DNA from: Paractinoplanes abujensis
Lineage (GTDB): Bacteria; Actinomycetota; Actinomycetes; Mycobacteriales; Micromonosporaceae
Direction: 5' to 3'
Length of the DNA stretch: 64,000 bases
Assembly (NCBI RefSeq): GCF_014204895.1
Contig: NZ_JACHMF010000001.1
Coordinates: 5,332,001-5,396,000 of the forward strand
Positions 1-64,000 of this stretch are shown in pieces. A program made the translations under genes and the position numbers. The notes below the pieces were generated by a model. The model saw only the letters and a program-made list of their open reading frames with translations. It did no database searches and had not been told where the DNA came from. Position 1 is the stretch's first letter. The number at the start of each line of letters is the position of its first letter.

Positions 1-959
1 AACTCGCCGTAGCCCAGGTCGAGCAGGTCCTGCCCCTCGCGCAGGGCCAGCTCCCAGCGCACCGGCCGGCGGTCGCTGATGTCGAGGCGAGCGGCGGCGA
101 CCCGGCTGTGGTTCTCGTCGTCGGTGAACGTGGCCAGGCTGATCGTGACGGGGTAGGTGCCGGGCGACACCGTCATCACGAACGGCTCCTCGCCGTAGTC
201 CAGGCTGGACGGGTCCGCGGCGATCAGGCGTCCGGACGGCAGGTTGAGTTTGCCCGCGGCGTGGGTCGAGATGCGCATGCGGCGCGGGCCCAGCGTCCGT
301 TCGGCGCCGTCGCGGAAGAGCGTGTGCAGGGCGCGCGGCTGCAGCGGGCGGGGCGGGAACCAGGGCCGCTCGGCCGAGGTGCGCGACGGCAGGCCGGGGG
401 CGGGGGCGCCGGTCACACGGTGGCGGTCGCCGGGGTCGCGGGGCAGCACGCAGACGTCGGAGAACGGCCGCACGCAGGCCTCGGCGTGCACCCGGGAGGC
501 CCGGTCGAGCAGGGCGTTCCAGCGGCCGAAGGCGGGCAGCGGCAGCCGGGGCGGGGTGAAGCCGTCGTCGGTGAACGTGCTGCGGCCGCCTCGCCGCCCG
601 GCCGGTTCGATGTCGTCGCTGCGGCGGCCGTTGATCTGCCACGCCGTGCGGTGGCGGGCCGCGGCGTCGTCGGCGGGGGCGGCCCAGGTGGCGGACTCGC
701 GCAGGAACAGGTCACCCTCGGGAGCGCGGCGCAGCTCGTGGGCGGCGACGCGGTGACCGTCGGCGTCGTATCGAAGCACCGCGCAGTAACCCTCGGTCCA
801 CGAGATGTTGAGCACGGTGTGTAAACGGCCGCCGGCGAGCAGCACCACGGAGTACGGCTCGCCGGCGGAGTCGCGGGACTCGGCCTGATCCTGGGTCAGC
901 GGGTTGACCAACCCGTTGTCCCAGCCCTCGCAGTACGCCGCCGCCAACGTCGTCTCCAT
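1..959 (-). CDS. DUF4241 domain protein, C-terminus outside window
   Basis: Translating the minus strand from ATG 959 gives an uninterrupted reading frame of about 319 codons that runs off the left edge, so the protein is incomplete. The C-terminal half has the look of DUF4241: a segment reading LPSGRLIAADP at about residues 233-243, then a GTYPV strand and a PVRWELAL strand. The family has no established biochemical function, so none is assigned. The gene uses one rare TTA leucine codon (complement of 822-824), which in streptomycete-like bacteria can place translation under the bldA tRNA. It is transcribed away from the window and separated by about 93 bp from the azoreductase stop. Start choice is plausible but unconfirmed. 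Confidence 0.75.
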   Translation of the reverse strand, partial: METTLAAAYCEGWDNGLVNPLTQDQAESRDSAGEPYSVVLLAGGRLHTVLNISWTEGYCAVLRYDADGHRVAAHELRRAPEGDLFLRESATWAAPADDAAARHRTAWQINGRRSDDIEPAGRRGGRSTFTDDGFTPPRLPLPAFGRWNALLDRASRVHAEACVRPFSDVCVLPRDPGDRHRVTGAPAPGLPSRTSAERPWFPPRPLQPRALHTLFRDGAERTLGPRRMRISTHAAGKLNLPSGRLIAADPSSLDYGEEPFVMTVSPGTYPVTISLATFTDDENHSRVAAARLDISDRRPVRWELALREGQDLLDLGYGE

Positions 960-1052
960 GAGGCGCGATCTTATGCGCCGGGCGGGGGCATTTGCCGCCC
1001 CGCAACTGCGTGCAAGAGCGTGGCGAGAGCGAATCGAGAGTACGACGGTGCG

Positions 1053-1688
1053 TCAGCGCGACGCGAGCGTGCGACCCGCATGCGTCGCGGCTTCGTGCGC
1101 GGCCTTCTTCAGCAGGTCGGCGGTGTCGCGCAGCGACTCCATGGCCGGGTTGACGGCGGCCAGGGTCAGTTCGCGCTCGATCAGGGTGAGGTCGCCGCCC
1201 CAGATGTCCTCGACGACCCGGCGCAGGTACGCGGTGTTGTGGTCCCAGCCCTCGCGCGGGGTGCCCGGGCCGTAGCCGCCGCCGCGGGTGGTGAGCACGA
1301 TGACCGGCTTGCCGTCGAGCAGCTTCTCGTCGGGCGTGGTGGCGCCGGCCATGACCAGGTCGATCCAGGCCTTGACGTGCTGCGAGACGCCGTAGTTGTA
1401 GAGCGGCAGGGCGAGGATCGCGGCCTCGGCGTCGCGCACCTCGGCGGCCAGCTGGTCGGCCAGGGCCGCGGCCTCGACCTGGGCCGGGGTGCGCTGGTCG
1501 GCCGGCGTGAACTTGGCGTGGATGGCGTTCGCCCAGGCGTCGGCGGGCAGGGGCGAGGCGCCGAGATGGCGGCGGACGAACGAGGCGCCGGGGCGCACGG
1601 CGGTCCACTCCGCCTCGGCCACGTCGGCCAGTTCGCTCGAGGCCGAGACGGGGCCCTGAATGCTCGAGTCGATGCGCAGAACGCTCAT
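1053..1688 (-). CDS. azoR: FMN-dependent NADH:azoreductase / quinone reductase
   Basis: This 211-residue flavodoxin-fold protein matches the AzoR family in length and layout. An N-terminal strand is followed by the phosphate-binding SSIQGPVS segment (about residues 8-15). A PLYNYG motif lies near residue 95, and a TTRGGGYGPGT loop near 132-142 is typical of FMN contacts. Family members reduce quinones or azo dyes with NAD(P)H in the cytoplasm and often serve in electrophile detoxification. The gene is divergent from a MarR regulator, and the 92-bp gap holds two operator-like dyads. Control by that regulator is therefore very likely, although the inducing compound cannot be read from sequence. 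Confidence 0.88.
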   Translation of the reverse strand: MSVLRIDSSIQGPVSASSELADVAEAEWTAVRPGASFVRRHLGASPLPADAWANAIHAKFTPADQRTPAQVEAAALADQLAAEVRDAEAAILALPLYNYGVSQHVKAWIDLVMAGATTPDEKLLDGKPVIVLTTRGGGYGPGTPREGWDHNTAYLRRVVEDIWGGDLTLIERELTLAAVNPAMESLRDTADLLKKAAHEAATHAGRTLASR

Positions 1689-1708
1689 GATGCCTTCTCC
1701 CTAACGGG

Positions 1709-1754
1709 TTGAATGTTCAATAGGAACCATGACAGCTTCGGGTTGAACATTCAA
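1709..1754. promoter_or_regulatory. Paired MarR operator dyads between azoR and marR
   Basis: TTGAATGTTCAA (1709-1720) and TTGAACATTCAA (1743-1754) are exact reverse complements of each other. Each also has the TTGAA-N2-TTCAA palindrome form expected for a winged-helix MarR dimer. Centres are 34 bp apart, about three helical turns, so two dimers could bind the same face. The sites lie 21 bp from the azoR start and 27 bp from the marR start, covering both probable promoters. Confidence 0.8.
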
Positions 1755-1780
1755 GTGCGGCGAGGCGGTATTCTTCCGTC

Positions 1781-2365
1781 GTGAGCACCGACACGTCCGG
1801 CGAGCAGGTGGCCCAGGAGGCGCCCTGGCTCCACAGTGAGGAACGCGCGGCGTGGATGACGCTGGTGGCGATGGTGATGACCCTCCCGGCCGCCATCGAG
1901 GCCCAGCTCAAGCGCGACGCGGGCATCAACTTTTTCGAGTATTCGATCCTGTCGTCGCTGTCCCGGCCGCAGGAGCACGCGGTGCAGATGACCAACCTGG
2001 CGCACATCGCCGGCGGGTCGCTCTCCCGGCTGTCGCACGCGGTGAGCCGGCTCGAGAAGCAGGGCTATGTGAAACGTCGCACCAACGCCGCCGGTGAAGG
2101 GCGATGCATCGAGGCCGTGCTCACCCCGGAGGGCTACGACGCGCTCGTGGCGGCCGCGCCGGGACACGTACGGGAAGCTCGTCGCCTGGTCTTCGACAAC
2201 TTGACCGCGACGCAGGTGCGTCAGTTGCAGCGCGTCGCCCAGGAGATCACCGCGGCGGCCGCCCCAGCCACGATGCGGCACATCGAGGAGCAGATCGTGG
2301 CGGCCGACCTGGCCGAGCAACAGATCGAAGCGGCCGAACGGGGCCGCCCGATTCCCGGCTGCTGA
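1781..2365 (+). CDS. MarR-family transcriptional regulator
   Basis: This 194-residue protein starts at GTG. Its core shows a MarR winged helix-turn-helix: an NFFEYSILSSLS helix, a LAHIAGGSLSRLSHAVSRLE recognition region near residues 73-92, and the KRRTN wing with a downstream acidic D/E-rich helix. MarR proteins are dimeric, usually repressors released by phenolics or oxidants. It is divergent from azoR with two mirror-image dyads between them, the classic arrangement for autoregulation plus control of a quinone reductase. The C-terminus extends about 40 residues past the usual MarR end. The ligand is unknown. Confidence 0.9.
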   Translation: MSTDTSGEQVAQEAPWLHSEERAAWMTLVAMVMTLPAAIEAQLKRDAGINFFEYSILSSLSRPQEHAVQMTNLAHIAGGSLSRLSHAVSRLEKQGYVKRRTNAAGEGRCIEAVLTPEGYDALVAAAPGHVREARRLVFDNLTATQVRQLQRVAQEITAAAAPATMRHIEEQIVAADLAEQQIEAAERGRPIPGC

Positions 2366-2368
2366 GGT

Positions 2369-2689
2369 TCAGCCGTCCAACCGGCTGCGGGCGCGGTCGA
2401 CCAGGGTGGGCAGCAGCTCGGAACGCCACATCTCCAGGTGCACGCTGCCGTCGGACATGCCCGAGCCGCGGGCGAACTCCTCGCGGAACACCCAAGGCGC
2501 GGTCTCGGTGGCCAGGTCGCACTTGACCACCCGGTCGAAGGTCGCGATCAGCAGCCGTTCCACCTCGCCCACCGACGGAGGCAGGGCCAGACCGGTGAGC
2601 TGCTCACACATGGCGCGCCAGACCCACGGGTCGCCGCGCAGACCCCACCGTACGGGTTCGGGGTCGAAGAGATCGGTCACCAGCCTCAC
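2369..2689 (-). CDS. Conserved actinobacterial hypothetical protein (FDPEP...WGLRGDP type)
   Basis: This 106-residue ORF begins at GTG 2689. A longer in-frame extension exists upstream but lacks the conserved look. The protein has the composition of a small family common in actinomycetes: an FDPEPVRWGLRGDPWVW start, a middle PPSVGEVERLL helix and a GMSDG turn before a C-terminal WRSELLPTL helix. No catalytic motif, signal peptide or membrane segment is visible, so it is probably a small soluble protein. It converges on marR with only 3 bp between stop codons. Function unknown. Confidence 0.7.
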   Translation of the reverse strand: MRLVTDLFDPEPVRWGLRGDPWVWRAMCEQLTGLALPPSVGEVERLLIATFDRVVKCDLATETAPWVFREEFARGSGMSDGSVHLEMWRSELLPTLVDRARSRLDG

Positions 2690-2736
2690 GTGACCAGCGT
2701 GGCACGGCCGCAGCGTCACCGCACCGCGAGGAATTC

Positions 2737-3540
2737 TCAGACGGTGATGGCGGGAACGGCTGCGGTCAGTGACCAGTCGTGCCCGATGTCGGCCGCCGTG
2801 CGCAGCAGCCGGGGCAGATGCTCCTCGAGCAGGGTTTCGAGCGACGTCTCGGCCGCGTGCACGGTCACGTTGATCGCCGCCACGACCCGCCCGTCCCCAC
2901 CCCGTACGCCCGTGGCGATCGACCGGATGCCGGGCGCGAGGTCCTGGTCGGCCAGCGCCCACCCCTTGGCCCGCACCTCGCGCAGCGACGCGTCGAGCTC
3001 AGCGGGCTCGGGCTGCCAGCGCGCCGTGATGCCCGAGCGGGACGGCTCGGCCAGCACGCCCGGCAGCTCGTCCGGGGGCAGCGCGGCCAGCAGCACCTTG
3101 CCCATCGAGGTGGCCGGGGCCGGGAACCGGGTGCCGATCGTGACCGCCAGCGTGACGATCTTCGGTACGGCCACCCGGGCCACGTAGACGATGTCGCCCC
3201 CGTCGAGCTGGGCCATCGATGTCGACTCGTTGGTCAGCGCGACCAGCTTCTCCATGTGCGGCCGGGCCACGTCCCACATGTTCTGCGCGTTCACGTAGGC
3301 CATCCCGAGCTCGAGCACCCGCGGGGTGAGCGCGTACCCCCGGCCGTCGGCCCGCACGTAACCCAGCGCCTCCAGCGTGATCAGGATGCGCCGTACGGTG
3401 GGCCGGGCCAGCCCGGTGTGCCCGGCGATCTCGCTGAGCGTCATGGCCGGCGTGCCCGGACGGAAGGAGCGCAGGACGTCGAGGCCACGGGCCAGCGCCT
3501 CGATGAAGTCGGGTCCCGCGCCCCGTCCGATGTCCGTCAT
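2737..3540 (-). CDS. IclR-family transcriptional regulator
   Basis: Starting at ATG 3540, the 267-residue protein has the full IclR layout. The N-terminal winged helix (residues about 9-70) contains an EIAGHTGLARPTVRRIL helix-turn-helix, and the effector-binding domain from about 85 onward has the conserved TSMGKVLLA stretch. The subgroup resembles PcaR/PobR-like regulators of aromatic catabolism. It lies 11 bp downstream of the amidohydrolase in the same orientation and is probably co-transcribed with it. Its likely targets are the two CGGAC-N4-GTCCG dyads in the divergent promoter region at 4938-5123. Whether it acts as repressor or activator is not visible. Confidence 0.9.
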   Translation of the reverse strand: MTDIGRGAGPDFIEALARGLDVLRSFRPGTPAMTLSEIAGHTGLARPTVRRILITLEALGYVRADGRGYALTPRVLELGMAYVNAQNMWDVARPHMEKLVALTNESTSMAQLDGGDIVYVARVAVPKIVTLAVTIGTRFPAPATSMGKVLLAALPPDELPGVLAEPSRSGITARWQPEPAELDASLREVRAKGWALADQDLAPGIRSIATGVRGGDGRVVAAINVTVHAAETSLETLLEEHLPRLLRTAADIGHDWSLTAAVPAITV

Positions 3541-3551
3541 GGAACGGGACC

Positions 3552-4937
3552 CTACTTGGTGTACTGATACGGGTTGTGCAGGATCCGGGCCTCGGGGATG
3601 TCCGGGTTCATGCCCTGCCGCCAGGCGTCCTCCCCCAGCGTCGAGCGCAGGTGCTCGATCGTCGCGGTCACCTTGGCCCGGGCGGTGGCCAGGTCGGCGT
3701 CCACCAGCTTGCCGTCCCGCTTGACCGTGCGGCCGCCGACCACGACGGTGTGCACGTCGCCCCGCCCGGCTTGGAAAACCACATGCCCGTACGGGTTGAG
3801 CACCGGGAAGCCGGCCGGCGAGTCGTCGTTCTTGAGCAGCACGACGTCGGCCTGACGACCCGGGGTGAGCGCGCCGATCGACGAGTCCATCCCCAGCGCC
3901 TTGGCCCCGCCGCGGGTGGCCCAGTCGACGACCTGCTCGGCCCGCAGGTGGTGATGGGTGACCGTCTCCTGCCGGCCGTGCGCCTCGAGGTGCTCGCGGG
4001 CCCGGTCGGCGCTGAGTGTGCTGCGCATGGCCGAGAACAGGTCGCCGCTCCACCACACGCTGGTGTCCATCGACAGCGAGACCGGAATCCCGTGGCGGCG
4101 CAGCTGCCAGGTGGGCGGGTAGCCCTGGCCGGCGCTCTGCTCGCTCTCGGTCGACACCGACACCGAGCCGCCGGTGGCCGCGATCCGGTGGTAGGAGTCG
4201 CTGGAGAGGGTGGCCGCGTGCACGTAGACGTGGCCCGGGCTCATGAAGCCGCTGTCGTGCATGAGCCGGATGCCGTCGTCGTTGGTGGCGCCCCAGACGC
4301 CCGCGTGCGTGGTGACGGGCACGCCGAGTTCGCGCGCGACCTCGAAGGCGGCCTTCTCGGGGAAGGCGGGGTCACCGGTGACGTCGAAGGCCATCTGGAA
4401 GCCGGCCAGCTTGCCGCCGTCGATGCGGCGACGGTGGAAGTCCTGGAACTCGGGCGCCGTCGACCACTCCCACGGTCCCTGCTGGATGTTCCCGTACGCC
4501 AGCACGAACCGTCCGGGCACGGCCTCGAGCGCGTCGACCGCGGCGTCGGCGTGGTCGGCGCTCTGCAGGCCGTGCGACCAGTCGACGGTCGTGGTGACGC
4601 CGGAGTCGATCGCCTCCAGCGCGCCCAGCAGGTTGCCGGCGTAGATGTCCTCGGGGCGGAAGTGCTTGCCCGACTCGAGGTAGTACCAGACGAAGTACTG
4701 GGTCAGGGTCCAGTCGGCGCCGTAGCCCCGCATCGCGGTCTGCCACATGTGCCGGTGCGTGTCGACCATGCCGGGCATCAGGATGCCGCCGGAGGCGTCG
4801 ATCTCCTCATGGCCGTCGGGCGCGGTCAGGCCCGGCCCGATTTCGGCGATCTTGTCGTCGACGATCAGCACGTCGGCGTTTTCGAGCACGGTGTGCGAGT
4901 CGTCCATGGTGAGAATCAGGCCGTTACGGAAGATCAT
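3552..4937 (-). CDS. Metal-dependent amidohydrolase (cytosine deaminase / TrzA-AtzB-like)
   Basis: This 461-residue protein has the urease-like composite fold. N- and C-terminal beta segments (the latter with VVVGGRTVKRDGKLV) flank a TIM barrel. Metal ligands are visible: H61 and H63 in THRHMW, H211 in TTHAG, H240 in VYVHA and D291 in SMDTS. The family hydrolyses C-N or C-Cl bonds of heterocycles or deaminates purine-like substrates. The glutamate that often follows the third His in S-adenosylhomocysteine/guanine deaminases is not evident (the sequence reads HAGVWG), so the reaction may differ. It is divergent from the CoA-transferase/LigAB operon and followed by iclR, suggesting it prepares a substrate or removes an N-substituent in the same pathway. 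That role is inference. Confidence 0.85.
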   Translation of the reverse strand: MIFRNGLILTMDDSHTVLENADVLIVDDKIAEIGPGLTAPDGHEEIDASGGILMPGMVDTHRHMWQTAMRGYGADWTLTQYFVWYYLESGKHFRPEDIYAGNLLGALEAIDSGVTTTVDWSHGLQSADHADAAVDALEAVPGRFVLAYGNIQQGPWEWSTAPEFQDFHRRRIDGGKLAGFQMAFDVTGDPAFPEKAAFEVARELGVPVTTHAGVWGATNDDGIRLMHDSGFMSPGHVYVHAATLSSDSYHRIAATGGSVSVSTESEQSAGQGYPPTWQLRRHGIPVSLSMDTSVWWSGDLFSAMRSTLSADRAREHLEAHGRQETVTHHHLRAEQVVDWATRGGAKALGMDSSIGALTPGRQADVVLLKNDDSPAGFPVLNPYGHVVFQAGRGDVHTVVVGGRTVKRDGKLVDADLATARAKVTATIEHLRSTLGEDAWRQGMNPDIPEARILHNPYQYTK

Positions 4938-4959
4938 CGCCCGTCCTTTCGCGGTTTAA

Positions 4960-4973
4960 CGGACCGTTGTCCG
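4960..4973. promoter_or_regulatory. Candidate IclR operator, amidohydrolase side
   Basis: CGGAC-CGTT-GTCCG is an inverted repeat centred 29 bp upstream of the amidohydrolase start. Its core is identical to the dyad at 5092-5107 in front of the divergent operon. Two matching palindromes within one divergent promoter next to an iclR gene make this the likely binding site. Confidence 0.6.
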
Positions 4974-5091
4974 CCCAGCGGGCAGCCCGAGTGGCGTCAG
5001 TGTGCGCCGGGTCACTTGCGCGGTCAATAGTTTGTTTCGGCCAGATCAACCAGTCGTTGACAGAGCGTGTGGCCGGAGGCAAGCTGTTCGA

Positions 5092-5107
5092 GCGGACGAG
5101 TGTCCGC
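5092..5107. promoter_or_regulatory. Candidate IclR operator, CoA-transferase operon side
   Basis: GCGGAC-GAGT-GTCCGC is a perfect 6-bp-arm inverted repeat ending 16 bp before the CoA-transferase ATG. It shares the CGGAC-N4-GTCCG core with the site at 4960-4973, and the two centres are 133 bp apart. Its closeness to the start fits repression by occlusion, or looping between the two dyads. Confidence 0.6.
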
Positions 5108-5123
5108 AGGACGGGCGGTTTGC

Positions 5124-6254
5124 ATGTCTGAGAAAGGCCCCCTGGCCGGCCTGGTGGTCGCCGACTTCTCCCGGATCCTCGCCGGGCCGTACGCGACGAT
5201 GCTGCTGGCCGACCTCGGCGCGACGGTGATCAAGGTGGAGGGTCCGTCCGGCGACGACACCCGCACCTGGATGCCACCGGTGCGCGACGGCATCTCGACG
5301 TACTACCTGGGCATCAACCGCAACAAGCGGTCGATCGCGCTGGACCTCAAGAACGAGGCCGACCTGGCCGACGCCCGCGAGCTGGCCCACCGGGCCGACG
5401 TCATGATCGAGAACTTCCGGCCGGGCGGGCTCCGGCGGTTCGGCCTCGACTACGACACCGTGGCCGCGGCCAACGAGAAGATCGTGTACGCCAGCATCAG
5501 CGGCTTCGGCCCCGGCCAGGGCGCGAGCCTGCCCGGCTACGACCTGATGGTGCAGGCCATCTCGGGCCTGATGAGCCTGACCGGCGACCCCGAAGGCTCC
5601 CCGTACCGGGCCGGCATCTCGGTCTTCGACGTCATGGCCGGCATGCACGCCAACATCGGCATCCTGTCCGCCCTGCACCACCGCGCGGCCACCGGGCGCG
5701 GCCAGCACGTCGAGGTCAACCTGCTCAGTTCGGCGCTGTCCGGACTGGTCAACCACTCCAGCGGGTTCGTCGCCGGGGGCACCGTGCCGTTCCGCATGGG
5801 CAACGCGCACCCGAGCCTTTTCCCGTACGAGCCCCTGCCGACCGCCGACGGCGAACTGATCGTGATCGCGGGCAACGACGGGCAGTTCCGCAAGCTGTGC
5901 CAGGTGCTCGACCTGCCCGGCCTGCCCGACGACCCGCGGTTCGGGCGCAACCAGGACCGTACGGCGAATCGCGAGGCACTGCGCCCCCTGCTCGTCGAGC
6001 GGCTGGCCACCCGTACGAAGGACGAATGGTTCAAGGACCTGATCGCGGCGGGCGTTCCCTGCGCCCCGATCAACACCATCGACGGCGGCGTCGCGTTCGC
6101 CGAGGAGGTCGGGCTCGACCCCGTGGTCACCACCGGTGGCGTGCCCGGTATCCGCAACCCCATCACCTTCAGCGAGACCCGGCCCCGGTACGAGCTGCCG
6201 CCGCCCGGGCTGGACGAGCACGGCGAGGAGATCCGCAAGTGGCTGAGGAGCTGA
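5124..6254 (+). CDS. CaiB/BaiF family III CoA-transferase
   Basis: Starting at ATG 5124, the 376-residue protein shows family III features. There is an N-terminal LVVADFSRILAGPYATMLLADLGA segment followed by VIKVE, then NRNKRSIALDLK, then a GYDLMVQAISGL stretch where the catalytic Asp of formyl-CoA transferase-type enzymes lies. A GRGQHVEVNLL segment follows. These enzymes move CoA between carboxylic acids through an enzyme-anhydride intermediate. An upstream in-frame ATG would overlap the operator dyad, so the later start is preferred although its ribosome site is weak. It is first in a five-gene operon and overlaps the next gene by 16 bp. It presumably makes the CoA thioester that the lyase-like neighbour cleaves (inference). 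Confidence 0.88.
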   Translation: MSEKGPLAGLVVADFSRILAGPYATMLLADLGATVIKVEGPSGDDTRTWMPPVRDGISTYYLGINRNKRSIALDLKNEADLADARELAHRADVMIENFRPGGLRRFGLDYDTVAAANEKIVYASISGFGPGQGASLPGYDLMVQAISGLMSLTGDPEGSPYRAGISVFDVMAGMHANIGILSALHHRAATGRGQHVEVNLLSSALSGLVNHSSGFVAGGTVPFRMGNAHPSLFPYEPLPTADGELIVIAGNDGQFRKLCQVLDLPGLPDDPRFGRNQDRTANREALRPLLVERLATRTKDEWFKDLIAAGVPCAPINTIDGGVAFAEEVGLDPVVTTGGVPGIRNPITFSETRPRYELPPPGLDEHGEEIRKWLRS

Positions 6255-7018
6255 GCTTCCCGACCGGTCTCGGCACGTCGACCCCCGAGACCATCTCGCT
6301 GCTGGGGCAGGACCTGGCGGCCGACCTGATGGGCAAGGTGGGCTTCGGCGAACTGGCGTTCTGGCTGGTCGCCGGGCGCCGCCCCACCGCCGGGGAGGTC
6401 CGCGTCTTCGAGGCCGTGCTGGTGGCGCTGGCCGACCACGGGTTCACGCCGACCGCGATCGCGGCCCGGCTCACCTACCTGTCGGCCCCCGACTCCCTGC
6501 AGGGCGCGATGGCGGCCGGGCTGCTCGGCGGCGGGTCGCGCTTCCTCGGCGTCACCGAGGACTGCGGGCAATTCCTGGCGCAGACCCTGATCGACGCCGG
6601 CACCGAGCGGGACTACGACTCGATCGCACTCGGCGCCGTCCGGAAGGCGAAGTCCTCGAAGCGCTTCATCCCGGGCCTGGGCCATCCTGTGCACAAGACG
6701 GAAGATCCGCGTACGCCCGTACTGATCCGGATCGCCGAGGAGGAGGGGCTGCGCGGGCCGCACCTGCGGTTGTTCGAGGCGATCGGCCGGGTGCATCCCG
6801 ACGTGCTCGGCAAGCGGCTGCCGCTCAACGGGGCCGGGGTGTGTGGAGCGGCGCTGGCCGATCTGGGCCTGCCCACCGATCTGCTGCGGGGGTTCGCGCT
6901 CCTGGCCCGGGCGGCCGGATTGCTGGGGCAGATCGCCGAGGAGCGCCGCAACCCCATCGCGATGGACATCTATCGCACTGTCGACCGTAACGCCGTCTAC
7001 GAGCCCCGGAAGGATTGA
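6239..7018 (+). CDS. Citryl-CoA lyase / citrate synthase-fold protein
   Basis: This 259-residue protein starts at GTG inside the end of the CoA-transferase gene, suggesting translational coupling. It has the short citrate-synthase core: GGGSRFLG near residue 97-104 and GLGHPVHKTEDPR at 146-158, matching the family signature in which the His binds substrate. Citrate synthases are usually above 360 residues; this length fits stand-alone citryl-CoA lyase-like proteins. Family chemistry is Claisen condensation or the reverse cleavage of a tertiary-alcohol acyl-CoA. In this operon it may cleave a CoA-activated ring-fission product into an acyl-CoA and an oxo acid. That role is a hypothesis. Confidence 0.8.
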   Translation: MAEELSFPTGLGTSTPETISLLGQDLAADLMGKVGFGELAFWLVAGRRPTAGEVRVFEAVLVALADHGFTPTAIAARLTYLSAPDSLQGAMAAGLLGGGSRFLGVTEDCGQFLAQTLIDAGTERDYDSIALGAVRKAKSSKRFIPGLGHPVHKTEDPRTPVLIRIAEEEGLRGPHLRLFEAIGRVHPDVLGKRLPLNGAGVCGAALADLGLPTDLLRGFALLARAAGLLGQIAEERRNPIAMDIYRTVDRNAVYEPRKD

Positions 7019-7021
7019 GGC

Positions 7022-7885
7022 ATGGCCAGCATCGTCGCGGTCATCGCGTCCACCCACCACCCGTTCTACTACCGGGCCAGCACGGCCACCGGCGAGGACC
7101 GTCCCCCGTTCGCCGACGAGTGGACCCGCAAGATCCTGGCCTTCCGCGAGACGCTGACCAGGGCCAACCCGGACGTGCTGGTGATGGTCGGCTCCGACCA
7201 CTTCCACCAGCTCTGGCTGGACAACATGCCGCAGTTCCTGGTGGGCAAGGCGCCCTTCTACGACGCCAACTGGTACAACGAGGAGCGCGAGTTCGGCCTG
7301 CCGCGCATGCTGCTCAAAGGCCAGGAGGACCTGTCGGCGCACATCCTGCGGGCCGGGCTGGACGACGGCTTCGACCTGGCGTTCAGCAACGAACTGCGGA
7401 TCGACCACAGCATCACGTGCCCGATCATCACGCTGCGGCCCGAGGCCGACCTGCCGATCGTGCCGATCTACACCAACATCTTCGCGCCGCCGCTGCCCCA
7501 GCCCGCGCGCTTCGTCAAGCTGGGCGAGTCGATCCGGCGCATCGTCGAGAGCTGGCCGTCGCACCTGCGGGTGGCCGTCATCGGCACCGGGCACCTGTCG
7601 CTCGAGCTGGGCGGGCCCCGGCAGTTCGGCCCGCACGGGCCCGACCCCGAGTTCGACCGGCGCGCCGTCGAGTGGATCGCGACCGGCGACCTCGACAGCT
7701 GCCTGCGCGAGGTCACGCTGGACAGCCTGCACTCGCCGGGCAACGCCACCCACGGGTTCATGGACTTCATGCTGATGATGGGGGTGGCCGGCGCGGGCGC
7801 GAAAGCCGATCACGTCGACACCCTTGACCTGTTCCACACGATGGAGGCCTACTTCACCTGGTATCCGAACGGAGCGCCGGCATGA
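7022..7885 (+). CDS. ligB: Class III extradiol ring-cleavage dioxygenase, catalytic subunit (LigB family)
   Basis: The 287-residue protein carries the LigB fold signature: an N-terminal STHHPF with H12, and VGSDHFHQLW with H60/H62, corresponding to the two Fe(II)-binding histidines of LigB (H12 and H61 in Sphingobium). These enzymes open a catechol-type ring next to the hydroxyls using O2. The segment that usually reads GGLSH with the acid-base His appears as GTGHLSLEL (188-196), so the His is displaced by about three positions. This may mark a divergent subfamily. It is followed by its small LigA partner with a 4-bp ATGA overlap. The substrate is not predictable; candidates are protocatechuate-, gallate- or aminophenol-like compounds. 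Confidence 0.87.
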   Translation: MASIVAVIASTHHPFYYRASTATGEDRPPFADEWTRKILAFRETLTRANPDVLVMVGSDHFHQLWLDNMPQFLVGKAPFYDANWYNEEREFGLPRMLLKGQEDLSAHILRAGLDDGFDLAFSNELRIDHSITCPIITLRPEADLPIVPIYTNIFAPPLPQPARFVKLGESIRRIVESWPSHLRVAVIGTGHLSLELGGPRQFGPHGPDPEFDRRAVEWIATGDLDSCLREVTLDSLHSPGNATHGFMDFMLMMGVAGAGAKADHVDTLDLFHTMEAYFTWYPNGAPA

Positions 7886-8244
7886 GCAAATATCTGCTCA
7901 ACAAGTTCCTCTACACGGTCGATCGCGACCCCGAGCTGGTCGAGCGCTATCGCGACGAGCCCGGCGAGCTGGTCGCCTGGTGGGAGGACGAGCGGGCCAA
8001 CACGGTGCTGAACTGCGTCACCGGCGAGTCGAGCACGTGGTTGCGCTTCACCGACGACGAGCGGGCGGCCCTGATCAGCCACGACCACGTCAAACTGTTC
8101 GAGCTGGGCGCCCATCCGTTCCTCACGCTGACGCTGTTCATCGCGATGTTCGAGCGCGACAACACCGAGCCGCTCCAATACCAGAAGGCGTTCGGGGCCC
8201 GGCTGGCCCACTTCGACATGCCCTACCCGGACATCGCCACATGA
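7882..8244 (+). CDS. ligA: LigA-type small subunit of extradiol dioxygenase
   Basis: This 120-residue, mainly helical protein matches the protocatechuate 4,5-dioxygenase alpha-chain (LigA) domain in size and in motifs such as KYLLNKFLY, an ALISHDHVKLFELGAHP helix pair and an aromatic C-terminal half. LigA caps the active site of LigB and is needed for the alpha2beta2 enzyme. It overlaps ligB by ATGA and the next gene by ATGA, so the three are translationally coupled. The order ligB-ligA is the reverse of the classical Sphingobium ligAB order. Confidence 0.85.
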   Translation: MSKYLLNKFLYTVDRDPELVERYRDEPGELVAWWEDERANTVLNCVTGESSTWLRFTDDERAALISHDHVKLFELGAHPFLTLTLFIAMFERDNTEPLQYQKAFGARLAHFDMPYPDIAT

Positions 8245-9200
8245 TCCCGGCGGCCGTCCTGCGGGTCTGCGGGCAACCGCCGGCGATCGAGGAGCGGCGG
8301 CCGCCCCAGCCCCACGCGGGCGAGGTGCCGATCCGGGTCGCGGCGGCCCCGATCACCCCGCTCGACCTGCTCTGCGCGTCCGGCACCAGCTACTTCGGGC
8401 AACCCGCAACCCCGTACGTTCCCGGGGTGCAGGGAGTCGGGCATCGTGACGACGGCACCCCGGTGTGGTTCGCGACGTCGGCCGGCATGCGTCCGGGTGA
8501 CGGCAGCATGGCCGCCGAGGTCGCCATCCCGTACGTGGACGTCGTGCCGCTCCCGCCCGGCGCGCCGCTGACCCTGATCGCCGCGCTCGGACTCTCGGCC
8601 GTGGCCGCGCACGCCGCGCTGACCCGCACCGGCGGCCTGACGCCGGGCGAAGTGGTCGTGGTGCTCGGCGCGGGCGGGGTCGTCGGCCAATCCGCGATCC
8701 AGCTGGCCCTGCTGGCCGGCGCGTCCCGGGTGATCGCGGTGTCCCGGTCGGCGGCCGCGCGGGAGCGGGCCCTGCAGCTGGGCGCCGCGGAGGCGGTGGC
8801 CTTGCGGGCCGACGACGACGCTGTTTCGCTGGCCGAACGTCTCCGGGCGGTGTCGGGGCTGGTCGACGTGGTGCTCGACCCGGTCTTCGGTGTGCCCGCC
8901 GCGGCCGCCCTGCGCGTGCTGCGACCCGGTGGCCGCCTGGTCAACCTGGGCAGCTCGGCCGGCGCCACCGCCCCGCTCGACTCGGCCACCCTGCGCAGCG
9001 GCTCGCTCAAGATTTTGGGCTACACCAACAACGGCCTGCCGGTCGGCGAACGGGCCGACTCGCTGGGCGTGGTGGCCGGACACGCCACGGCCGGGCGCCT
9101 CACGGTCGCCCACGAGGTGGTGCCGTTCGACGAGGTGACCTCGGCGTGGTCGCGTCAGGGGGCCGGGCGGACAGTGCTGTCCTTCAGTGCTCCTTCTTGA
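8241..9200 (+). CDS. MDR-superfamily NAD(P)-dependent oxidoreductase (quinone oxidoreductase-like)
   Basis: The 319-residue protein has a short GroES-like N-terminal domain (residues about 1-115) and a Rossmann domain with VVVLGAGGVVGQ near 136-147 and a later LRPGGRLVNLG strand. There are no obvious structural zinc cysteines, so it fits the zinc-independent quinone-oxidoreductase branch. It is the last gene of the ring-cleavage operon, with an ATGA overlap to ligA. A role in reducing or oxidising a pathway intermediate is inferred from context only. Its 3' end overlaps the convergent gene by 17 bp. Confidence 0.85.
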   Translation: MIPAAVLRVCGQPPAIEERRPPQPHAGEVPIRVAAAPITPLDLLCASGTSYFGQPATPYVPGVQGVGHRDDGTPVWFATSAGMRPGDGSMAAEVAIPYVDVVPLPPGAPLTLIAALGLSAVAAHAALTRTGGLTPGEVVVVLGAGGVVGQSAIQLALLAGASRVIAVSRSAAARERALQLGAAEAVALRADDDAVSLAERLRAVSGLVDVVLDPVFGVPAAAALRVLRPGGRLVNLGSSAGATAPLDSATLRSGSLKILGYTNNGLPVGERADSLGVVAGHATAGRLTVAHEVVPFDEVTSAWSRQGAGRTVLSFSAPS

Positions 9201-9645
9201 TCACGAAGTAGGAACCACGGATGGTGCCGGCCAGCTTCGACTTCTGCCGGGCGAACTTGAACGAGCCCAGCTCCTCCGGCACCTCCATGCCGTCGGACAG
9301 CTTGAACCCGACCGCCCGCTTCCCACCCTCGGCCACGGCGTACATCACGTTGACCGACAGCCCGCTCTCGTAGAACACGTACGCCATCCGCGTGTCGTCC
9401 ACCTCGAACGCGGTCGCCTCCAGCGGCTTGGACGCGATGACCAGGCCCCGCTCCTCCTCGAGGATCCGGCTCACCCAGTCGACAGTCGCCGCGGCCTGCT
9501 CGGCGGGCTCGACCGTGAACACGTGGTCGAACTTGTTCTTGAAGTACCGGGCCTCGTTGGCTCGCAGCCCGGCCAGCGCCTCCGCAACCGGCGACGACTC
9601 CAGCCCGACAGTCGAAACGGTGGCGAAATCCACGACGTAAGCCAT
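9184..9645 (-). CDS. Hypothetical protein, about 153 residues
   Basis: I do not recognise this family. The start at ATG 9645 is chosen because a GGAGGAA ribosome site lies about 6 bp upstream; a longer start at 9666 would swallow it. The protein has no signal peptide or membrane segment. It has an acidic N-terminal half with ANEARYFKNKFDHVF and a basic C-terminal tail (KFARQKSKLAGTIRGSYFVIKK), with predicted mixed alpha/beta character. It converges with the ring-cleavage operon and overlaps its last gene by 17 bp at the 3' ends. Nothing links it functionally to that operon. Confidence 0.65.
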   Translation of the reverse strand: MAYVVDFATVSTVGLESSPVAEALAGLRANEARYFKNKFDHVFTVEPAEQAAATVDWVSRILEEERGLVIASKPLEATAFEVDDTRMAYVFYESGLSVNVMYAVAEGGKRAVGFKLSDGMEVPEELGSFKFARQKSKLAGTIRGSYFVIKKEH

Positions 9646-9774
9646 GACGGGTTCCTCCGCGTGCATGCCGTCCCCCTGCTGGGAACGCCTCTACTCTCCT
9701 GACGGATTCTGCGCGCAAGGTGTGACCGCAGTCCCGGATTCACCACCGCATCACGCCCACCCGGCCGGACCGCC

Positions 9775-10383
9775 TCAGCAGGACCGGCTTTGTTCGCCCC
9801 GCGAAGGCCCGCCGAACTCGGCCCGCACGCGATCGATATGCCGAGAGCTGGGCAGCAGCCCGTCCACGCTCGGCCTGTCCCGCAACATCACTATGGGTGT
9901 CAGCACGGTCAACGCGGCAAGAGCCATCGTTGCCAGCAGCACCACCGGACCGGCGAGGAGAGTGATCCCGCCGTCGGCGCCTGTGAGCAAGGCGGTCAAC
10001 GCCATAGCTTCGCCCGTCAAGAAAAGCGAAGCGGCGCCCTGCACCGCCCGATAGAGCCGAGCCTGCCGACGACATTCGACGGCCCACCGAAGGGTCGCCA
10101 CCCCCAGCTTCTTGTCCTCGCTGTAGGAGAGCGTCGGCATATCGATTAGATGGTGCTGATACAAGGCTTCCTGACGTTGCCTCGTTGCGCCGCGGAGCCG
10201 AGCGGTCTGCTGCCGCCAAATGCCTGGCAGAACGACCAAGAGGGCAATGGCGAAGGCGGCGAGAAGCTGGGCAGTGGTGGTGTAGAAATCCTCGCTCTCC
10301 ACCACGGCAGCGTGGCACAGGACGGCAAACTGATCATTGCCGCTGACGCTGAGCCGAGTCAGCTGCTTGGGGGGCGACGGCAC
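9775..10383 (-). CDS. Hypothetical membrane protein (FYTTTAQLL type)
   Basis: This 202-residue ORF has three hydrophobic stretches: LLAAFAIALLVVLPGIW near residues 39-55, and AASLFLTGEAMALTALLTGA and ITLLAGPVVLLATMALAAL in the second half. They are separated by a basic, Tyr/His-containing cytoplasmic-looking segment. The EDFYTTTAQLL opening is shared by many small uncharacterised actinobacterial membrane proteins. The start could lie further downstream. Base composition is less GC-rich than its neighbours, a weak hint of different ancestry. No function can be assigned. Confidence 0.6.
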   Translation of the reverse strand: MPSPPKQLTRLSVSGNDQFAVLCHAAVVESEDFYTTTAQLLAAFAIALLVVLPGIWRQQTARLRGATRQRQEALYQHHLIDMPTLSYSEDKKLGVATLRWAVECRRQARLYRAVQGAASLFLTGEAMALTALLTGADGGITLLAGPVVLLATMALAALTVLTPIVMLRDRPSVDGLLPSSRHIDRVRAEFGGPSRGEQSRSC

Positions 10384-10420
10384 TGTACCCCCGCCACCCC
10401 ACTACGCCACTCCGTCTCTT

Positions 10421-11557
10421 CTAGTGGCCGTTGAAAGCGTCCCGCATCCGGCTGAAGAACCCGCCCTGCTTGCTCAGCTCGGCCACGTCCTCGCCGCGGG
10501 TCTTGGCGAAGTCGCGCAGCATGCGTTCCTGGTCGCCGGTGAGCTTGGTCGGCGTCTTGACGTCGAGGTGCACGAAGAGGTCGCCGCGGCCCTGGCCCCG
10601 CAGGTGGGGCACGCCCTTGCCGCGGATGCGCAGCGTGGAGGCGGGCTGGGTGCCGGCCTTGACCTCGATGCCCTCCTCGCTGTCGAGCGTCTTGATCGTC
10701 AGGCGGGTGCCGAGCGCGGCCGCGGTCATCGGGAGCGTGACCCGGCAGTGCAGGTCGTCGCCCTTGCGCGAGTAGACGTCGTGCGGACGCTCGTGGATCT
10801 CGACGTAGAGGTCGCCGGGGGTGCCGCCGCCGGGGCCGACCTCGCCCTGCTGGGCCAGGCGGATGCGCATGCCGTCCTCGACGCCGGCCGGGATCTTGAC
10901 GGTGAGCGAGCGGCGGGTGCGTACGCGGCCGTCGCCGGCGCAGGTCGGGCACGGGTGCGGGATGACCGTGCCGTGACCCTGGCAGGTCGCGCACGGGCGG
11001 GACGAGACGACCTGACCCAGGAACGTGCGCTGCACGCTCTGCACCTCGCCCCGGCCGCCGCACGTGTCGCAGGTGGCCAGGTGGGTGCCGGGGGCCGTGC
11101 CGGCGCCGGAGCACTGGGTGCACAGCACCGCGGTGTCGACGGTGATCGGGGCTTCGACGCCGAACGCGGTCTCGACCAGGTCGAGCTCGAGTCGCAGGAT
11201 CGCGTCGGCGCCGGGACGGGTGCGCGGGCGCGGGCCGCGGGCGTTGCCGCCGGCCGCCGTGCCGAAGAACGCGTCCATGATGTCCTGGAAGCCGACGAAC
11301 GGGCCGCCCGCGCCGCCGGGGCCGGGACCCCCGCCGCCCGGGGCGAGCGGGTCGCCGCCGAGGTCGACCATCTGACGCTTCTGGTCGTCCGAGAGCACCT
11401 CGTACGCCGCGTTGATGTCTTTGAACTTCTCGTGCGCTTCCGGATCGGGGTTGACGTCCGGGTGGTATTGCCGAGCCAGTTTGCGGTAGGCGCGCTTGAT
11501 CTCGTCGTCGGTGGCTTCCCGGCTCACACCGAGAATGCCGTAGTAGTCCTTGGCCAC
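10421..11557 (-). CDS. dnaJ: Chaperone protein DnaJ (type I Hsp40)
   Basis: The 378-residue protein has the classical order: J domain (residues 1-70, YYGILGV start and HPD in QYHPDVN), a short Gly-rich linker, and four CxxCxGxG repeats ([32 protein letters not shown]) forming the zinc finger. Two C-terminal peptide-binding domains follow. It stimulates DnaK ATPase and delivers unfolded clients. It follows hrcA by 17 bp and both should be transcribed from the CIRCE-controlled promoter. No dnaK or grpE is nearby, so this is the hrcA-linked dnaJ2 copy usual in actinobacteria. Confidence 0.97.
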
Positions 11558-11574
11558 GGGCTCCGCAATCCTCG

Positions 11575-12597
11575 TCAGTTCTGGGCTAGAAGGTCGCCCA
11601 CGTAGCGGGCCACCGCGCGCACGGTCGCGATGGTGCCGGGGTAATCCATCCGGGTGGGACCGAGCACGCCGAGCCCCCCGACGATCGTCGCGCCGGGGCC
11701 ATAGCCTGTGCTGACCACGGACGCCGACCGCAGGTTGTCGATCTGGTTCTCGTCGCCGATCCGGACCCGGGTGGTGCTCGGTTCCAGATCGCCGATGAGC
11801 TTGAGCAGGATGACCTCTTCCTCGAGGGCTTCGAGGACGGGGCGCAGCGTGCCCTGGAAGTCCAGCACGCCCCCACGTGTCAGATTAGCCGTGCCCGCCA
11901 AGGCGAGGCGTTCCTCACTGCGCTCGACGAGTGTCTCGAGCAACACCGAGGCCAGACAGGCCATGGTGCCGCGGCTGTCGGGGCTGCAGTCGTCGACCAA
12001 ACCTTGCACGAGCGGCGGCGTGTCGGCCAGCTTCTGCCCGGCCAGTTTTTCGTTGACCCGGCGGCGCAGATCGGTCACGTCGTCGGCCGGCACGGGCGCG
12101 GGCAGCTCGACCAGGCGCTGCTCGACGCGGCCGGTGTCGGCGATCATCACCAGCATGAGCCGCGTCGTCGAGATCGGCACCAGCTCGAGGTGGCGCACCG
12201 ACGAACGGGCCAGCGACGGATATTGCACCACGGCGACCTGGCGGGTCAGCTGGGCCAGGAGGCGCACCGTGCGATGCACCACGTCGTCGAGGTCGACCGC
12301 GCCGATCAGGAAGCGCTCGATGGCCCGCCGCTCGGCCGGGCTGAGCGCCTTGACCTTGGAGAGCCGGTCGACGAACAGCCGATAGCCGGCGTCGGTGGGC
12401 ACCCGGCCGGCGCTGGTGTGCGGCTGCCGGATGTAACCCTCCTCCTCCAGCACGGCCATGTCGTTGCGCACGGTGGCCGGGGAGACGCCGAGCTGATGCC
12501 GCTCGACCAGGGATTTCGAGCCGACGGGCTCCTGCGTCTCGACGTAGTCCTCGACGATGGCCCGCAGCACCTCGAGCTTGCGGTCATCCAGACTCAC
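11575..12597 (-). CDS. hrcA: Heat-inducible transcription repressor HrcA
   Basis: The 340-residue protein starts at GTG 12597 behind a GGGGGAGGGG ribosome site; the longer ATG frame upstream would run through the operator. It has the N-terminal winged helix ([18 protein letters not shown], near residues 39-56, and [10 protein letters not shown]) followed by the GAF-like HrcA core. HrcA represses class I heat-shock genes by binding CIRCE and needs GroEL for activity. A near-perfect CIRCE lies immediately upstream at 12613-12639, giving autoregulation together with dnaJ. Confidence 0.97.
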
Positions 12598-12612
12598 AAT
12601 GACCCCTCCCCC

Positions 12613-12639
12613 TTGGCACTCACGCGGACAGAGTGCCAG
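12613..12639. promoter_or_regulatory. CIRCE element (HrcA operator)
   Basis: TTGGCACTC, a 9-bp spacer, then GAGTGCCAG: eight of nine arm positions are complementary and the arrangement matches the CIRCE consensus (arm-N9-arm). It lies 15 bp upstream of the hrcA GTG on the minus strand, where the leader or promoter would be. Confidence 0.93.
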
Positions 12640-12748
12640 TCTACGTCGCCGCCGACGGGAGCGCGATGATCGAGCGCAGTGTCTATTCGCCGACTCGATC
12701 AGCATGTCGCTCTCGACCGCGTTGAACTGCGGCTCTACGGTGTCAGCC

Positions 12749-13384
12749 ATGACTGAACCACCTCGCCCGCCCGGTGAAGGTAATCCGTACGACCCGACCA
12801 CGCCGTTCAACCCATATGCGGCTAACGACCCGGTCTCCGGTTCGTCACCGCCTCCGCCGCCTCCGTACGGCGCGCCGCCGCCGTCCTCGGGTGGCCCTTA
12901 TGGTGCGCCTCCGCCGACGTCGGGTGGGCCGTACGGTGCGCCTTACGGTGCGCCGCCGCCCTCGTCGGGTGGTCCCGGCTACGGTGGCCCGCCCCCGCAG
13001 TACGGCTATCAGCAGTCGCCCGGCGGCTACGGCCCCGGTCAGACCCAGGACGACAAGACCTGGATCATGATCGCCCACTTCGGCGGCGCGCTCGGCGCCC
13101 TCGTCGGCGGCGGCCTGTCCGGCTGGATCGTGCCGCTGATCGCCATGCTGGCCAAGGGCAACCAGTCCCCGGCCGTGCGGGCCGAGGCGGTCAAGGCGCT
13201 CAACTTCCAGATCGTGTGGTCGGTCGTCACGCTGATCGGGTGGGCCACCGCCTGCGCCGTCATCGGCTTCGTGATCATCCCGATCGCCGCGCTGATCGCC
13301 ATCATCTTCGGTGTGATCGCCGGCGTGAAGGCCAGCAACAACGAGCCGTACAACTACCCGCTCAGCATCAACCTGATCAAGTAG
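12749..13384 (+). CDS. DUF4870 membrane protein with Pro/Tyr/Gly-rich N-terminus
   Basis: Residues 1-105 are low complexity, with repeated [15 protein letters not shown] units. Residues about 110-211 form the DUF4870 domain: [14 protein letters not shown], then three hydrophobic segments ending in a [15 protein letters not shown] tail. Such proteins sit in the cytoplasmic membrane with the Pro-rich tail in the cytoplasm; the function is unknown. The repeated DNA (GGTGCGCC/GCCGCC-rich units, 12880-12990) encodes the linker. It is divergent from hrcA, so its promoter must share the 151-bp gap that holds CIRCE. A strong stem-loop follows the stop codon. Confidence 0.88.
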
Positions 13385-13392
13385 GGCCGGTC

Positions 13393-13417
13393 CGCGCCGG
13401 GAACGGGGCCCGGCGCG
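13393..13417. terminator. Stem-loop between convergent DUF4870 gene and hemW
   Basis: CGCGCCGGG (13393-13401) pairs perfectly with CCCGGCGCG (13409-13417) across a 7-base loop. It fills the 33-bp gap between the two converging stop codons and can act in both directions. It lacks a clear T-run, as is common in high-GC actinobacteria. Confidence 0.7.
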
Positions 13418-14674
13418 TCACACCACGTCCCTGATCACCGCATCGGCCAGCAACCGGCCCCGCAGCGTCAGGATCAACTGCCCTTCCTCGTACGCGGCCG
13501 GGTCGAGCAGCCCGTTGGCCAGCGCCTGCTTGGCGCCGACGGCGTCGACCCGGTCCAGCCCGATGCCCTCACGCAGCCGCACCCGCAACATCACGTCCTC
13601 GACGTGCCTGTCCTCGTCCGTCAGCAGCTCACGCCCGTGGCCCGGCGAGAGACCTTCCGAGAGCCTTCCCGCGTACGCCGCCGGATGCTTGACGTTCCAC
13701 CAGCGCACACCGCCGACGTGGCTGTGCGCCCCCGGCCCCAGCCCCCACCAGTCGGCACCGGTCCAGTAGAGCAGGTTGTGCCGGCACCGTGCGGCGTCGC
13801 TCGTGGCCCAGTTGGAAACCTCGTACCACTGGAACCCGGCCGCGCTCAGGGCAGCCTCGGCGGCCAGGTAACGATCGGCCGCCACGTCGTCCGACGGGTA
13901 CGGAATCTCGCCGCGCCGCATCCGGGCCGCCATCCGCGTGCCGTCCTCGACGATCAGCGCGTACGCGCTCACATGGTCGGCCCCGGAATCGACCACGGCC
14001 TGCAGGGAAGCGGCGAAGTCGTCAGCGGTCTCCCCCGGCGTGCCGTAGATCAGATCCAGGTTGACGTGCTCGAACCCGGCCTCCCGGGCCTCCACCGCAG
14101 CCTGCGGCGCCCGCCCGGCGGTGTGCTGACGATCCAGAATCCGCAACACCCCGGGCGCGGCGGACTGCATGCCCAGGGAGATCCGGTTGAAGCCGTGCCC
14201 TCGCAGCCGCCGCAGATACTCGGGGTTCACCGACTCGGGGTTGGCCTCCGTGGTCACCTCGGCGTCGCTCGCCAGTCCCCACGTCTTGTCGATGCCCTCA
14301 AGAATCCGCCCGAGATCATCCGCCCCCAGCAGCGTCGGCGTCCCCCCACCGAAGAACACGGTGTCGACAACCCCACCACCAGCACGCCCGCCCGGCCCCG
14401 CCGCGTCCCAGCGCCTGCCCGAATTTCCCGGACTTATCACGTTCCGGGCGAGCTCGAGCTCCTGCAGCACGGTGTCCGCGTACGTCTCGCGCGAAACGCC
14501 GCCGCCCAGCTCGGTCGCGGTATACGTGTTGAAGTCGCAGTACCCGCACCGACTGGCGCAGAACGGCACGTGGACGTAAACGGCAAATCCGTTTCTTCCG
14601 ACCTGAGCCGTCGCCGAGTCGGGCAGGGACCCGTCCTGCGGTACGGGTTCACCATCGGGAAGTGCGCCGGCCAT
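13418..14674 (-). CDS. hemW: HemW-type radical SAM protein (heme chaperone, HemN-like)
   Basis: The 418-residue protein has the HemN/HemW layout: VYVHVPFCASRCGYCDFNTY (near residues 31-50) with the CxxxCxxC iron-sulfur motif, the FFGGGTPTLL motif, and a C-terminal HemN domain with a basic tail. HemW proteins bind heme and deliver it to target enzymes, and are often mis-annotated as coproporphyrinogen dehydrogenase. Start 14674 has GGAGG directly before the ATG; an alternative ATG at 14689 would add five residues. Its place between lepA and hrcA is standard in actinobacteria, though here other genes intervene. Confidence 0.92.
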   Translation of the reverse strand: MAGALPDGEPVPQDGSLPDSATAQVGRNGFAVYVHVPFCASRCGYCDFNTYTATELGGGVSRETYADTVLQELELARNVISPGNSGRRWDAAGPGGRAGGGVVDTVFFGGGTPTLLGADDLGRILEGIDKTWGLASDAEVTTEANPESVNPEYLRRLRGHGFNRISLGMQSAAPGVLRILDRQHTAGRAPQAAVEAREAGFEHVNLDLIYGTPGETADDFAASLQAVVDSGADHVSAYALIVEDGTRMAARMRRGEIPYPSDDVAADRYLAAEAALSAAGFQWYEVSNWATSDAARCRHNLLYWTGADWWGLGPGAHSHVGGVRWWNVKHPAAYAGRLSEGLSPGHGRELLTDEDRHVEDVMLRVRLREGIGLDRVDAVGAKQALANGLLDPAAYEEGQLILTLRGRLLADAVIRDVV

Positions 14675-14710
14675 CCTCCAAGTGTGCATGCTCCCCGTTA
14701 GGGTTCCGCC

Positions 14711-15487
14711 ATGGCTCTGGTCCGTACCGTCACCGACGCCGGGGTGACCACCATGACCCTGGACTCCCCCGCGAACCGCAACGCCCTGTCCACCCCCCTG
14801 ATGCGTGAGCTGCTCGACGCGCTGAGTGAGGCGGTCACCGACACGTCCGTACGGGCAGTCGTGCTCACCCATACGGGAAAGGTTTTCTGCTCGGGCGCCG
14901 ACCTCAAAGAGACCGCCGAGGCCCGCGAGAACGGCCGCGTGCCGGCCGAGATGATCGCCGACGTGCTGGCCGCGCTGTGGGAGTTCCCCAAGCCCGTCGT
15001 CGCGCGCGTCGCCGGCCCGGCCCGTGCGGGTGGTCTCGGCCTGATCGCGGCGGCCGACATCGCCGTCTGCGCCCGTGAGGCCACGTTCGCCTTCTCCGAG
15101 GTGCGCCTGGGCGTGATCCCGGCCGTGATCAGCGCCACCGTGCTGCCCCGGCTGTCTCCCCGCGCGGCGGCCGAGCTCTACCTGACCGGCGACGTCTTCG
15201 ACGGCTCCCGGGCGGCCGAGGCCGGGCTGGTCACCGCGGCCGTCGCGGCCGGCGACTTGGACGACACCGTTCGCCGCTACTGCGACAGTCTCGTGCTGGG
15301 CGGCCCGCTCGCCCTGGCGGGGGCCAAACAACTGCTTCGCCGTACGCCGATCCGCGCCGAACTGGCCGAGCTGGCCGCACGCTCGGCGGGCTACTTCAAG
15401 TCGGCCGAGGGGCGCGAGGGCGTGGCCGCGCTGCGCGAGAAGAGGCCGGCCAGCTGGGTTCCCGCCGCTCCCGGATCCGGCGGGTGA
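14711..15487 (+). CDS. Enoyl-CoA hydratase/isomerase family protein
   Basis: This 258-residue crotonase-fold protein has the N-terminal MTLDSPANRNAL, the oxyanion-hole segment VFCSGADLKE (near 58-67) and the GGLGLIAAADIAV stretch (near 109-121). A glutamate in SEVRLGVIPAV corresponds to a crotonase catalytic position. The second glutamate typical of true hydratases is not obvious, so substrate and exact reaction are open. It is divergent from hemW with 36 bp between starts and stands alone, so involvement in fatty-acid or branched-chain acyl-CoA metabolism is only a family-level inference. Confidence 0.9.
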   Translation: MALVRTVTDAGVTTMTLDSPANRNALSTPLMRELLDALSEAVTDTSVRAVVLTHTGKVFCSGADLKETAEARENGRVPAEMIADVLAALWEFPKPVVARVAGPARAGGLGLIAAADIAVCAREATFAFSEVRLGVIPAVISATVLPRLSPRAAAELYLTGDVFDGSRAAEAGLVTAAVAAGDLDDTVRRYCDSLVLGGPLALAGAKQLLRRTPIRAELAELAARSAGYFKSAEGREGVAALREKRPASWVPAAPGSGG

Positions 15488-15550
15488 CGCAGATCGGGTG
15501 ACTTCGTTGACTACTCTTGTCGCCTACCGACAACGCCTTTGGGGGTGTGA

Positions 15551-16408
15551 GTGCGCAAGTCACCGATCGTGGCGCTCGCGATCGTCGCGCTCATCGGTGC
15601 GCTCGGCGTCTTCGTCGTCGTGAACACCTTCTCCGACGGCATCAAGCTTCCGAAGATCGGCCCCGAGTGCACCGTACGGGCCGACGGTGAGGTCACGCTC
15701 GACTACGTGCAGATGGCCAACGCCGCGACGATCACCGCGGTGGGTCTGCGCCGGGGCATGCCCGAGCGGGCCGTGGTGATCGCGCTGGCCACCGCGTTCC
15801 AGGAGTCGAAGCTGGAAAATCTCGACGACGGCGACCGCGACTCGGTCGGCCTCTTCCAGCAGCGGCCCAGTCAGGGCTGGGGCACTATCGAGCAGATCAA
15901 GGACCCTCGGTACGCGGCCAACAAGTTCTACGCGTCGCTCAAGAAGGTCAAGGGCTACCAGAAGATGCGGGTCACCGACGCCGCGCAGAAGGTGCAGCGC
16001 TCGGCCTATCCCAATGCGTACGAGAAATGGGCCGACGAGTCGGCGGTGCTGGCCCGGGCTCTCACCGGCCGTGCGACCGGGGCCGTGGAGTGCAGTGTGA
16101 GCGGCTCGCCGGTGCTGCGCGGGGCCGAGGCGGCGGCCGCGCTGATGGACGGCTTGCGGCTCGACTGGGGCCGGGGCCTGCCCGAGTCGGCGGCTGCCAA
16201 GCAGGCCGGCGGGCTCACGGTCAAGGTGGCCGATCCCAGTGCGGGCTGGCGTTACGCCCACTGGCTGGTCGCGCACGCCTCGGCCACGGGTCTCGAACGG
16301 GTACGTTTCGGCGACCTGGAGTGGCACGCCCCTGACGGTAAGTGGCAGGCGGTAACCGCCGGAAGCGCCGCCGGCACCAGCCGGGTCGTCGCCGAAGTCT
16401 TCAACTGA
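15551..16408 (+). CDS. Membrane-anchored protein with lysozyme-like (SLT-type) core
   Basis: The 285-residue protein starts at GTG. A single N-terminal hydrophobic helix (residues about 6-26) should anchor it outside the membrane. The following domain has ALATAFQESKLENL with E85 where soluble lytic transglycosylases carry the catalytic Glu, then VGLFQQRPSQGWG, typical of lysozyme-like folds in actinobacteria. Related proteins are frequently labelled heavy metal transporter, which the sequence does not support. A role in peptidoglycan cleavage is plausible but undemonstrated. The C-terminal third looks like a small separate domain. Confidence 0.8.
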   Translation: MRKSPIVALAIVALIGALGVFVVVNTFSDGIKLPKIGPECTVRADGEVTLDYVQMANAATITAVGLRRGMPERAVVIALATAFQESKLENLDDGDRDSVGLFQQRPSQGWGTIEQIKDPRYAANKFYASLKKVKGYQKMRVTDAAQKVQRSAYPNAYEKWADESAVLARALTGRATGAVECSVSGSPVLRGAEAAAALMDGLRLDWGRGLPESAAAKQAGGLTVKVADPSAGWRYAHWLVAHASATGLERVRFGDLEWHAPDGKWQAVTAGSAAGTSRVVAEVFN

Positions 16409-16547
16409 CGTCCCGTTTCGGCGGCAGCCCGAAAGTTTCGGCCATCCGGCTGGTGACTCGCAGTGATGATGAACGATTCGGGTGCGCAGTTGCGTAGCGT
16501 ATACATCGACATGGACAGACAGCTACCACCCTGGTACTAAGTAGGAC

Positions 16548-18371
16548 GTGTCGAGGGCAATCGAGTGGATACTCCTGGGTGCCGGCAGCTGTACGGCGAT
16601 CATCGTGGGCCTGCGCCGGCACCGCCCGGCACGGGTCGTGCCGTGGCTGCTGCTGGCGGGGGCGGTCGCCGTCCTGGCCATCGGGGATGTTTTCTACGCA
16701 TTTGACGAAATGTCCTTCGCGACGGGCTTCTACCTCGCGATGTTCGTGCTCGTGGCGGGCGCGTTATGGCAGTTCACGCAGGGCGGCTCGGTGCTGGTCG
16801 ACCGGGCCCGGCTGCTCGATCTGCTGGCCTTCGCCTGCGCCGCGCTGCTGGTCGTGTGGGTCTTCGCGATCGGCGACAACGGCTTCGCGGGCGAGATCTC
16901 GGCGTCCGACGTGATGGGCTCGCTGCTGCTCATCGGGGTGGCGGTCCGGCTCAACCTGGCCGTGCGGGGCAACGTCGCGGCGATGCTGCTGCTGACCGGC
17001 TCGATCGGGTTGCTGGCCGGTGACGTGCTGTACCCGTTGTTCCCCGGCGAGGCCGGCGAGACCGGTTACCGTGTGCTCTACGTGACCTGGGGTCTGGCCG
17101 CGCTGCACCCGTCGATGGTGCGCCTGACCCAGCCGATGACCCCGAGCACGCCTCGCTGGCGCGGCCGCTGGGCGGCCCTGCTCGGCGCCTCGGTGGCCAC
17201 CCCGCCCCTGGTGCTGCTGATCGAGGCCCTGCAGGGCGGAGTGAACGACGGCGTCCCGATCGCCATCGCCGCCGCCATCACGCTGACACTGACGATCACC
17301 CGCCTGGCCGACTCGGCCACGCTCAACAGCCAGGCCCTGGGCCGCGAGCAGGGTCTGCGCGGCGCCAGCACGGCCCTGGTCGCCGCGGCCGACGTGCCCG
17401 CCGTCGACGAGGCCGTCCGCAACGCCGTGGCCGTCCTGCTCCCCCGGGACGCCCTGCGCCGCGTGGTCTTCGCCCCCGACGACCGCGGGCTGGCCGCCGA
17501 GGCCCTGCCCCCGCCCCCGCCCGGCCGCCACCGCACCTGGTGGGTCGCCCCGACCGTGGTGTCTCGGCCCTCGGCCACCGTGCCGTCGGCGCCTGCCGCT
17601 CCGGTCTCCAGGCCCGCCGACGCTGTCATCGAAGCCGGCGCGGCCGGCAGCTCGGCGAACACCGCCCGGCCGCTGCGGCGCCGGGGCCCCGCCCGGATGA
17701 CCCGGCGCTTCGGGGCCTGGTCACGGTCGGGAGCGGCCGGCCGTGACGGCGAGGAGGCGACGCTCGTCTGCCCGCTCTGGCTGGAACCGCTGGCCGTGGC
17801 CCGTCCCAGCGGCGGCGCGCTGGTGCTGACCGGCCGCCGGGACGGGCTCGCCGCGGCCCACGACGCGCTCGAGGTGCTGGCTGGGCAGGCCGCGCTCGCC
17901 CTCGACCGGATCAGCCTGGTCGAGGCCGTCGGCCGCCGCGACAGCGACCTCTACCTGCGGGCTGTGATCAGCAACACGGCCGACCTGATGCTCGTGCTCG
18001 ACGAGGACCAGCGCATCCGTTACGCCAGCCCGGCCCTGCACGACCTGCTCGGCGACGACGAGCTCTCCCCGCTGGCCACCCTGGAGGATCTGGTCCACCC
18101 CGACGACCGCGGCCAGATCCGCCGCGCGTTCACGGCCGGCGGCGACGGCACAATCTTCTGTGCTTTGCGCCGCCCCGACCACAGCCAGGCCCTGGTCGAG
18201 GCCACTTACCGCGATCTGCGCGGCGACCGTCTGGTGCAAGGCTTCGTGATCACGATGCGCAACGTCACCGAGTCGCAGGACATCGCCGACACCATTCCTC
18301 ACCGCGACCAGCTGGACGAACTCCCGGCCTGGGTCAACCGCCGCAGCGCCCAGCACAAGTTCCGGTACTGA
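16548..18371 (+). CDS. Multi-pass membrane sensor with GAF-like and C-terminal PAS domain, no output domain
   Basis: The 607-residue protein starts at GTG. Residues 1 to about 260 hold eight or so hydrophobic helices. Residues about 275-450 form a GAF-like region interrupted by a Pro/Ala/Arg-rich insert near 325-400. Residues about 464-580 form a PAS domain (SNTADLMLVLDEDQRIRYAS, VHPDDR, ending in MRNVTES). Actinoplanes-type relatives continue from such a PAS into GGDEF-EAL cyclic-di-GMP domains, but this protein stops within about 30 residues. The final segment (DTIPHRDQLDELPAW) resembles the start of the linker that would lead to GGDEF, so it may be a truncated descendant. A rare TTA codon lies at 16764-16766. 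Confidence 0.85.
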   Translation: MSRAIEWILLGAGSCTAIIVGLRRHRPARVVPWLLLAGAVAVLAIGDVFYAFDEMSFATGFYLAMFVLVAGALWQFTQGGSVLVDRARLLDLLAFACAALLVVWVFAIGDNGFAGEISASDVMGSLLLIGVAVRLNLAVRGNVAAMLLLTGSIGLLAGDVLYPLFPGEAGETGYRVLYVTWGLAALHPSMVRLTQPMTPSTPRWRGRWAALLGASVATPPLVLLIEALQGGVNDGVPIAIAAAITLTLTITRLADSATLNSQALGREQGLRGASTALVAAADVPAVDEAVRNAVAVLLPRDALRRVVFAPDDRGLAAEALPPPPPGRHRTWWVAPTVVSRPSATVPSAPAAPVSRPADAVIEAGAAGSSANTARPLRRRGPARMTRRFGAWSRSGAAGRDGEEATLVCPLWLEPLAVARPSGGALVLTGRRDGLAAAHDALEVLAGQAALALDRISLVEAVGRRDSDLYLRAVISNTADLMLVLDEDQRIRYASPALHDLLGDDELSPLATLEDLVHPDDRGQIRRAFTAGGDGTIFCALRRPDHSQALVEATYRDLRGDRLVQGFVITMRNVTESQDIADTIPHRDQLDELPAWVNRRSAQHKFRY

Positions 18372-18407
18372 GCCGCCCGCCGGCTCGGCCGCCCCTTCGA
18401 ACGCGCC

Positions 18408-18441
18408 GAAGCGCCGGACCACATGTGGTCCGGCGCTTCGT
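18408..18441. terminator. Perfect 34-bp palindrome, bidirectional terminator candidate
   Basis: Bases 18408-18424 (CGAAGCGCCGGACCACA) are the exact reverse complement of 18425-18441. As RNA this makes a very stable hairpin with a minimal CAUG-type loop on either strand. It lies between the converging PAS sensor (stop 18371) and the GlsB-like gene (stop 18471). Confidence 0.8.
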
Positions 18442-18470
18442 TCGGTTCCGCGATCGACGATCGCCTGTCG

Positions 18471-18746
18471 TCAGCGGTGGACGCGACGACGGCCACCGTA
18501 ACCGGCAACCAGAGCCACACCGATGGCGGCGAGCACGACCTGGAACAGAAGCTCGATCCAGTCGAAGCCCTTGGTGTCGGCAACACCGGTCGCCCGGGCC
18601 AGCACCGTGCCCAGCAGGGCGGCGACAACGCCGATGACCAGGGTCAGCCAGATCGGGATGTTCTGCTTGCCGGGTACGACCAGGCGGCCCAGGGCGCCGA
18701 TGATGAGACCGACGACGAGGGCGGTGATGATGCCGGTGACAGTCAT
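18471..18746 (-). CDS. GlsB/YeaQ/YmgE family stress-response membrane protein
   Basis: This 91-residue protein has three hydrophobic helices and the family pattern: ITALVVGLIIGALGRLVVPG, then PIWLTLVIGVVAALLG, then a C-terminal helix and an arginine-rich tail (GGRRRVHR). Members (transglycosylase-associated protein, Pfam Transgly_assoc) are small inner-membrane proteins induced by general stress; biochemical function is unclear. A GAGAGGAA ribosome site precedes the ATG. It stands alone downstream of lepA in the same direction. Confidence 0.9.
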   Translation of the reverse strand: MTVTGIITALVVGLIIGALGRLVVPGKQNIPIWLTLVIGVVAALLGTVLARATGVADTKGFDWIELLFQVVLAAIGVALVAGYGGRRRVHR

Positions 18747-18826
18747 TGGGGGTTCCTCTCGGGGTGAAGCAGTTGTTGCGTCCGTCGAGCCCCAGAGTTC
18801 CCGAGTGGTCGAAAACCCAAACCGTT

Positions 18827-20707
<1,881 letters not shown>

Positions 20708-20810
20708 GATCTTCCGTTCTTCTCAGACTGGGTTGCCGCCGGCGCGCCGCCGACGGCCTCTATCGTCCCACGCCCGCGGCGAAGCCCGGCCGTCACCCGA
20801 GCAAGCGACC

Positions 20811-21617
20811 TCAGACCCGGTCCAGCGGCACGTGCGGACCCGGCGGCAGCTCGACCGTGATCGGATCACCCGGCCGCACCGCGCCACCTCGCAGGACGAC
20901 CGTCATGATGCCGCCCTTGCGCACGACGTTGCCCTCGGCGTCCTGGCCGACCAGCTCCTTGAGCAGGCCCTGTCGCAGACCGTTGATCTGCGCGCACGGA
21001 TTCCGCAGACCCGCCACGACAACCGCCGGCCGCGGATCGTGGCCACTCTCGCGCTCGGCCGCCGCTCGCACCGCCTCGGCCGCCCGCGCGGTCGCCTCGT
21101 CCAGCGCCGCCGCATCGGCCGCCGCCAGTACCCCGTCAAGCCCTCCGGCCCCACCGTCGCCGGCCCCGCCGTCGCCGGCAGACTCGCCGCGCCCCGCCGC
21201 CCCGCTCCCAACGGACGCGTCGGCGCCGGGCAGCCCGCTCTCGGCTGCGTCCGCCGCCCCGCTCCCGGCGGGGGCGCCGGCGCTCGGCGGGCCGAAGCGC
21301 AGGATCGTGCCCACCGGCAGCCCGAGCAGGTCGATCCCCCGGGTCGTCACGTTCTCACCGAGATTGCCGGGCCGGACCTCGTAACCCTTCTCCGCGACCT
21401 CGTCGAACAGCTCCTCATGGATCAGATGCACCTGCCGCAGATTCGGCTGCGACGGATCGGCCCGCACCCGCGACCGATGCCGAACGTGCACCCCGGCGTG
21501 CGAGTCCCCCTCCACCCCCAGCCCCGTCACCAGCACGATCTCGTCGTGCACGGGTTTGGTGAACGAATACACCTCGTTGCGGCTGACCGACGTCACCGAT
21601 CCTCGAGCAGTCTTCAT
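20811..21617 (-). CDS. MOSC domain protein with long low-complexity insert
   Basis: The 268-residue protein has a MOSC core in two parts: residues about 1-110 (KPVHDEIVLVTGLGVEGDSHAG, RQVHLIHEEL, PGNLGENVTT) and about 200-268 (GLRNPCAQI with the conserved Cys, then GGIMTVVLRGG). Between them lie about 90 residues very rich in Ala, Gly, Ser and Glu, not present in typical MOSC proteins of about 160-180 residues. MOSC domains handle sulfur or molybdenum-cofactor ligands. The actual substrate is unknown. Confidence 0.85.
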   Translation of the reverse strand: MKTARGSVTSVSRNEVYSFTKPVHDEIVLVTGLGVEGDSHAGVHVRHRSRVRADPSQPNLRQVHLIHEELFDEVAEKGYEVRPGNLGENVTTRGIDLLGLPVGTILRFGPPSAGAPAGSGAADAAESGLPGADASVGSGAAGRGESAGDGGAGDGGAGGLDGVLAAADAAALDEATARAAEAVRAAAERESGHDPRPAVVVAGLRNPCAQINGLRQGLLKELVGQDAEGNVVRKGGIMTVVLRGGAVRPGDPITVELPPGPHVPLDRV

Positions 21618-21680
21618 GCCTCGCAGTCTGGCGAACCCCCTCCCCGGGCTCGACCCCTTTTCCCACCGGATGAATCCGGG

Positions 21681-22214
21681 TCAGTCGGGTGGGGCCAGGA
21701 ACAACGCCGACAGCTTGGGGAGCCGGCGCTGCATCTCCTCCTCGTTGTCGAAATCCCACAGGTCGCCCACCTCGGGCCGGGTCACCGGACGCTCCCCCTC
21801 GGGCAGCGGCGAACCGGTGGCCTGCTCGTAGGCGTCGGCCGCGATCGAGAGCACCTCTTCGGCCTCGAAGACCGCGCCGGTGTCGGCCGCGGCCTGCACC
21901 ACCGCCACGTCGGCCAGGGAGTCGGGCGATTTCACCGAGCGGGCCACCGCGTCGCGACCATGCGCGATCAGCCAGCCGCGGAAGCTGTCGAAGCCCTCCT
22001 CACCGACGCCGCCGTTGATCAGATAGGCCGCGGCCCACAGATCCTGCGTGCCGGAGGCGACCATGACCTTGTCGAGATGCCGCCCCCAGGCCACGATCTC
22101 TTCGGGATCGCGGGTGGCCAGATCGGCCGCGGCGCGTTTCGCCACATCGGCGGGCGAGGCGGGCCGATCGGCCGTCGCGCGGCTGATGACCGCCCAGAAG
22201 TCATCGGTTCTCAT
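21681..22214 (-). CDS. DUF4240 domain protein
   Basis: Starting at ATG 22214, this 177-residue soluble protein opens with MRTDDFWAVISRA and contains WGRHLDKVM and an INGGVGEEGFDSFRGWLIAHG block, which together match DUF4240. A C-terminal EEEMQRRLPKLSALF helix closes the domain. The family is common in actinobacteria, and I know no defined function. It is divergent from the phosphotransferase gene with a 54-bp gap. Confidence 0.85.
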   Translation of the reverse strand: MRTDDFWAVISRATADRPASPADVAKRAAADLATRDPEEIVAWGRHLDKVMVASGTQDLWAAAYLINGGVGEEGFDSFRGWLIAHGRDAVARSVKSPDSLADVAVVQAAADTGAVFEAEEVLSIAADAYEQATGSPLPEGERPVTRPEVGDLWDFDNEEEMQRRLPKLSALFLAPPD

Positions 22215-22268
22215 GCCGACGATCCTGCCAGTGGGGTACGACAAAACCGCGAAGGGCAGGATGGGACG

Positions 22269-23237
22269 GTGCGATCGATTTCGCTTCCCGACGTGCCCTA
22301 CGGCGCCACCGCCGTACGGCCGGGCTGGTCCGATCTTCCGGAGAGCCTGCGCCGGGCCGTCTCCGCCCGCCTGGGCGCGCCGGTGGTGGAGGCCCGCAGT
22401 GCCGGCGGCGGCTTCACCAGGGCCTTCGCGGCCGTCCTGACCACCTCGTCCGGCCTGACCGCCTTCGTCAAGGCCGCACCGCTCGCGGACCCCACCTCCG
22501 AGTGGTATTCGCGAGAGGCCTACATCACGTCCCACCTGCCCGCCGAGGTGCCGGCGCCCCGGCCGCTCTGGACGATGATCGATTCGGAGTATTTCGTCCT
22601 GTGCCTGGAGCCGGTCAACGGGCACGTGCCGGCCCTGCCGTGGCCGCCGGCCGAGCTGGAGGCGGCGCTGTCCGCCTGGTCGGCCGCCGCAGCCGCCCTG
22701 GCTGCACCGAGCCGCGAGCTGCTCGAGGTCGGCGTGCCCCCGCTGCCCGAGATCGTGCGCCGCGAACACTCCTGGTGGACCGAGATCGCGGCCGGTGGCG
22801 AGCCGATGCCCCGCACGGCCCACGGCACGGTGGCACCAACCCGGCTGGCTCACCTGGCCCGGCTCGAGCAGGAGCTGCCCGAGCTGGTCGCGGGGGACGC
22901 GCTGCTGCACGGTGACCTGCGCGTCGACAACGTCCTGATCGATCGGTCGGGTCGCGCCCGCCTCTGCGACTGGACCTGGCCGACCCGCGGCGCCGCCTGG
23001 TTCGACACGGTGACGCTGCTGGTCACGGCATTCGCGAGCGGGCTCGACGCGGACGCATACCTGGCCGGCTGGGACGCGCCCGCCGAGGGCGTGGACGGAG
23101 CGCTGGCCGCGCTGGCCGGGTATTGGCTGGTGCGGGCGGACGGCGGGCCGAGCAGCGCGTCGCCGCACAGCCGTCAGCATCAGCGGTTCAGCGGGGAGCA
23201 GGCCCTGGCCTGGCTGGCCGAGCGCCGCGGCTGGTGA
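22269..23237 (+). CDS. Aminoglycoside phosphotransferase-family (APH) protein
   Basis: Starting at GTG 22269, the 322-residue protein shows an APH/choline-kinase fold. An N-terminal lobe carries GGGFTRAFAAVL and FVKAAPL (ATP-binding Lys). The Brenner-type catalytic motif LLHGDLRVDNVLI lies near residues 214-226, and CDWTWPTRG supplies the metal-binding Asp. Most environmental members phosphorylate unknown small molecules rather than antibiotics, so resistance should not be assumed. A long in-frame open stretch upstream is antisense to DUF4240 and MOSC and is not part of the gene. Confidence 0.88.
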   Translation: MRSISLPDVPYGATAVRPGWSDLPESLRRAVSARLGAPVVEARSAGGGFTRAFAAVLTTSSGLTAFVKAAPLADPTSEWYSREAYITSHLPAEVPAPRPLWTMIDSEYFVLCLEPVNGHVPALPWPPAELEAALSAWSAAAAALAAPSRELLEVGVPPLPEIVRREHSWWTEIAAGGEPMPRTAHGTVAPTRLAHLARLEQELPELVAGDALLHGDLRVDNVLIDRSGRARLCDWTWPTRGAAWFDTVTLLVTAFASGLDADAYLAGWDAPAEGVDGALAALAGYWLVRADGGPSSASPHSRQHQRFSGEQALAWLAERRGW

Positions 23238-23378
23238 CTCGGGCTCGTTTTGGCGGCTCGGGAGCGTGCTGGTAGGCTGGCTAATCGCGTGTGGTGAGGA
23301 TCCTGTCGGCGAGAGCCGGTGCGGTGACCATCCCGCCGAGACCATTTTCCGAACACCTAGTCAGGACAAGGCTGTCGC

Positions 23379-23645
23379 GTGGCGAACATCAAGTCCCAGA
23401 TCAAGCGCAACCGGCAGAACGAGAAGGCCCGGCTGCGCAACAAGTCGGTCAAGTCGTCGCTGAAGACCGTGATTCGCAAGCTGCACGAGGCGAGCGAGGC
23501 CGGCGACACGCAGACCGCGACGACGCTGCTGCGTGACGCCTCTCGTCAGCTGGACAAGGCCGCGAGCAAGGGCGTCATCCACAAGAACCAGGCGGCGAAC
23601 CGCAAGTCGGCCATCGCCAAGCGCGTCGCCGCGCTGTCTGCCTGA
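23379..23645 (+). CDS. rpsT: Ribosomal protein bS20
   Basis: This 88-residue, highly basic protein ([20 protein letters not shown] start, [20 protein letters not shown] end) is canonical S20, a primary binder of 16S rRNA. It starts at GTG 23379. Like most rpsT genes it lies alone and is encoded opposite to the lepA and holA genes around it. A composite stem-loop follows the stop. Confidence 0.97.
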
Positions 23646-23658
23646 CGTTCCGCAGTCA

Positions 23659-23706
23659 CACCCCGGGCATCGCCGGGCCCTTCGGGGTCCGCTGCGGTGC
23701 CCGGTG
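23659..23706 (+). terminator. Probable rpsT terminator
   Basis: CCGGGCA (23663-23669) pairs with TGCCCGG (23698-23704), enclosing a smaller GC-rich hairpin around a TTCG-containing loop. There is no long T-run. It begins 14 bp after the rpsT stop codon. Confidence 0.5.
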
Positions 23707-23861
23707 TTGTTGGCACGCCTTCGAGGGCAGAACGCCGTTCACCGGGCGTCCTCACCGCGTAGGTGGGGGCCTCGACCTGTCGCCGAGCCGGTTCGACCAC
23801 TCCCCGGAGCTCGCGCCGCGATCGACCAGCTCGGGTCTGTCTACGGCCTGACTGCGACCGC

Positions 23862-23916
23862 CTCGGACGCCCCCGAACTACGGGAGCACTCGGACGGCCC
23901 CCGAGCTACGGAAGCA
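23862..23916. repeat. Two-copy tandem repeat of about 27-28 bp
   Basis: Two adjacent copies, 23862-23888 and 23889-23916, both begin CTCGGACG, continue with a CCCCCGA core and end CTACGG(G/A)AGCA. They differ by two substitutions and one inserted G. They lie in non-coding DNA. Confidence 0.7.
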
Positions 23917-24005
23917 CGGGAGCGGCAGGCAGCAGGACCCACGAGCGCTGCGAAGCGGCAGCAGGCGCACACCGGCGGCGGAAGCGGCAGCAATCGGCGG
24001 CGGGC

Positions 24006-24440
24006 CTACTCGTAGCGGCGCGTCGCCGACTGGCGGATCCACTGCTGCTGGGCCTCGGCCCGCTCCACCCACGGCCGTTTGATCGGGGCGCCCCGCTCCC
24101 GGCTGATCATGCCGGGCAGCCGGGCGGTCGCGTCGTCGGCCGGGGGCGGCACCGTCGCGTGCTCGACCAGCGGCCGCACGCCCACCGGGGCCGCCGCCGG
24201 CACCGGCGTCAGCGCGCCGGCGATCACGTCGTTGAGCTTGACCATGATGGCGACCGTGAGCGGCAGCACGATCACGCCCCACCAGCTCACCAGCTCGGCC
24301 AGGGCCAGCAGGATGCCCAGCGCGACCGCGCCCTCGAGAAACACGAAGCACAGGAAGCCGTTGGGCGTCAGGAACTTCAGGCGAAGCATCCGGGCATACA
24401 TCGGCCGGTGCACGTCGAACTGCTCGGGACGGCGGCTCAT
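24006..24440 (-). CDS. Hypothetical two-helix membrane protein downstream of holA
   Basis: The 144-residue protein from ATG 24440 has a basic start (RPEQFDVHRPMYARMLRLKF). Two adjoining hydrophobic segments follow (about residues 29-50, FLCFVFLEGAVALGILLALA, and 52-70, WWGVIVLPLTVAIMV), then a Pro/Ala-rich linker and a charged C-terminus ending SATRRYE. It overlaps the end of holA by ATGA, so the two are translationally coupled. I do not recognise the family; its only clue is the link to a replication gene, which may be incidental. Confidence 0.7.
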   Translation of the reverse strand: MSRRPEQFDVHRPMYARMLRLKFLTPNGFLCFVFLEGAVALGILLALAELVSWWGVIVLPLTVAIMVKLNDVIAGALTPVPAAAPVGVRPLVEHATVPPPADDATARLPGMISRERGAPIKRPWVERAEAQQQWIRQSATRRYE

Positions 24441-25420
24441 CGCGTCCCACCCGCGCGCCGAGCCGCGGCGACCGCGAAAACGGCCTGCTCCAGCGCGAAG
24501 CCACGGTCCTCGGCCCCGCCCTTGACGGCGGCGTTGCAGGCGGCGGCGGCCTGCATGGCGTCGACCAGCCCCTCCGGCGTCCAGCCGCGGCTGCGTTCCT
24601 GAGCCCGCTGGATCTTCCACGCGGGCATGCCGAGCGAACTGGCCATCTGATACGGGTTGCCGCGCCCGGCCGAGGCGACCCGGGCCACCGTACGCACCCC
24701 GTCGGCGATGGCGTCGGCGATCGGCACCGGGTCGACGCCGACGTGCAGCGCCCACCGCAGCGCCTCGAGCGCCCCCGGCACGTCGCCGATCATCGCCGCG
24801 TCGGCCACGGTGAACCCGCTCGCCTCGGCCCGGCCCTTGTAATACCGAGCGACGACCGCCTCGGTGATCTTGCCGTCGGTGTCGGCGAGCAGCTGCGAGC
24901 AGGCAGCGGCGATCTCCCGCAGGTCGTTGCCCACGGAGGCGAGCAGCGCGGACGCGGCCGCCTCGTCACACTTGCCCCCGTTGCGCCGGAACTCGTCCCG
25001 CACGAACGCGATCCGCTCCCGGTCGCCCTTGAGCTTGGCGGCCGCCACGACGGTGGCGCCGGCCGAGCGCAGCCCGTCGGCCAGGGCCTTGCCCTTGGCG
25101 CCGCCCAGGTGGGTGACGATCAGCGAGACCTCGGGGTCGGGATTCTTGGCGTACGCCAGCAGGGCGGTGATCAGGTCTTTCTTGGCATCCTGACCGGAGC
25201 GGAGCACCAGAACGCGCCGCCCGCCGAAAAGTGACGGGCTCAGCATCTCGGCGATTTCACCCGGCAGCAGGCTGCCCGCCTCGTATTCGCGCACATCGGC
25301 GCCCGGTTCGGCGGCCCGCGCGTCGTCGACCGCGGCCGTGACCGCGCGCGCGACGAGCAACTCCTCATCGCCTTGGACGAGCAGCAACGGGGCGGGAGGC
25401 GCGGTGTTCACGCCCAACAT
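24437..25420 (-). CDS. holA: DNA polymerase III delta subunit
   Basis: The 327-residue protein has the HolA order: an AAA+-like domain (PLLLVQGDEELLVARAV near the start, LSPSLFGGRRVLVLRSG near 58-74), a lid, and the C-terminal collar (AACNAAVKGGAEDRGFALEQAVF). HolA opens the sliding clamp in the clamp loader. ATG 25420 is preferred over the in-frame ATG at 25456 because the conserved LLLVQGDE strand starts within a dozen residues of it. Its location downstream of the comEA-comEC pair is standard; here a GNAT gene intervenes. Confidence 0.93.
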   Translation of the reverse strand: MLGVNTAPPAPLLLVQGDEELLVARAVTAAVDDARAAEPGADVREYEAGSLLPGEIAEMLSPSLFGGRRVLVLRSGQDAKKDLITALLAYAKNPDPEVSLIVTHLGGAKGKALADGLRSAGATVVAAAKLKGDRERIAFVRDEFRRNGGKCDEAAASALLASVGNDLREIAAACSQLLADTDGKITEAVVARYYKGRAEASGFTVADAAMIGDVPGALEALRWALHVGVDPVPIADAIADGVRTVARVASAGRGNPYQMASSLGMPAWKIQRAQERSRGWTPEGLVDAMQAAAACNAAVKGGAEDRGFALEQAVFAVAAARRAGGTR

Positions 25421-25663
25421 CGTTGCACGAAGGGCTGACGTTTCCGCGAGGCTCACTCCTTAGCGCAGACTCGTCGATCACGGAACGCGAAAGCCGACAT
25501 ATCGGCGTTCGGCCATGCCCCGCAACCGCCGATCAAGGCTCGATCAGGCTGAATGTCTTCTCGGTGGAACAAAGCGGACCGATCGGCCATCGACGCACGT
25601 CGCCCGCGAACGAGCACGACCTGAACGGCCTACCCCGGGCGTGTCGTCCGCCCCGGCTCACCG

Positions 25664-26197
25664 TCAGCCCAGCAGCTCCGAAGGCACCATCGACCCGACC
25701 CAGGCGTCCACCCGCGCGCCGCGATGCACCAGCCGTTGCCGCAGGATCGCCTCGAACCGGAACCCGGCCTTCTCCGCCACCCGCCGCGACGCATGGTTGC
25801 CGACCTCAGCCCGCCACTCGATCAGCCCGAGCCCGAGCGGGCCGAACCCCCACCCGCACAACGCCCGCACCGCCGCCGTGGCGACGCCCCGCCCACGCGC
25901 CGCCGGATCCATCCAGTAGCCGATCTGCGCCGCCCCGGACCCGTCGAGCCCGAACCCGACCCGGCCGAGCCGCACCTCCCCCGCCACAACGACGAACTCC
26001 GCCCTCGTTCCCGCATCCCACCCCGCTATCGACATCTCCCGGACGAAGAACTCGGCGTCCGCCAGGTGATACGGCACCGGGATCTGCAGATACTTCTGCA
26101 CGAGCGGGTCCAGCGACACCTCGTACACCCAGGGAATGTCGCTCTCCTCGAACGGCCGCAACTGAAGGCCACCCGCGGTGATCGTCTCGCGCCTCAT
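25664..26197 (-). CDS. GNAT N-acetyltransferase, RimJ/RimL type
   Basis: The 177-residue protein begins with LQLRPFEESDIPWVY and has the acetyl-CoA binding loop in YWMDPAARGRGVATAAVRALCGW (near 93-115), followed by RAEVGNHASRRVAEKAGFRFE, the typical RimJ/RimL signature. Members acetylate protein N-termini or small amines, and substrate choice cannot be read from sequence. It lies between comEC and holA on the same strand, and the gap to comEC (stop 26212) is only 14 bp, so it may be read from the com operon. Confidence 0.9.
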   Translation of the reverse strand: MRRETITAGGLQLRPFEESDIPWVYEVSLDPLVQKYLQIPVPYHLADAEFFVREMSIAGWDAGTRAEFVVVAGEVRLGRVGFGLDGSGAAQIGYWMDPAARGRGVATAAVRALCGWGFGPLGLGLIEWRAEVGNHASRRVAEKAGFRFEAILRQRLVHRGARVDAWVGSMVPSELLG

Positions 26198-26211
26198 CCC
26201 GGCATTGTCCG

Positions 26212-28836
26212 TCAGGGCGCCGGCGGATCACCGCGCGCGACGACGGCCAGCCCGCGCCCGGAGGCCACGGCGGCCAGATCACCCAGCTGATCCGTACGCA
26301 GCACGCGCGCACCACCCCGAGCCAGCCGGGCCAGCAGCGGCCCGTTCGGATGGCCGTAATCGTTGTCCGCGCCGACCGACACGAGCGCCACCGACGGCCG
26401 GATCTCGTCCAGGAACCGCGCGCTCTGATAGCTGCTCCCGTGATGGGCGACTTTGAGCACGTCCGCCCGTACGGCGCCGACGCCCAGGTGGGTGAGCATG
26501 TCCTCCTGTTCCTCGGTCTCGGCGTCCCCCGGCAGCAGAATCGTCCGGCCGTCCACCTCGGCCCGCAGCACCAGGGAGTTGTTGTTGGGGTCGGAGTTCG
26601 TGCCACGCATCGGCTCCACAGGCCCGAGCACCCGCAACCGCACGTTCCCGGCCTCGTACGCCCACCCGGGCCCCACCGCGTGCACGGCGACCCGCCCGGC
26701 CGCGGCTCGTACGGCCGCCCGGCCCGCCGGTGGGTCCGGCCAGGACGGTCCGACCACCGCGCGCACGTCCCGGCCGCGGAAGACACCCGTGACGCCGCCG
26801 ATGTGGTCGACGTGGAAGTGACTGACCACGAACAGCACCACCTGACGAACCCCGAGCCGGCGCAGGCAGTGATCGACCGCGTTCGGCTCGGGCCCGGCGT
26901 CGACCACCACCGCGCGCCCACTGCCGGCGGGCAGCACGATCGCGTCGCCCTGCCCCACCGCGCACGCCACGACCAGCCAGCCCGGCGGAGGCCAGCCCGA
27001 GGCCAGCAGCCGTACGGGCAAAGCGCCCAGCACACCTCCGAGCGTCACCACCGTGACCAGCTTGCGGACGAGGGGCCGCCGGGTGGCGACGAGCAGCCCG
27101 ACGGTGATCACGGCCAGCAGCAGCGCGCCGGTGAGCCCGCCCGGCCACGGCAGCGCCCCCGCCGGCACCCGGGCGCCGTAGGTGGCCACCAGCACCAGCC
27201 ACTGCGCCGGCCAGTGCCCCAGCCACGCGGCGAACTCGGCCCCGGCCGGCCACACCGGCGAGATCACTGCCGCCGTCACCCCGAGCAGCGTGGCCGGGGC
27301 GATCGCGGGCACGGCCAGCAGGTTGGCCGGGACCGCCACGATGCTGATCGCGCCGGACAGCCCGGCCACGACCGGCCCGCACACGACCTGCGCGGCCGCC
27401 GGAACCGCGAGCGCCTCGGCCGGCCCCGGCGGCCAGCCCCGGGCCCGCAAGCCGTCCCGCCACACCGGCGCGAGCAGCAGCAGGCCCGACGTGGCCAGCA
27501 CCGACAGCGCGAACCCGACGTCCGAGGCCAGCTCCGGGTCGGCCAGGATCAGCACAGCCACGCCCGCGGCCAGCGCCGGCAGGGCAGCCCGGCGTCGCCC
27601 CGAGGCCAGCCCGATCAGTCCGATCGCCCCCATGGCGGCGGCCCGCACCACACTCGGCGAGGGCCGCGCCAGGATGACGAACCCCACCAGCGCCGCCGCA
27701 CAGACCAGCGCCGTGATCACCGGCCCGGCCCGGGTCCGCCGCACCGCGAACAGCACGACCCCCAGCACGATCGCCACGTTGGCGCCGGAAACGGCGTTCA
27801 GATGCGTCATGCCGGTCGCCCGGAAGTCCTCCTCGAGCGCCGGGTCGAGCCGGCTCGTGTCCCCGACGATCAGTCCCGGCAGCAACCCACCGGGCCGATC
27901 GGGCAGCGGCTCGCAGGCCCGTTGCAGCCCCGCCCGCAGCGCCCCCGCCGCCCGCTGCGCCCACGACGGTCGTCCCACCACCTGCGGCGCCTTCCGCACC
28001 GAGGCCACCGCCGCCCGCAGGTCCCCACCGCGGGGCGGCATCAGCTTGCCCTCGGCCCTGACCCGCTGCCCCGGCAGCAGCCCCCGCCACGCCGGATCGC
28101 TGCCCAGCACGAGGGCCCGGGCCGACAACCGCAGCGTCGCCCCGTGCTCCGGCCGCACGGCCTGGAGATCAACGGCCACGATGTACGTCGGCGGCATCCC
28201 CGCGGAACTCCTCAACGCCCGTGGATCATCCCGGACGATCAGCTCCATCCACACCGGATCACCGGCCCGGATCACCTCCACCAACGGCCCGGCCTCCCGC
28301 ACACTCACCCGGGCCCCGGTCGTCACCGCTCCGCAAGCCACCCCGAGCAGCAGGGCCGGCCCCACCCACCGCCCGGCATGCGCCCACCCGGCCCGCGAGC
28401 CGCCGGCGTCGTCGCTCTTCCGCCCGGTTCCCGAACGGCACGGGGCCGCCCGCGGCGGGGCCTGCCGTTGGTGGTCGGCTCCACCCGCCGCGGCCCGCTT
28501 GATCGCGACGGTCAGCGCGATGGCCAGAGCGGCCGCGCCCACCCCGATCAGGATGCCGGCGCGCGCGGTGAGGTAGAGGGCAGCCAGCGCCGACATCCAC
28601 ACCGCGACGGCGAAGCCGGCCAGCCGCAGATCGGGGACGCCGTCCGCCTTCCGGAGGGCCGCTGCGCCGGGTCCAGCCGCGCCCGGTCCAGCCGCGCGTC
28701 CCGCGGCCGGGCTCCCGACCGAGGTGGCCCGCCGGCCGGCACGAGGAGAGTGGCTCGGGGACGGTGTGGCCCGGCCGGCGCTCCGGCCCGACGCGTTCGC
28801 TTGCGGGCCGGGCCGCCCGGTTGGCCGCGACCTCAT
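26212..28836 (-). CDS. comEC: ComEC/Rec2-type DNA internalisation channel with beta-lactamase domain
   Basis: The 874-residue protein has an Ala/Pro/Gly-rich N-terminus (about 65 residues), initial membrane helices and an extracytoplasmic OB-like part. The Competence domain of many membrane helices begins at GLIVGDTSRLDP and is followed by the TGMTHLNAVSGANVAI hallmark. The C-terminal metallo-beta-lactamase-fold domain includes VSHFHVDHIGG and LKVAHHGSSYQSA. In model competent bacteria ComEC carries single-stranded DNA across the inner membrane. Actinobacteria usually keep comEA-comEC although competence is rarely shown. It overlaps comEA by ATGA. Confidence 0.93.
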   Translation of the reverse strand: MRSRPTGRPGPQANASGRSAGRATPSPSHSPRAGRRATSVGSPAAGRAAGPGAAGPGAAALRKADGVPDLRLAGFAVAVWMSALAALYLTARAGILIGVGAAALAIALTVAIKRAAAGGADHQRQAPPRAAPCRSGTGRKSDDAGGSRAGWAHAGRWVGPALLLGVACGAVTTGARVSVREAGPLVEVIRAGDPVWMELIVRDDPRALRSSAGMPPTYIVAVDLQAVRPEHGATLRLSARALVLGSDPAWRGLLPGQRVRAEGKLMPPRGGDLRAAVASVRKAPQVVGRPSWAQRAAGALRAGLQRACEPLPDRPGGLLPGLIVGDTSRLDPALEEDFRATGMTHLNAVSGANVAIVLGVVLFAVRRTRAGPVITALVCAAALVGFVILARPSPSVVRAAAMGAIGLIGLASGRRRAALPALAAGVAVLILADPELASDVGFALSVLATSGLLLLAPVWRDGLRARGWPPGPAEALAVPAAAQVVCGPVVAGLSGAISIVAVPANLLAVPAIAPATLLGVTAAVISPVWPAGAEFAAWLGHWPAQWLVLVATYGARVPAGALPWPGGLTGALLLAVITVGLLVATRRPLVRKLVTVVTLGGVLGALPVRLLASGWPPPGWLVVACAVGQGDAIVLPAGSGRAVVVDAGPEPNAVDHCLRRLGVRQVVLFVVSHFHVDHIGGVTGVFRGRDVRAVVGPSWPDPPAGRAAVRAAAGRVAVHAVGPGWAYEAGNVRLRVLGPVEPMRGTNSDPNNNSLVLRAEVDGRTILLPGDAETEEQEDMLTHLGVGAVRADVLKVAHHGSSYQSARFLDEIRPSVALVSVGADNDYGHPNGPLLARLARGGARVLRTDQLGDLAAVASGRGLAVVARGDPPAP

Positions 28837-30704
28837 ACCGTGACCAGGTCTTTCAGCTGTTCGTAGCGGGCGTCCCCGATGCCGTCGACCTTGCGCAGGT
28901 CGCCGACGGCCTTGAACCCGCCCTGGGCGTCCCGGGCGTCGAGGATCCGCTGGGCCAGCACCGGGCCCACCCCCGGCAGACCGTCCAGATCGGCCAGCGT
29001 CGCGGTGTTGAGGTTGACCAGGCCACCGGGACCGGTGCCACCGGGGGCCGCCGGGCCGGTCGGCAGGGTGATGCCCGGTGGTGGCGTCACGCCGACCATG
29101 ATGAGCTCGCCGTCCACCACCTTGCGGGCGAGGTTGAGCACGGAGACGTCCACCCCGGGCTCGGCTCCGCCCGCCGCGGTCAGCGCGTCCGCCACCCGTG
29201 CGCCCGGCGCGAGCTTCACCAGTCCGGGCTTCCGGACCTTGCCACCCACCGCGACCACCACCTCGGCCGCCGCCGAAGCCGCGGCGGGAGCGGAGACGGG
29301 CGCATCCCCGGCGTCCGACTCGGCCACGTTGAGCGGAGGCGGCGCCACCGGGTCCACCCGAGGGCGGGAACGCCAGGCCAGCAGGGCCGCGATCACGACG
29401 ACGACGGCGGCCACCACGGCCAACGCCCGCACGCCGCGCCGCCCTGGATCGAACGCCCCGATCCCGAACCGCCGCCCACCCTCACCCGGCCCGCCGCCGA
29501 AAGCCCCCGCCGCGCTCAGCCCCGGCGACTCCTCCGGCTCCGGCAGACTCGACGACGTGAAGGCGAAACGATCGCGCTCCGGATCGAACACGTAGTTCTC
29601 CGAGGGCGGCTCGCCCTCCTGCTCGGGCAGCACCCACGCCGGCGGTGGAAGCGGCCGCGGCGCATAGGGCTCGGCCTCCGGCATCACATCGCCGAGATGC
29701 GACTCCCGCAGATCCCCCACCCGCTGAGCCCCGGTCGCACCCCGCAGATCCCCCACCACCCGCTGAGCCCCCGTCGCACCCCGCAGAGCAACGACCACCG
29801 GCGGCGGCGAGACCACGCCAGGCCGCCCGGCACCACCCGTCGCCCGCATCCCGTCATCGGCCGTCTCAAGCAGCCCAGCCCGCTCCCCCAGACTCGCGCG
29901 CACGGTCGAAGCAGCCTCAACAGGAGCCGCGGCAGGAACGGCGGCCACCGTGGACACCCTCAGCGGTGTGGAAGCGGCCAGCGGCGCGGAGGCAGCCACC
30001 GCCGCAGGAGCAGCCACCGCCGCAGGAGCAGCCACCGCCGCAGGGACAGCCACCGCCGCAGGGACAGCCACCGCCGCAGGAGCAGCCACCGCCGCGAAGG
30101 CGGCAGGCAACGTGGAGGCCGTCGGCGGGATGGGCACCGACAGGTCCGAAGGGGTCAGCGGCGTCGCCGGAGCCGCGGCTGGTGCAGGGCCCGCAGCCGG
30201 CGGCGTGGCCCACGGGGTGCCGGCCCGATAGCTGTCCGCCTGCGCGGGGACAGCCGGCGGGCCGCCCGGCTCAGGAGGGCTTTCAGCCGGGACACGCTCG
30301 GGCGGGTGAAATACGGCGCTGGGCGCCGCCTCCAGGTCTACGTCGTCGGGCCAGGCCGGGATGATGTCCGACCACTCCAGCGGCTCGCCGACCTCGGCCA
30401 GCGACGCCAGGCCGTCGGCGTAGGAGGAGGGCACCGGGGCGGGTCGGGACGACTCGGCGCTGGAGGCAGAGGCCCAGGAACTGGCACGGCCGGGGACGGG
30501 CGCCGCCGAACCCGGACCGGAGGGACCCGCGGGGTGCGCAGCACGCGCCCGGAGGGCACCGGCCGGGTGGGCCGGCGACGGGTGGGTGGGGAAGGATGGG
30601 CTGGCGTGTGGAGTGGCGGAGGCTGGTGGGCCGGCCGCCGCAGCCGGCAGCACTGACCGCAGCCTCTGCGCTATGGCTTCGTCTGTGGGGTTCCGCTCTC
30701 GCAC
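28833..30704 (-). CDS. comEA: ComEA-like DNA-binding protein with large low-complexity N-terminal extension
   Basis: From GTG 30704 the protein is 623 residues. Residues 1 to about 440 are Ala/Pro-rich, with short repeats. A single hydrophobic helix follows (VRALAVVAAVVVVIAALLAW, near 455-475). Then come an SLBB-like domain (VGGKVRKPGLVKLAPGARV) and two helix-hairpin-helix motifs (LNTATLADLDGLPGVGPVLA and VDGIGDARYEQLKDL). ComEA holds double-stranded DNA at the membrane for ComEC. Usual actinobacterial length is about 200-350 residues, so the cytoplasmic tail is unusually long. The start is uncertain: no clear ribosome site is seen, and GTG 30653 is an alternative. Confidence 0.82.
   Translation of the reverse strand: MRERNPTDEAIAQRLRSVLPAAAAGPPASATPHASPSFPTHPSPAHPAGALRARAAHPAGPSGPGSAAPVPGRASSWASASSAESSRPAPVPSSYADGLASLAEVGEPLEWSDIIPAWPDDVDLEAAPSAVFHPPERVPAESPPEPGGPPAVPAQADSYRAGTPWATPPAAGPAPAAAPATPLTPSDLSVPIPPTASTLPAAFAAVAAPAAVAVPAAVAVPAAVAAPAAVAAPAAVAASAPLAASTPLRVSTVAAVPAAAPVEAASTVRASLGERAGLLETADDGMRATGGAGRPGVVSPPPVVVALRGATGAQRVVGDLRGATGAQRVGDLRESHLGDVMPEAEPYAPRPLPPPAWVLPEQEGEPPSENYVFDPERDRFAFTSSSLPEPEESPGLSAAGAFGGGPGEGGRRFGIGAFDPGRRGVRALAVVAAVVVVIAALLAWRSRPRVDPVAPPPLNVAESDAGDAPVSAPAAASAAAEVVVAVGGKVRKPGLVKLAPGARVADALTAAGGAEPGVDVSVLNLARKVVDGELIMVGVTPPPGITLPTGPAAPGGTGPGGLVNLNTATLADLDGLPGVGPVLAQRILDARDAQGGFKAVGDLRKVDGIGDARYEQLKDLVTV
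29993..30100. repeat. Six tandem 18-bp repeats within comEA
   Basis: CAGCCACCGCCGCAGGAG-type units start at 29993, 30011, 30029, 30047, 30065 and 30083. The unit length is a multiple of three, so the reading frame is kept. On the comEA strand it encodes repeated Ala-Ala-Val-Ala-(Ala/Val)-Pro segments. This is a coding minisatellite, prone to length variation. Confidence 0.9.
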
Positions 30705-30765
30705 GTTCAGGAAGCTAGGCAAGACGGCGAGATCTTGCCCCGGAGCCTGTGGACAGAGGTGCATT

Positions 30766-31536
30766 GTGGATAACTCGGCGATCATGGCAACGGGTGCTAT
30801 GGCGGAGCGCCTGCGCCGGGCCGGTTGTGTCTTTGCCGAGGAGGAGGCGGAGGTCATCGCCGGGGCCGCGGCTGACGCCGTGACCAGGGATCGCATGGTG
30901 GAGCGGCGCGTCCGGGGTGAGCCGCTGGAGCAGGTTGTCGGTTTCGCTGATTTTGCCGGGGTCCGCGTGCGGCTGCGGCCGGGTGTCTTCGTGCCCCGGG
31001 TCCGCAGCGAGCTGCTGGTGCGTCTGGCGGCCGAGGGGAACCCCCGGGTGGTCGTGGATCTCTGTTGCGGCTCGGGCGCCCTGGGCCTGGCCGTCCAGCG
31101 GCGCCGCCCGGGCGTGGAGCTGCATGCGGCCGATCTCGACGCGAACGCCACCGGATGTGCGCGCGACAACGGCATCATCCACGTCTATGAAGGCGACCTG
31201 TACGACCCGCTCCCGCACACCCTCCACGGCCGCGTCGATGTGCTTCTGGCCAATGTGCCTTATGTCGCCACCGCGCATCTCCCGTTGCTGCCGGCCGAGG
31301 CCCGCGAGCACGAACCGTCGATGGCCCTGGATGGTGGTGCGGATGGCCTTGATATCTTTCGCCGAGTAGCCGGGAGCGCTCCCAAATGGCTTGCCGCTGG
31401 TGGCGTGCTGCTCTCCGAGATCACGGAAGCGCAGCAAAAGGCCGCTCTGGCCGCCATTCGGGTGTCAGGCCTGGACGGCGACGTCGTCTACGACGAAGAT
31501 CTCGAAGCGCGAGTGGCCAGGGCTCGCAAAGGCTGA
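30766..31536 (+). CDS. HemK/PrmC-like protein N5-glutamine methyltransferase family
   Basis: The 256-residue protein from GTG 30766 has a helical N-terminal substrate domain (RRVRGEPLEQVVGFADFAG) and a Rossmann SAM-binding domain with VVDLCCGSGALGLAVQ (near 95-110). The catalytic motif NVPY lies near residue 162, corresponding to NPPY in PrmC. Canonical PrmC methylates the GGQ glutamine of release factors; the V in NVPY and the paralog-type N-terminus suggest the additional actinobacterial paralog annotated as putative glutamine methyltransferase. ATG 30784 is an alternative start. It is divergent from comEA. Confidence 0.85.
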   Translation: MDNSAIMATGAMAERLRRAGCVFAEEEAEVIAGAAADAVTRDRMVERRVRGEPLEQVVGFADFAGVRVRLRPGVFVPRVRSELLVRLAAEGNPRVVVDLCCGSGALGLAVQRRRPGVELHAADLDANATGCARDNGIIHVYEGDLYDPLPHTLHGRVDVLLANVPYVATAHLPLLPAEAREHEPSMALDGGADGLDIFRRVAGSAPKWLAAGGVLLSEITEAQQKAALAAIRVSGLDGDVVYDEDLEARVARARKG

Positions 31537-31552
31537 GCGGAAAGGCGACGGG

Positions 31553-32629
31553 GTGGGACGATACGCCCGAGCCAGGCTGGCCTCCCAGGTGATGCGGTGC
31601 CTACGCCGCGCCGGCTTCACGGAGGTCCGCTACGACGCCCCGGCCTTCCAAGTCCGCTTCACCACAAATGTCCGGAGTGAGCCGGCCATCCTCGACCTGG
31701 CTCCCCTGCTCACCCCACGAAAGGGGCGGAAGAAGCGGATCCAGGCGTACGTCTCCGGCCTGAGCCCCGACCCCATCCCGCCCGACTGGCAGACCGCCCG
31801 CCCTTTGCTCCGCCCGGTCCTGCGGGGCGGCACGCCGGGCAACCCGATCAAGCGGCCCGCCTTCCCGTACTTGTCGGAGTACGTGGTCATCGACCACCCC
31901 GAGGCGATGACCTACGTCACCGATCAGCAGTTGCAGACCTGGCACGTACGCCCCGACGAGGTCTTCAAGTCGGCCCGCGCCAACCTGGAAGCGGCCACCC
32001 TGCAGGGCGCCCCCACCGAACTGGTCCGCTTCGTCGACGACGGCGACGCGTACTGGACCTCGCACCTGCTTCTGGAGCACTGGTTGCAACGCCTCGAACC
32101 CCAGGTGGGCGGCCCGCCCGTCGCTTTCGCCCCGGAGCGCGGCACCCTGCTGATCACCTCGGCCGAGAGCCCTCACCTGCGGGCGGTCTTCGCCCAGGCG
32201 GAGGAGCTCTACGCCCGATCGCCCCGGCCGATCACCCCGATGGCGTACGTCAGCGACGCCCAGGGCTGCACGGTCCCGTTCAGCGTGCCCGAGGATCACC
32301 CCCTGCACCACACGGTTCGCCGGGCCGAGCGCATCTTGGCCGTCCAGGAGTACGCCCGCCAGGCCGCCCACCTGACCGAGCCCGCCGCCGAACTCGTCCT
32401 GGTCGGCGACGACGAGACGGGCTGGCGCACCCGGGCCGCCTGGGACGGCGAAGCGCTGCTGCCGACCGCGGACGAGGTGCAGCTGGGCGACCGGACGGTT
32501 CCCTGGCCCGAGCTGGACGTGGAGCCCGTGCCGGGGCTGGAGCCGATCAGATGGACAACCGCCGGTGCACCACAATCCCCGCCACCCCGGGCCCCACGTG
32601 CGCGGCGACGACCGCGCCGATCTCGGTGA
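31553..32629 (+). CDS. Uncharacterised protein, DUF1444/YtpQ-like layout
   Basis: The 358-residue protein from GTG 31553 has an N-terminal domain with an AYVSGLSPDPIPP strand and FPYLSEYVVIDHPEAMTYVT (about 107-126). WHVRPDEVFKSARANLE follows, then a second half with LLITSAESPHLRAVFAQAEELY. This order resembles the DUF1444 (YtpQ) family, but I am not certain. No signal or membrane segment is present. It follows the methyltransferase by 16 bp in the same direction. Its last 27 codons, Pro/Arg-rich, overlap the convergent degV gene by 83 bp, an unusually long 3' overlap. Confidence 0.7.
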   Translation: MGRYARARLASQVMRCLRRAGFTEVRYDAPAFQVRFTTNVRSEPAILDLAPLLTPRKGRKKRIQAYVSGLSPDPIPPDWQTARPLLRPVLRGGTPGNPIKRPAFPYLSEYVVIDHPEAMTYVTDQQLQTWHVRPDEVFKSARANLEAATLQGAPTELVRFVDDGDAYWTSHLLLEHWLQRLEPQVGGPPVAFAPERGTLLITSAESPHLRAVFAQAEELYARSPRPITPMAYVSDAQGCTVPFSVPEDHPLHHTVRRAERILAVQEYARQAAHLTEPAAELVLVGDDETGWRTRAAWDGEALLPTADEVQLGDRTVPWPELDVEPVPGLEPIRWTTAGAPQSPPPRAPRARRRPRRSR

Positions 32630-33401
32630 TGTAGCAGTCTCGCAGCCTGTCCCCCAGCCGCATCGCCACCTGGTCGGCCAGCGCGGCCGCCCGGTCCGGC
32701 GATTGCAGGTGATGGACGGCGATGTCGACCAGTCCGTCCCCCGAGGCGTCCACGGCCAGGTCGACCAGCTTCGCCAGCGCCCGCCCGGCTGTGCGCACCC
32801 TGTCCTTGACGACGATCGCGCCGTCGGCCACGTGCAGGATCGGCTTGACCGAGAGGGCCGTGCCGACCAGGGCCGAGGCCGCGTTGATGCGCCCGCCACG
32901 GCGCAGGAACTCGAGGGTGTCGACGTAGAACAGCGTGCTCACCTGTTCGGCATGGGTGACGGCCGCACCCCGTACGGCGGGAAGGTCTTGACCTCGGGTC
33001 GCCGCCGTGGCCGCGGCCAGGGCGGCGAACCCGAGACCCATGCCGGTCGTGCCGCTGTCGACCACCTCGACGCGGGACCCGAACTCGGCGGCGGCCAGCA
33101 CGGCGGCCTCGTGGGTGCCGGAGAGCCGGGCCGACAGGTGGACCGAGACGATGCCGTCGGCGCCGGCGTCGAACAGCTTGCGATAGGCGGCCGCGAACTG
33201 GGAGGGGGCGGGCCGGGAGGTGCTCACCTCGGCCCGCCGCTCGCCCAGGGCCCGCGCGACCTCGGCGGGCTGGATCTCGATGCCCTCGAGCCCGTCGGCG
33301 CCGTTGATGACGACCGTGAGGGGCACGACGGTCAGCTCATACGAACCCGCCAGTTCGGCGGGCAGGTACGCGGTGGAGTCGGTGACAACCGCGACGGGCA
33401 T
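32547..33401 (-). CDS. DegV family fatty-acid-binding protein
   Basis: The 284-residue protein has the DegV pattern: VVTDSTAYLP at the start, EVSTSRPAPSQFAAAY near 57-72, HLSARLSGTHEAA near 88-100 and VDTLEFLRRGGRI near 155-167. DegV proteins bind a fatty-acid chain; paired with a fatty-acid kinase (FakA) they feed exogenous fatty acids into phospholipid. No fakA-like gene is seen nearby. Its 3' end overlaps the convergent DUF1444-like gene by 83 bp. Confidence 0.92.
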   Translation of the reverse strand: MPVAVVTDSTAYLPAELAGSYELTVVPLTVVINGADGLEGIEIQPAEVARALGERRAEVSTSRPAPSQFAAAYRKLFDAGADGIVSVHLSARLSGTHEAAVLAAAEFGSRVEVVDSGTTGMGLGFAALAAATAATRGQDLPAVRGAAVTHAEQVSTLFYVDTLEFLRRGGRINAASALVGTALSVKPILHVADGAIVVKDRVRTAGRALAKLVDLAVDASGDGLVDIAVHHLQSPDRAAALADQVAMRLGDRLRDCYITEIGAVVAAHVGPGVAGIVVHRRLSI

Positions 33402-33446
33402 GCGGGCACGGTAGCCGATCGGAACATGCCCTGGTGAGCGCGGGGG

Positions 33447-33857
33447 TCACCCCTTTTCGACGGCAGTCACGACGAACGGCACGCCCTGCTGACAGGTCGA
33501 CATCATGCCCGGCTCGGCGTGACCGGAGATCTTGACCTTGCTGCCCACCGCGGCGTCGCTGCGCATCGCCGGGTCGTCGAAGATCAGCAGGTGGGAGCCG
33601 CTGTCATCGGTGAGGAGCAGGCAGTTGGGCTCGACCCCGGCGGTCACCGTGCCGGTGATCGTCTTGGCGCCGGCGTTGGGCCGCCCCGGCTCACCGGCCG
33701 GACCGCTGGTCTTGGCCGTGGGCACGGGCAGGTCGACCACGTCCGAGGCCGAGGAGGAGGGCGCCGGGGCGGCGGCGCCGGTCTCGCTCGCATTGTTGGC
33801 GCAGCCGGCCGCGACGAGCAGAAGGAGCAATACGGCGGGAACGGTACGAGTCACCAT
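33447..33857 (-). CDS. Secreted lipoprotein, function unknown
   Basis: The 136-residue protein has a lipoprotein signal: a hydrophobic core LLLLLVAAGC with the lipobox Cys at about residue 19. A Ser/Ala/Pro linker follows, then a domain with ITGTVTAGVEPNCLLLTDD, KVKISGHAEPGMMSTCQQG and two cysteines that could form a disulfide. The beta-rich pattern suggests a small OB-like or copper/solute-binding domain, but I cannot assign it. It is transcribed in the same direction as the nadD-rsfS-phosphatase cluster and sits after it. Confidence 0.8.
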   Translation of the reverse strand: MVTRTVPAVLLLLLVAAGCANNASETGAAAPAPSSSASDVVDLPVPTAKTSGPAGEPGRPNAGAKTITGTVTAGVEPNCLLLTDDSGSHLLIFDDPAMRSDAAVGSKVKISGHAEPGMMSTCQQGVPFVVTAVEKG

Positions 33858-33904
33858 GATGGTTGGACGCTACCGGATCATCGGCGGTTCCCCGGGCCGG
33901 GAAT

Positions 33905-34534
33905 TCAGACGGGCGGCGGTACGGGCCGGTCGCTGAACGGGCCCACGTTGTACGCCGCGAGCTGCCAGCCGCGCTTGTCGTCGCGGGTGAGCTCGACCCA
34001 GTGGCAGTTCTGCAGGGCCCGCAAGGTGCGCAGCTGCTCGACGGGCCAGCCGAGCAGGTGCCCGATGCCCTGGCGGGCGGCGGCGCCGTGCGTCGCGACC
34101 ACGACGGTGCCCCCGGCGGGTGCCTCGGCGGCGGCGTCACGCAGCCCGTCGGCGACCCGTTTGCCCAGGTCCTCCAGCGTCTCGACGTCGCCCCCGACCT
34201 CTTGCCCGGCCGTCCAGCGGGCGTGCTGCTCGGGGTGCCGCTCGGCCACCTCGGGCATGGTCAGGCCCTGCCAGGCGCCGAACCAGCGCTCGCGCAGACG
34301 CTTGTCGTAGCCGATCGACAGCCCGGTCAGCGCGCCCAGCGCGGCGGCCGTGTCCGAAGCGCGCTTGAGGTCGCTGGCCACGATCGCGTCGGGTTTCAGC
34401 TTGACCAGGATCTCGGCGGCGTCGACGGCCTGCTGGCGGCCGAGCGCGTTGAGCTCGACGTCGGTCTGCCCCTGGACCCGGTTGGCGGCGTTCCAATCCG
34501 TGTTGCCGTGCCGCCAGACGATCAGGCGCGTCAC
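33905..34534 (-). CDS. Histidine phosphatase family (phosphoglycerate mutase-like) protein
   Basis: This 209-residue protein starts at GTG 34534, sharing the GTGA overlap with the end of rsfS. RHGNTDWN near residues 8-15 contains the phosphorylated His, LRERWFGAWQG near 81-91 the catalytic Glu region, and VVATHGAAAR near 148-157 the second His. Close actinobacterial homologs behind nadD-rsfS include glucosyl-3-phosphoglycerate phosphatase, but substrate assignment here is uncertain. Confidence 0.9.
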   Translation of the reverse strand: MTRLIVWRHGNTDWNAANRVQGQTDVELNALGRQQAVDAAEILVKLKPDAIVASDLKRASDTAAALGALTGLSIGYDKRLRERWFGAWQGLTMPEVAERHPEQHARWTAGQEVGGDVETLEDLGKRVADGLRDAAAEAPAGGTVVVATHGAAARQGIGHLLGWPVEQLRTLRALQNCHWVELTRDDKRGWQLAAYNVGPFSDRPVPPPV

Positions 34535-34920
34535 GACGCGTCGGCCTCGACCATGTCGCGGTCGACGAACGGGATCGTCGGGCAGTCCTTCCAGAGCTTG
34601 TCGAGGGCGTAGAACTCGCGCTCCTCCACGTGCTGGATGTGGACGACGATGTCGACGTAGTCGAGGAGCACCCACCGGCCCTGGCGCTCGCCCTCACGAC
34701 GCACGGGCTTGGCCTTCTCGGGCAGGTTGAGCAGGGCTTCCTCGATGGCGTCGACGATCGCGACGACCTGGCGCTCGTTGGACGCCGAGGCGATCACGAA
34801 CGCGTCGGTGATGTAGAGCTGGTCTCCGACATCGATCACGACGATGTCTTGCGCCTTCTTGTCGGCGGCGGCCTGCGCGGCCGTCATCGCCAGTTCAAGA
34901 GCGCGTTCGCTGACGGGCAA
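34531..34920 (-). CDS. rsfS: Ribosomal silencing factor RsfS
   Basis: The 129-residue protein has the RsfS/Iojap core: KAQDIVVIDVGDQLYITDAFVI, ASNERQVVAIVDAIEEAL and WVLLDYVDIVVHIQHVEEREFYALDKLW. RsfS binds ribosomal protein uL14 and blocks subunit joining when nutrients are short. It follows nadD by 39 bp and overlaps the histidine phosphatase, the standard actinobacterial trio. Confidence 0.97.
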   Translation of the reverse strand: MPVSERALELAMTAAQAAADKKAQDIVVIDVGDQLYITDAFVIASASNERQVVAIVDAIEEALLNLPEKAKPVRREGERQGRWVLLDYVDIVVHIQHVEEREFYALDKLWKDCPTIPFVDRDMVEADAS

Positions 34921-34959
34921 GAGTGTCCCCTCGGTCGGCTTTCTGGTGCATCAAGCCTC

Positions 34960-35571
34960 TCACACCGGTGTGACATTCCCCGAGCCCCGATAGAGGCCCC
35001 GCTTGGCGATGTATTGCACGACACCGTCGGGCACCAGATACCACACCGGTTCGCCCTTGGCCACGCGTTCGCGGCACGCCGTCGACGAGATGGCCATGGC
35101 CGGCACCTCGACCAGGGTCACGCTGTCCTCGGGCAGGTGGTCGTCAGTGAGCTCGAAGCCGGGCCGGGTCACCCCGATGAAGTGCGCCGCGGCGAACATC
35201 TCGAGCGCGTCCTTCCAGCTCAGGATGCGGTTGAGCGCGTCCGCGCCGGTGATGAAGAACAGTGCGGCGTCGGCGCCGTAGACCGCGCGCATGTCGCGCA
35301 GGGTGTCGATGGTGTAGGTGGGGCCGTCGCGGTCGATGTCGGCCCGGCTGACGTGGAAGCGCGGGTTCGACGCGGTGGCGATGACCGTCATGAGGTAACG
35401 GTCCTCAGCCGGCGAGACCCGGCCCTTCTCGTACGGCGAACCGGTGGGCACGAAGACCACCTCGTCCAGGTCGAAGCGGGCCTGCACCTCGCTCGCGGCG
35501 ACCAGGTGACCGTGGTGGATGGGGTCGAACGTTCCACCCATGATCCCGATCCGGCGCCGACGCGATGACAT
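34960..35571 (-). CDS. nadD: Nicotinate-nucleotide adenylyltransferase
   Basis: The 203-residue protein from ATG 35571 has the nucleotidyltransferase motif [20 protein letters not shown] near residues 8-27 (GTFDPIHxGH) and the C-terminal [11 protein letters not shown] motif that binds the nucleotide. It makes deamido-NAD from NaMN and ATP in NAD biosynthesis. An in-frame ATG at 35589 would add six residues without a better ribosome site. It heads the nadD-rsfS-phosphatase cluster. Confidence 0.96.
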
Positions 35572-35585
35572 CAGAAGAGAATAGA

Positions 35586-36698
35586 TCAACCGTCGAGGCG
35601 TTTACGGACGGCTGTCAGCAGATCATCCGCGGTGAACGGCTTCTCCAGCAGCGCCACGCCGGGCTCGAGCGTGCCGTCGGAGTGCAGGACAGGCTGGGCG
35701 TAACCCGACATGTAGAGCACCCGGGTGTCCGGCCGGCTGATCACCAAACGCTCGGCGAGATCCTTGCCCAGCATCCCGGGCATCACCACATCGCTGAGCA
35801 GCAGGTCGATGGCGCCCTCGTGCCGGGCGGCCAGGGCCAGCGCCTGCGGGCCGCCCTCGGCCGCGATCACCCGGTAGCCGGCGCCGGAGAGAATCCGCCC
35901 GGCCACGGCGCGCAGGCCCGCTTCGTCGTCGACGACCAGCAACGTCTCGCCGTGCCCGTCGGTGACGACAGGATCAGCGGCGGGAGCGACGAACCCCGGC
36001 GAGGCGGGCGGCAGCAGCACGGTGACCGTCGTGCCCAGGCCGGGCGACGACGAGATGCTCACCTCGCCGCCGGCCTGGGTGACGATGCCGTAGACCATGG
36101 CCAGCCCCAGCCCGGTGCCCTCGCCGTTGGGCTTGGTGGTGAAGAACGGCTCGAACGCGCGGTCGGCGACGTCGGCGCTCATCCCCCGCCCCGAGTCGCT
36201 GACCCGCAGCCGCACCCGGTCGTCGGCGCAGCCGGTGTCGATCACCAGGTTGCCGCCCGCGGGCATCGCGTCCCGGGCGTTGTGCGCGAGGTTGACCAGC
36301 ATCTGCTCGATCTGAGCGGGGTCGCAGTGCACCGGCGGCAGCCCCGGGCCGGGCCGGACGATCAGGGCGACGCGCTCGCCGATCGTGCGGCGCAGCGTCC
36401 CCTCGAGCCCGGCCACGAACCCGTTGAGGTCGAGCACCTCGGGCCGCACGACCTCGCGCCGGGCGAACGCGAGCAGCTGGTGCGTGAGGTGGGTGGCCCG
36501 CTCGCCGGCCCGGATGACCTGCCGGGCGTCGGCGGCGATCATCCGCACGTCGGGCTGCTCGGACTCCGCCTCCTCGACGACGAAGCTCGCGTAGTTGACG
36601 ATCACGCCGAGGATGTTGTTGAAGTCGTGCGCAACCCCGCCGGCCAGCTGCCCCAGGCTCTCCAGCCGCTGATTGCGCACCTCCTCGGACAACTCCAC
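35586..36698 (-). CDS. Sensorless hybrid histidine kinase with C-terminal receiver
   Basis: From GTG 36698 the protein is about 370 residues. A HisKA-type helix with the phospho-acceptor His in [14 protein letters not shown] lies near residues 17-30. HATPase_c follows, with [11 protein letters not shown] (N box), VSDSGRGM and [15 protein letters not shown] (G boxes). A receiver domain from about residue 250 has VVDDE and the phospho-Asp in [11 protein letters not shown]. There is no PAS, GAF or membrane domain in front, so the input must come from a partner protein. A GTG at 36728 is an alternative start. No cognate regulator lies adjacent; pepN, immediately upstream (stop 36733), is probably co-transcribed. 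Confidence 0.88.
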
Positions 36699-36732
36699 GC
36701 CCCACCCTAACGAGGAGGAGCCGCCCACAAGG

Positions 36733-39228
36733 TCAGAAGCGCGCAGCCAGGGCCCGCCTCAGGTCGTCGTCGGCGTCGAGCACCACGCGCCGCAGGATCG
36801 GGTCGAGCTCGTCGTCGGCGAGCAGCCGGGCCGCCAGCTCGCGGGTCTGCGGCTCGACGACCACTGACGGGTACGCCGCCGCGGCCGTCCGCTCGGCGCT
36901 CATGCCGTTGCGGATCCGCATCATCTCCGGCATCTCGGCGAAGTAGCGGGCCACGTACGGCCGTACGAGGTCGATCTGCTCGGTCTGCCAGAAGCCGGAG
37001 GCGGTCATCTCGACGAGCCGGTTCGACAGCGTGGCGTCCGAGATGATCGCGGCCCACGCGGCCGCCTTGGCCTCCGGGTCCGGGCGGGCGGCCCGGCAGC
37101 GGGCGGCCCACTGCTCGCCGGTCGAGCTGCGGTCCCGCGCGAACTCGGCCTCGATCACGTCGAGATCGGCCGCGCCCAGCACCGCCAGGCGATAGATGAT
37201 CAGCCAGCGCAGGTCGGCGTCGACCGGCAGGCCCTCGGGCACGTTGCGCCCGGCCAGCCAGTCGTGCAGGCGCCCGGTGTCGACGGTGGCGCCGATCAGG
37301 CCGCGCGCGGCGGCCAGCTGACGCGATCCGCCCGGCTCGGAGGCGGCGAGCAGCCGGTCGGCGGCCTGCGCGACCAGTTCCAGGGCGGCCGGGCGGGTCT
37401 GCCGGGTGGAGTAGCGGTCGACCAGGCTGCGGGTGGCCCGCAGCACGTCCTCGACGATGACCACCTCGGACTCCACCGGCAGCGCGGCCAGCACCAGCGT
37501 GACCAGCTCGGCTACCGGGCGTTCGCCGTCGACGACCGCGTCCAGCGTGGCCGCCCACAGCACGGCCCGGGCCAGCGAGTCGCCCAGCAGCGGCAACACG
37601 ACGGGAACGGCGGCATCCGACTTCTCGTCCAGCCGGATCTTCGCGTACGTAAGGTCCCCGTCGTTGAGCAGCAGCAGGTCGGCCACCGGCTCGCCGGTCA
37701 GCTCGGGCACCTCCGTACGACCGGTGGCCTGCACCTCGACCTCGATCAGCTTGCGCCGTTGCACCGTGCCGTCGGCGCGGTGGTCCCACAGGCCGATGCC
37801 GATCCGGTGCGGGCGCAGCGCCGGGTGGGCGTCGGGCGCGGTCTGGAGCACCGCCACCGACGAGTAGGCGCCCCCGGAGTCCGAGACCGTCAGCCGCAGC
37901 GTGTTGACCTGGGCCCGGCGCAGCCACACGTCGGCCCAGGCGGTGAGGTCGCGCCCGCTCGCCGCGGACAGCGCACCCAGCAGGTCGGCCAGGGTCGCGT
38001 TGCCGTACGCGTGCGCCGCGAAGTGCGCGTTCACCCCGGCCCGGAACGCTTCGTCGCCCACCCACGCCACGAGCTGCTTGAGCACGGCCGCGCCCTTGGC
38101 GTACGAGATGCCGTCGAAGTTGAGCAGCGCCTGGTCGGTGTCGCTGACCTCGGCCGGCGCCACCGGATGGGTCGAGGGGTGCTGGTCGGCCCGCAGGCCC
38201 CACGCCTTGCGCTGCATGGCGAAGGTCGTCCACGTGCCCGCGTACCGGGTCGCCTCGGACGCGATGCGCGTGCCCATGTACTCCGCGAACGACTCGTTCA
38301 GCCACAGGTCGTCCCACCAGGCCATGGTCACCAGGTCGCCGAACCACATGTGCGCCATCTCGTGGGAGATCACGTTGGCCCGGTGCTCGCGATCGCTCTC
38401 GGTGACCGCCGAACGGTGGATGAACTCGTCGCGGAACACGACCAGCCCGGGGTACTCCATCGCGCCGAAGTTGAACTCGGGGGCGAACGCCTGCTGGTAG
38501 TGGCCGAACGGATAGCGGATGTCGAAGATCTCGTGGTAGCGGTCGAGGCACTGCTTGGTGATCTCGAAGATCTCGGGCGCGTCGGCCTCGAGCGCCTCGG
38601 CCAGCGCGGCCCGGGCGTACAGGGCCAGCGGGATGCCGTCGTGCGAGTCGGTGACCTCGTGGTACGGCCCGGCGATGAGCGAGCACAGGTAGGTCGGGAT
38701 CGGCTTGGTCGGCGCGAACTCCCACCGCCCGTCGCGGCTCGACACCAGTGGCCCGTTCGCCGCGACCCGCCAGTTCGCGGGCGCGGTGACGCTGAGCCGG
38801 TAGGACGCCTTGAGGTCGGGCTGGTCGAACGCGGGCAGGATCCGGCCCGCGTTGTTGATGAACATGTGCTGGTAGAGGTAGATCGAGCCGTCGGCCGGGT
38901 CGACGTGCTTGTGCAGGCCCTCGCCGGTGTTCGAGTAGCGCATGACGGCCTCGACGGCGAGCTCGTTGGACGCGGCCAGGCCGGTCAGCTCGATCCGCCC
39001 GTCGGTGAGCACCGACTCGGGCAGCGGCGCTCCGTTCAGCGTCATCTTGGCCACGGACACGGGCTCGAACTCGAGGAACGTCGAGGAGCCGTCCCGGGCG
39101 CCGAAGCGCACCACCGTCCGCGCGCCGAAGGTGTCCCCCTCGGCGGTCAGATCGAGATCGACCTCGTACTCGTGGACATCGACGGTGGCGGCCCGGGCGG
39201 TGGCCTCGGCGCGGGTCAAACTCGGCAT
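36733..39228 (-). CDS. pepN: Aminopeptidase N (M1 family metallopeptidase)
   Basis: The 831-residue protein from ATG 39228 has the M1 layout. GAMEYPG, which binds the substrate N-terminus, precedes the zinc motif HEMAHMWFGD with H289, E290 and H293, and E312 in WLNESFAEY is the third ligand. A long C-terminal ERAP1-like helical domain follows. It removes N-terminal residues from peptides in the cytoplasm. Its promoter must lie in the 46 bp that separate it from the divergent trp leader peptide. The longer frame with an ATG at 39288 would run across that leader and is not favoured. Confidence 0.95.
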   Translation of the reverse strand: MPSLTRAEATARAATVDVHEYEVDLDLTAEGDTFGARTVVRFGARDGSSTFLEFEPVSVAKMTLNGAPLPESVLTDGRIELTGLAASNELAVEAVMRYSNTGEGLHKHVDPADGSIYLYQHMFINNAGRILPAFDQPDLKASYRLSVTAPANWRVAANGPLVSSRDGRWEFAPTKPIPTYLCSLIAGPYHEVTDSHDGIPLALYARAALAEALEADAPEIFEITKQCLDRYHEIFDIRYPFGHYQQAFAPEFNFGAMEYPGLVVFRDEFIHRSAVTESDREHRANVISHEMAHMWFGDLVTMAWWDDLWLNESFAEYMGTRIASEATRYAGTWTTFAMQRKAWGLRADQHPSTHPVAPAEVSDTDQALLNFDGISYAKGAAVLKQLVAWVGDEAFRAGVNAHFAAHAYGNATLADLLGALSAASGRDLTAWADVWLRRAQVNTLRLTVSDSGGAYSSVAVLQTAPDAHPALRPHRIGIGLWDHRADGTVQRRKLIEVEVQATGRTEVPELTGEPVADLLLLNDGDLTYAKIRLDEKSDAAVPVVLPLLGDSLARAVLWAATLDAVVDGERPVAELVTLVLAALPVESEVVIVEDVLRATRSLVDRYSTRQTRPAALELVAQAADRLLAASEPGGSRQLAAARGLIGATVDTGRLHDWLAGRNVPEGLPVDADLRWLIIYRLAVLGAADLDVIEAEFARDRSSTGEQWAARCRAARPDPEAKAAAWAAIISDATLSNRLVEMTASGFWQTEQIDLVRPYVARYFAEMPEMMRIRNGMSAERTAAAAYPSVVVEPQTRELAARLLADDELDPILRRVVLDADDDLRRALAARF

Positions 39229-39274
39229 TCGACCATCATCCGATACGCGTTTCTCCGCTGCTATCGTGGGTTCC

Positions 39275-39310
39275 ATGCGCTGTGCCAATCGTGCCTGGTG
39301 GCTGCCCTGA
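39275..39310 (+). CDS. trp leader peptide of trpS (MRCANRAWWLP)
   Basis: ATG 39275 opens an 11-codon frame that carries two adjacent Trp codons (39296-39301) just before its stop TGA (39308-39310). No other stretch nearby has such Trp density, and it sits directly in front of a terminator/antiterminator pair and a tryptophanyl-tRNA synthetase gene. This is the textbook design of a ribosome-mediated attenuation leader. A TATCGT box at 39262 could place the transcript start almost at the ATG, so the leader may be translated with little or no 5' UTR. That last point is speculative. Confidence 0.85.
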   Translation: MRCANRAWWLP

Positions 39311-39311
39311 C

Positions 39312-39367
39312 GGGCGGCTCACCCACACGCGCACTCATCGCGGCCGCCCCTTCCCGGGCGGCCTTTT
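39312..39367 (+). promoter_or_regulatory. Transcription attenuator of trpS
   Basis: GGCCGCCC (39342-39349) and GGGCGGCC (39356-39363) form an 8-bp hairpin with a 6-base loop followed by TTTT (39364-39367), an intrinsic terminator. GGGCGGC (39312-39318), immediately after the leader stop codon, is complementary to GCCGCCC (39343-39349) and can form a competing antiterminator. A ribosome stalled on the Trp codons would leave 39312-39318 mostly free; one reaching the stop codon would cover it. Low charged tRNA-Trp should therefore raise trpS transcription. Confidence 0.85.
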
Positions 39368-39411
39368 CGTGTCTCCGGGAGAGGTCGGCCTGACCCCGGA
39401 GGAGAAAGACC

Positions 39412-40374
39412 ATGACTCGTCGGCTCACCGGCTTCCAGCCCACCGGCCACCTGCACCTCGGCAACTTGATCGGCGCCATGCGACCCCTGGTGGCCGCGCA
39501 GGACAGACCCTCGATCGCGATGATCGCCGACCTGCACGCGCTCACCATGGAGCACGATCCGCAAGCCGTACGCGCGAACACCCTGACCGTCGCCACGGTG
39601 CTGCTCGCCGCGGGGGTCGATCCGCAGCGCACCCCGATCATCGCCAACTCCCAGGTGCCCGAGCACACCGAACTGCATTATCTGCTCGAGTGCGTGACCG
39701 GCTACGGCGAGGCGGCCCGCATGATCCAGTTCAAGGAGAAGTCGGCCGCCGGCGGCACTGTGCGGCTCAGCCTGCTCACCTATCCCGTGCTCATGGCGGC
39801 TGACATTCTCCTGCACGACATCGACGAGGTCCCCGTGGGTGAGGATCAAAGTCAACATCTCGAGCTGGCCCGTACGATCGCCACCCGCTTCAATGCCCGC
39901 TACGGCGCGACGTTCGTGGTGCCCGAGGGCATCCGCCCCGAAGCGGCCGCGCGGATCATGGATCTGGCCGACCCGGTCCGCAAGATGAGCAAGAGCGCAC
40001 CCTCACCGGCGGGCCGGATCGGGCTCCTCGACCCGCCCGAGACGATCCGCAAGGTCATCTCGCGGGCGGTCACCGACACCGCGGGCGTGGTCCGGCACGA
40101 CCGGGAGGGCCAGCCCGGGGTCACCAACCTGCTGGAGATCCTGCGGGCCTGCTCCGGCCGCGACCCCGGCGAGCTCACGTCCTACGGCGCGCTCAAGCGG
40201 GAGGTGACCGACGCCGTCGAGGCGGTGCTCGCGCCGATCAGGGCCCGCTACGCCGAGCTGTTGCAAGACCCTTCCCACGTACGTGAGGTGCTCGCCCGGG
40301 GCAAGGCGTTCGTGCGGCCACGGGCGGCCGAGACCGTACGGCGTACGCGGGCCGCCATCGGGCTACTGGACTAA
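39412..40374 (+). CDS. trpS: Tryptophanyl-tRNA synthetase, probably the auxiliary attenuation-controlled type
   Basis: The 320-residue class Ic synthetase has the HIGH-like HLHLGN at residues 13-18 and KMSKS at 191-195. A GGAGGAG ribosome site precedes the ATG. The N-terminus (TGFQPTGHLHLGN) differs from the housekeeping actinobacterial form, which as I recall reads TADSFHLGN. In Streptomyces coelicolor an auxiliary, indolmycin-resistant TrpRS is known to be controlled by ribosome-mediated attenuation, and the leader found here has that design. So this may be a second, antibiotic-tolerant TrpRS. Resistance cannot be read from the sequence with certainty. Its stop overlaps the convergent acetyltransferase gene by 12 bp. 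Confidence 0.93.
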   Translation: MTRRLTGFQPTGHLHLGNLIGAMRPLVAAQDRPSIAMIADLHALTMEHDPQAVRANTLTVATVLLAAGVDPQRTPIIANSQVPEHTELHYLLECVTGYGEAARMIQFKEKSAAGGTVRLSLLTYPVLMAADILLHDIDEVPVGEDQSQHLELARTIATRFNARYGATFVVPEGIRPEAAARIMDLADPVRKMSKSAPSPAGRIGLLDPPETIRKVISRAVTDTAGVVRHDREGQPGVTNLLEILRACSGRDPGELTSYGALKREVTDAVEAVLAPIRARYAELLQDPSHVREVLARGKAFVRPRAAETVRRTRAAIGLLD

Positions 40375-40767
40375 CGCGACCAGCCGCTTCTCGAAGACGT
40401 CGGGCCCGGCGACCTCGTGGTAGCCGGAGGATTGGAACAGGGCGATCGCCGCGGCCGACAGGGTGGCCGTCATCAGGCGCATGACGGGCCGGCCGGCGGC
40501 GAGCGCCTCCTCCTCGATCGTGACGATCATCTGCCGGGCCAGGCCACGGCCCCGGAACGACGGGCGCACGTAGAGGCGGTGGAGTTCGGCCACGCCGGGT
40601 TCGGGCAGCGGCCGCCAGGCCCCGCAGGCCACGCCCCGGCCGTCGACGGTGCCCACGACATACGCAGCCTGGTCGTCGGGCCAGAACGCCGGACCACCCT
40701 CATGCTGCTGGGCCGCGACGAGGGCGGCCAGCTCGGGGTCCAGAGCGGGTCTGGCTTCGATCAACAC
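40363..40767 (-). CDS. GNAT family N-acetyltransferase
   Basis: The 134-residue GNAT-fold protein has ELHRLYVRPSFRGRGLARQMIVTIEEEA (near 62-89), which is the acetyl-CoA-binding motif A, and ends with ALFQSSGYHEV. No substrate-specific feature is visible. It converges on trpS with a 12-bp overlap of the coding ends. Confidence 0.88.
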   Translation of the reverse strand: MLIEARPALDPELAALVAAQQHEGGPAFWPDDQAAYVVGTVDGRGVACGAWRPLPEPGVAELHRLYVRPSFRGRGLARQMIVTIEEEALAAGRPVMRLMTATLSAAAIALFQSSGYHEVAGPDVFEKRLVALVQ

Positions 40768-40780
40768 GCCGTGACCCTAA

Positions 40781-40805
40781 GCAACCACCCTTTCCGGATG
40801 GTTGC
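40781..40805 (-). terminator. Possible obgE terminator stem-loop
   Basis: GCAACCA (40781-40787) pairs with TGGTTGC (40799-40805), a 7-bp stem with an 11-base loop, 19 bp downstream of the obgE stop on the minus strand. It is only moderately stable and lacks a T-run. Confidence 0.4.
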
Positions 40806-40823
40806 GTGAAGCTGGCCTGCGCC

Positions 40824-42320
40824 CTATTCGTCGGTGTCGTCCTCATCGGTGACCAGGACGGGACGCTGCGCGTTCGACACCGTCGTGACCGTGCCGTCGG
40901 GCGCCATGTGCAGCAGTTCGTCGTCCGAGCGGACCCGGCGGGCCTTGCGGGCGGCCAGCCGGTCGGCGGCGGAGGCGCGGTGGTTCTCGTCCTCGAGGCG
41001 GATGTCGGTGCCGCGCGGGCCCGACACGTACTCGCCGGCGTTGGGCTGCCAGTCGAACTCGCGCTCACCGATCCGTACGGGGTCGCCGGCCTGGGCGCCC
41101 TTCTTGCCCAGCGCCTCCTCGACGCCGAGCCGGTCGAGCCGGTCGGCCAGGAAGCCCACGGCCTCGTCGTTGTCGAAGTTGGTCTGCCGGACCCAGCGCT
41201 CGACCTTGGCCCCGCGGACCACGAAGACGCCGTCGGCGTCCTGCTCGATCGTGAAGCCGGAGTCGTCGACCGCCTTGGGCCGCACGATGACCCGGCTCGG
41301 CTCGGGCGCGGGCTGCTCGAGGCGGTGCTGCTTGACCGTCTCGGCCAGCGCGAAGGTCAGTTCCCGGAGGCCCTCGCGGGTGACCGCGCTGACCTCGAAG
41401 ACGCGATAGCCGCGGGCCTCGAGGTCGGGCTTGACCATGTCGGCCAGGTCGCGGCCGTCCGGGATGTCGATCTTGTTGAGCACCACGAGCCGGGGCCGTT
41501 CCTCCAGGCCCCCGTACGCCGCCAGTTCCGCCTCGATGGCGTCGAGATCGGCCAGCGGGTCGCGCTCGATCTCGGGCGCCGCCGCGTCGAGCACGTGCAC
41601 CAGCACCGAGGTGCGCTCGATGTGCCGCAGGAACTGCATGCCGAGGCCCTTGCCGGTGGCCGCGCCCGGGATCAGGCCGGGCACGTCGGCCACGGTGAAG
41701 GTCTCGTCGCCCGCCTGCACCACGCCCAGGTTGGGCACCAGCGTCGTGAACGGGTAGTCGGCGATCTTGGGCTTGGCCGCCGAGATGACCGAGATCAGCG
41801 ACGACTTGCCGGCCGAGGGGAAGCCCACCAGGCCCACGTCGGCGACGCTCTTGAGCTCGAGCACGGCGTCGAGGCTGTCGCCGGGCTCGCCCAGCTCGGC
41901 GAAGCCCGGCACCTTGCGGCGGGTGTTGGCCAGCGAGGCGTTGCCCCGCCCACCCCGGCCCCCGCGGGCCACCTCGAAGGTGGTGCCGGCGCCGATCAGG
42001 TCGGCCAGCACCTCACCGTCCACGGTCTGCACGACCGTGCCGTCCGGCACCTTGAGCACGAGGTCCTTGCCGTTGGCGCCGTCGCGGTTGGCGCCCGCCC
42101 CGCCGCCGCCGTTGGAGGCCTTGACGTGCGGGTGGAAGTGGAAGTCGAGCAGCGTGTGGATCTGCGGGTCGACCACCAGCGTGATGCCGCCGCCGTGCCC
42201 GCCGTTGCCACCGTCGGGACCGCCCAGCGGCTTGAACTTCTCGCGGCGGACCGAGACGCAACCGTGCCCGCCGTCACCGGCCTGCAGGTGCAGCACGACG
42301 CGATCGACGAACGTGGTCAC
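40824..42320 (-). CDS. obgE: GTPase Obg/CgtA
   Basis: The 498-residue protein has the Obg glycine-rich fold (residues 1-160, [17 protein letters not shown] and the GGDGG-like loops), then the GTPase domain with [20 protein letters not shown] and [10 protein letters not shown]-terminal OCT-like domain is followed by an extended acidic/basic tail. Obg acts in 50S subunit assembly and stress or ppGpp signalling. It follows rplU-rpmA, the near-universal order. A perfect terminator hairpin stands between rpmA and obgE, so obgE either relies on read-through or has its own promoter. Confidence 0.97.
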
Positions 42321-42338
42321 TGCTCAACTCCTTCGAAG

Positions 42339-42380
42339 AAAAACAAAGCGGGCCGCGGACCCGGAGGTCCGCGGCCCGCT
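42339..42380 (-). terminator. Strong intrinsic terminator between rpmA and obgE
   Basis: AGCGGGCCGCGGACC (42347-42361) and its exact reverse complement (42366-42380) make a 15-bp stem with a 4-base loop. On the minus strand the hairpin is followed by TTTGTTTTTC (complement of 42338-42347), one of the few classical T-tract terminators in this GC-rich window. Confidence 0.9.
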
Positions 42381-42390
42381 CAGATAAAAA

Positions 42391-42648
42391 CTACTCCGCG
42401 GCCGGGACGATGCTGACGGTCTTGCGACCGCGCTTCGTGCCGAACAGCACATTGCCGGTCGCGAGCGCGAACAGCGTGTCGTCGCCACCCCGGCCGACCA
42501 GGTCGCCCGGGTGGAACTTCGTGCCGCGCTGGCGGATCAGGATCTCGCCGGCGCTGACCAGCTGGCCACCGAACCGCTTGACGCCGAGCCGCTGGGCGGC
42601 GGAGTCACGACCGTTACGGGAGCTGGATGCACCCTTTTTGTGAGCCAT
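42391..42648 (-). CDS. rpmA: Ribosomal protein bL27
   Basis: The 85-residue protein begins [16 protein letters not shown], the mature-type L27 N-terminus that reaches the peptidyl transferase centre, and continues with [16 protein letters not shown]. It lies 8 bp after rplU and is followed by a strong terminator. Confidence 0.98.
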
Positions 42649-42656
42649 GAGTGGTC

Positions 42657-42971
42657 CTACTTCCCGCTCTTGATGCCGGTGACCTTGATCTTGGTCAGCG
42701 GCTGACGGTGCCCCTGACGCTTGTGGTAACCGGTCTTGTTCTTGAACTTGTGGATCCGGATCTTCGGACCCTTGGTGTGCTCGGCGATCTCGCCGGACAC
42801 CGTCACCTTGGCAAGCTTGGCCGCGTCGGTCACCAGGTTGTCACCGTCGACGAGGAGGACTGCGGCGAGCGTCAGCGAGTCGCCGGGCACACCCGCGAGC
42901 TTCTCGACCTCGATCACGTCGCCCTCGGCAACCTTGTACTGCTTGCCGCCGGTCTTGACGATCGCGTACAT
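42657..42971 (-). CDS. rplU: Ribosomal protein bL21
   Basis: The 104-residue protein ([18 protein letters not shown] start, [17 protein letters not shown] toward the end) is canonical L21. It is first in the rplU-rpmA unit. The 180-bp upstream region has a small hairpin (CAGCGA-AT-CGCTG around 42997-43010) of unknown meaning. Confidence 0.98.
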
Positions 42972-43153
42972 CGGACGCGGACTCCCTGAGACTTACGCAG
43001 CGAATCGCTGCTTGGCGGATGAAGCTGAGGATCTCGGCCACGGCCAGGATGTTGCACCGCCCGCACGAGAACATGGCGCCTAGAAAAGCGCCGTCCGAAA
43101 GCGTACTTCATGAGTGGGGCCGATCCCAAACCGGGGCCACACGCCGGTGCAGG

Positions 43154-43672
43154 TCAGCCCTTTCCGCACGCCTTGTCCAGCTTGGCCGTCAACGCCGCCA
43201 TCTTGTCGGTGTCGAGCTTCTCGATGTCGCCCTTGAGCGCCTTGACCTGCGTACTCATGCCGGTGAGGGCCGACTTGAGCGTGGTGTCGGTCGTGATCGC
43301 GGCCATGTTCGTGAGGGCGAACGAGAAGTTCTCCACGTCGCGGGCGATCTTCTGGGCGGCCTGCTGCTTGGCCTCAGCGCCCTTGCTCGCCGCCTCGATC
43401 TTGAGCTTGTAGTCGTCGGCGAACAGCTTGCCGAAGCTGGTGGTCGTGCGGCCGGCCTGGGCGCAGATCTGCTTGGTGTCGCCGGTGAGCGCGGCGTCGG
43501 CGGCGGCCGCGGCGGCGGGGTCGGCCGGCGCCGGGGCGACCGCCGGGTTGGTGCCGGCCGCCGGGGCCGGGCTGCCGTCCGGGGCGGCGTCGTCGGAGCA
43601 GGCGGCCGTGAAGGTCAGCGCGCCCAGGGCGACGCACACGGCGAGGCCTCGGCGCGGGGAGATGCGGTGCAT
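43154..43672 (-). CDS. Secreted lipoprotein with helical domain, function unknown
   Basis: The 172-residue protein has a lipoprotein signal (RRGLAVCVALGALTFTAAC, lipobox Cys near residue 25), an Ala/Pro linker to about residue 58, then an Ala/Lys-rich helical domain. It has two cysteines, in KQICAQAG and at the end in KACGKG, likely joined by a disulfide. This resembles small cell-surface helical bundles common in Actinoplanes-like bacteria. No specific role can be inferred; it stands between rplU and the RNase E gene. Confidence 0.82.
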   Translation of the reverse strand: MHRISPRRGLAVCVALGALTFTAACSDDAAPDGSPAPAAGTNPAVAPAPADPAAAAAADAALTGDTKQICAQAGRTTTSFGKLFADDYKLKIEAASKGAEAKQQAAQKIARDVENFSFALTNMAAITTDTTLKSALTGMSTQVKALKGDIEKLDTDKMAALTAKLDKACGKG

Positions 43673-43794
43673 GGGGGCTCGGTCTCCTCGGGGAAGGGGG
43701 GAAGAGATCCCGAGAGAGTAACCGACATCACGACGGAAGCGGCCCGGTCAGTTAACTTTCTTTACCGAACCGCTCCCCGTCGATCAGCCTGCGA

Positions 43795-46700
43795 TCAGGG
43801 TCGCGTGCGCCTGCGCGCACCACCTCGCCGCGAGCGGCGCCGGCCTCCGGCCCCCGCGCCCACGGGCTCGTCGTCGTCCTCGTCGTCCTCGTCGTCGGCC
43901 GCGTCCGGGTCGTCCGCGCCGGTCAGCCGCAGCGGCTCCGGGTCGGCCGCGGGCGGCTCCGCCGTCTCGTACCGGGACAGGTCGTACCCGCTGATGTCGT
44001 AGTCGTCATCGGGGTCGGCCTTGGTCACCGCCGCGCGCCCGGTCACGATGCCCGAGCCGGCCACCGGGGGCAGGCCCGCGGTCTCGGCCGCCGGGTCGTC
44101 GCCCTCGGGCTGCCGTACGGGCTCAGCCGCAACCGGCCCCACCGGCTCGACCTCGACGGTCTCCACCAGGGCAGGCTCGGTCACGACAGCGTCGATCACG
44201 GCCGGCTCGGTCGCCGCGGTCTCGCCGCCGCCACCGCCCCGCCGCCGGCGCGACTTGCCCGACGCCGGCTGCTGCTGCTGCTGCTGCGCCGGAGCCTGCT
44301 CCGTCCGCGCCGCCGCCGCGACCGCCTTGACCTGGTTGCCCGCGCCGCCGCCGTTGGTCCGCTTCTCCGGCACCGGCTCGGTGTGGATCAGCACGCCGCG
44401 GCCCTTGCAGTGGTCACACGTCTCGCTGAACGCCTCGAGCAGCCCCGACCCGATCCGCTTGCGGGTCATCTGCACCAGGCCCAGCGAGGTGATCTCGGTG
44501 ACCTGATGCTTGGTCCGGTCGCGGCCCAGGCACTCGGTGAGCCGCCGCAGCACCAGCTCGCGGTTGCTCTCGAGCACCATGTCGATGAAGTCGATGACCA
44601 CGATGCCGCCGAGGTCGCGCAGCCGCAGCTGCCGGACGATCTCCTCCGCCGCCTCGAGGTTGTTGCGGGTCACCGTCTCCTCGAGGTTGCCGCCCGCACC
44701 GGTGTACTTACCGGTGTTGACGTCGACCACCGTCATCGCCTCGGTGCGGTCGAAGACCAGGTGACCGCCCGAGGGCAGGAACACCTTGCGGTCCAGGCCC
44801 TTGAGGATCTGCTCGTCGATGCGCTGGTCGGCGAAGACGTCCCCGCCGCCGGTGTAGCGGTGCATGCGCTCCAGCAGGTCGGGCGAGACGGAGTTGAGGT
44901 AGTTCTCCAATTCCCCGTACGCCGAGTCGCCCTGCACCACGAGCTCGCGGAAGTCCTCGTTGAAGAGGTCCCGCACGACCCGGATGACCAGGTCGGGCTC
45001 CTCGGAGAGGGCAGCCGGCGCGTGGCCCTCGGCCGACTTGCGCTGGATCTCCTCCCACTGCGCCTGCAGCCGCTTGACGTCACGGGCCAGGTCGTCCTCG
45101 CTGGCCCCCTCGGCCGCGGTCCGCACGATCACGCCGGCGCCGTCGGGCACGAGCTTCTTGAGCACGTCCCGCAGGCGCTTGCGCTCGTTGTCGGGCAGCT
45201 TGCGGCTGATCCCGGACGCGTTGCCGTTGGGCACGTACACCAGGTGCCGCCCCGACAGCGCGATGTGGCTGCTCAGCCGGGCGCCCTTGTGCCCGATCGG
45301 GTCCTTGGTCACCTGCACCAGCACCGAGTCGCCGGAGCGCAGCGCCTGCTCGATCGAGCGGGCCCGGCCCTCCAGCCCGGTGGCGTCCCAGTTGACCTCG
45401 CCCGCGTAGAGCACGGCGTTGCGGCCCCGGCCGATGTCGACGAACGCCGCCTCCATGCTGGGCAGCACGTTCTGCACCTTGCCGAGGTAGACGTTGCCGA
45501 CCATGGTGCCGGAGGTGCTGCGCGACACGTAGTGCTCGACCAGGATGCCGTCCTCGAGCACGGCGATCTGGGTGCGGTCGGGCTTCTGCCGCACGACCAT
45601 CACCCGGTCGACCGCCTCGCGCCGCGCCAGGAACTCCGACTCGCTCAGGATCGGCGGCCGGGTCCGGCGCTGCTCACGGCCGTCGCGGCGGCGCTGGCGT
45701 TTGGCCTCGAGCCGGGTCGAACCCGAGACGCCCTGCACCTCGTCCGTACGCCGGGGCTCGCGCACCCGCACGACGGTGTGCACGCCGTCCTCGATCCCCC
45801 CGGTCTCGGCGTCGGAGCCAGAGCCCTTGCGGCGGCGGCGACGCCGGCGACGGGTCACGCCCTCGCCGTCCTCCGACTCCTCCTCGTCCTCGGACTCCTC
45901 GTCCGCTGACGCCTCGGCGCCGTCCTCGCCCTCGTCCGGCTCGCCGTCCTCGGCCGGACCCTTGCCCCGGCCCCGGCCCCGGCGGCCCCGCCGCCGGCGG
46001 CGGCGACCCGAGGCCGCGTCGTCGTCGTCATCGTCGTCATCGCCCTCGGCGCCGTCCTCGACGTCGTCGGCGCTCTCGTCGACCTCGTCCACCGGGTCGG
46101 CGGGCGGGGCGGTCACCTCGGCCACCGCGACCTCGGCCTCGGCGGGCTCCTCGGCCGCACCCCGGCGGCGGCGCCGGCCCCGGCGGGGAGTCTCGGCCGG
46201 CTCCTCCACGGCGATCGGCAGCTCGGCCACCTCGGCCTCGGGCGCGGACACGACCTCGGCCGGCTCGGCGGTCTCGGCCACGGGCGGCTGGGTGGCGCCG
46301 CGGCGGGAACGCCGGGCCGGGGCCGGAGCCGGGGTGGCCTCGGTGGCCTCCGGCGGCATGAACAGCACGGCCGGCGGGAGGGCAGCCGCGCGGCGTCCCC
46401 GGCGAGGCGCGGGCTTCTCCTCGACGAAGTCGGCGTCCAGCGGGATCACTCCGATGATCGGAGTGCCCTCCGCGGTCGCCTCCTCCTCGGCGGTCTCGTC
46501 CTCGACCGCGGGCTCCTCGCCCCCGACCAGGGCCTCGACCCGCACGGGAGGCACGTCGGACGCGGACGAGGCAGGAGTGCCGGAAGTAACAGAAGTGTCA
46601 GTCGCGGGGGCGGCAGCCGCAGCCTCGGCACCGGCATCCGGCTCGACCGGGGCCACGGCGGGCGCGGCGGCTTTCTTACGGCTGCGGGTCGCCTTCTTCA

Positions 46701-47136
46701 CCGGCGGGGCGACCTCGGCCACGCCCTCCTCCGGAGGCGCGGCGGGGGCGGCGGCCGGAGCGGCCTTCTTCCGGCTGCGGGTCGCCTTCTTGACCGGAGC
46801 AGCCGCGACCGGCGCCTCGTCGGCGCCGGAAGCGGCCCCGGCCGCAGCGGAGGCGGCTGAGGGGTCGGCGGCAGCGGAGGCGGCCGGCTCGGACGTGCCG
46901 GGTGCCTCGTGAACGTTCGCGACCGGGTCGGACGGGCCCGCGGCCGCGTCCTGCGCGCTCGCGGCCTCGACGGCCTGTCCCGGTTCCGCGGGCGCGGCCG
47001 CCGCGGCGGCTTTGCGGCGCGGGGCACGCGTGCGGCGGGCAGGGGTGGTGGTGGCGGCGGTCTCGGGCGGAGTGGCAGCTCCGGCCCCGTCACCGCCCTG
47101 GTCGCCCGAGTTGTCTCGGGGCTCGTTATCGAGCAT
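43795..47136 (-). CDS. rne: Ribonuclease E/G family endoribonuclease with very large flanking extensions
   Basis: From ATG 47136 the protein is 1113 residues. Residues 1 to about 500 are low complexity: Ala/Pro/Glu segments, a repeated PVKKATRSRKKAA motif, acidic runs and Arg clusters such as RRRRRRG. The catalytic core, about residues 540-930, has the S1-like domain, the DNase I-like metal site region (VVIDFIDM, DVNTGKYTG) and the zinc-link CDHCKGRGV. A second disordered tail of about 180 residues follows. RNase E/G starts mRNA decay and rRNA processing. In actinobacteria disordered arms surround the core and scaffold a degradosome-like assembly. Confidence 0.93.
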   Translation of the reverse strand: MLDNEPRDNSGDQGGDGAGAATPPETAATTTPARRTRAPRRKAAAAAAPAEPGQAVEAASAQDAAAGPSDPVANVHEAPGTSEPAASAAADPSAASAAAGAASGADEAPVAAAPVKKATRSRKKAAPAAAPAAPPEEGVAEVAPPVKKATRSRKKAAAPAVAPVEPDAGAEAAAAAPATDTSVTSGTPASSASDVPPVRVEALVGGEEPAVEDETAEEEATAEGTPIIGVIPLDADFVEEKPAPRRGRRAAALPPAVLFMPPEATEATPAPAPARRSRRGATQPPVAETAEPAEVVSAPEAEVAELPIAVEEPAETPRRGRRRRRGAAEEPAEAEVAVAEVTAPPADPVDEVDESADDVEDGAEGDDDDDDDDAASGRRRRRRGRRGRGRGKGPAEDGEPDEGEDGAEASADEESEDEEESEDGEGVTRRRRRRRRKGSGSDAETGGIEDGVHTVVRVREPRRTDEVQGVSGSTRLEAKRQRRRDGREQRRTRPPILSESEFLARREAVDRVMVVRQKPDRTQIAVLEDGILVEHYVSRSTSGTMVGNVYLGKVQNVLPSMEAAFVDIGRGRNAVLYAGEVNWDATGLEGRARSIEQALRSGDSVLVQVTKDPIGHKGARLSSHIALSGRHLVYVPNGNASGISRKLPDNERKRLRDVLKKLVPDGAGVIVRTAAEGASEDDLARDVKRLQAQWEEIQRKSAEGHAPAALSEEPDLVIRVVRDLFNEDFRELVVQGDSAYGELENYLNSVSPDLLERMHRYTGGGDVFADQRIDEQILKGLDRKVFLPSGGHLVFDRTEAMTVVDVNTGKYTGAGGNLEETVTRNNLEAAEEIVRQLRLRDLGGIVVIDFIDMVLESNRELVLRRLTECLGRDRTKHQVTEITSLGLVQMTRKRIGSGLLEAFSETCDHCKGRGVLIHTEPVPEKRTNGGGAGNQVKAVAAAARTEQAPAQQQQQQPASGKSRRRRGGGGGETAATEPAVIDAVVTEPALVETVEVEPVGPVAAEPVRQPEGDDPAAETAGLPPVAGSGIVTGRAAVTKADPDDDYDISGYDLSRYETAEPPAADPEPLRLTGADDPDAADDEDDEDDDEPVGAGAGGRRRSRRGGARRRTRP

Positions 47137-47289
47137 GGGGCGCTCTCCAGTTCTGGCGGCCCCGGGCGCGTGTGAGCGCTGCCACGCAGGGTCGCCGCAA
47201 GTTTTTCGGTCCCGCCGGGTGAGCGGTGGGCTGCCGAAGTCTGTCAACCGGACGCCGGCTGCGGCCAGCGCCCTCCGATGACGCGTGCC

Positions 47290-48057
47290 TTAGACCGGAA
47301 GGGCCGGATCGCGATCCGCGTCCAACGGATCGACGATCTCCCCCTGTGCGGTGAGCGTGCCCTGGGCCAGCCGGGTCACCCGTGGGGGCACCGGCGGCTC
47401 CAGACCAGCCGCCACGCGCAGGCCGGAAAGGACGTCATCGGGTCGCACGGCGGGTGTCACCTGTCGTACGACAAGGTCGATTATCGCACACGGTGCGCCG
47501 TCCGCCTCGGAAGGTACGGCGGACTGCTCCGTCACAGCGATGTGCGTCACTGCCTGACGGGCGTCGAACGAGCGCCGGCCCTGCTTGGTCATGCGCTCGA
47601 CCAGCACTTCGTCGAGATCGGTGAACGCCTTGACGGCCGCCGCGGCGACTGCCGGATCGACCCCGGGCAGCTCCACGAGCCACCGGGAGGCGTCGATCCG
47701 GTCGGCCAGACTGCCCGCGCCGGCCACCACCGCGTCGAGGACGTCGAGCCCGGGTGAGAGCGCGGCGTCGAGGGCCAGGCGCAGCTGCTCGGGGTCGACC
47801 TCGCGCTGCAGCCCGATCTCGAGGTACTCCGCCTCGCTGCCGACGCCGGTGGGCGCCGCACTCGCGTACGAGATCTTGGGGTGGGGGGTGAAGCCCTGGG
47901 AGAAGGCGATTGGCACGCCCCCGCGCCGCAGCGCCCGCTCGAACGCCCGGGCGAAGTCGCGATGCGAGGTGAACCGCAACGGGCCGCGCTTGGCGTAACG
48001 GAGACGGATGCGCTGGACGACGGGGGCCTGCCCACCGACGGGCTGATTCTTCGCCAT
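47290..48057 (-). CDS. TIGR03936 / DUF2344 radical-SAM-linked protein
   Basis: The 255-residue protein has the DUF2344 features RIRLRYAKRGPLRFTSHRDF (near 16-35) and IAFSQGFTPHPKISYA (near 50-65), normally encoded next to, or fused with, the TIGR03960 radical SAM enzyme as here. The function is not established; an RNA-linked role is plausible given the link with RNase E. It lies 1 bp after the radical SAM gene. Confidence 0.9.
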   Translation of the reverse strand: MAKNQPVGGQAPVVQRIRLRYAKRGPLRFTSHRDFARAFERALRRGGVPIAFSQGFTPHPKISYASAAPTGVGSEAEYLEIGLQREVDPEQLRLALDAALSPGLDVLDAVVAGAGSLADRIDASRWLVELPGVDPAVAAAAVKAFTDLDEVLVERMTKQGRRSFDARQAVTHIAVTEQSAVPSEADGAPCAIIDLVVRQVTPAVRPDDVLSGLRVAAGLEPPVPPRVTRLAQGTLTAQGEIVDPLDADRDPALPV

Positions 48058-48058
48058 G

Positions 48059-50002
48059 TCAGGCCGGCACCCGCAGGTTGTTGACCGGGGTCAGCGGGAG
48101 CAGCTTCTTGCCGGTGGGGCCGATCTGGATCTCGGTGTCCATCGACGGGCAGACACCGCAGTCGAAGCACGGGGTCCACCGGCAGTCGTCCTGCTCGAAC
48201 TCGGACATCGAGTCCTGCCAGTCCTGCCAGAGCCAGTCCTTGTCGAGCCCCGAGTCGAGGTGGTCCCAGGGCAGCACCTCGGAGTGCTGGCGCTCGCGGG
48301 TGGTGAACCAGTCGAGGTCGACCCCGAACTGCGGGAGCACCTCGGCGCAGGCCTCGACCCACCGCGCGTACGAGAAGTGCTCGCTCCAGCCGTCGAAGCG
48401 GCCGCCCTTCTCCCAGACCCGGCGGATGACCGCGCCGACCCGGCGGTCACCGCGCGAGAGCAGGCCCTCGATCAGCGACGGCTCGCCGTCGTGGTAGCGG
48501 TAGCCGATGGCCCGGCCCAGCGACCGGTCGGAGTTGATCTCCTGCTTGAGCAGCTGGAGGCGGGCGTCGATGACCTCGGGGCGCTCCATCGGGGCCCACT
48601 GGAACGGGGTGTGCGGCTTGGGCACGAACCCGCCGATCGACACCGTGCAGCGGATGTCCTTGGTGCCCGCGGCGATCCGGCCGGCCTTGATCACCTCGTG
48701 GGCCATCCGGCCGATCTGCAGCACGTCGTCGTCGGTCTCGGTGGGCAGACCGCACATGAAGTACAGCTTGACCTGCCGCCAGCCGTTCGAGTAGGCGGTC
48801 ACGACCGTACGGAGCAGGTCCTCCTCGGTCACCATCTTGTTGATGACCTTGCGGATGCGCTCCGAGCCGCCCTCGGGCGCGAAGGTCAGACCCGTACGGC
48901 GGCCGTTCTTCGACAGTTCCTGCGCGAGGTCGATGTTGAAGGCGTCGACCCGGGTGGACGGCAGCGACAACGAGACGTTGGTGCCCTCGTACTGCTCGGC
49001 CAGGCCGGAGCACATGTCACCGATCTCGGAGTGGTCGGCGCTGGACAGCGAGAGCAGGCCGACCTCGTTGAAGCCGGAATACTCGAGGCCTTCCTTGATC
49101 ATCTGACCGACCGTGGTGATCGACCGCTCCCGCACGGGACGGGTGATCATGCCGGCCTGGCAGAACCGGCAGCCCCGGGTGCAGCCGCGGAAGATCTCCA
49201 CCGCATAACGCTCGTGGACCGTCTCGGCCAGCGGCACCAGCGGCTTCTTGGGGTAGGGCCAGGCGTCGAGATCCATGGTCGTGCGCTTGGCCACGCGGAA
49301 CGGCACGTCGGGACGATTGGGCACCACGCGCTGGATGCGGCCGTCGGCGAGGTAGTCGACGTCGTAGAAGCGGGGGACGTAGATGCTCTCGGTGCGGGCC
49401 AGACGCAGCAGCAGCTCGTCGCGGCCGCCCGGGCGGCCCTCGGCCTTCCACTCCCGGATGATCCCGGTGATCTCGAGGACGGCCTCCTCGCCGTCGCCGA
49501 GCACGGCGGCGTCGATGAAGTCGGCGATCGGCTCCGGGTTGAAGCTGGCGTGGCCACCGGCGAGGACGATCGGGTCGTCGTCACCACGGTCCGCACTGTC
49601 CAGCGGGATGCCGGCCAGTTCGAGCGCGGAGAGCATGTTGGTGTAGCCGAGCTCGGTCGCGAACGACAGGCCGAGCACGTCGAACGCCTTGACCGGACGG
49701 TGCGCGTCGACGGTGAACTGCGGGACGCCGTGTTCCTTCATCAGGGCCTCGAGGTCGGGCCACACCGCGTAGGTGCGCTCGGCCAGCACGTCGGCCTGCT
49801 CGTTGAGCACCTCGTAGAGGATCTGAACGCCCTGGTTGGGCAGACCCACCTCGTACGCGTCGGGATACATCAGCGCCCACCGGACCGTGGTGGCGTCCCA
49901 GTCCTTGACGACGGCGCCGAGCTCGCCGCCCACGTACTGGATCGGCTTGCTGACCCGGGGCAGCAGCTGCTCGAGCTGCGGGAAGACGGAACGTACGCTC
50001 AT
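48059..50002 (-). CDS. TIGR03960 B12-binding-type radical SAM protein
   Basis: The 647-residue protein has an N-terminal cobalamin-binding-like domain (YPDAYEVGLPNQGVQILYEVLN), then the radical SAM CxxxCxxC motif in FRGCTRGCRFCQAGMI (near residues 266-281). The C-terminal region has a second Cys cluster in CRWTPCFDCGVC. It belongs to the TIGR03960 family whose substrate is unknown. It is coupled to the DUF2344 gene, and both precede the RNase E gene on the same strand, the usual order. Confidence 0.92.
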   Translation of the reverse strand: MSVRSVFPQLEQLLPRVSKPIQYVGGELGAVVKDWDATTVRWALMYPDAYEVGLPNQGVQILYEVLNEQADVLAERTYAVWPDLEALMKEHGVPQFTVDAHRPVKAFDVLGLSFATELGYTNMLSALELAGIPLDSADRGDDDPIVLAGGHASFNPEPIADFIDAAVLGDGEEAVLEITGIIREWKAEGRPGGRDELLLRLARTESIYVPRFYDVDYLADGRIQRVVPNRPDVPFRVAKRTTMDLDAWPYPKKPLVPLAETVHERYAVEIFRGCTRGCRFCQAGMITRPVRERSITTVGQMIKEGLEYSGFNEVGLLSLSSADHSEIGDMCSGLAEQYEGTNVSLSLPSTRVDAFNIDLAQELSKNGRRTGLTFAPEGGSERIRKVINKMVTEEDLLRTVVTAYSNGWRQVKLYFMCGLPTETDDDVLQIGRMAHEVIKAGRIAAGTKDIRCTVSIGGFVPKPHTPFQWAPMERPEVIDARLQLLKQEINSDRSLGRAIGYRYHDGEPSLIEGLLSRGDRRVGAVIRRVWEKGGRFDGWSEHFSYARWVEACAEVLPQFGVDLDWFTTRERQHSEVLPWDHLDSGLDKDWLWQDWQDSMSEFEQDDCRWTPCFDCGVCPSMDTEIQIGPTGKKLLPLTPVNNLRVPA

Positions 50003-50022
50003 GGGCCTCTAGGGTACGCGGG

Positions 50023-50406
50023 CTAACCCGTAAGATCCGCCGCGGCCCTGTCGAGATCGGTGGCCAGCACGTCCTCCCGGAAGGCGCACAGCTGGAGGGT
50101 CATCCGGGCCGGGCCCGTCTCCCCCACCACCAGCCGGGCCGGGATGGCGTGGTCGTGGCAGTCGCCGATCAGGGCGTCGAGCAGGCGGACCCCGGCGCTG
50201 TCGAGGAACGAGACGGTGGTCAGGTCGATCAGCACCTTGCCGGCCTTCTGGATCCGCTCCACGATCGCCTGGCCGATCTCGGGCGCGTTGGCCAGGTCGA
50301 TCTCGCCGGTCAGCGAGACCAGCTCGGCGTCGCCGAACGTCGAGAACGTGACCCAGCGCTCCAGCTGCCCCATGGGCACCGGACGCCCGCCACGTGTGAA
50401 CTCCAT
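50023..50406 (-). CDS. STAS-domain anti-sigma factor antagonist (RsbV/SpoIIAA-like)
   Basis: The 127-residue STAS protein has AELVSLTGEIDLANAPEIG, VLIDLTTVSFLDSAGVRLL and a C-terminal helix. S70 in DSAG is the site phosphorylated by the partner kinase in this family. Unphosphorylated protein binds the anti-sigma kinase and frees the sigma factor. It overlaps the upstream phosphatase/kinase gene by 1 bp (TAATG), so it is probably that protein's substrate. An N-terminal tail of about 20 residues is longer than in RsbV. Confidence 0.9.
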   Translation of the reverse strand: MEFTRGGRPVPMGQLERWVTFSTFGDAELVSLTGEIDLANAPEIGQAIVERIQKAGKVLIDLTTVSFLDSAGVRLLDALIGDCHDHAIPARLVVGETGPARMTLQLCAFREDVLATDLDRAAADLTG

Positions 50407-52907
50407 TACGACGCCTCCCGGCGGCCCCGGCGCATGGTGACCGTGGTGCCGTCGCTGCGGTCGAACAGCACCTGATCCATCGACTCCCGGATCAGCTGCA
50501 GGCCCCGCCCGCGGGACACGTCGGTGACCGGGCCACGCCAGGTGCCCCGATCGGTGACGCGAACCTCGACCGCATCGTCGGTCACCGTCGCCACGACATC
50601 GATCATCCCGAACGGGTCGTCACGATAGCCGTGCTCGATCGCGTTCGCCACTGCCTCCGAACAGGCCAGCAGGACGGCGTCGCGGCACTCCGGTTCGACC
50701 TCGTGCGCGACCAGCCAGGCCCGCAGGTCGGCGCGGAGCAGAGCAATCTGCATCCGGTCGGCCCCGATGGTGCGCTCGATGCGCTCCTCGGTGCCCAGCG
50801 TCACACAGAGCATGCAGACGTCGTCGGTGTGGTCCCGCCCGACCAGGGTGTCGGCCAGCCCGGCGGCGAGCCCCTGCAGCGGGGCGTCGCGGCGCCGCGC
50901 GTACTCCCGGGCCAGCAGCTCGAAGCCCTTGTCGATGGACCGGCTGCGCCGCTCGATCAGGCCGTCGGTGTAGAGCAGGAGGCGGCTGCCCGCGGGCAGC
51001 TTGCGGCGGTGCTCGGTGCGCACCCGGTTGCCGGCCTTGGAGCCGAGGGCGGCCGAGCGGGCCTGCAGCAGGTATTCCGGCGAGCCGGCCGGCTCCTGCA
51101 GCAGCGGGGGCAGATGACCGGCGCACGAATACGCCACCTCGCCGGCGGCCAGGTCGAGCTCCACGTACGCCACGGTGGCCATGCGGGCCGCCTCGACCCG
51201 TTCGACGAACCGGTCCAGCCCCTCGATCAGCCGCGCCGGGCCGGCCTCGTTCGACGCGAGGGCCCGGACGGCGCTGCGCAGCTGACCCATCGTGGTGGCG
51301 GCCTCGATGCCCCGGCCGACCACGTCGCCGACGACCAGGGCCAGTTTGTCCTGGCTGATCAGGAACGCGTCGAACCAGTCGCCGCCGACCTCCAGGTCCT
51401 GCGCGGCGGCCTGGTAGTGGGTCTCGACGGCGAACCGGGGGTCGCCACCCGGCAGGTCACCGGCGAGCAGGCTGCGCTGCAGCGTCCGGGCGATCTGCCG
51501 CTCCTGCTCGTAGAGCCGGGCGTTCTCGAGCGCGAGCCCGGCCCGGTCGGCCAGCTCGACGAGGAAGGCCCGCTCGGCCGCGGCGCCCCGCCGGTCGGGC
51601 GCCATGCGCAGGGCCAGCGTGCCCAGCACCATTCCGCGCGCGGTCAGCGGCAGCACCGAGCAGTTGAGCTGGTCGCCCTCGCCCGGGAACTTCGGCTCGC
51701 CGCTCGCCGCCACCTTGCCCAGGCGCTGGCTGAGCAGCTCCTCGTCGGGGCGTGGGCCGCCGCCGGTCTCGACGACCGGGGTGGTGCCCACGTGCAGCCG
51801 CACCTCGGCCCAGTCGGCGATCTCGGGCACCACCCGGTCGACCAGGCGGCGGGTGCGGGGCAGCAGGCGGTGCAGCTCGTCGAGCGAACGAGTGGTCTCG
51901 GCCAGGAAGATCGACCGTTCCTCGCGGCGGCGCACGTCGTCGTAGAGCCGGGCCCGGTCGAGCGCCTGACCCGCCTGGTGGCCGAGCAGGCGCACGACCC
52001 GCAGCTCGCCGTCGGTCAGGACGCGCTCGCCCTTGAAGCTGAACGCGAGCACGCCCAGCGTCTCGACCCCGGCGTGTTCGTCGGCCTGGCCGGTGGTCAG
52101 CGGGAGCAGCACCACCGTGTTGCGGCCCGAGCGGCGCATGCTCTCGACCAGGTCGGGGAAGTGCTCGCGGGCCTCGGCCACGGAGCCGACCACGTGCAGG
52201 TCGCCGCGGCCGGCGACCCGGGCCACGGCCCGCGTGGAGCTGCGGGCCATGTCGTCCCAGTTGCCCGTGGTGGGGTCGGTCGAGGCGACGGCGTAGATCG
52301 TGTCGCGCTCGGTGTCGACCAGATAGATGCTGCTGCTGGCCGCGCCGAAGGCCGACTCGGGTGCGCGCACCACGGCCTCGGCCACCTCGGCCTCGGTGGG
52401 CGCGGCGGCCAGGTCGGCCACGATCTGCTGCAGCACCCGGACGCGGCGCTCGGAGGCCTCGGCGACCTGCCGCGCGAGCAGCAGCTCCTTCTCGTACTGG
52501 CGGCGCTCGGTCGCGTTGAAGACCGTCGTGCGGATCGCCCGCGGCGCGCCCTCGGTCCCCCGGGCCAGCACCGAGTTGACCAGGGTGGGCAGCTGGCGCC
52601 CGTCCGCGCAGACGACGTCGAAGGCCAGCTCGTGCACCTCGTCCTGCATGCGCAGCAACGGGGCGTAGTGGGTCTCGTGATAGATCTGCCCGCCCGCGGT
52701 GAGCAGGTCACGGAAGCGCCGGTGGCCGACCAGCTCGCCCCGCGTGAAGCCCGTCCAGCTCAGGAACGTCTGGTTGACCCGGACGATCGTGCCGTCGGGG
52801 AGCGTGGTCAGATAACCGCACGGCGCGTGCTCGTACAGGTCGTCGGGGTCTTCGTCCCAGGGCGCACGCAACTCCTGCGTCACGTCGGGCCCACCAGAGT
52901 CACTCAC
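50406..52907 (-). CDS. RsbP-like PAS-GAF-GAF-PP2C phosphatase with fused HATPase kinase
   Basis: The 833-residue protein holds, in order: a PAS domain (about 25-135, APCGYLTTLPDGTIVRVNQ), two GAF-like domains (about 160-315 and 335-465), and a SpoIIE/PP2C phosphatase (about 472-695, VGGDWFDAF, VVGDVVGRG, YTDGLIERR). A C-terminal HATPase_c domain of the RsbW type (about 712-828, LLACSEAVANAIEHGY, GRGLQLI) closes it. In B. subtilis RsbP is PAS plus PP2C and dephosphorylates RsbV under energy stress. Here phosphatase and anti-sigma-type kinase are in one chain. It lies 12 bp after an RsbQ homolog and overlaps the STAS gene. Confidence 0.9.
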   Translation of the reverse strand: MSDSGGPDVTQELRAPWDEDPDDLYEHAPCGYLTTLPDGTIVRVNQTFLSWTGFTRGELVGHRRFRDLLTAGGQIYHETHYAPLLRMQDEVHELAFDVVCADGRQLPTLVNSVLARGTEGAPRAIRTTVFNATERRQYEKELLLARQVAEASERRVRVLQQIVADLAAAPTEAEVAEAVVRAPESAFGAASSSIYLVDTERDTIYAVASTDPTTGNWDDMARSSTRAVARVAGRGDLHVVGSVAEAREHFPDLVESMRRSGRNTVVLLPLTTGQADEHAGVETLGVLAFSFKGERVLTDGELRVVRLLGHQAGQALDRARLYDDVRRREERSIFLAETTRSLDELHRLLPRTRRLVDRVVPEIADWAEVRLHVGTTPVVETGGGPRPDEELLSQRLGKVAASGEPKFPGEGDQLNCSVLPLTARGMVLGTLALRMAPDRRGAAAERAFLVELADRAGLALENARLYEQERQIARTLQRSLLAGDLPGGDPRFAVETHYQAAAQDLEVGGDWFDAFLISQDKLALVVGDVVGRGIEAATTMGQLRSAVRALASNEAGPARLIEGLDRFVERVEAARMATVAYVELDLAAGEVAYSCAGHLPPLLQEPAGSPEYLLQARSAALGSKAGNRVRTEHRRKLPAGSRLLLYTDGLIERRSRSIDKGFELLAREYARRRDAPLQGLAAGLADTLVGRDHTDDVCMLCVTLGTEERIERTIGADRMQIALLRADLRAWLVAHEVEPECRDAVLLACSEAVANAIEHGYRDDPFGMIDVVATVTDDAVEVRVTDRGTWRGPVTDVSRGRGLQLIRESMDQVLFDRSDGTTVTMRRGRREAS

Positions 52908-52919
52908 GGTCCGCCGCTT

Positions 52920-53717
52920 CTAAAGCCAGGCCTTCATGGCGCTGATCGTCTCGTCCGGCGCGCTCAGATTGGGACAGTGTCCCGTCGCGTTCAACTGCAC
53001 GAAGGTGCTCCCGGCGGTGTGCTTGTGGACGTAGTCGCCGACGACCGCGGGCGCGATCACGTCGTCCGCACACTGCAGGATCAATGCCGGCGTGCGCAGT
53101 TTGAGCAGGTCGTCGCGGTTGTCGGAGAGGAACGTGACACGCGCGAACTTCTTCGCGATCTCAGGATCGGTGCGGCAGAAGCTGTTGGTCAGCTCCGCGC
53201 CCAGCTCGGGCCGCTCCGGGTTCCCCATGATCACCGGCGCCATCGTGCTCGACCAGCCGAGGTAGTTGCTGTCGAGCGAGACGAGCAGCCCGTCGATGTC
53301 GGGCCGGTCGAAGCCGCCGACGTAACCCTCGCCGGGCTCGTTGATGTAACGCGGCGACGGGCCGATGAGCACCAGGCGGGCGAACCGCTCGGGTTCCTTG
53401 ATCGCGGCCAGCACCCCGATCATGGCGCTGACCGAGTGACCGACGAAGACGACGTCCCACAGGTCGTGCTCGTGCAGGATGTCGAGGACGTCGTCGGCGT
53501 ACCCGCTGAGCGACGAATGACGGTCGTCGTCGTAGGCCGACAGGTCGGATTTCCCGTTGCCGACGTGGTCGAAAAGGACGAGCCGGTGCGTATCCGCGAA
53601 AGCGGGAGCGACGAGGCGCCACATGTTCTGGTCGCAGCCATACCCGTGGGCGAACACCATCGGCTGACCGGCGGAATTGCCGGACACGGTGACGGCATTT
53701 CTCTGTGTCGTTCTCAT
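52920..53717 (-). CDS. rsbQ: RsbQ-like alpha/beta hydrolase, PAS-phosphatase activator
   Basis: The 265-residue protein from ATG 53717 matches RsbQ closely: RNAVTVSGNSAGQPMVFAHG, then the triad S95 in GHSVSAM, D219 in CADDVIAP and H247 in ATGHCPNLS, in line with B. subtilis RsbQ S96, D219, H247. The family also includes the plant receptors D14 and KAI2. RsbQ is required for RsbP activity and is thought to deliver or hydrolyse a small hydrophobic ligand sensed by its PAS domain. It is first in the rsbQ-rsbP-rsbV-like operon. Confidence 0.92.
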   Translation of the reverse strand: MRTTQRNAVTVSGNSAGQPMVFAHGYGCDQNMWRLVAPAFADTHRLVLFDHVGNGKSDLSAYDDDRHSSLSGYADDVLDILHEHDLWDVVFVGHSVSAMIGVLAAIKEPERFARLVLIGPSPRYINEPGEGYVGGFDRPDIDGLLVSLDSNYLGWSSTMAPVIMGNPERPELGAELTNSFCRTDPEIAKKFARVTFLSDNRDDLLKLRTPALILQCADDVIAPAVVGDYVHKHTAGSTFVQLNATGHCPNLSAPDETISAMKAWL

Positions 53718-53883
53718 GTCCCGGTAACCATACGGCTCCGAAGCGTCTTGCACATCGCCCTAGTTGTCCGGCATTTGCATCACGAGGTCGGTCCACCGGC
53801 CGCGGCCGCGGGTGGCACACCGCCTCTAACCTGGGAGTTGACCGCCCCGCCGGGGATGCCCCGGCAGTGAAGGAGATCGACGG

Positions 53884-55077
53884 ATGGCCGACCCGCAGCC
53901 GGAGGAAACTCGCCCGGCGAACGGAGTGCCCGACCCGACCCGGGTGGACAACGGCTCGGAACCCTCCACGGTGGACGCCCCGGTGCGCTGGAGCGGCTCG
54001 GCGGCCGTGCCCGCGCCGGCCCCCAAGACGCCGTGGTGGCGTCGCCACCAGCCGCCGCAGCCGGCCCCGCCGGCCGAACCGCACGATCACTGGGCCACCA
54101 CCCCGGCCGTCGACCCGTGGGCCGATCAGGACACGCCATGGGACTCCCTCGCGCTCGACCTCGAGGGGACCGAGGCCGAAGCGGCGACCCCGAAACCGGC
54201 CCCGCCGCTGCCCCCGGCGACGCTCGACCCGACCCGTTTGGAGCAGGCCGCGCCCGCGCCGCCCCGGACCCGGATCGAGCCGCCCGCCGCCCCGCCCGCG
54301 CCGCCGCCTCCGCCGGTCAGCAAGCCGAGCAACCGGCCGCCGGTTGCGGCGCCCCCGCCGCCCACCAAGAACGCGCCGAAGCTCTCGCGCAAGGAACGCA
54401 AGCGGCTCAAGAACGCCCCGCAGCCCACGGCCAACCGCCTGCCGATCCAGACCCGGCCGCCGGGCCCGCCCGGCCCGCCGCCCGGCCCGATCGTGAACGG
54501 CCGCCCACTCCCGGCCCCGCCGCCGTGGGCCCCGCGGCAACCGGCCCGCCCGCTGCCCCCGCCGCGCCGCAAGCGCCGCTGGGGCCGCCGCCTGGCCCTG
54601 CTGAGCCTGATCGGTGTCGTCTGCTGCTGCGGTCTCCCGTTCGCCTGGACCCAGTCCCCCGCCGCCGAGCAGTACCCGGTCACCGCCGCGCTGCCCGACT
54701 CGTTCTCCGACCTGCAGCTGCGCGACACCGAGGAGACCGGCCCGAGCGGTTTCGCCGGCGTCTACCGCGACGCCCGCGGCAAACGGGTCACCGTGTTCGG
54801 CGAGACCGGCTTCCGGCTCACTCCGGGCACCGACGTGCGGACGCGGATCGAGCAGGCCGCCGCCGACTACGGCCTCCAGGACGTGCAGTCGTTCGACCTG
54901 GGCGAGTTCGGCGCGCACGAGCGCTGCGGGGCCGGCCGCGACAACGGCACCTCGGTGGTCGTGTGCACCTGGGCCGACCACGGCAGCCTGGCCACCGTGC
55001 TGCTGACCCGCCGCTCGATCACCGACAGCGCCGAACTGGTCGCCCGCCTGCGCGAAGAAGTCCTGTCTCCCGGTTGA
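53884..55077 (+). CDS. Pro-rich single-pass membrane protein, function unknown
   Basis: Of the 397 residues, about 1-235 are Pro/Ala/Arg-rich and probably disordered in the cytoplasm, including KLSRKERKRLKN. A hydrophobic helix (RLALLSLIGVVCCCGLPFAW) near 240-260 crosses the membrane, and a compact C-terminal domain of about 130 residues follows (TAALPDSFSDLQLRDTE to the end) with two cysteines (ERCGAGRD, VVVCTWAD) likely paired outside. The topology suggests an extracellular sensor or assembly domain. I do not recognise the family. It is 28 bp before the photolyase gene. Confidence 0.78.
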   Translation: MADPQPEETRPANGVPDPTRVDNGSEPSTVDAPVRWSGSAAVPAPAPKTPWWRRHQPPQPAPPAEPHDHWATTPAVDPWADQDTPWDSLALDLEGTEAEAATPKPAPPLPPATLDPTRLEQAAPAPPRTRIEPPAAPPAPPPPPVSKPSNRPPVAAPPPPTKNAPKLSRKERKRLKNAPQPTANRLPIQTRPPGPPGPPPGPIVNGRPLPAPPPWAPRQPARPLPPPRRKRRWGRRLALLSLIGVVCCCGLPFAWTQSPAAEQYPVTAALPDSFSDLQLRDTEETGPSGFAGVYRDARGKRVTVFGETGFRLTPGTDVRTRIEQAAADYGLQDVQSFDLGEFGAHERCGAGRDNGTSVVVCTWADHGSLATVLLTRRSITDSAELVARLREEVLSPG

Positions 55078-55105
55078 TCGGCCCGGCGCAGGGCACGATG
55101 ACCGG

Positions 55106-56566
55106 ATGACCCCACGCTGGCTGTTCGCCGATCAGCTCGGCCCGCACTTCCTCGACGCGCCGGGCCAGGAGGCGCTGCTGGTGGAGTCGAAGGCAGTGTT
55201 CCGGCGCCGCGCGTTCCACCGGCAGAAGGCTCACCTGATCCTGTCCGCGCTGCGCCACCGGGCTCAGGACGACGGCGTACGGCTGGTCCGGGCCGAGACG
55301 TACGCCGAGGCGATCACGCAGGAGGTGACCGTCTGCCACCCCACTTCCCGGGCCGCCCGCGGGCTGGTCACCCGTCTGCCCCGGGTGGTCGAGATGCTGC
55401 CGCCGCGCGGCTTCGTGACCACGCCGGCCGACTTCACGGCGTGGGCCCGCGGCCGCGACCACCTGCGCATGGAGGACTTCTATCGGGACGCCCGGCAGCG
55501 GCACGGCCTGCTGATGAACGGCGACGAGCCGGCCGGCGGCAAGTGGAACCTCGACCACGACAACCGGGAGCCCCCGCCGCGCAACGCCACGACCTTGGAC
55601 GTCCCCGAGCCGCCCGCCGTCGTCGAGGACGAGATCGACGAGCAGGTGCGGGCCGACCTCGACCGCTGGGAGCGCGAGGACGGCATCACGTTCGTCGGGC
55701 GTGACGGCCCGCGCCTGTTCCCGGCCACCCGGCACGAGGCGCTGGTCCGGCTGCGCCATTTCGTCACGCACCGGCTGACGCCGTTCGGCCCGTACGAGGA
55801 CGCGATGCTGGCCGGTGACCCGTGGATGAGCCACAGCATGCTCAGCGCACCCCTCAACCTGGGGCTGCTCGACCCGCTCGAGGTCGTCGAGCGCGCCGAG
55901 GAGGCGTACCGGGAAGGGAAGGCGCCCCTGGCCAGCGTGGAGGGGTTCGTCCGGCAGATCGTCGGCTGGCGCGATTTCATCTGGCATCTGTACTGGTATT
56001 TCGAGCCGGGCTACCGCGCCTCGAACGAGCTGCGGGCCCGCAAGGAGCTGCCGCGCTGGTTCGCCGAGCTGGACGCGGACGCGGTCGAGGCCCGCTGCCT
56101 GTCCGACGTGCTGGCCGGGGTGCGCGACCGCGGCTGGGTGCATCACATCCCGCGGCTGATGGTGCTGGGCAACTACGCCATGCAGCGCGGCTGGCGGCCG
56201 GGCGCGATGGCCGACTGGTTCCACCGCAGCTTCGTCGACGGCTACGAGTGGGTGATGACGGCCAACGTGATCGGTATGAGCCAGTTCGCCGATCACGGGC
56301 GGATGAGCAGCAAGCCGTACGCGAGCGGGGGCGCCTACATCAACCGGATGAGCGACTACTGCGGCGGCTGCCGGTACGACCCCAAGGTGCGCGTGGGCGA
56401 CGACGCCTGCCCGTACACGGCCGGGTATTGGGCCTTTCTCGCGCGCAACGAGCAGGCGCTGGCCGGCAACCACCGCATGCGGCAGCCGCTCAACGGCCTG
56501 CGCCGGCTGGCCGACGTGGAGGCGCTGGTCGAGCAGGAGAAGGCCCGCGGCTCGCGCGCGCCTTAG
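55106..56566 (+). CDS. Iron-sulfur bacterial cryptochrome/photolyase (FeS-BCP / PhrB-like)
   Basis: The 486-residue protein has the N-terminal Rossmann-like photolyase domain (RWLFADQLGPHF, VESKAVFRRR) and the FAD-binding helical domain (GWRDFIWHLYW, RGWRPGAMADWFHRSFVDGYEW, ANVIGMSQFADHG). Four cysteines are placed to bind a [4Fe-4S] cluster: C331 in EARCLSD, C419 and C422 in YCGGCRY, and C435 in DDACPY. Members of this class include the (6-4) photolyase PhrB of Agrobacterium. It could repair UV lesions or act as a light sensor. It converges with plsC, overlapping by 4 bp. Confidence 0.92.
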   Translation: MTPRWLFADQLGPHFLDAPGQEALLVESKAVFRRRAFHRQKAHLILSALRHRAQDDGVRLVRAETYAEAITQEVTVCHPTSRAARGLVTRLPRVVEMLPPRGFVTTPADFTAWARGRDHLRMEDFYRDARQRHGLLMNGDEPAGGKWNLDHDNREPPPRNATTLDVPEPPAVVEDEIDEQVRADLDRWEREDGITFVGRDGPRLFPATRHEALVRLRHFVTHRLTPFGPYEDAMLAGDPWMSHSMLSAPLNLGLLDPLEVVERAEEAYREGKAPLASVEGFVRQIVGWRDFIWHLYWYFEPGYRASNELRARKELPRWFAELDADAVEARCLSDVLAGVRDRGWVHHIPRLMVLGNYAMQRGWRPGAMADWFHRSFVDGYEWVMTANVIGMSQFADHGRMSSKPYASGGAYINRMSDYCGGCRYDPKVRVGDDACPYTAGYWAFLARNEQALAGNHRMRQPLNGLRRLADVEALVEQEKARGSRAP

Positions 56567-57258
56567 TCCTTGGTGGGCTTGGCCGGGGCGTACCGCGGCA
56601 CGTACTCCTGGCCGGTGAGCTTCTGGATCTCGGCCATCAGCTCGTCGGTGAGCGCGCGCAGCGAGGTGCGGTCGTCGCCGCGGCCCTCGGGGTCGATCGG
56701 CTTGCCGAACTTGACCGTGACGGCGCCCCGGGCCGGCTTGGGCAGCAGCTGGCCGATGGGCTGCACCTTCTCGGTGCCGATCATGCCGACCGGGATGATC
56801 GGCACGCCGGCCGCCACCGCGAGCCGGGCCGTGCCGGTGCGGCCGCGGTAGAGCTTGCCGTCGGGCGAGCGCGTGCCTTCGGGATAGATCGCGACCGCGT
56901 CACCGGCCTTGAGCACCGGGATCGCGCCGTCGAAGGCCGTCAGCGCGGCCCGGCCGCCGCCGCGCTCGACCCGGATCGCGCCCAGCCCGTTCATCAGGCT
57001 GCGGTTGAACCAGCCCTTGATCCCGGTGCCGTTGAAGTAGTCCGACTTGGCCCAGAAGGCCAGGTGGCGGGGCTGCACCGAGCCCAGGAAGAGTTCGTCG
57101 GCGACGGACAGGTGGTTGCCGGCGAAGATCACACCACCGGTCTTGGGGATGTGCTCGAGGCCCTCGACTCGCGGGCGCCATCCGAGCATCATCACGTTGC
57201 CGACGGTGAGCTTGCCGATCGTGTAGAGCAGCGGCAACTGAGGTTCCTCCGGGGACAA
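56563..57258 (-). CDS. 1-acylglycerol-3-phosphate acyltransferase (PlsC family)
   Basis: The 231-residue protein has the acyltransferase block I GNHLSVADELFLG (NHxxxxD, near 47-59), block II (FNGTGIKGWF) and block III YPEGTRSPDGKLY (near 125-137). It acylates lysophosphatidate or a related acceptor at the membrane in phospholipid synthesis. There is no long N-terminal membrane helix; a moderately hydrophobic start precedes block I. It lies downstream of ileS on the same strand, separated by a large inverted repeat. Confidence 0.9.
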   Translation of the reverse strand: MSPEEPQLPLLYTIGKLTVGNVMMLGWRPRVEGLEHIPKTGGVIFAGNHLSVADELFLGSVQPRHLAFWAKSDYFNGTGIKGWFNRSLMNGLGAIRVERGGGRAALTAFDGAIPVLKAGDAVAIYPEGTRSPDGKLYRGRTGTARLAVAAGVPIIPVGMIGTEKVQPIGQLLPKPARGAVTVKFGKPIDPEGRGDDRTSLRALTDELMAEIQKLTGQEYVPRYAPAKPTKD

Positions 57259-57335
57259 AGGACGAGCGCAAACGTGTGGGGAGCGCGGTCAGGTTACCGG
57301 AGGGGAACCCGGAAGTCCCCGTCGATCCCGCCGAC

Positions 57336-57378
57336 CGGCCCGGACATTTCCCGACAGAGACGGCAAATGCCCGGGCCG
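57336..57378 (-). terminator. Large stem-loop after ileS
   Basis: Bases 57336-57349 and 57365-57378 form a 14-bp arm pair; the single mismatch in DNA becomes a G-U pair on the minus-strand RNA. The 15-base loop follows. It starts 12 bp after the ileS stop and stands before plsC. It has no T-run, so efficiency is unknown. Confidence 0.6.
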
Positions 57379-57389
57379 AGTCGCTGGAT

Positions 57390-60300
57390 TCACACGGCCT
57401 TGGCCACCCGGACGGTCACCTGGTCGCCCTCGCCGACCTCGCCGGCGAAGCCACTCTCCCCAGCTTCCACCGACGTCAGCAAGGTCGCCAGGGTCTCCGC
57501 GGCCACGAACTCGCGGTGCGTCTCGACGGCGGCCCGCACGGGCCCGGCCGCCGACACGACGAGCGAGATCCGGTCCGACACGTCGAGTCCGGCGTCCCGC
57601 CGGGCCTGCTGCACCACCCGGATCACGTCGCGGGCCAGACCCTCGGCCGTCAGCTCCGGGGTGACCGCGGTGTCGAGCACCACGACGCCCGCCCCGCCGG
57701 GCAGCGGCGCCGAGTTCTCGACGTCCGCCGCGACCAGCTTGAGCTCGTACTCGCCCTCGGCCAGGGTCACCCCCGCCGCGACCGGGGCGCCGTCCACGAG
57801 CTGCCACTCGCCCGCCTTGACGGCCTTGATCACCTGCTGCACCTGCCGGCCGACGCGCGGGCCGAGGACCCGGGGCACGACGGTCAGCACCTGCTCGCAG
57901 TACGCGGCCACGTCGCCGGTGAACACCACGTCCTTGACGTTGACCTCGTCGGCCACCAGGTCGCCCAGGCTCTGCAAGGCCGAAGCGTCGGCGGTGGCCA
58001 CGGTCAGCTTGGCCAGGGGCAGCCGCACACGCAGGCCCCGCGCCTTGCGCAGCGACAGGGCGGCCGAGGCGACCTCGCGGATCGCGTCCATCGAGGCGAC
58101 CAGCTCGTGGTCGGCCGGGAAGTCCGCGGCGGCGGGCCAGTCGGTCAGGTGCACCGAGCGGCCACCGGTCAGGCCCCGCCAGATCTCCTCGGCGGTCAGC
58201 GGGGCGAGCGGGGCGACCACGCGGCAGAGGGTCTCCAGCACCGTGGCCAGGGTGTCGAACGCGTCCTCGCTGCCCGCCCAGAACCGGTCGCGCGAACGGC
58301 GGACGTACCAGTTGGTCAACGCGTCCAGGAACGACCTGATGGAGCCGGCCGCGCCCGAGATGTCGTACTCGTCCATCTGCCGCTGCACGTCGGTGACGAG
58401 CTCGTTGGTCTTGGCCAGCACGTAACGGTCCAGCAGGTCCCGCGAGTCCGTCCTGAATGCCGCGACATGACCGGACGCGTTGGCGTAGAGCGTGAAGAAA
58501 TACCAGACGTTCCAGAGCGGCAACAACACCTGCCGTACGGAGTCACGGATCGCCACCTCGGTGACGGGCATGTCCCCGCCCCGCAGCACCGGCGACGACA
58601 TCAGCATCCAGCGCATGGCGTCCGACCCGTACGAGTCGAAGACCTTGTAGACGTCCGGGTAGTTGCGCAGCGACTTGGACATCTTGCGCCCGTCCTCGCC
58701 GAGCAGGATGCCGTGGCTGAGGCAGTTGCGGAACGCGGGCCGGTCGAACAGCGCCGTGGCCAGCACGTGCATGGTGTAGAACCAGCCGCGGGTCTGGCCG
58801 ATGTATTCGACGATGAAGTCGCCCGGGTAGTGGTGCTCGAACCAGTCCTTGTTCTCGAACGGGTAGTGCACCTGGGCGAACGGCATCGACCCGGACTCGA
58901 ACCAGCAGTCGAGCACCTCGGGCACGCGGCGCATGGTCGACTTGCCGGTCGGGTCGTCCGGGTTCGGGCGGGTCAGCTCATCCACGTACGGGCGGTGCAG
59001 GTCCTCGATCGTCACCCCGAAGTCGCGTTGCATCTCCTCGAACGAGCCGTAGACGTCCACCCGCGGGTAGTTCGGGTCGTCGGACTTCCACACCGGGATC
59101 GGCGAACCCCAGAACCGGTTGCGCGAGATCGACCAGTCGCGGGCGTTGGCCAGCCACTTGCCGAACGAGCCGTCCTTGATGTGGGCCGGGGTCCAGGTGA
59201 TCTCCTGGTTGAGCTCGACCATGCGGTCGCGGAACTTCGTCACGGCCACGAACCACGACGACACCGCCTTGTAGACCAGCGGGGTGTCGCAGCGCCAGCA
59301 GTGCGGGTACGAGTGCGTGTAGCCCTCGTGCCGCAGCACCACGCCGCGGCCCTTCAGATCGGCGATGATCGGCTTGTTGGCCTCGAACACCTGCACGCCC
59401 TGCCAGTCGGGCACGAGCGCGGTGAAACGGGTGTGGTCGTCCACGGTGACCACGGTCGGGATGCCGGCCGCGTTGCAGACGTTCTGGTCGTCCTCACCGA
59501 AGGCCGGGGCCTGGTGCACGACGCCGGTGCCGTCCTCGTCGCTCACGTAGTCGGCCGCGAGCACCTGGAAGGCGTTCGGCCCGCCCTGCTCGACCAGGAA
59601 GTCGAAGAGCGGCTCGTAGCGCCGGCCGGCCAGCTCGCTGCCCAGGACGGTGCCGACCTGGGTCCAGCCCTCCAGCTCTTTCCCGTACGAGGGGACCCTG
59701 GACGCCCCCATGATGAGCCGCCGGCCGTCCTTCTCGAGGATCGCGTACTGCAGGGACGGGCCGACGGCCAGCGCGAGGTTGGACGGCAGGGTCCACGGCG
59801 TGGTTGTCCACACCGCGATGTCCTCGCCCGTCTCCAACCGGAACGTCACGGTCAGCGCCGGGTCGGTGCGGTCCCGGTAGACGTCGTCCATCCGGGTCTC
59901 GGTGTTCGACAGCGGGGTCTCGCACCGGAAGCAGTAGGCCAGCACGCGGAAGCCCTCGTAGACCAGGCCCTTGTCGTGCAGGGTCTTGAACGCCCACATG
60001 ACCGACTCCATGTAACTGGGGTCGAGGGTCTTGTAGTCGTCGGCGAAGTCGACCCAGCGGGCCTGGCGCGTGACGTAGCGCTCCCAGTCCTTGGTGTACG
60101 CGAGCACGGAGCTGCGGCAGGCCTCGTTGAACTTGTCGATGCCGAGCTCGACGATCTGCGCCTTGGTGGTGATGCCGAGCTGCTTCTCCGCCTCCACCTC
60201 GGCCGGCAGGCCGTGCGTGTCCCAGCCGAAACGGCGCTCCACGTGCTTGCCCCGCATGGCCTGATACCGCGGCACCAGGTCCTTCACGTAGCCGGTGAAC

Positions 60301-60509
60301 AGGTGGCCGTAGTGCGGCAGCCCGTTGGCGAACGGCGGGCCGTCGTAGAAGACGTACTCGTTGCTGCCGTTCGTGCCGGCCGGGCGCTGCTCGACCGACG
60401 CCTCGAACGTCTTGTCGGCGGCCCAGTGCTCGAGGACGGCCCGCTCCACGGCGGGCAGGTCGGGGCTGGCCGGCACGCCACTCGCGTCGGTGTGCTGGGG
60501 ATAGGCCAT
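57390..60509 (-). CDS. ileS: Isoleucyl-tRNA synthetase, long (type 2/eukaryote-like) form
   Basis: The 1039-residue class Ia synthetase starts at ATG 60509 behind GAGGAG. The HIGH-type motif is PHYGH in [11 protein letters not shown] (near residue 62) and KMSKS lies in [13 protein letters not shown] near residue 610. The connective editing domain carries the WDTHGLPAE and [11 protein letters not shown] segments. The HYGH and GWDTHGLP features place it with the long IleRS type common in actinobacteria, which tends to be less sensitive to mupirocin than the short bacterial type (family knowledge). A translational T-box precedes it. Confidence 0.96.
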
Positions 60510-60518
60510 CGGTGGAAC

Positions 60519-60715
60519 TCCTCGTAGCAGTCGTCGGACTGCGAGGACGAACGCTTGACGCGCCGCGGTACCACCTCGCTTGACGGATCGCTCCGCCCGC
60601 TCATTTCTCTCGGCTGCCGCCACCCGGTTCTACTGAGACCCCGCGGGCCCGTTCTTCCGGAAGCTCCCCGGTGATGGCCGGATCGTCGCCTGCACCGACA
60701 ACGATACCGGCCATC
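60519..60715 (-). promoter_or_regulatory. Translational T-box riboswitch of ileS
   Basis: Read on the minus strand, Stem I is GATGGCCGG/CCGGCCATC (60707-60715 with 60673-60681), enclosing ATC isoleucine triplets. The conserved T-box sequence GGTGGTACCGCGG is the complement of 60563-60575. Nearest the gene, TCCTCG and CGAGGA arms (60542-60547 and 60519-60524) plus an inner CAGT/ACTG pair form a hairpin that hides the GAGGAG ribosome site. Uncharged tRNA-Ile should bind and open it. The short Stem I is the ultrashort ileS form known from actinobacteria. Confidence 0.9.
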
Positions 60716-60724
60716 GCACGTCAA

Positions 60725-62254
60725 TTACCGCCGAGGGGCCGGCAGGGTCGTGCTCCAGAGGGACTTGCCGTCGCGGTCGCGCAGGTTGACCGTGAACGCC
60801 CGGGACTCGCCGTCGATCTCCACCTCGCCGAAGTGCTGGAAGCCGTCGGCCGGCGACGTGTTGGCCACGGGCGGCGCGTTCACGAAGTGGGTCCGCGGCC
60901 CGAACGTGCCGTCGAGCGCGTTCGGGCCGAAGGCACCGGCGTGGGCCGGGCCCGACACGAACTCCCAGAACGGGGTGAAGTCCTGCACCGCCGCGCGGGC
61001 CGGGTCGTAGTGCACCGCCTGGGTGTAGTGCACGTCGGCGGTGAGCAGCACGATGCCGGTGACACCGTGCCGGTGGGCCGACTGCAGCACCTGGGCGAAC
61101 TCCAGCTCGCGGCCCTTCGGCGCGCCCGGGTCGCCCTGGGCCACCCCCTCCTGCGCGGCCGCGCCGTCCGGCACGACCAGGCCGAGCGGCAGGTCGTTGG
61201 CGATCACCTTCCAGGTCGCACGCGACTCCCGCAGCCCCCGGATCAACCATTCCCGCTGTTCCCGGCCCAGCAGACCCCGGTTCGGGTCGGCGTAGGTGTT
61301 GCCGTCGTTGACGTCCTTGAAGGTGCGCATGTCGAGCACGAAGATGTCGAGCAGCGGCCCGTACGAGATCTTGCGGTGGACCGGACCCTCCCGCAGCGGC
61401 GTCGGCACCCACTCGTGGTAGGCCTGCCGGGCCCGCCCGGCCAGCACGTCCACCCGCTTCTCGGTGTAACGGGCGTCCTCCAGGATCTCCCCCGGGTACC
61501 AGTTGTTGGTCACCTCGTGGTCGTCCCACTGGTTGATCTGCGGCACCTCGGCCGCGAACCCGCGATAGGCGTCATCGAGCAGGTTGTACGCGTACTGCCC
61601 GCGGTACTCCTGGAGCGTCTCGGCGACCTTGAGCTTCTCCTCGGTGATCACGTTGCGCCAGATCCGCCCGTCGGGCAGCGTCACCGTCTCGGCCAGCGGC
61701 CCGTCGGCATACACCGTGTCCCCACTGTGCAGCAGAAAGTCCGGCCGCCGGCGGCGCATCGACTCGAAAAGCTTCATTCCCCCGTACGCGGGATCGATGC
61801 CCCACCCCTGCCCGGCCACATCACCGGTCCAGACGAAGCGAACATCCCCCCGGCGTACGGGCGCCGTGCGCAGCGACCCGCTGACCGGCGCGCCGAACAG
61901 CCCCGGCCGTTCCAGGCTCTCGGCCCGCACCCGGTAGTGGAGCCGCTCCCCCGCGGGCAGCCCGCGCAGCGTCACCTTGCCGGTGAAGTCCGTCGCCGGC
62001 GTCACCACCGGCCCTCGCAGCACCCGCGCTCCCCGGAAGTCGGGCCGCTTGCTGACGTGCACCCACAGCCGCGCCGGCCGATCCGCCCGGCTCCACACCA
62101 CAGCGGACCCGGCCCGGGCGTCACCGCTCTGCACGCCATGGGTGAGCACGGGCCGGGAACCGGCCGACGAGAAGGCCGGCGCCCCACCGGCCAGGCTGAC
62201 AACGCCACCGGCCACACCGGCCCGAAGCAGATTCCGTCGCGAGATCGAGGTCAT
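60725..62254 (-). CDS. phoD: Tat-exported PhoD-type alkaline phosphatase/phosphodiesterase
   Basis: The 509-residue protein from ATG 62254 starts with a twin-arginine signal (SRRNLLRAG, then a hydrophobic stretch) and a cleavage region near residue 30. An N-terminal Fn3-like domain follows (VLTHGVQSGDARAGSAVVWSRAD). The metallophosphatase core has VWTGDVAGQGWGID, LLHSGDTVYADGP, QINQWDDHEVTNNW and LTADVHYTQAV, which supply Fe/Ca ligands. PhoD enzymes release phosphate from esters outside the cell. No Pho box was identified in the short gap before it. Confidence 0.94.
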   Translation of the reverse strand: MTSISRRNLLRAGVAGGVVSLAGGAPAFSSAGSRPVLTHGVQSGDARAGSAVVWSRADRPARLWVHVSKRPDFRGARVLRGPVVTPATDFTGKVTLRGLPAGERLHYRVRAESLERPGLFGAPVSGSLRTAPVRRGDVRFVWTGDVAGQGWGIDPAYGGMKLFESMRRRRPDFLLHSGDTVYADGPLAETVTLPDGRIWRNVITEEKLKVAETLQEYRGQYAYNLLDDAYRGFAAEVPQINQWDDHEVTNNWYPGEILEDARYTEKRVDVLAGRARQAYHEWVPTPLREGPVHRKISYGPLLDIFVLDMRTFKDVNDGNTYADPNRGLLGREQREWLIRGLRESRATWKVIANDLPLGLVVPDGAAAQEGVAQGDPGAPKGRELEFAQVLQSAHRHGVTGIVLLTADVHYTQAVHYDPARAAVQDFTPFWEFVSGPAHAGAFGPNALDGTFGPRTHFVNAPPVANTSPADGFQHFGEVEIDGESRAFTVNLRDRDGKSLWSTTLPAPRR

Positions 62255-62372
62255 GACTCCGATACCTATCGATCCCGCATGACCCCCGGGTAGCCGGACC
62301 CTGAACACCACCCCGTGATCTCGACCAGGATCGATGAACCCGCCCGAACCGCGGCGCCTCTACGATTCGAGG

Positions 62373-63365
62373 GTGATTCGGATCGAGATCGATGAGCCGA
62401 CGCTGTCGCGCACCCGGATCGCGATCAGTCCGCTGGCCGAGGTGTTCTGCAGTCTCACTCTGCTGCAGCGCAACCCCGGGACCGTGCCCTGGCCGTACGA
62501 GGACTGGGCCCGCCGCGCCCGGGGTCTGACCGCGTCGGTGTCGCTCTACCTGTCGTTGCCGTCGGTGTCGCCGGACTTCCTGTGCCCGCCGCCGCTCACC
62601 GCGATGCCTACCATCGCCGAGCAGCTCGATCAGGTGCGGGCCACGCCGGCCGAAGTGATCGAGCACGAGATCGCCAAGCACTATCCGGACGGTGACGTGC
62701 TGCCGGGGCTGCGGCCGTTCCTGGACGACCGGCAGGCCGCGCTCGACCGGCTCGCCGACGGTGTCCGGGCGTACTGGGACGCGGCGCTCGCGCCCTCCTG
62801 GCCGGCCATGCGGGCCGCGCTCGACGAGGAAGTGCTGCTGCGGGCGCGGGCGCTGGCCGCCGACGGGCCGGACGCGCTGCTGGCCAAGCTGCACGAGCGG
62901 ATCCGCTGGGAGCGGCCCGTGCTCACCCTGGTCAAGCCGCTCGAGCAGTCGTTCCGGGCGGTCAACCAACGGCTGCTGCTGGTCCCGTTGATCTTCTCGC
63001 GGGGCGCTTTGCTGTGCTCGTGCGACCAGCCCGACCTGGTGATGGTCACCTACCAGTCGCGCGGGGCGGCGGCGCTGGCCGGGACGCCCGTGCCGGCCGC
63101 CGACGACCGTCTCGCCGTCCTGCTCGGGCGGGGACGGGCCGCCGTGCTGCGGGCGTTGACCACTCCGGCCACCACGACCGGGCTGGCCACCTCCCTCGGG
63201 CTGGCCCCGAGCACGATCTCGGAGCATCTGACGGGCCTGCTCGCGGCCGGGGTCGTGCACCGCCGCCGGGCCGGGCGCCGCGTGCTCTACGGTCTCGAAC
63301 CGGCCGGGGTGGCCCTCGTGCGGCTGCTCGGCGAGGATTCGGCCCGCACCGAATTCGTTTCCTAG
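62373..63365 (+). CDS. ArsR-like winged-helix regulator with DUF5937-type N-terminus
   Basis: The 330-residue protein from GTG 62373 begins IRIEIDEPTLSRTRIAISPLAEV, a start seen in actinobacterial DUF5937 regulators. A helical middle region follows, and a C-terminal winged helix at about 245-320 reads VLRALTTPATTTGLATSLGLAPSTISEHLTGLLAAGVVHRRRAGRRVLY. It likely senses a small molecule or cell state through the N-terminal part and controls the ABC transporter gene immediately downstream (30-bp gap). It is divergent from phoD. Confidence 0.85.
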   Translation: MIRIEIDEPTLSRTRIAISPLAEVFCSLTLLQRNPGTVPWPYEDWARRARGLTASVSLYLSLPSVSPDFLCPPPLTAMPTIAEQLDQVRATPAEVIEHEIAKHYPDGDVLPGLRPFLDDRQAALDRLADGVRAYWDAALAPSWPAMRAALDEEVLLRARALAADGPDALLAKLHERIRWERPVLTLVKPLEQSFRAVNQRLLLVPLIFSRGALLCSCDQPDLVMVTYQSRGAAALAGTPVPAADDRLAVLLGRGRAAVLRALTTPATTTGLATSLGLAPSTISEHLTGLLAAGVVHRRRAGRRVLYGLEPAGVALVRLLGEDSARTEFVS

Positions 63366-63394
63366 ACGCCGGTCGATTCCCTAGCGTTCCGCGC

Positions 63395-64000
63395 ATGGGG
63401 AACGAGTACGCCATCGAGCGGAAGACTTACGCCGCACCTACAAGGCCCGTACGGGCTGGCTCAAGCCCAGACGCACCGAGGTCGAGGCGGTCCGCGGGGT
63501 GACCTTCACGGTCGGCCGCGGCGAACTGTTCGGGCTGCTCGGACCGAACGGTGCGGGCAAGACGACCACCATCAAACTGCTCAACACCCTGCTCATCCCG
63601 ACCTCGGGCACGGCCCGGATCTGCGGGCACGACGTCGAGAAGGACACCCGGGAGGTGCGCCGCAGGATCGGCTACGTGTTCGGCGGTGACCGTGGGCTCT
63701 ACGACCGCCTGTCCGCCCTGGACAACCTGCGGTATTTCGCCGAGCTGTACGGGGTGGCGCCACGCGACCAGAAGCGGCGCATCGGCGACCTGCTCGAACT
63801 GGTGGGCCTGACCGGACGCGAGGGTGAGCGGGTCGAGGGCTACTCGCGGGGCATGCGGCAGCGCCTGCACATCGCGCGCGGGCTGCTGCACTCGCCCGAC
63901 GTGCTGTTCCTCGACGAACCCTCGATCGGGGTCGACCCGGTGGCCGCCCGCGAGCTGCGGCGCACGGTGGCCGACCTGGCCTCGACGGGGACGACCGTGC
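63395..64000 (+). CDS. ABC transporter ATP-binding protein, 3' part outside window, apparent frameshift near codon 9
   Basis: A clear ABC ATPase can be read: Walker A in GPNGAGKTTT near 63541-63570, a Q-loop region, the signature YSRGMRQRL and Walker B VLFLDEPSIGVDP. However, that frame has a stop at 63382 and no start codon before the domain. The ATG at 63395 gives MGNEYAIE in another frame, then leaves it. Adding one base at about 63418 (GAGCGG to GAGGCGG) would join MGNEYAIE to AEDLRRTYKARTG, exactly the expected ABC N-terminus. So there is a one-base deletion, either a sequencing error in a G run or a real mutation. The rest lies beyond the window. Confidence 0.8.

Follow-up and report, generated by a model that had tools for sequence, protein, structure and literature searches.

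A Probable Ribosome-Mediated Transcription Attenuator with Tandem Trp Codons Upstream of an Auxiliary trpS Gene in Micromonosporaceae

The leader of the trpS gene in the analysed stretch of DNA (64 kb; hereafter the window) is very probably a classical Trp-codon, ribosome-mediated transcription attenuator of an auxiliary tryptophanyl-tRNA synthetase (TrpRS) gene. The anatomy and conservation of the element and the phylogeny of the enzyme were established in the window and its relatives. Because the attenuation mechanism is known in related bacteria, the window provides a well-supported new example and not a new kind of switch. It also carries an additional stem (P1), formed by the leader's 5' half and the linker that joins segments 2 and 3.

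Leader Anatomy and Predicted Promoter

The features of the region are as follows.

36733-39228, minus strand: pepN, aminopeptidase N, divergent neighbour (TIGR02412, 914 bits)
39262-39267, plus strand: -10-like TATCGT, lying 13 nt 5' of the start codon of the leader
39275-39310, plus strand: leader ORF MRCANRAWWLP*, 11 codons, with Trp codons TGGTGG at 39296-39301 and stop TGA at 39308-39310
39276-39284, plus strand: P1 5' strand, TGCGCTGTG, which takes in part of the start codon
39297-39307, plus strand: segment 1, overlapping the Trp codons, 11 pairs with 39312-39323
39312-39323, plus strand: segment 2, partner of segment 1 or of 39343-39349 (antiterminator strand 39312-39318)
39324-39333, plus strand: P1 3' strand, in the segment 2-3 linker
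39342-39349, plus strand: segment 3, the terminator 5' arm, doubling as antiterminator partner
39356-39363 and 39364-39367 (TTTT), plus strand: segment 4 and T tract, intrinsic terminator
39372-39379 and 39395-39402, plus strand: Shine-Dalgarno (SD) hairpin, masking most of the trpS SD GGAGGAG (39398-39404), covarying in relatives
39412-40374, plus strand: auxiliary tryptophanyl-tRNA synthetase gene, 320 aa (TIGR00233 trpS, Pfam PF00579 and phylogeny)

The antiterminator strand GGGCGGC (39312-39318) was perfectly complementary to 39343-39349, and GGCCGCCC at 39342-39349 was perfectly complementary to 39356-39363, followed by TTTT. A terminator scan placed an intrinsic terminator 5' of trpS, with 8 GC pairs and then TTTTCGTGTC (1 found vs. 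0.1 expected). A sequence-only reading had located the leader ORF, its tandem Trp codons and stop, both pairings and the TTTT, and all of its coordinates were exact. The complementary trio that it described was likewise exact in all three segments; it had overlooked segment 1 (39297-39307), which pairs with 39312-39323, so that the four-segment design is present. The set of 1:2, 2:3 and 3:4 pairings is thus complete, with 2:3 and 3:4 mutually exclusive and 1:2 likewise. The minimum-energy fold of the leader was -52 kcal/mol (z = -3.2), and 1/200 shuffles was equally stable.

RNAalifold on a MAFFT alignment of the leaders, with the simple 1:2 plus 3:4 structure, gave 14 pairs, one of them with a double change; the arms vary so little that covariation was thin. 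Many relatives had a weak T tract, such as GTTGTC or GTTTCGCG. A T-box or another Rfam leader family was rejected: no Rfam family matched at its gathering score in the window, and 39200-39450 had sub-threshold matches only.

Of 51 leaders, 50 carried a TANNNT motif at position -13 or -12 relative to the leader start (mean 5.0 and maximum 13 in shuffles); the occurrence of the motif in 44 further leaders was not counted as evidence, since the parser demanded that motif. An SD-like motif at -16 to -4 of the leader start was present in 0/51 leaders. Transcription is therefore predicted from sequence to start at the leader ATG or 1-2 nt before it, making the leader ORF leaderless. A sigma-70 consensus scan of 39000-39600 found no promoter, so the -10-like TATCGT is the one element by which the promoter is proposed.

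The Auxiliary trpS Gene and Its Relatives

The window TrpRS scored 287 bits against TIGR00233 (cut-off 176.75). The genome (9.33 Mb, one contig) encodes three class Ic synthetases, namely a tyrosyl enzyme, a housekeeping TrpRS and the window TrpRS. The sequence-only reading had proposed looking for a second trpS with a TADSFHLGN-type N-terminus, and the housekeeping TrpRS of the same genome has precisely that N-terminus. Its suggestion of a probable Micromonosporaceae genome was borne out as well, with Paractinoplanes lichenicola as the nearest named relative (95% identity). In a tree of 101 rows, the window type, other actinobacterial orthologues and a Streptomyces-like auxiliary set formed a 61-row group (support 100/99), separate from the housekeeping (100/99) and third-type (100/99) enzymes; L049, L050, L081 and 18/28 non-clade rows were left out of this tree, and long branches were flagged by the program. 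The label of the Streptomyces-like set (ten rows, one of them, L147, from another family) was inferred from leader peptides such as MTTRTCTQLWWAA, which resemble trpL2 of S. lividans, MMTRTCTQLWRAA, as given in the consulted part of PMC8079986. Sequence and phylogeny thus support the window trpS as a second TrpRS gene beside the housekeeping copy, sharing a clade with the Streptomyces-like auxiliary enzymes. The divergent pepN marks the trpS locus and is no part of the switch; it also adjoins the window-type trpS in G302 and G332.

A search of named genomes confirmed 80/97 loci, 52 of them in the actinobacterial clade that includes the window enzyme. A leader with Trp codons was present in 50 of these 52 loci, 47 with tandem Trp codons (within 260 nt) and 3 with a single one (L008, L010 and L027), in which the first Trp codon was an Arg codon (CGG or AGG) and the RNA pairings were kept. 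The two other clade loci were L034 of Nocardia transvalensis, the sole clear loss, and L049, whose contig was too short. In L034 a TAACCT-like -10 lay near the orthologous trpS in place of the leader. No leader with tandem Trp codons was found in 28 non-clade loci (Acidobacteria, Firmicutes, other phyla and one MAG labelled Acidimicrobiia). The leader starts of L027, L028 and L050 were placed by hand.

A covariance model (R1) was built from 51 leaders, the 50 named loci plus the window, and it matched in 67/67 genus genomes at E 0.01 or better. The window-type trpS occurred in 47 genus genomes, and in 47/47 the element lay 37-96 nt upstream; the leader was thus kept wherever close relatives kept this trpS, and the loss that the sequence-only reading had named as a refutation was not found. 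Upstream of the housekeeping trpS (66 genus genomes) the R1 element was found in 0/66. In G359 the protein search of the genus genomes detected no housekeeping trpS copy.

Stem P1

In the window, P1 joins 39276-39284 with 39324-39333 through 9 pairs and a single bulged base. In the minimum-free-energy fold of the window the same linker is engaged in another register, and the start codon was paired with a probability of only about one third. P1 was assessed by alignment-free permutation tests that ignored kinship, in place of RNAalifold covariation, which was uninformative. Leader nucleotides 1-12 paired with their own linker at a mean of -12.56 kcal/mol vs. -9.84 with permuted linkers (0/2000 permutations as good; kinship ignored) and -6.3 with shuffled linkers. 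The Arg codon at position 2 was CGC in one group of leaders and CGG in a second, and the pairing was stronger with the linker of the same group (-12.0 and -11.8) than with that of the other group (-8.3 and -7.5).

When the test was extended to 15 nt and to 93 leaders from four classes, the own linker gave -12.27 vs. -9.30 (0/5000 permutations; kinship ignored). By class, the count of permutations per 5000 was 2 for the Streptomyces-like leaders, 1 for the non-trpS class and 18 for the third type. L012, L162 and L163 were exceptions. In Streptomyces-like and most third-type leaders P1 begins at about nt 6-9, so that start-codon capture is not general. The further-leader set comprised 48 regions, of which 44 were parsed (L093, L112, L117 and L164 were unparsed; L168 was not included), and L115 and L167 were dropped from the 93-leader P1 test and from both folding models.

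Folding Models and Proposed Mechanism

For the full-length leader at equilibrium the terminator won in every ribosome state, and 0/93 leaders switched; as equilibrium folding gives no switch, the switch would have to be kinetic, as in classical attenuation. In the paused-transcript model, the transcript ends before segment 4. With the window leader, P(2:3) in this model was 0.90 for a ribosome stalled on the last Trp codon, against 0.00 both for the free leader and for a ribosome at the stop codon; the result was stable at downstream footprint edges of 10-15 nt and dropped to 0.01 at 20. Across leaders, P(2:3) exceeded 0.3 in 92/93 when stalled, 5/93 when free and 1/93 with the ribosome at the stop. 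The strict switch pattern was produced by 76/93 leaders vs. 81/465 shuffled controls (17%), and was missed by 17/93 leaders. In the model, then, a ribosome at the Trp codons is predicted to free segment 2 and one at the stop codon to cover it.

Transcription would begin at or beside the leader ATG. With scarce Trp-tRNA the ribosome would stall on the tandem Trp codons and cover segment 1, freeing segment 2, which could then pair with segment 3 before segment 4 exists, as the folding model supports; no terminator would form and trpS would be transcribed. With ample Trp-tRNA the ribosome at the stop codon would cover segment 2, and the 3:4 hairpin with its T tract would terminate transcription. 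If the ribosome were absent, P1, 1:2 and 3:4 would form and transcription would stop too. P1 would fold the leader 5' half, including the start codon itself in the window's family, onto the linker, by which an untranslated leader would shut itself off, and early arrival of a ribosome would become a condition for induction. The proposal of the sequence-only reading that the leader senses charged tRNA-Trp by attenuation gains support from anatomy, conservation and the paused-transcript folding model. Charged tRNA-Trp would suppress read-through, and therefore starvation, or a drug acting on the housekeeping TrpRS, would induce the spare enzyme.

Alternative Explanations

That a chance mini-ORF with tandem Trp codons merely precedes an ordinary terminator, e.g., that of an upstream transcript, without any regulation, is scarcely credible. 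Such mini-ORFs alone do arise (4 in the 64-kb window, 0.9 per shuffle), but the full arrangement, for which the scan required the mini-ORF, TANNNT at -12/-13 and both 2:3 and 3:4 complementarity, was found at 1 site in the window and in 0 of 60 dinucleotide shuffles. The upstream gene is divergent, and conservation in 47/47 genus genomes already refutes a chance origin. It is very improbable that the leader peptide acts in trans, like peTrpL of Sinorhizobium meliloti. The consulted portion of PMC7298713 does describe trans functions of Trp leader peptides, and the C-terminal WW-x-P is well conserved, but residues in the middle of the peptide vary freely, the conserved M-R start and WW-x-P end are the residues whose codons sit in P1 and segment 1, and the second codon varies as synonymous Arg codons, each matched by the linker.

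A leader acting mainly on translation, with a hairpin masking the trpS SD and the upstream element tuning access to it, is improbable, though less so than the two former readings. A hairpin between the terminator and trpS likely does mask the SD: spacer-SD pairing was stronger than in shuffled sequences in 51 leaders (-17.85 vs. -14.14 +- 0.45; 0/5000 permutations) and before the third-type TrpRS genes (-18.87 vs. -11.22 +- 0.71). In the Streptomyces-like set, where the analysed stretch cut the 5' arm, it was not (-13.97 vs. -13.49; 652/5000). Segments 2 and 3 stop short of the SD hairpin, so nothing ties this hairpin to translation of the leader; P(SD region paired) rose only from 0.54 to 0.65, above its own control in 37/50; and a T-tailed GC hairpin exists at the leader. 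L111 and L116 were left out of the class comparison in the SD tests, and the trpS start of L080 is probably misplaced.

SD-masking pairing was found in the third-type and non-trpS classes as well. In the window (39372-39402) the hairpin partly uses the terminator T tract, and similar pairing occurs in relatives.

Indolmycin-Related Positions of TrpRS

Ten active-site positions were compared across the TrpRS rows. The window TrpRS has Gln at the position of Bst Gln9, where change has been linked to indolmycin resistance, and His at that of His43, like all 9 housekeeping rows. At the Bst Gln9 position, the window type had Gln in 16 and Lys in 5 rows (n = 21), the housekeeping type Gln in 9/9, the other actinobacterial rows Thr in 24, Lys in 7 and Gln in 1, the Streptomyces-like rows Lys in 9 and Gln in 1, and the third type Arg in 20. 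It was the only one of the ten positions that split most auxiliary from housekeeping rows. Judged by aligned residues, the auxiliary TrpRS group is altered at position 9 and the window enzyme is not.

A reading of indolmycin resistance from sequence was not adopted, since the window carries the housekeeping residue at position 9. Of the conserved resistance wiring that the sequence-only reading had suggested, the wiring is conserved and the resistance is unsupported, the enzyme keeping both Gln9 and His43. The consulted part of PMC6804068 refers to S. griseus SGR_3809 as indolmycin-resistant.

Comparison with Known Systems

The E. coli trp leader follows the same four-segment logic as the window, and its segment 1 too carries tandem Trp codons. 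Its leader ORF has its own Shine-Dalgarno and, to our knowledge, an ORF start that is not paired into the linker, unlike that of the window. Vecchione and Sello in 2010 reportedly described ribosome-mediated attenuation of the auxiliary, indolmycin-resistant TrpRS gene of S. coelicolor (trpRS1). Like trpRS1, the window has the attenuator before an auxiliary TrpRS gene, and its enzyme falls in a clade with the Streptomyces-like set; unlike that kind, it keeps Gln at Bst Gln9, where 9/10 Streptomyces-like rows have Lys. Korolev in 2015 is said to have treated Trp attenuators in Actinobacteria.

The sequence-only reading had regarded S. coelicolor as the only comparable case, which was too narrow in view of S. 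avermitilis trpS2 (PMC1262725) and S. lividans trpL2 (PMC8079986), each as covered in the consulted part of its source. In 2005 attenuators were predicted for Corynebacterium and Streptomyces trp operons and for S. avermitilis trpS2, and, as far as the consulted text of PMC1262725 goes, they share with the window a Trp leader peptide, a complementary triple and a GC-rich terminator; the attenuator section of that paper names no Micromonosporaceae and no extra stem like P1, which the window has. In S. lividans TK24, trpL2 is a short leaderless Trp leader with two hairpins before trpS, according to the consulted sections of PMC8079986. The predicted leaderless start in the window resembles trpL2, which is reported there as leaderless, and the Streptomyces-like loci had leader peptides nearly identical to that of trpL2; trpL2, however, has a single Trp codon (MMTRTCTQLWRAA) and lacks a U-rich tract, in those same sections, while the window has tandem Trp codons and TTTT. 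A literature search combining trpS, leader peptide and Actinoplanes found only PMC8079986. Neither P1 nor the exchange of TrpRS types was met in the literature searched, which covered the relevant papers in part.

The arrangement would make expression of a spare tRNA synthetase depend directly on the level of its own product, and bacteria meeting TrpRS inhibitors could thereby induce trpS without recognizing the drug. Drug-blind induction would be relevant in a group where Actinoplanes tsinanensis produces the TrpRS inhibitor chuangxinmycin (consulted part of PMC12087186). Enzyme exchange under kept control, together with a stem that captures the leader start, may illustrate how Actinobacteria assemble and redeploy such switches.

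Other Targets and a Third TrpRS Type

The same genome had an R1 match at C1:4607408-4607508 (L085 1501-1601; E 1.9e-11) with the leader MLNARLNWWPA*, followed by the gene of an anthranilate synthase-like, chorismate-binding enzyme that scored below curated cut-offs. In the relative L111, the same type of element preceded an anthranilate synthase gene scoring above the cut-off. Other non-trpS R1 matches in the genus numbered 92 in 67 genomes, and at E 0.001 with strict filters R1 matched in 74/296 genomes of the class.

A third, distantly related TrpRS type (35-41% identity) was found in 20/67 genus genomes (L149-L168), and its closest PDB entries were TrpRS II, presumably those of Deinococcus. 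The window type (47) and the third type (20) never co-occurred, and each of the 67 genomes had one of them. The R1 element was found before 4/20 third-type genes, few matches being expected because R1 was built from window-type leaders. When the upstream regions were read directly, 18/20 had a Trp-codon leader (10 with tandem and 8 with single Trp codons), and L164 and L168 had none in the upstream region. It is possible, at slightly under an even chance, that in the genus the wiring outlasts the enzyme and forms a compound element of leaderless start, P1 self-shutoff, attenuator and SD-masking hairpin.

An in-place swap of the TrpRS types was rejected, since the pepN locus lay elsewhere in 12/12 third-type genomes checked, in 5 over 1 megabase away along the same contig and in 7 on another contig. 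At G327:C4:530318-531285 the leader was intact and the window-type trpS was split into two pieces lying in different frames, from decay or sequencing error.
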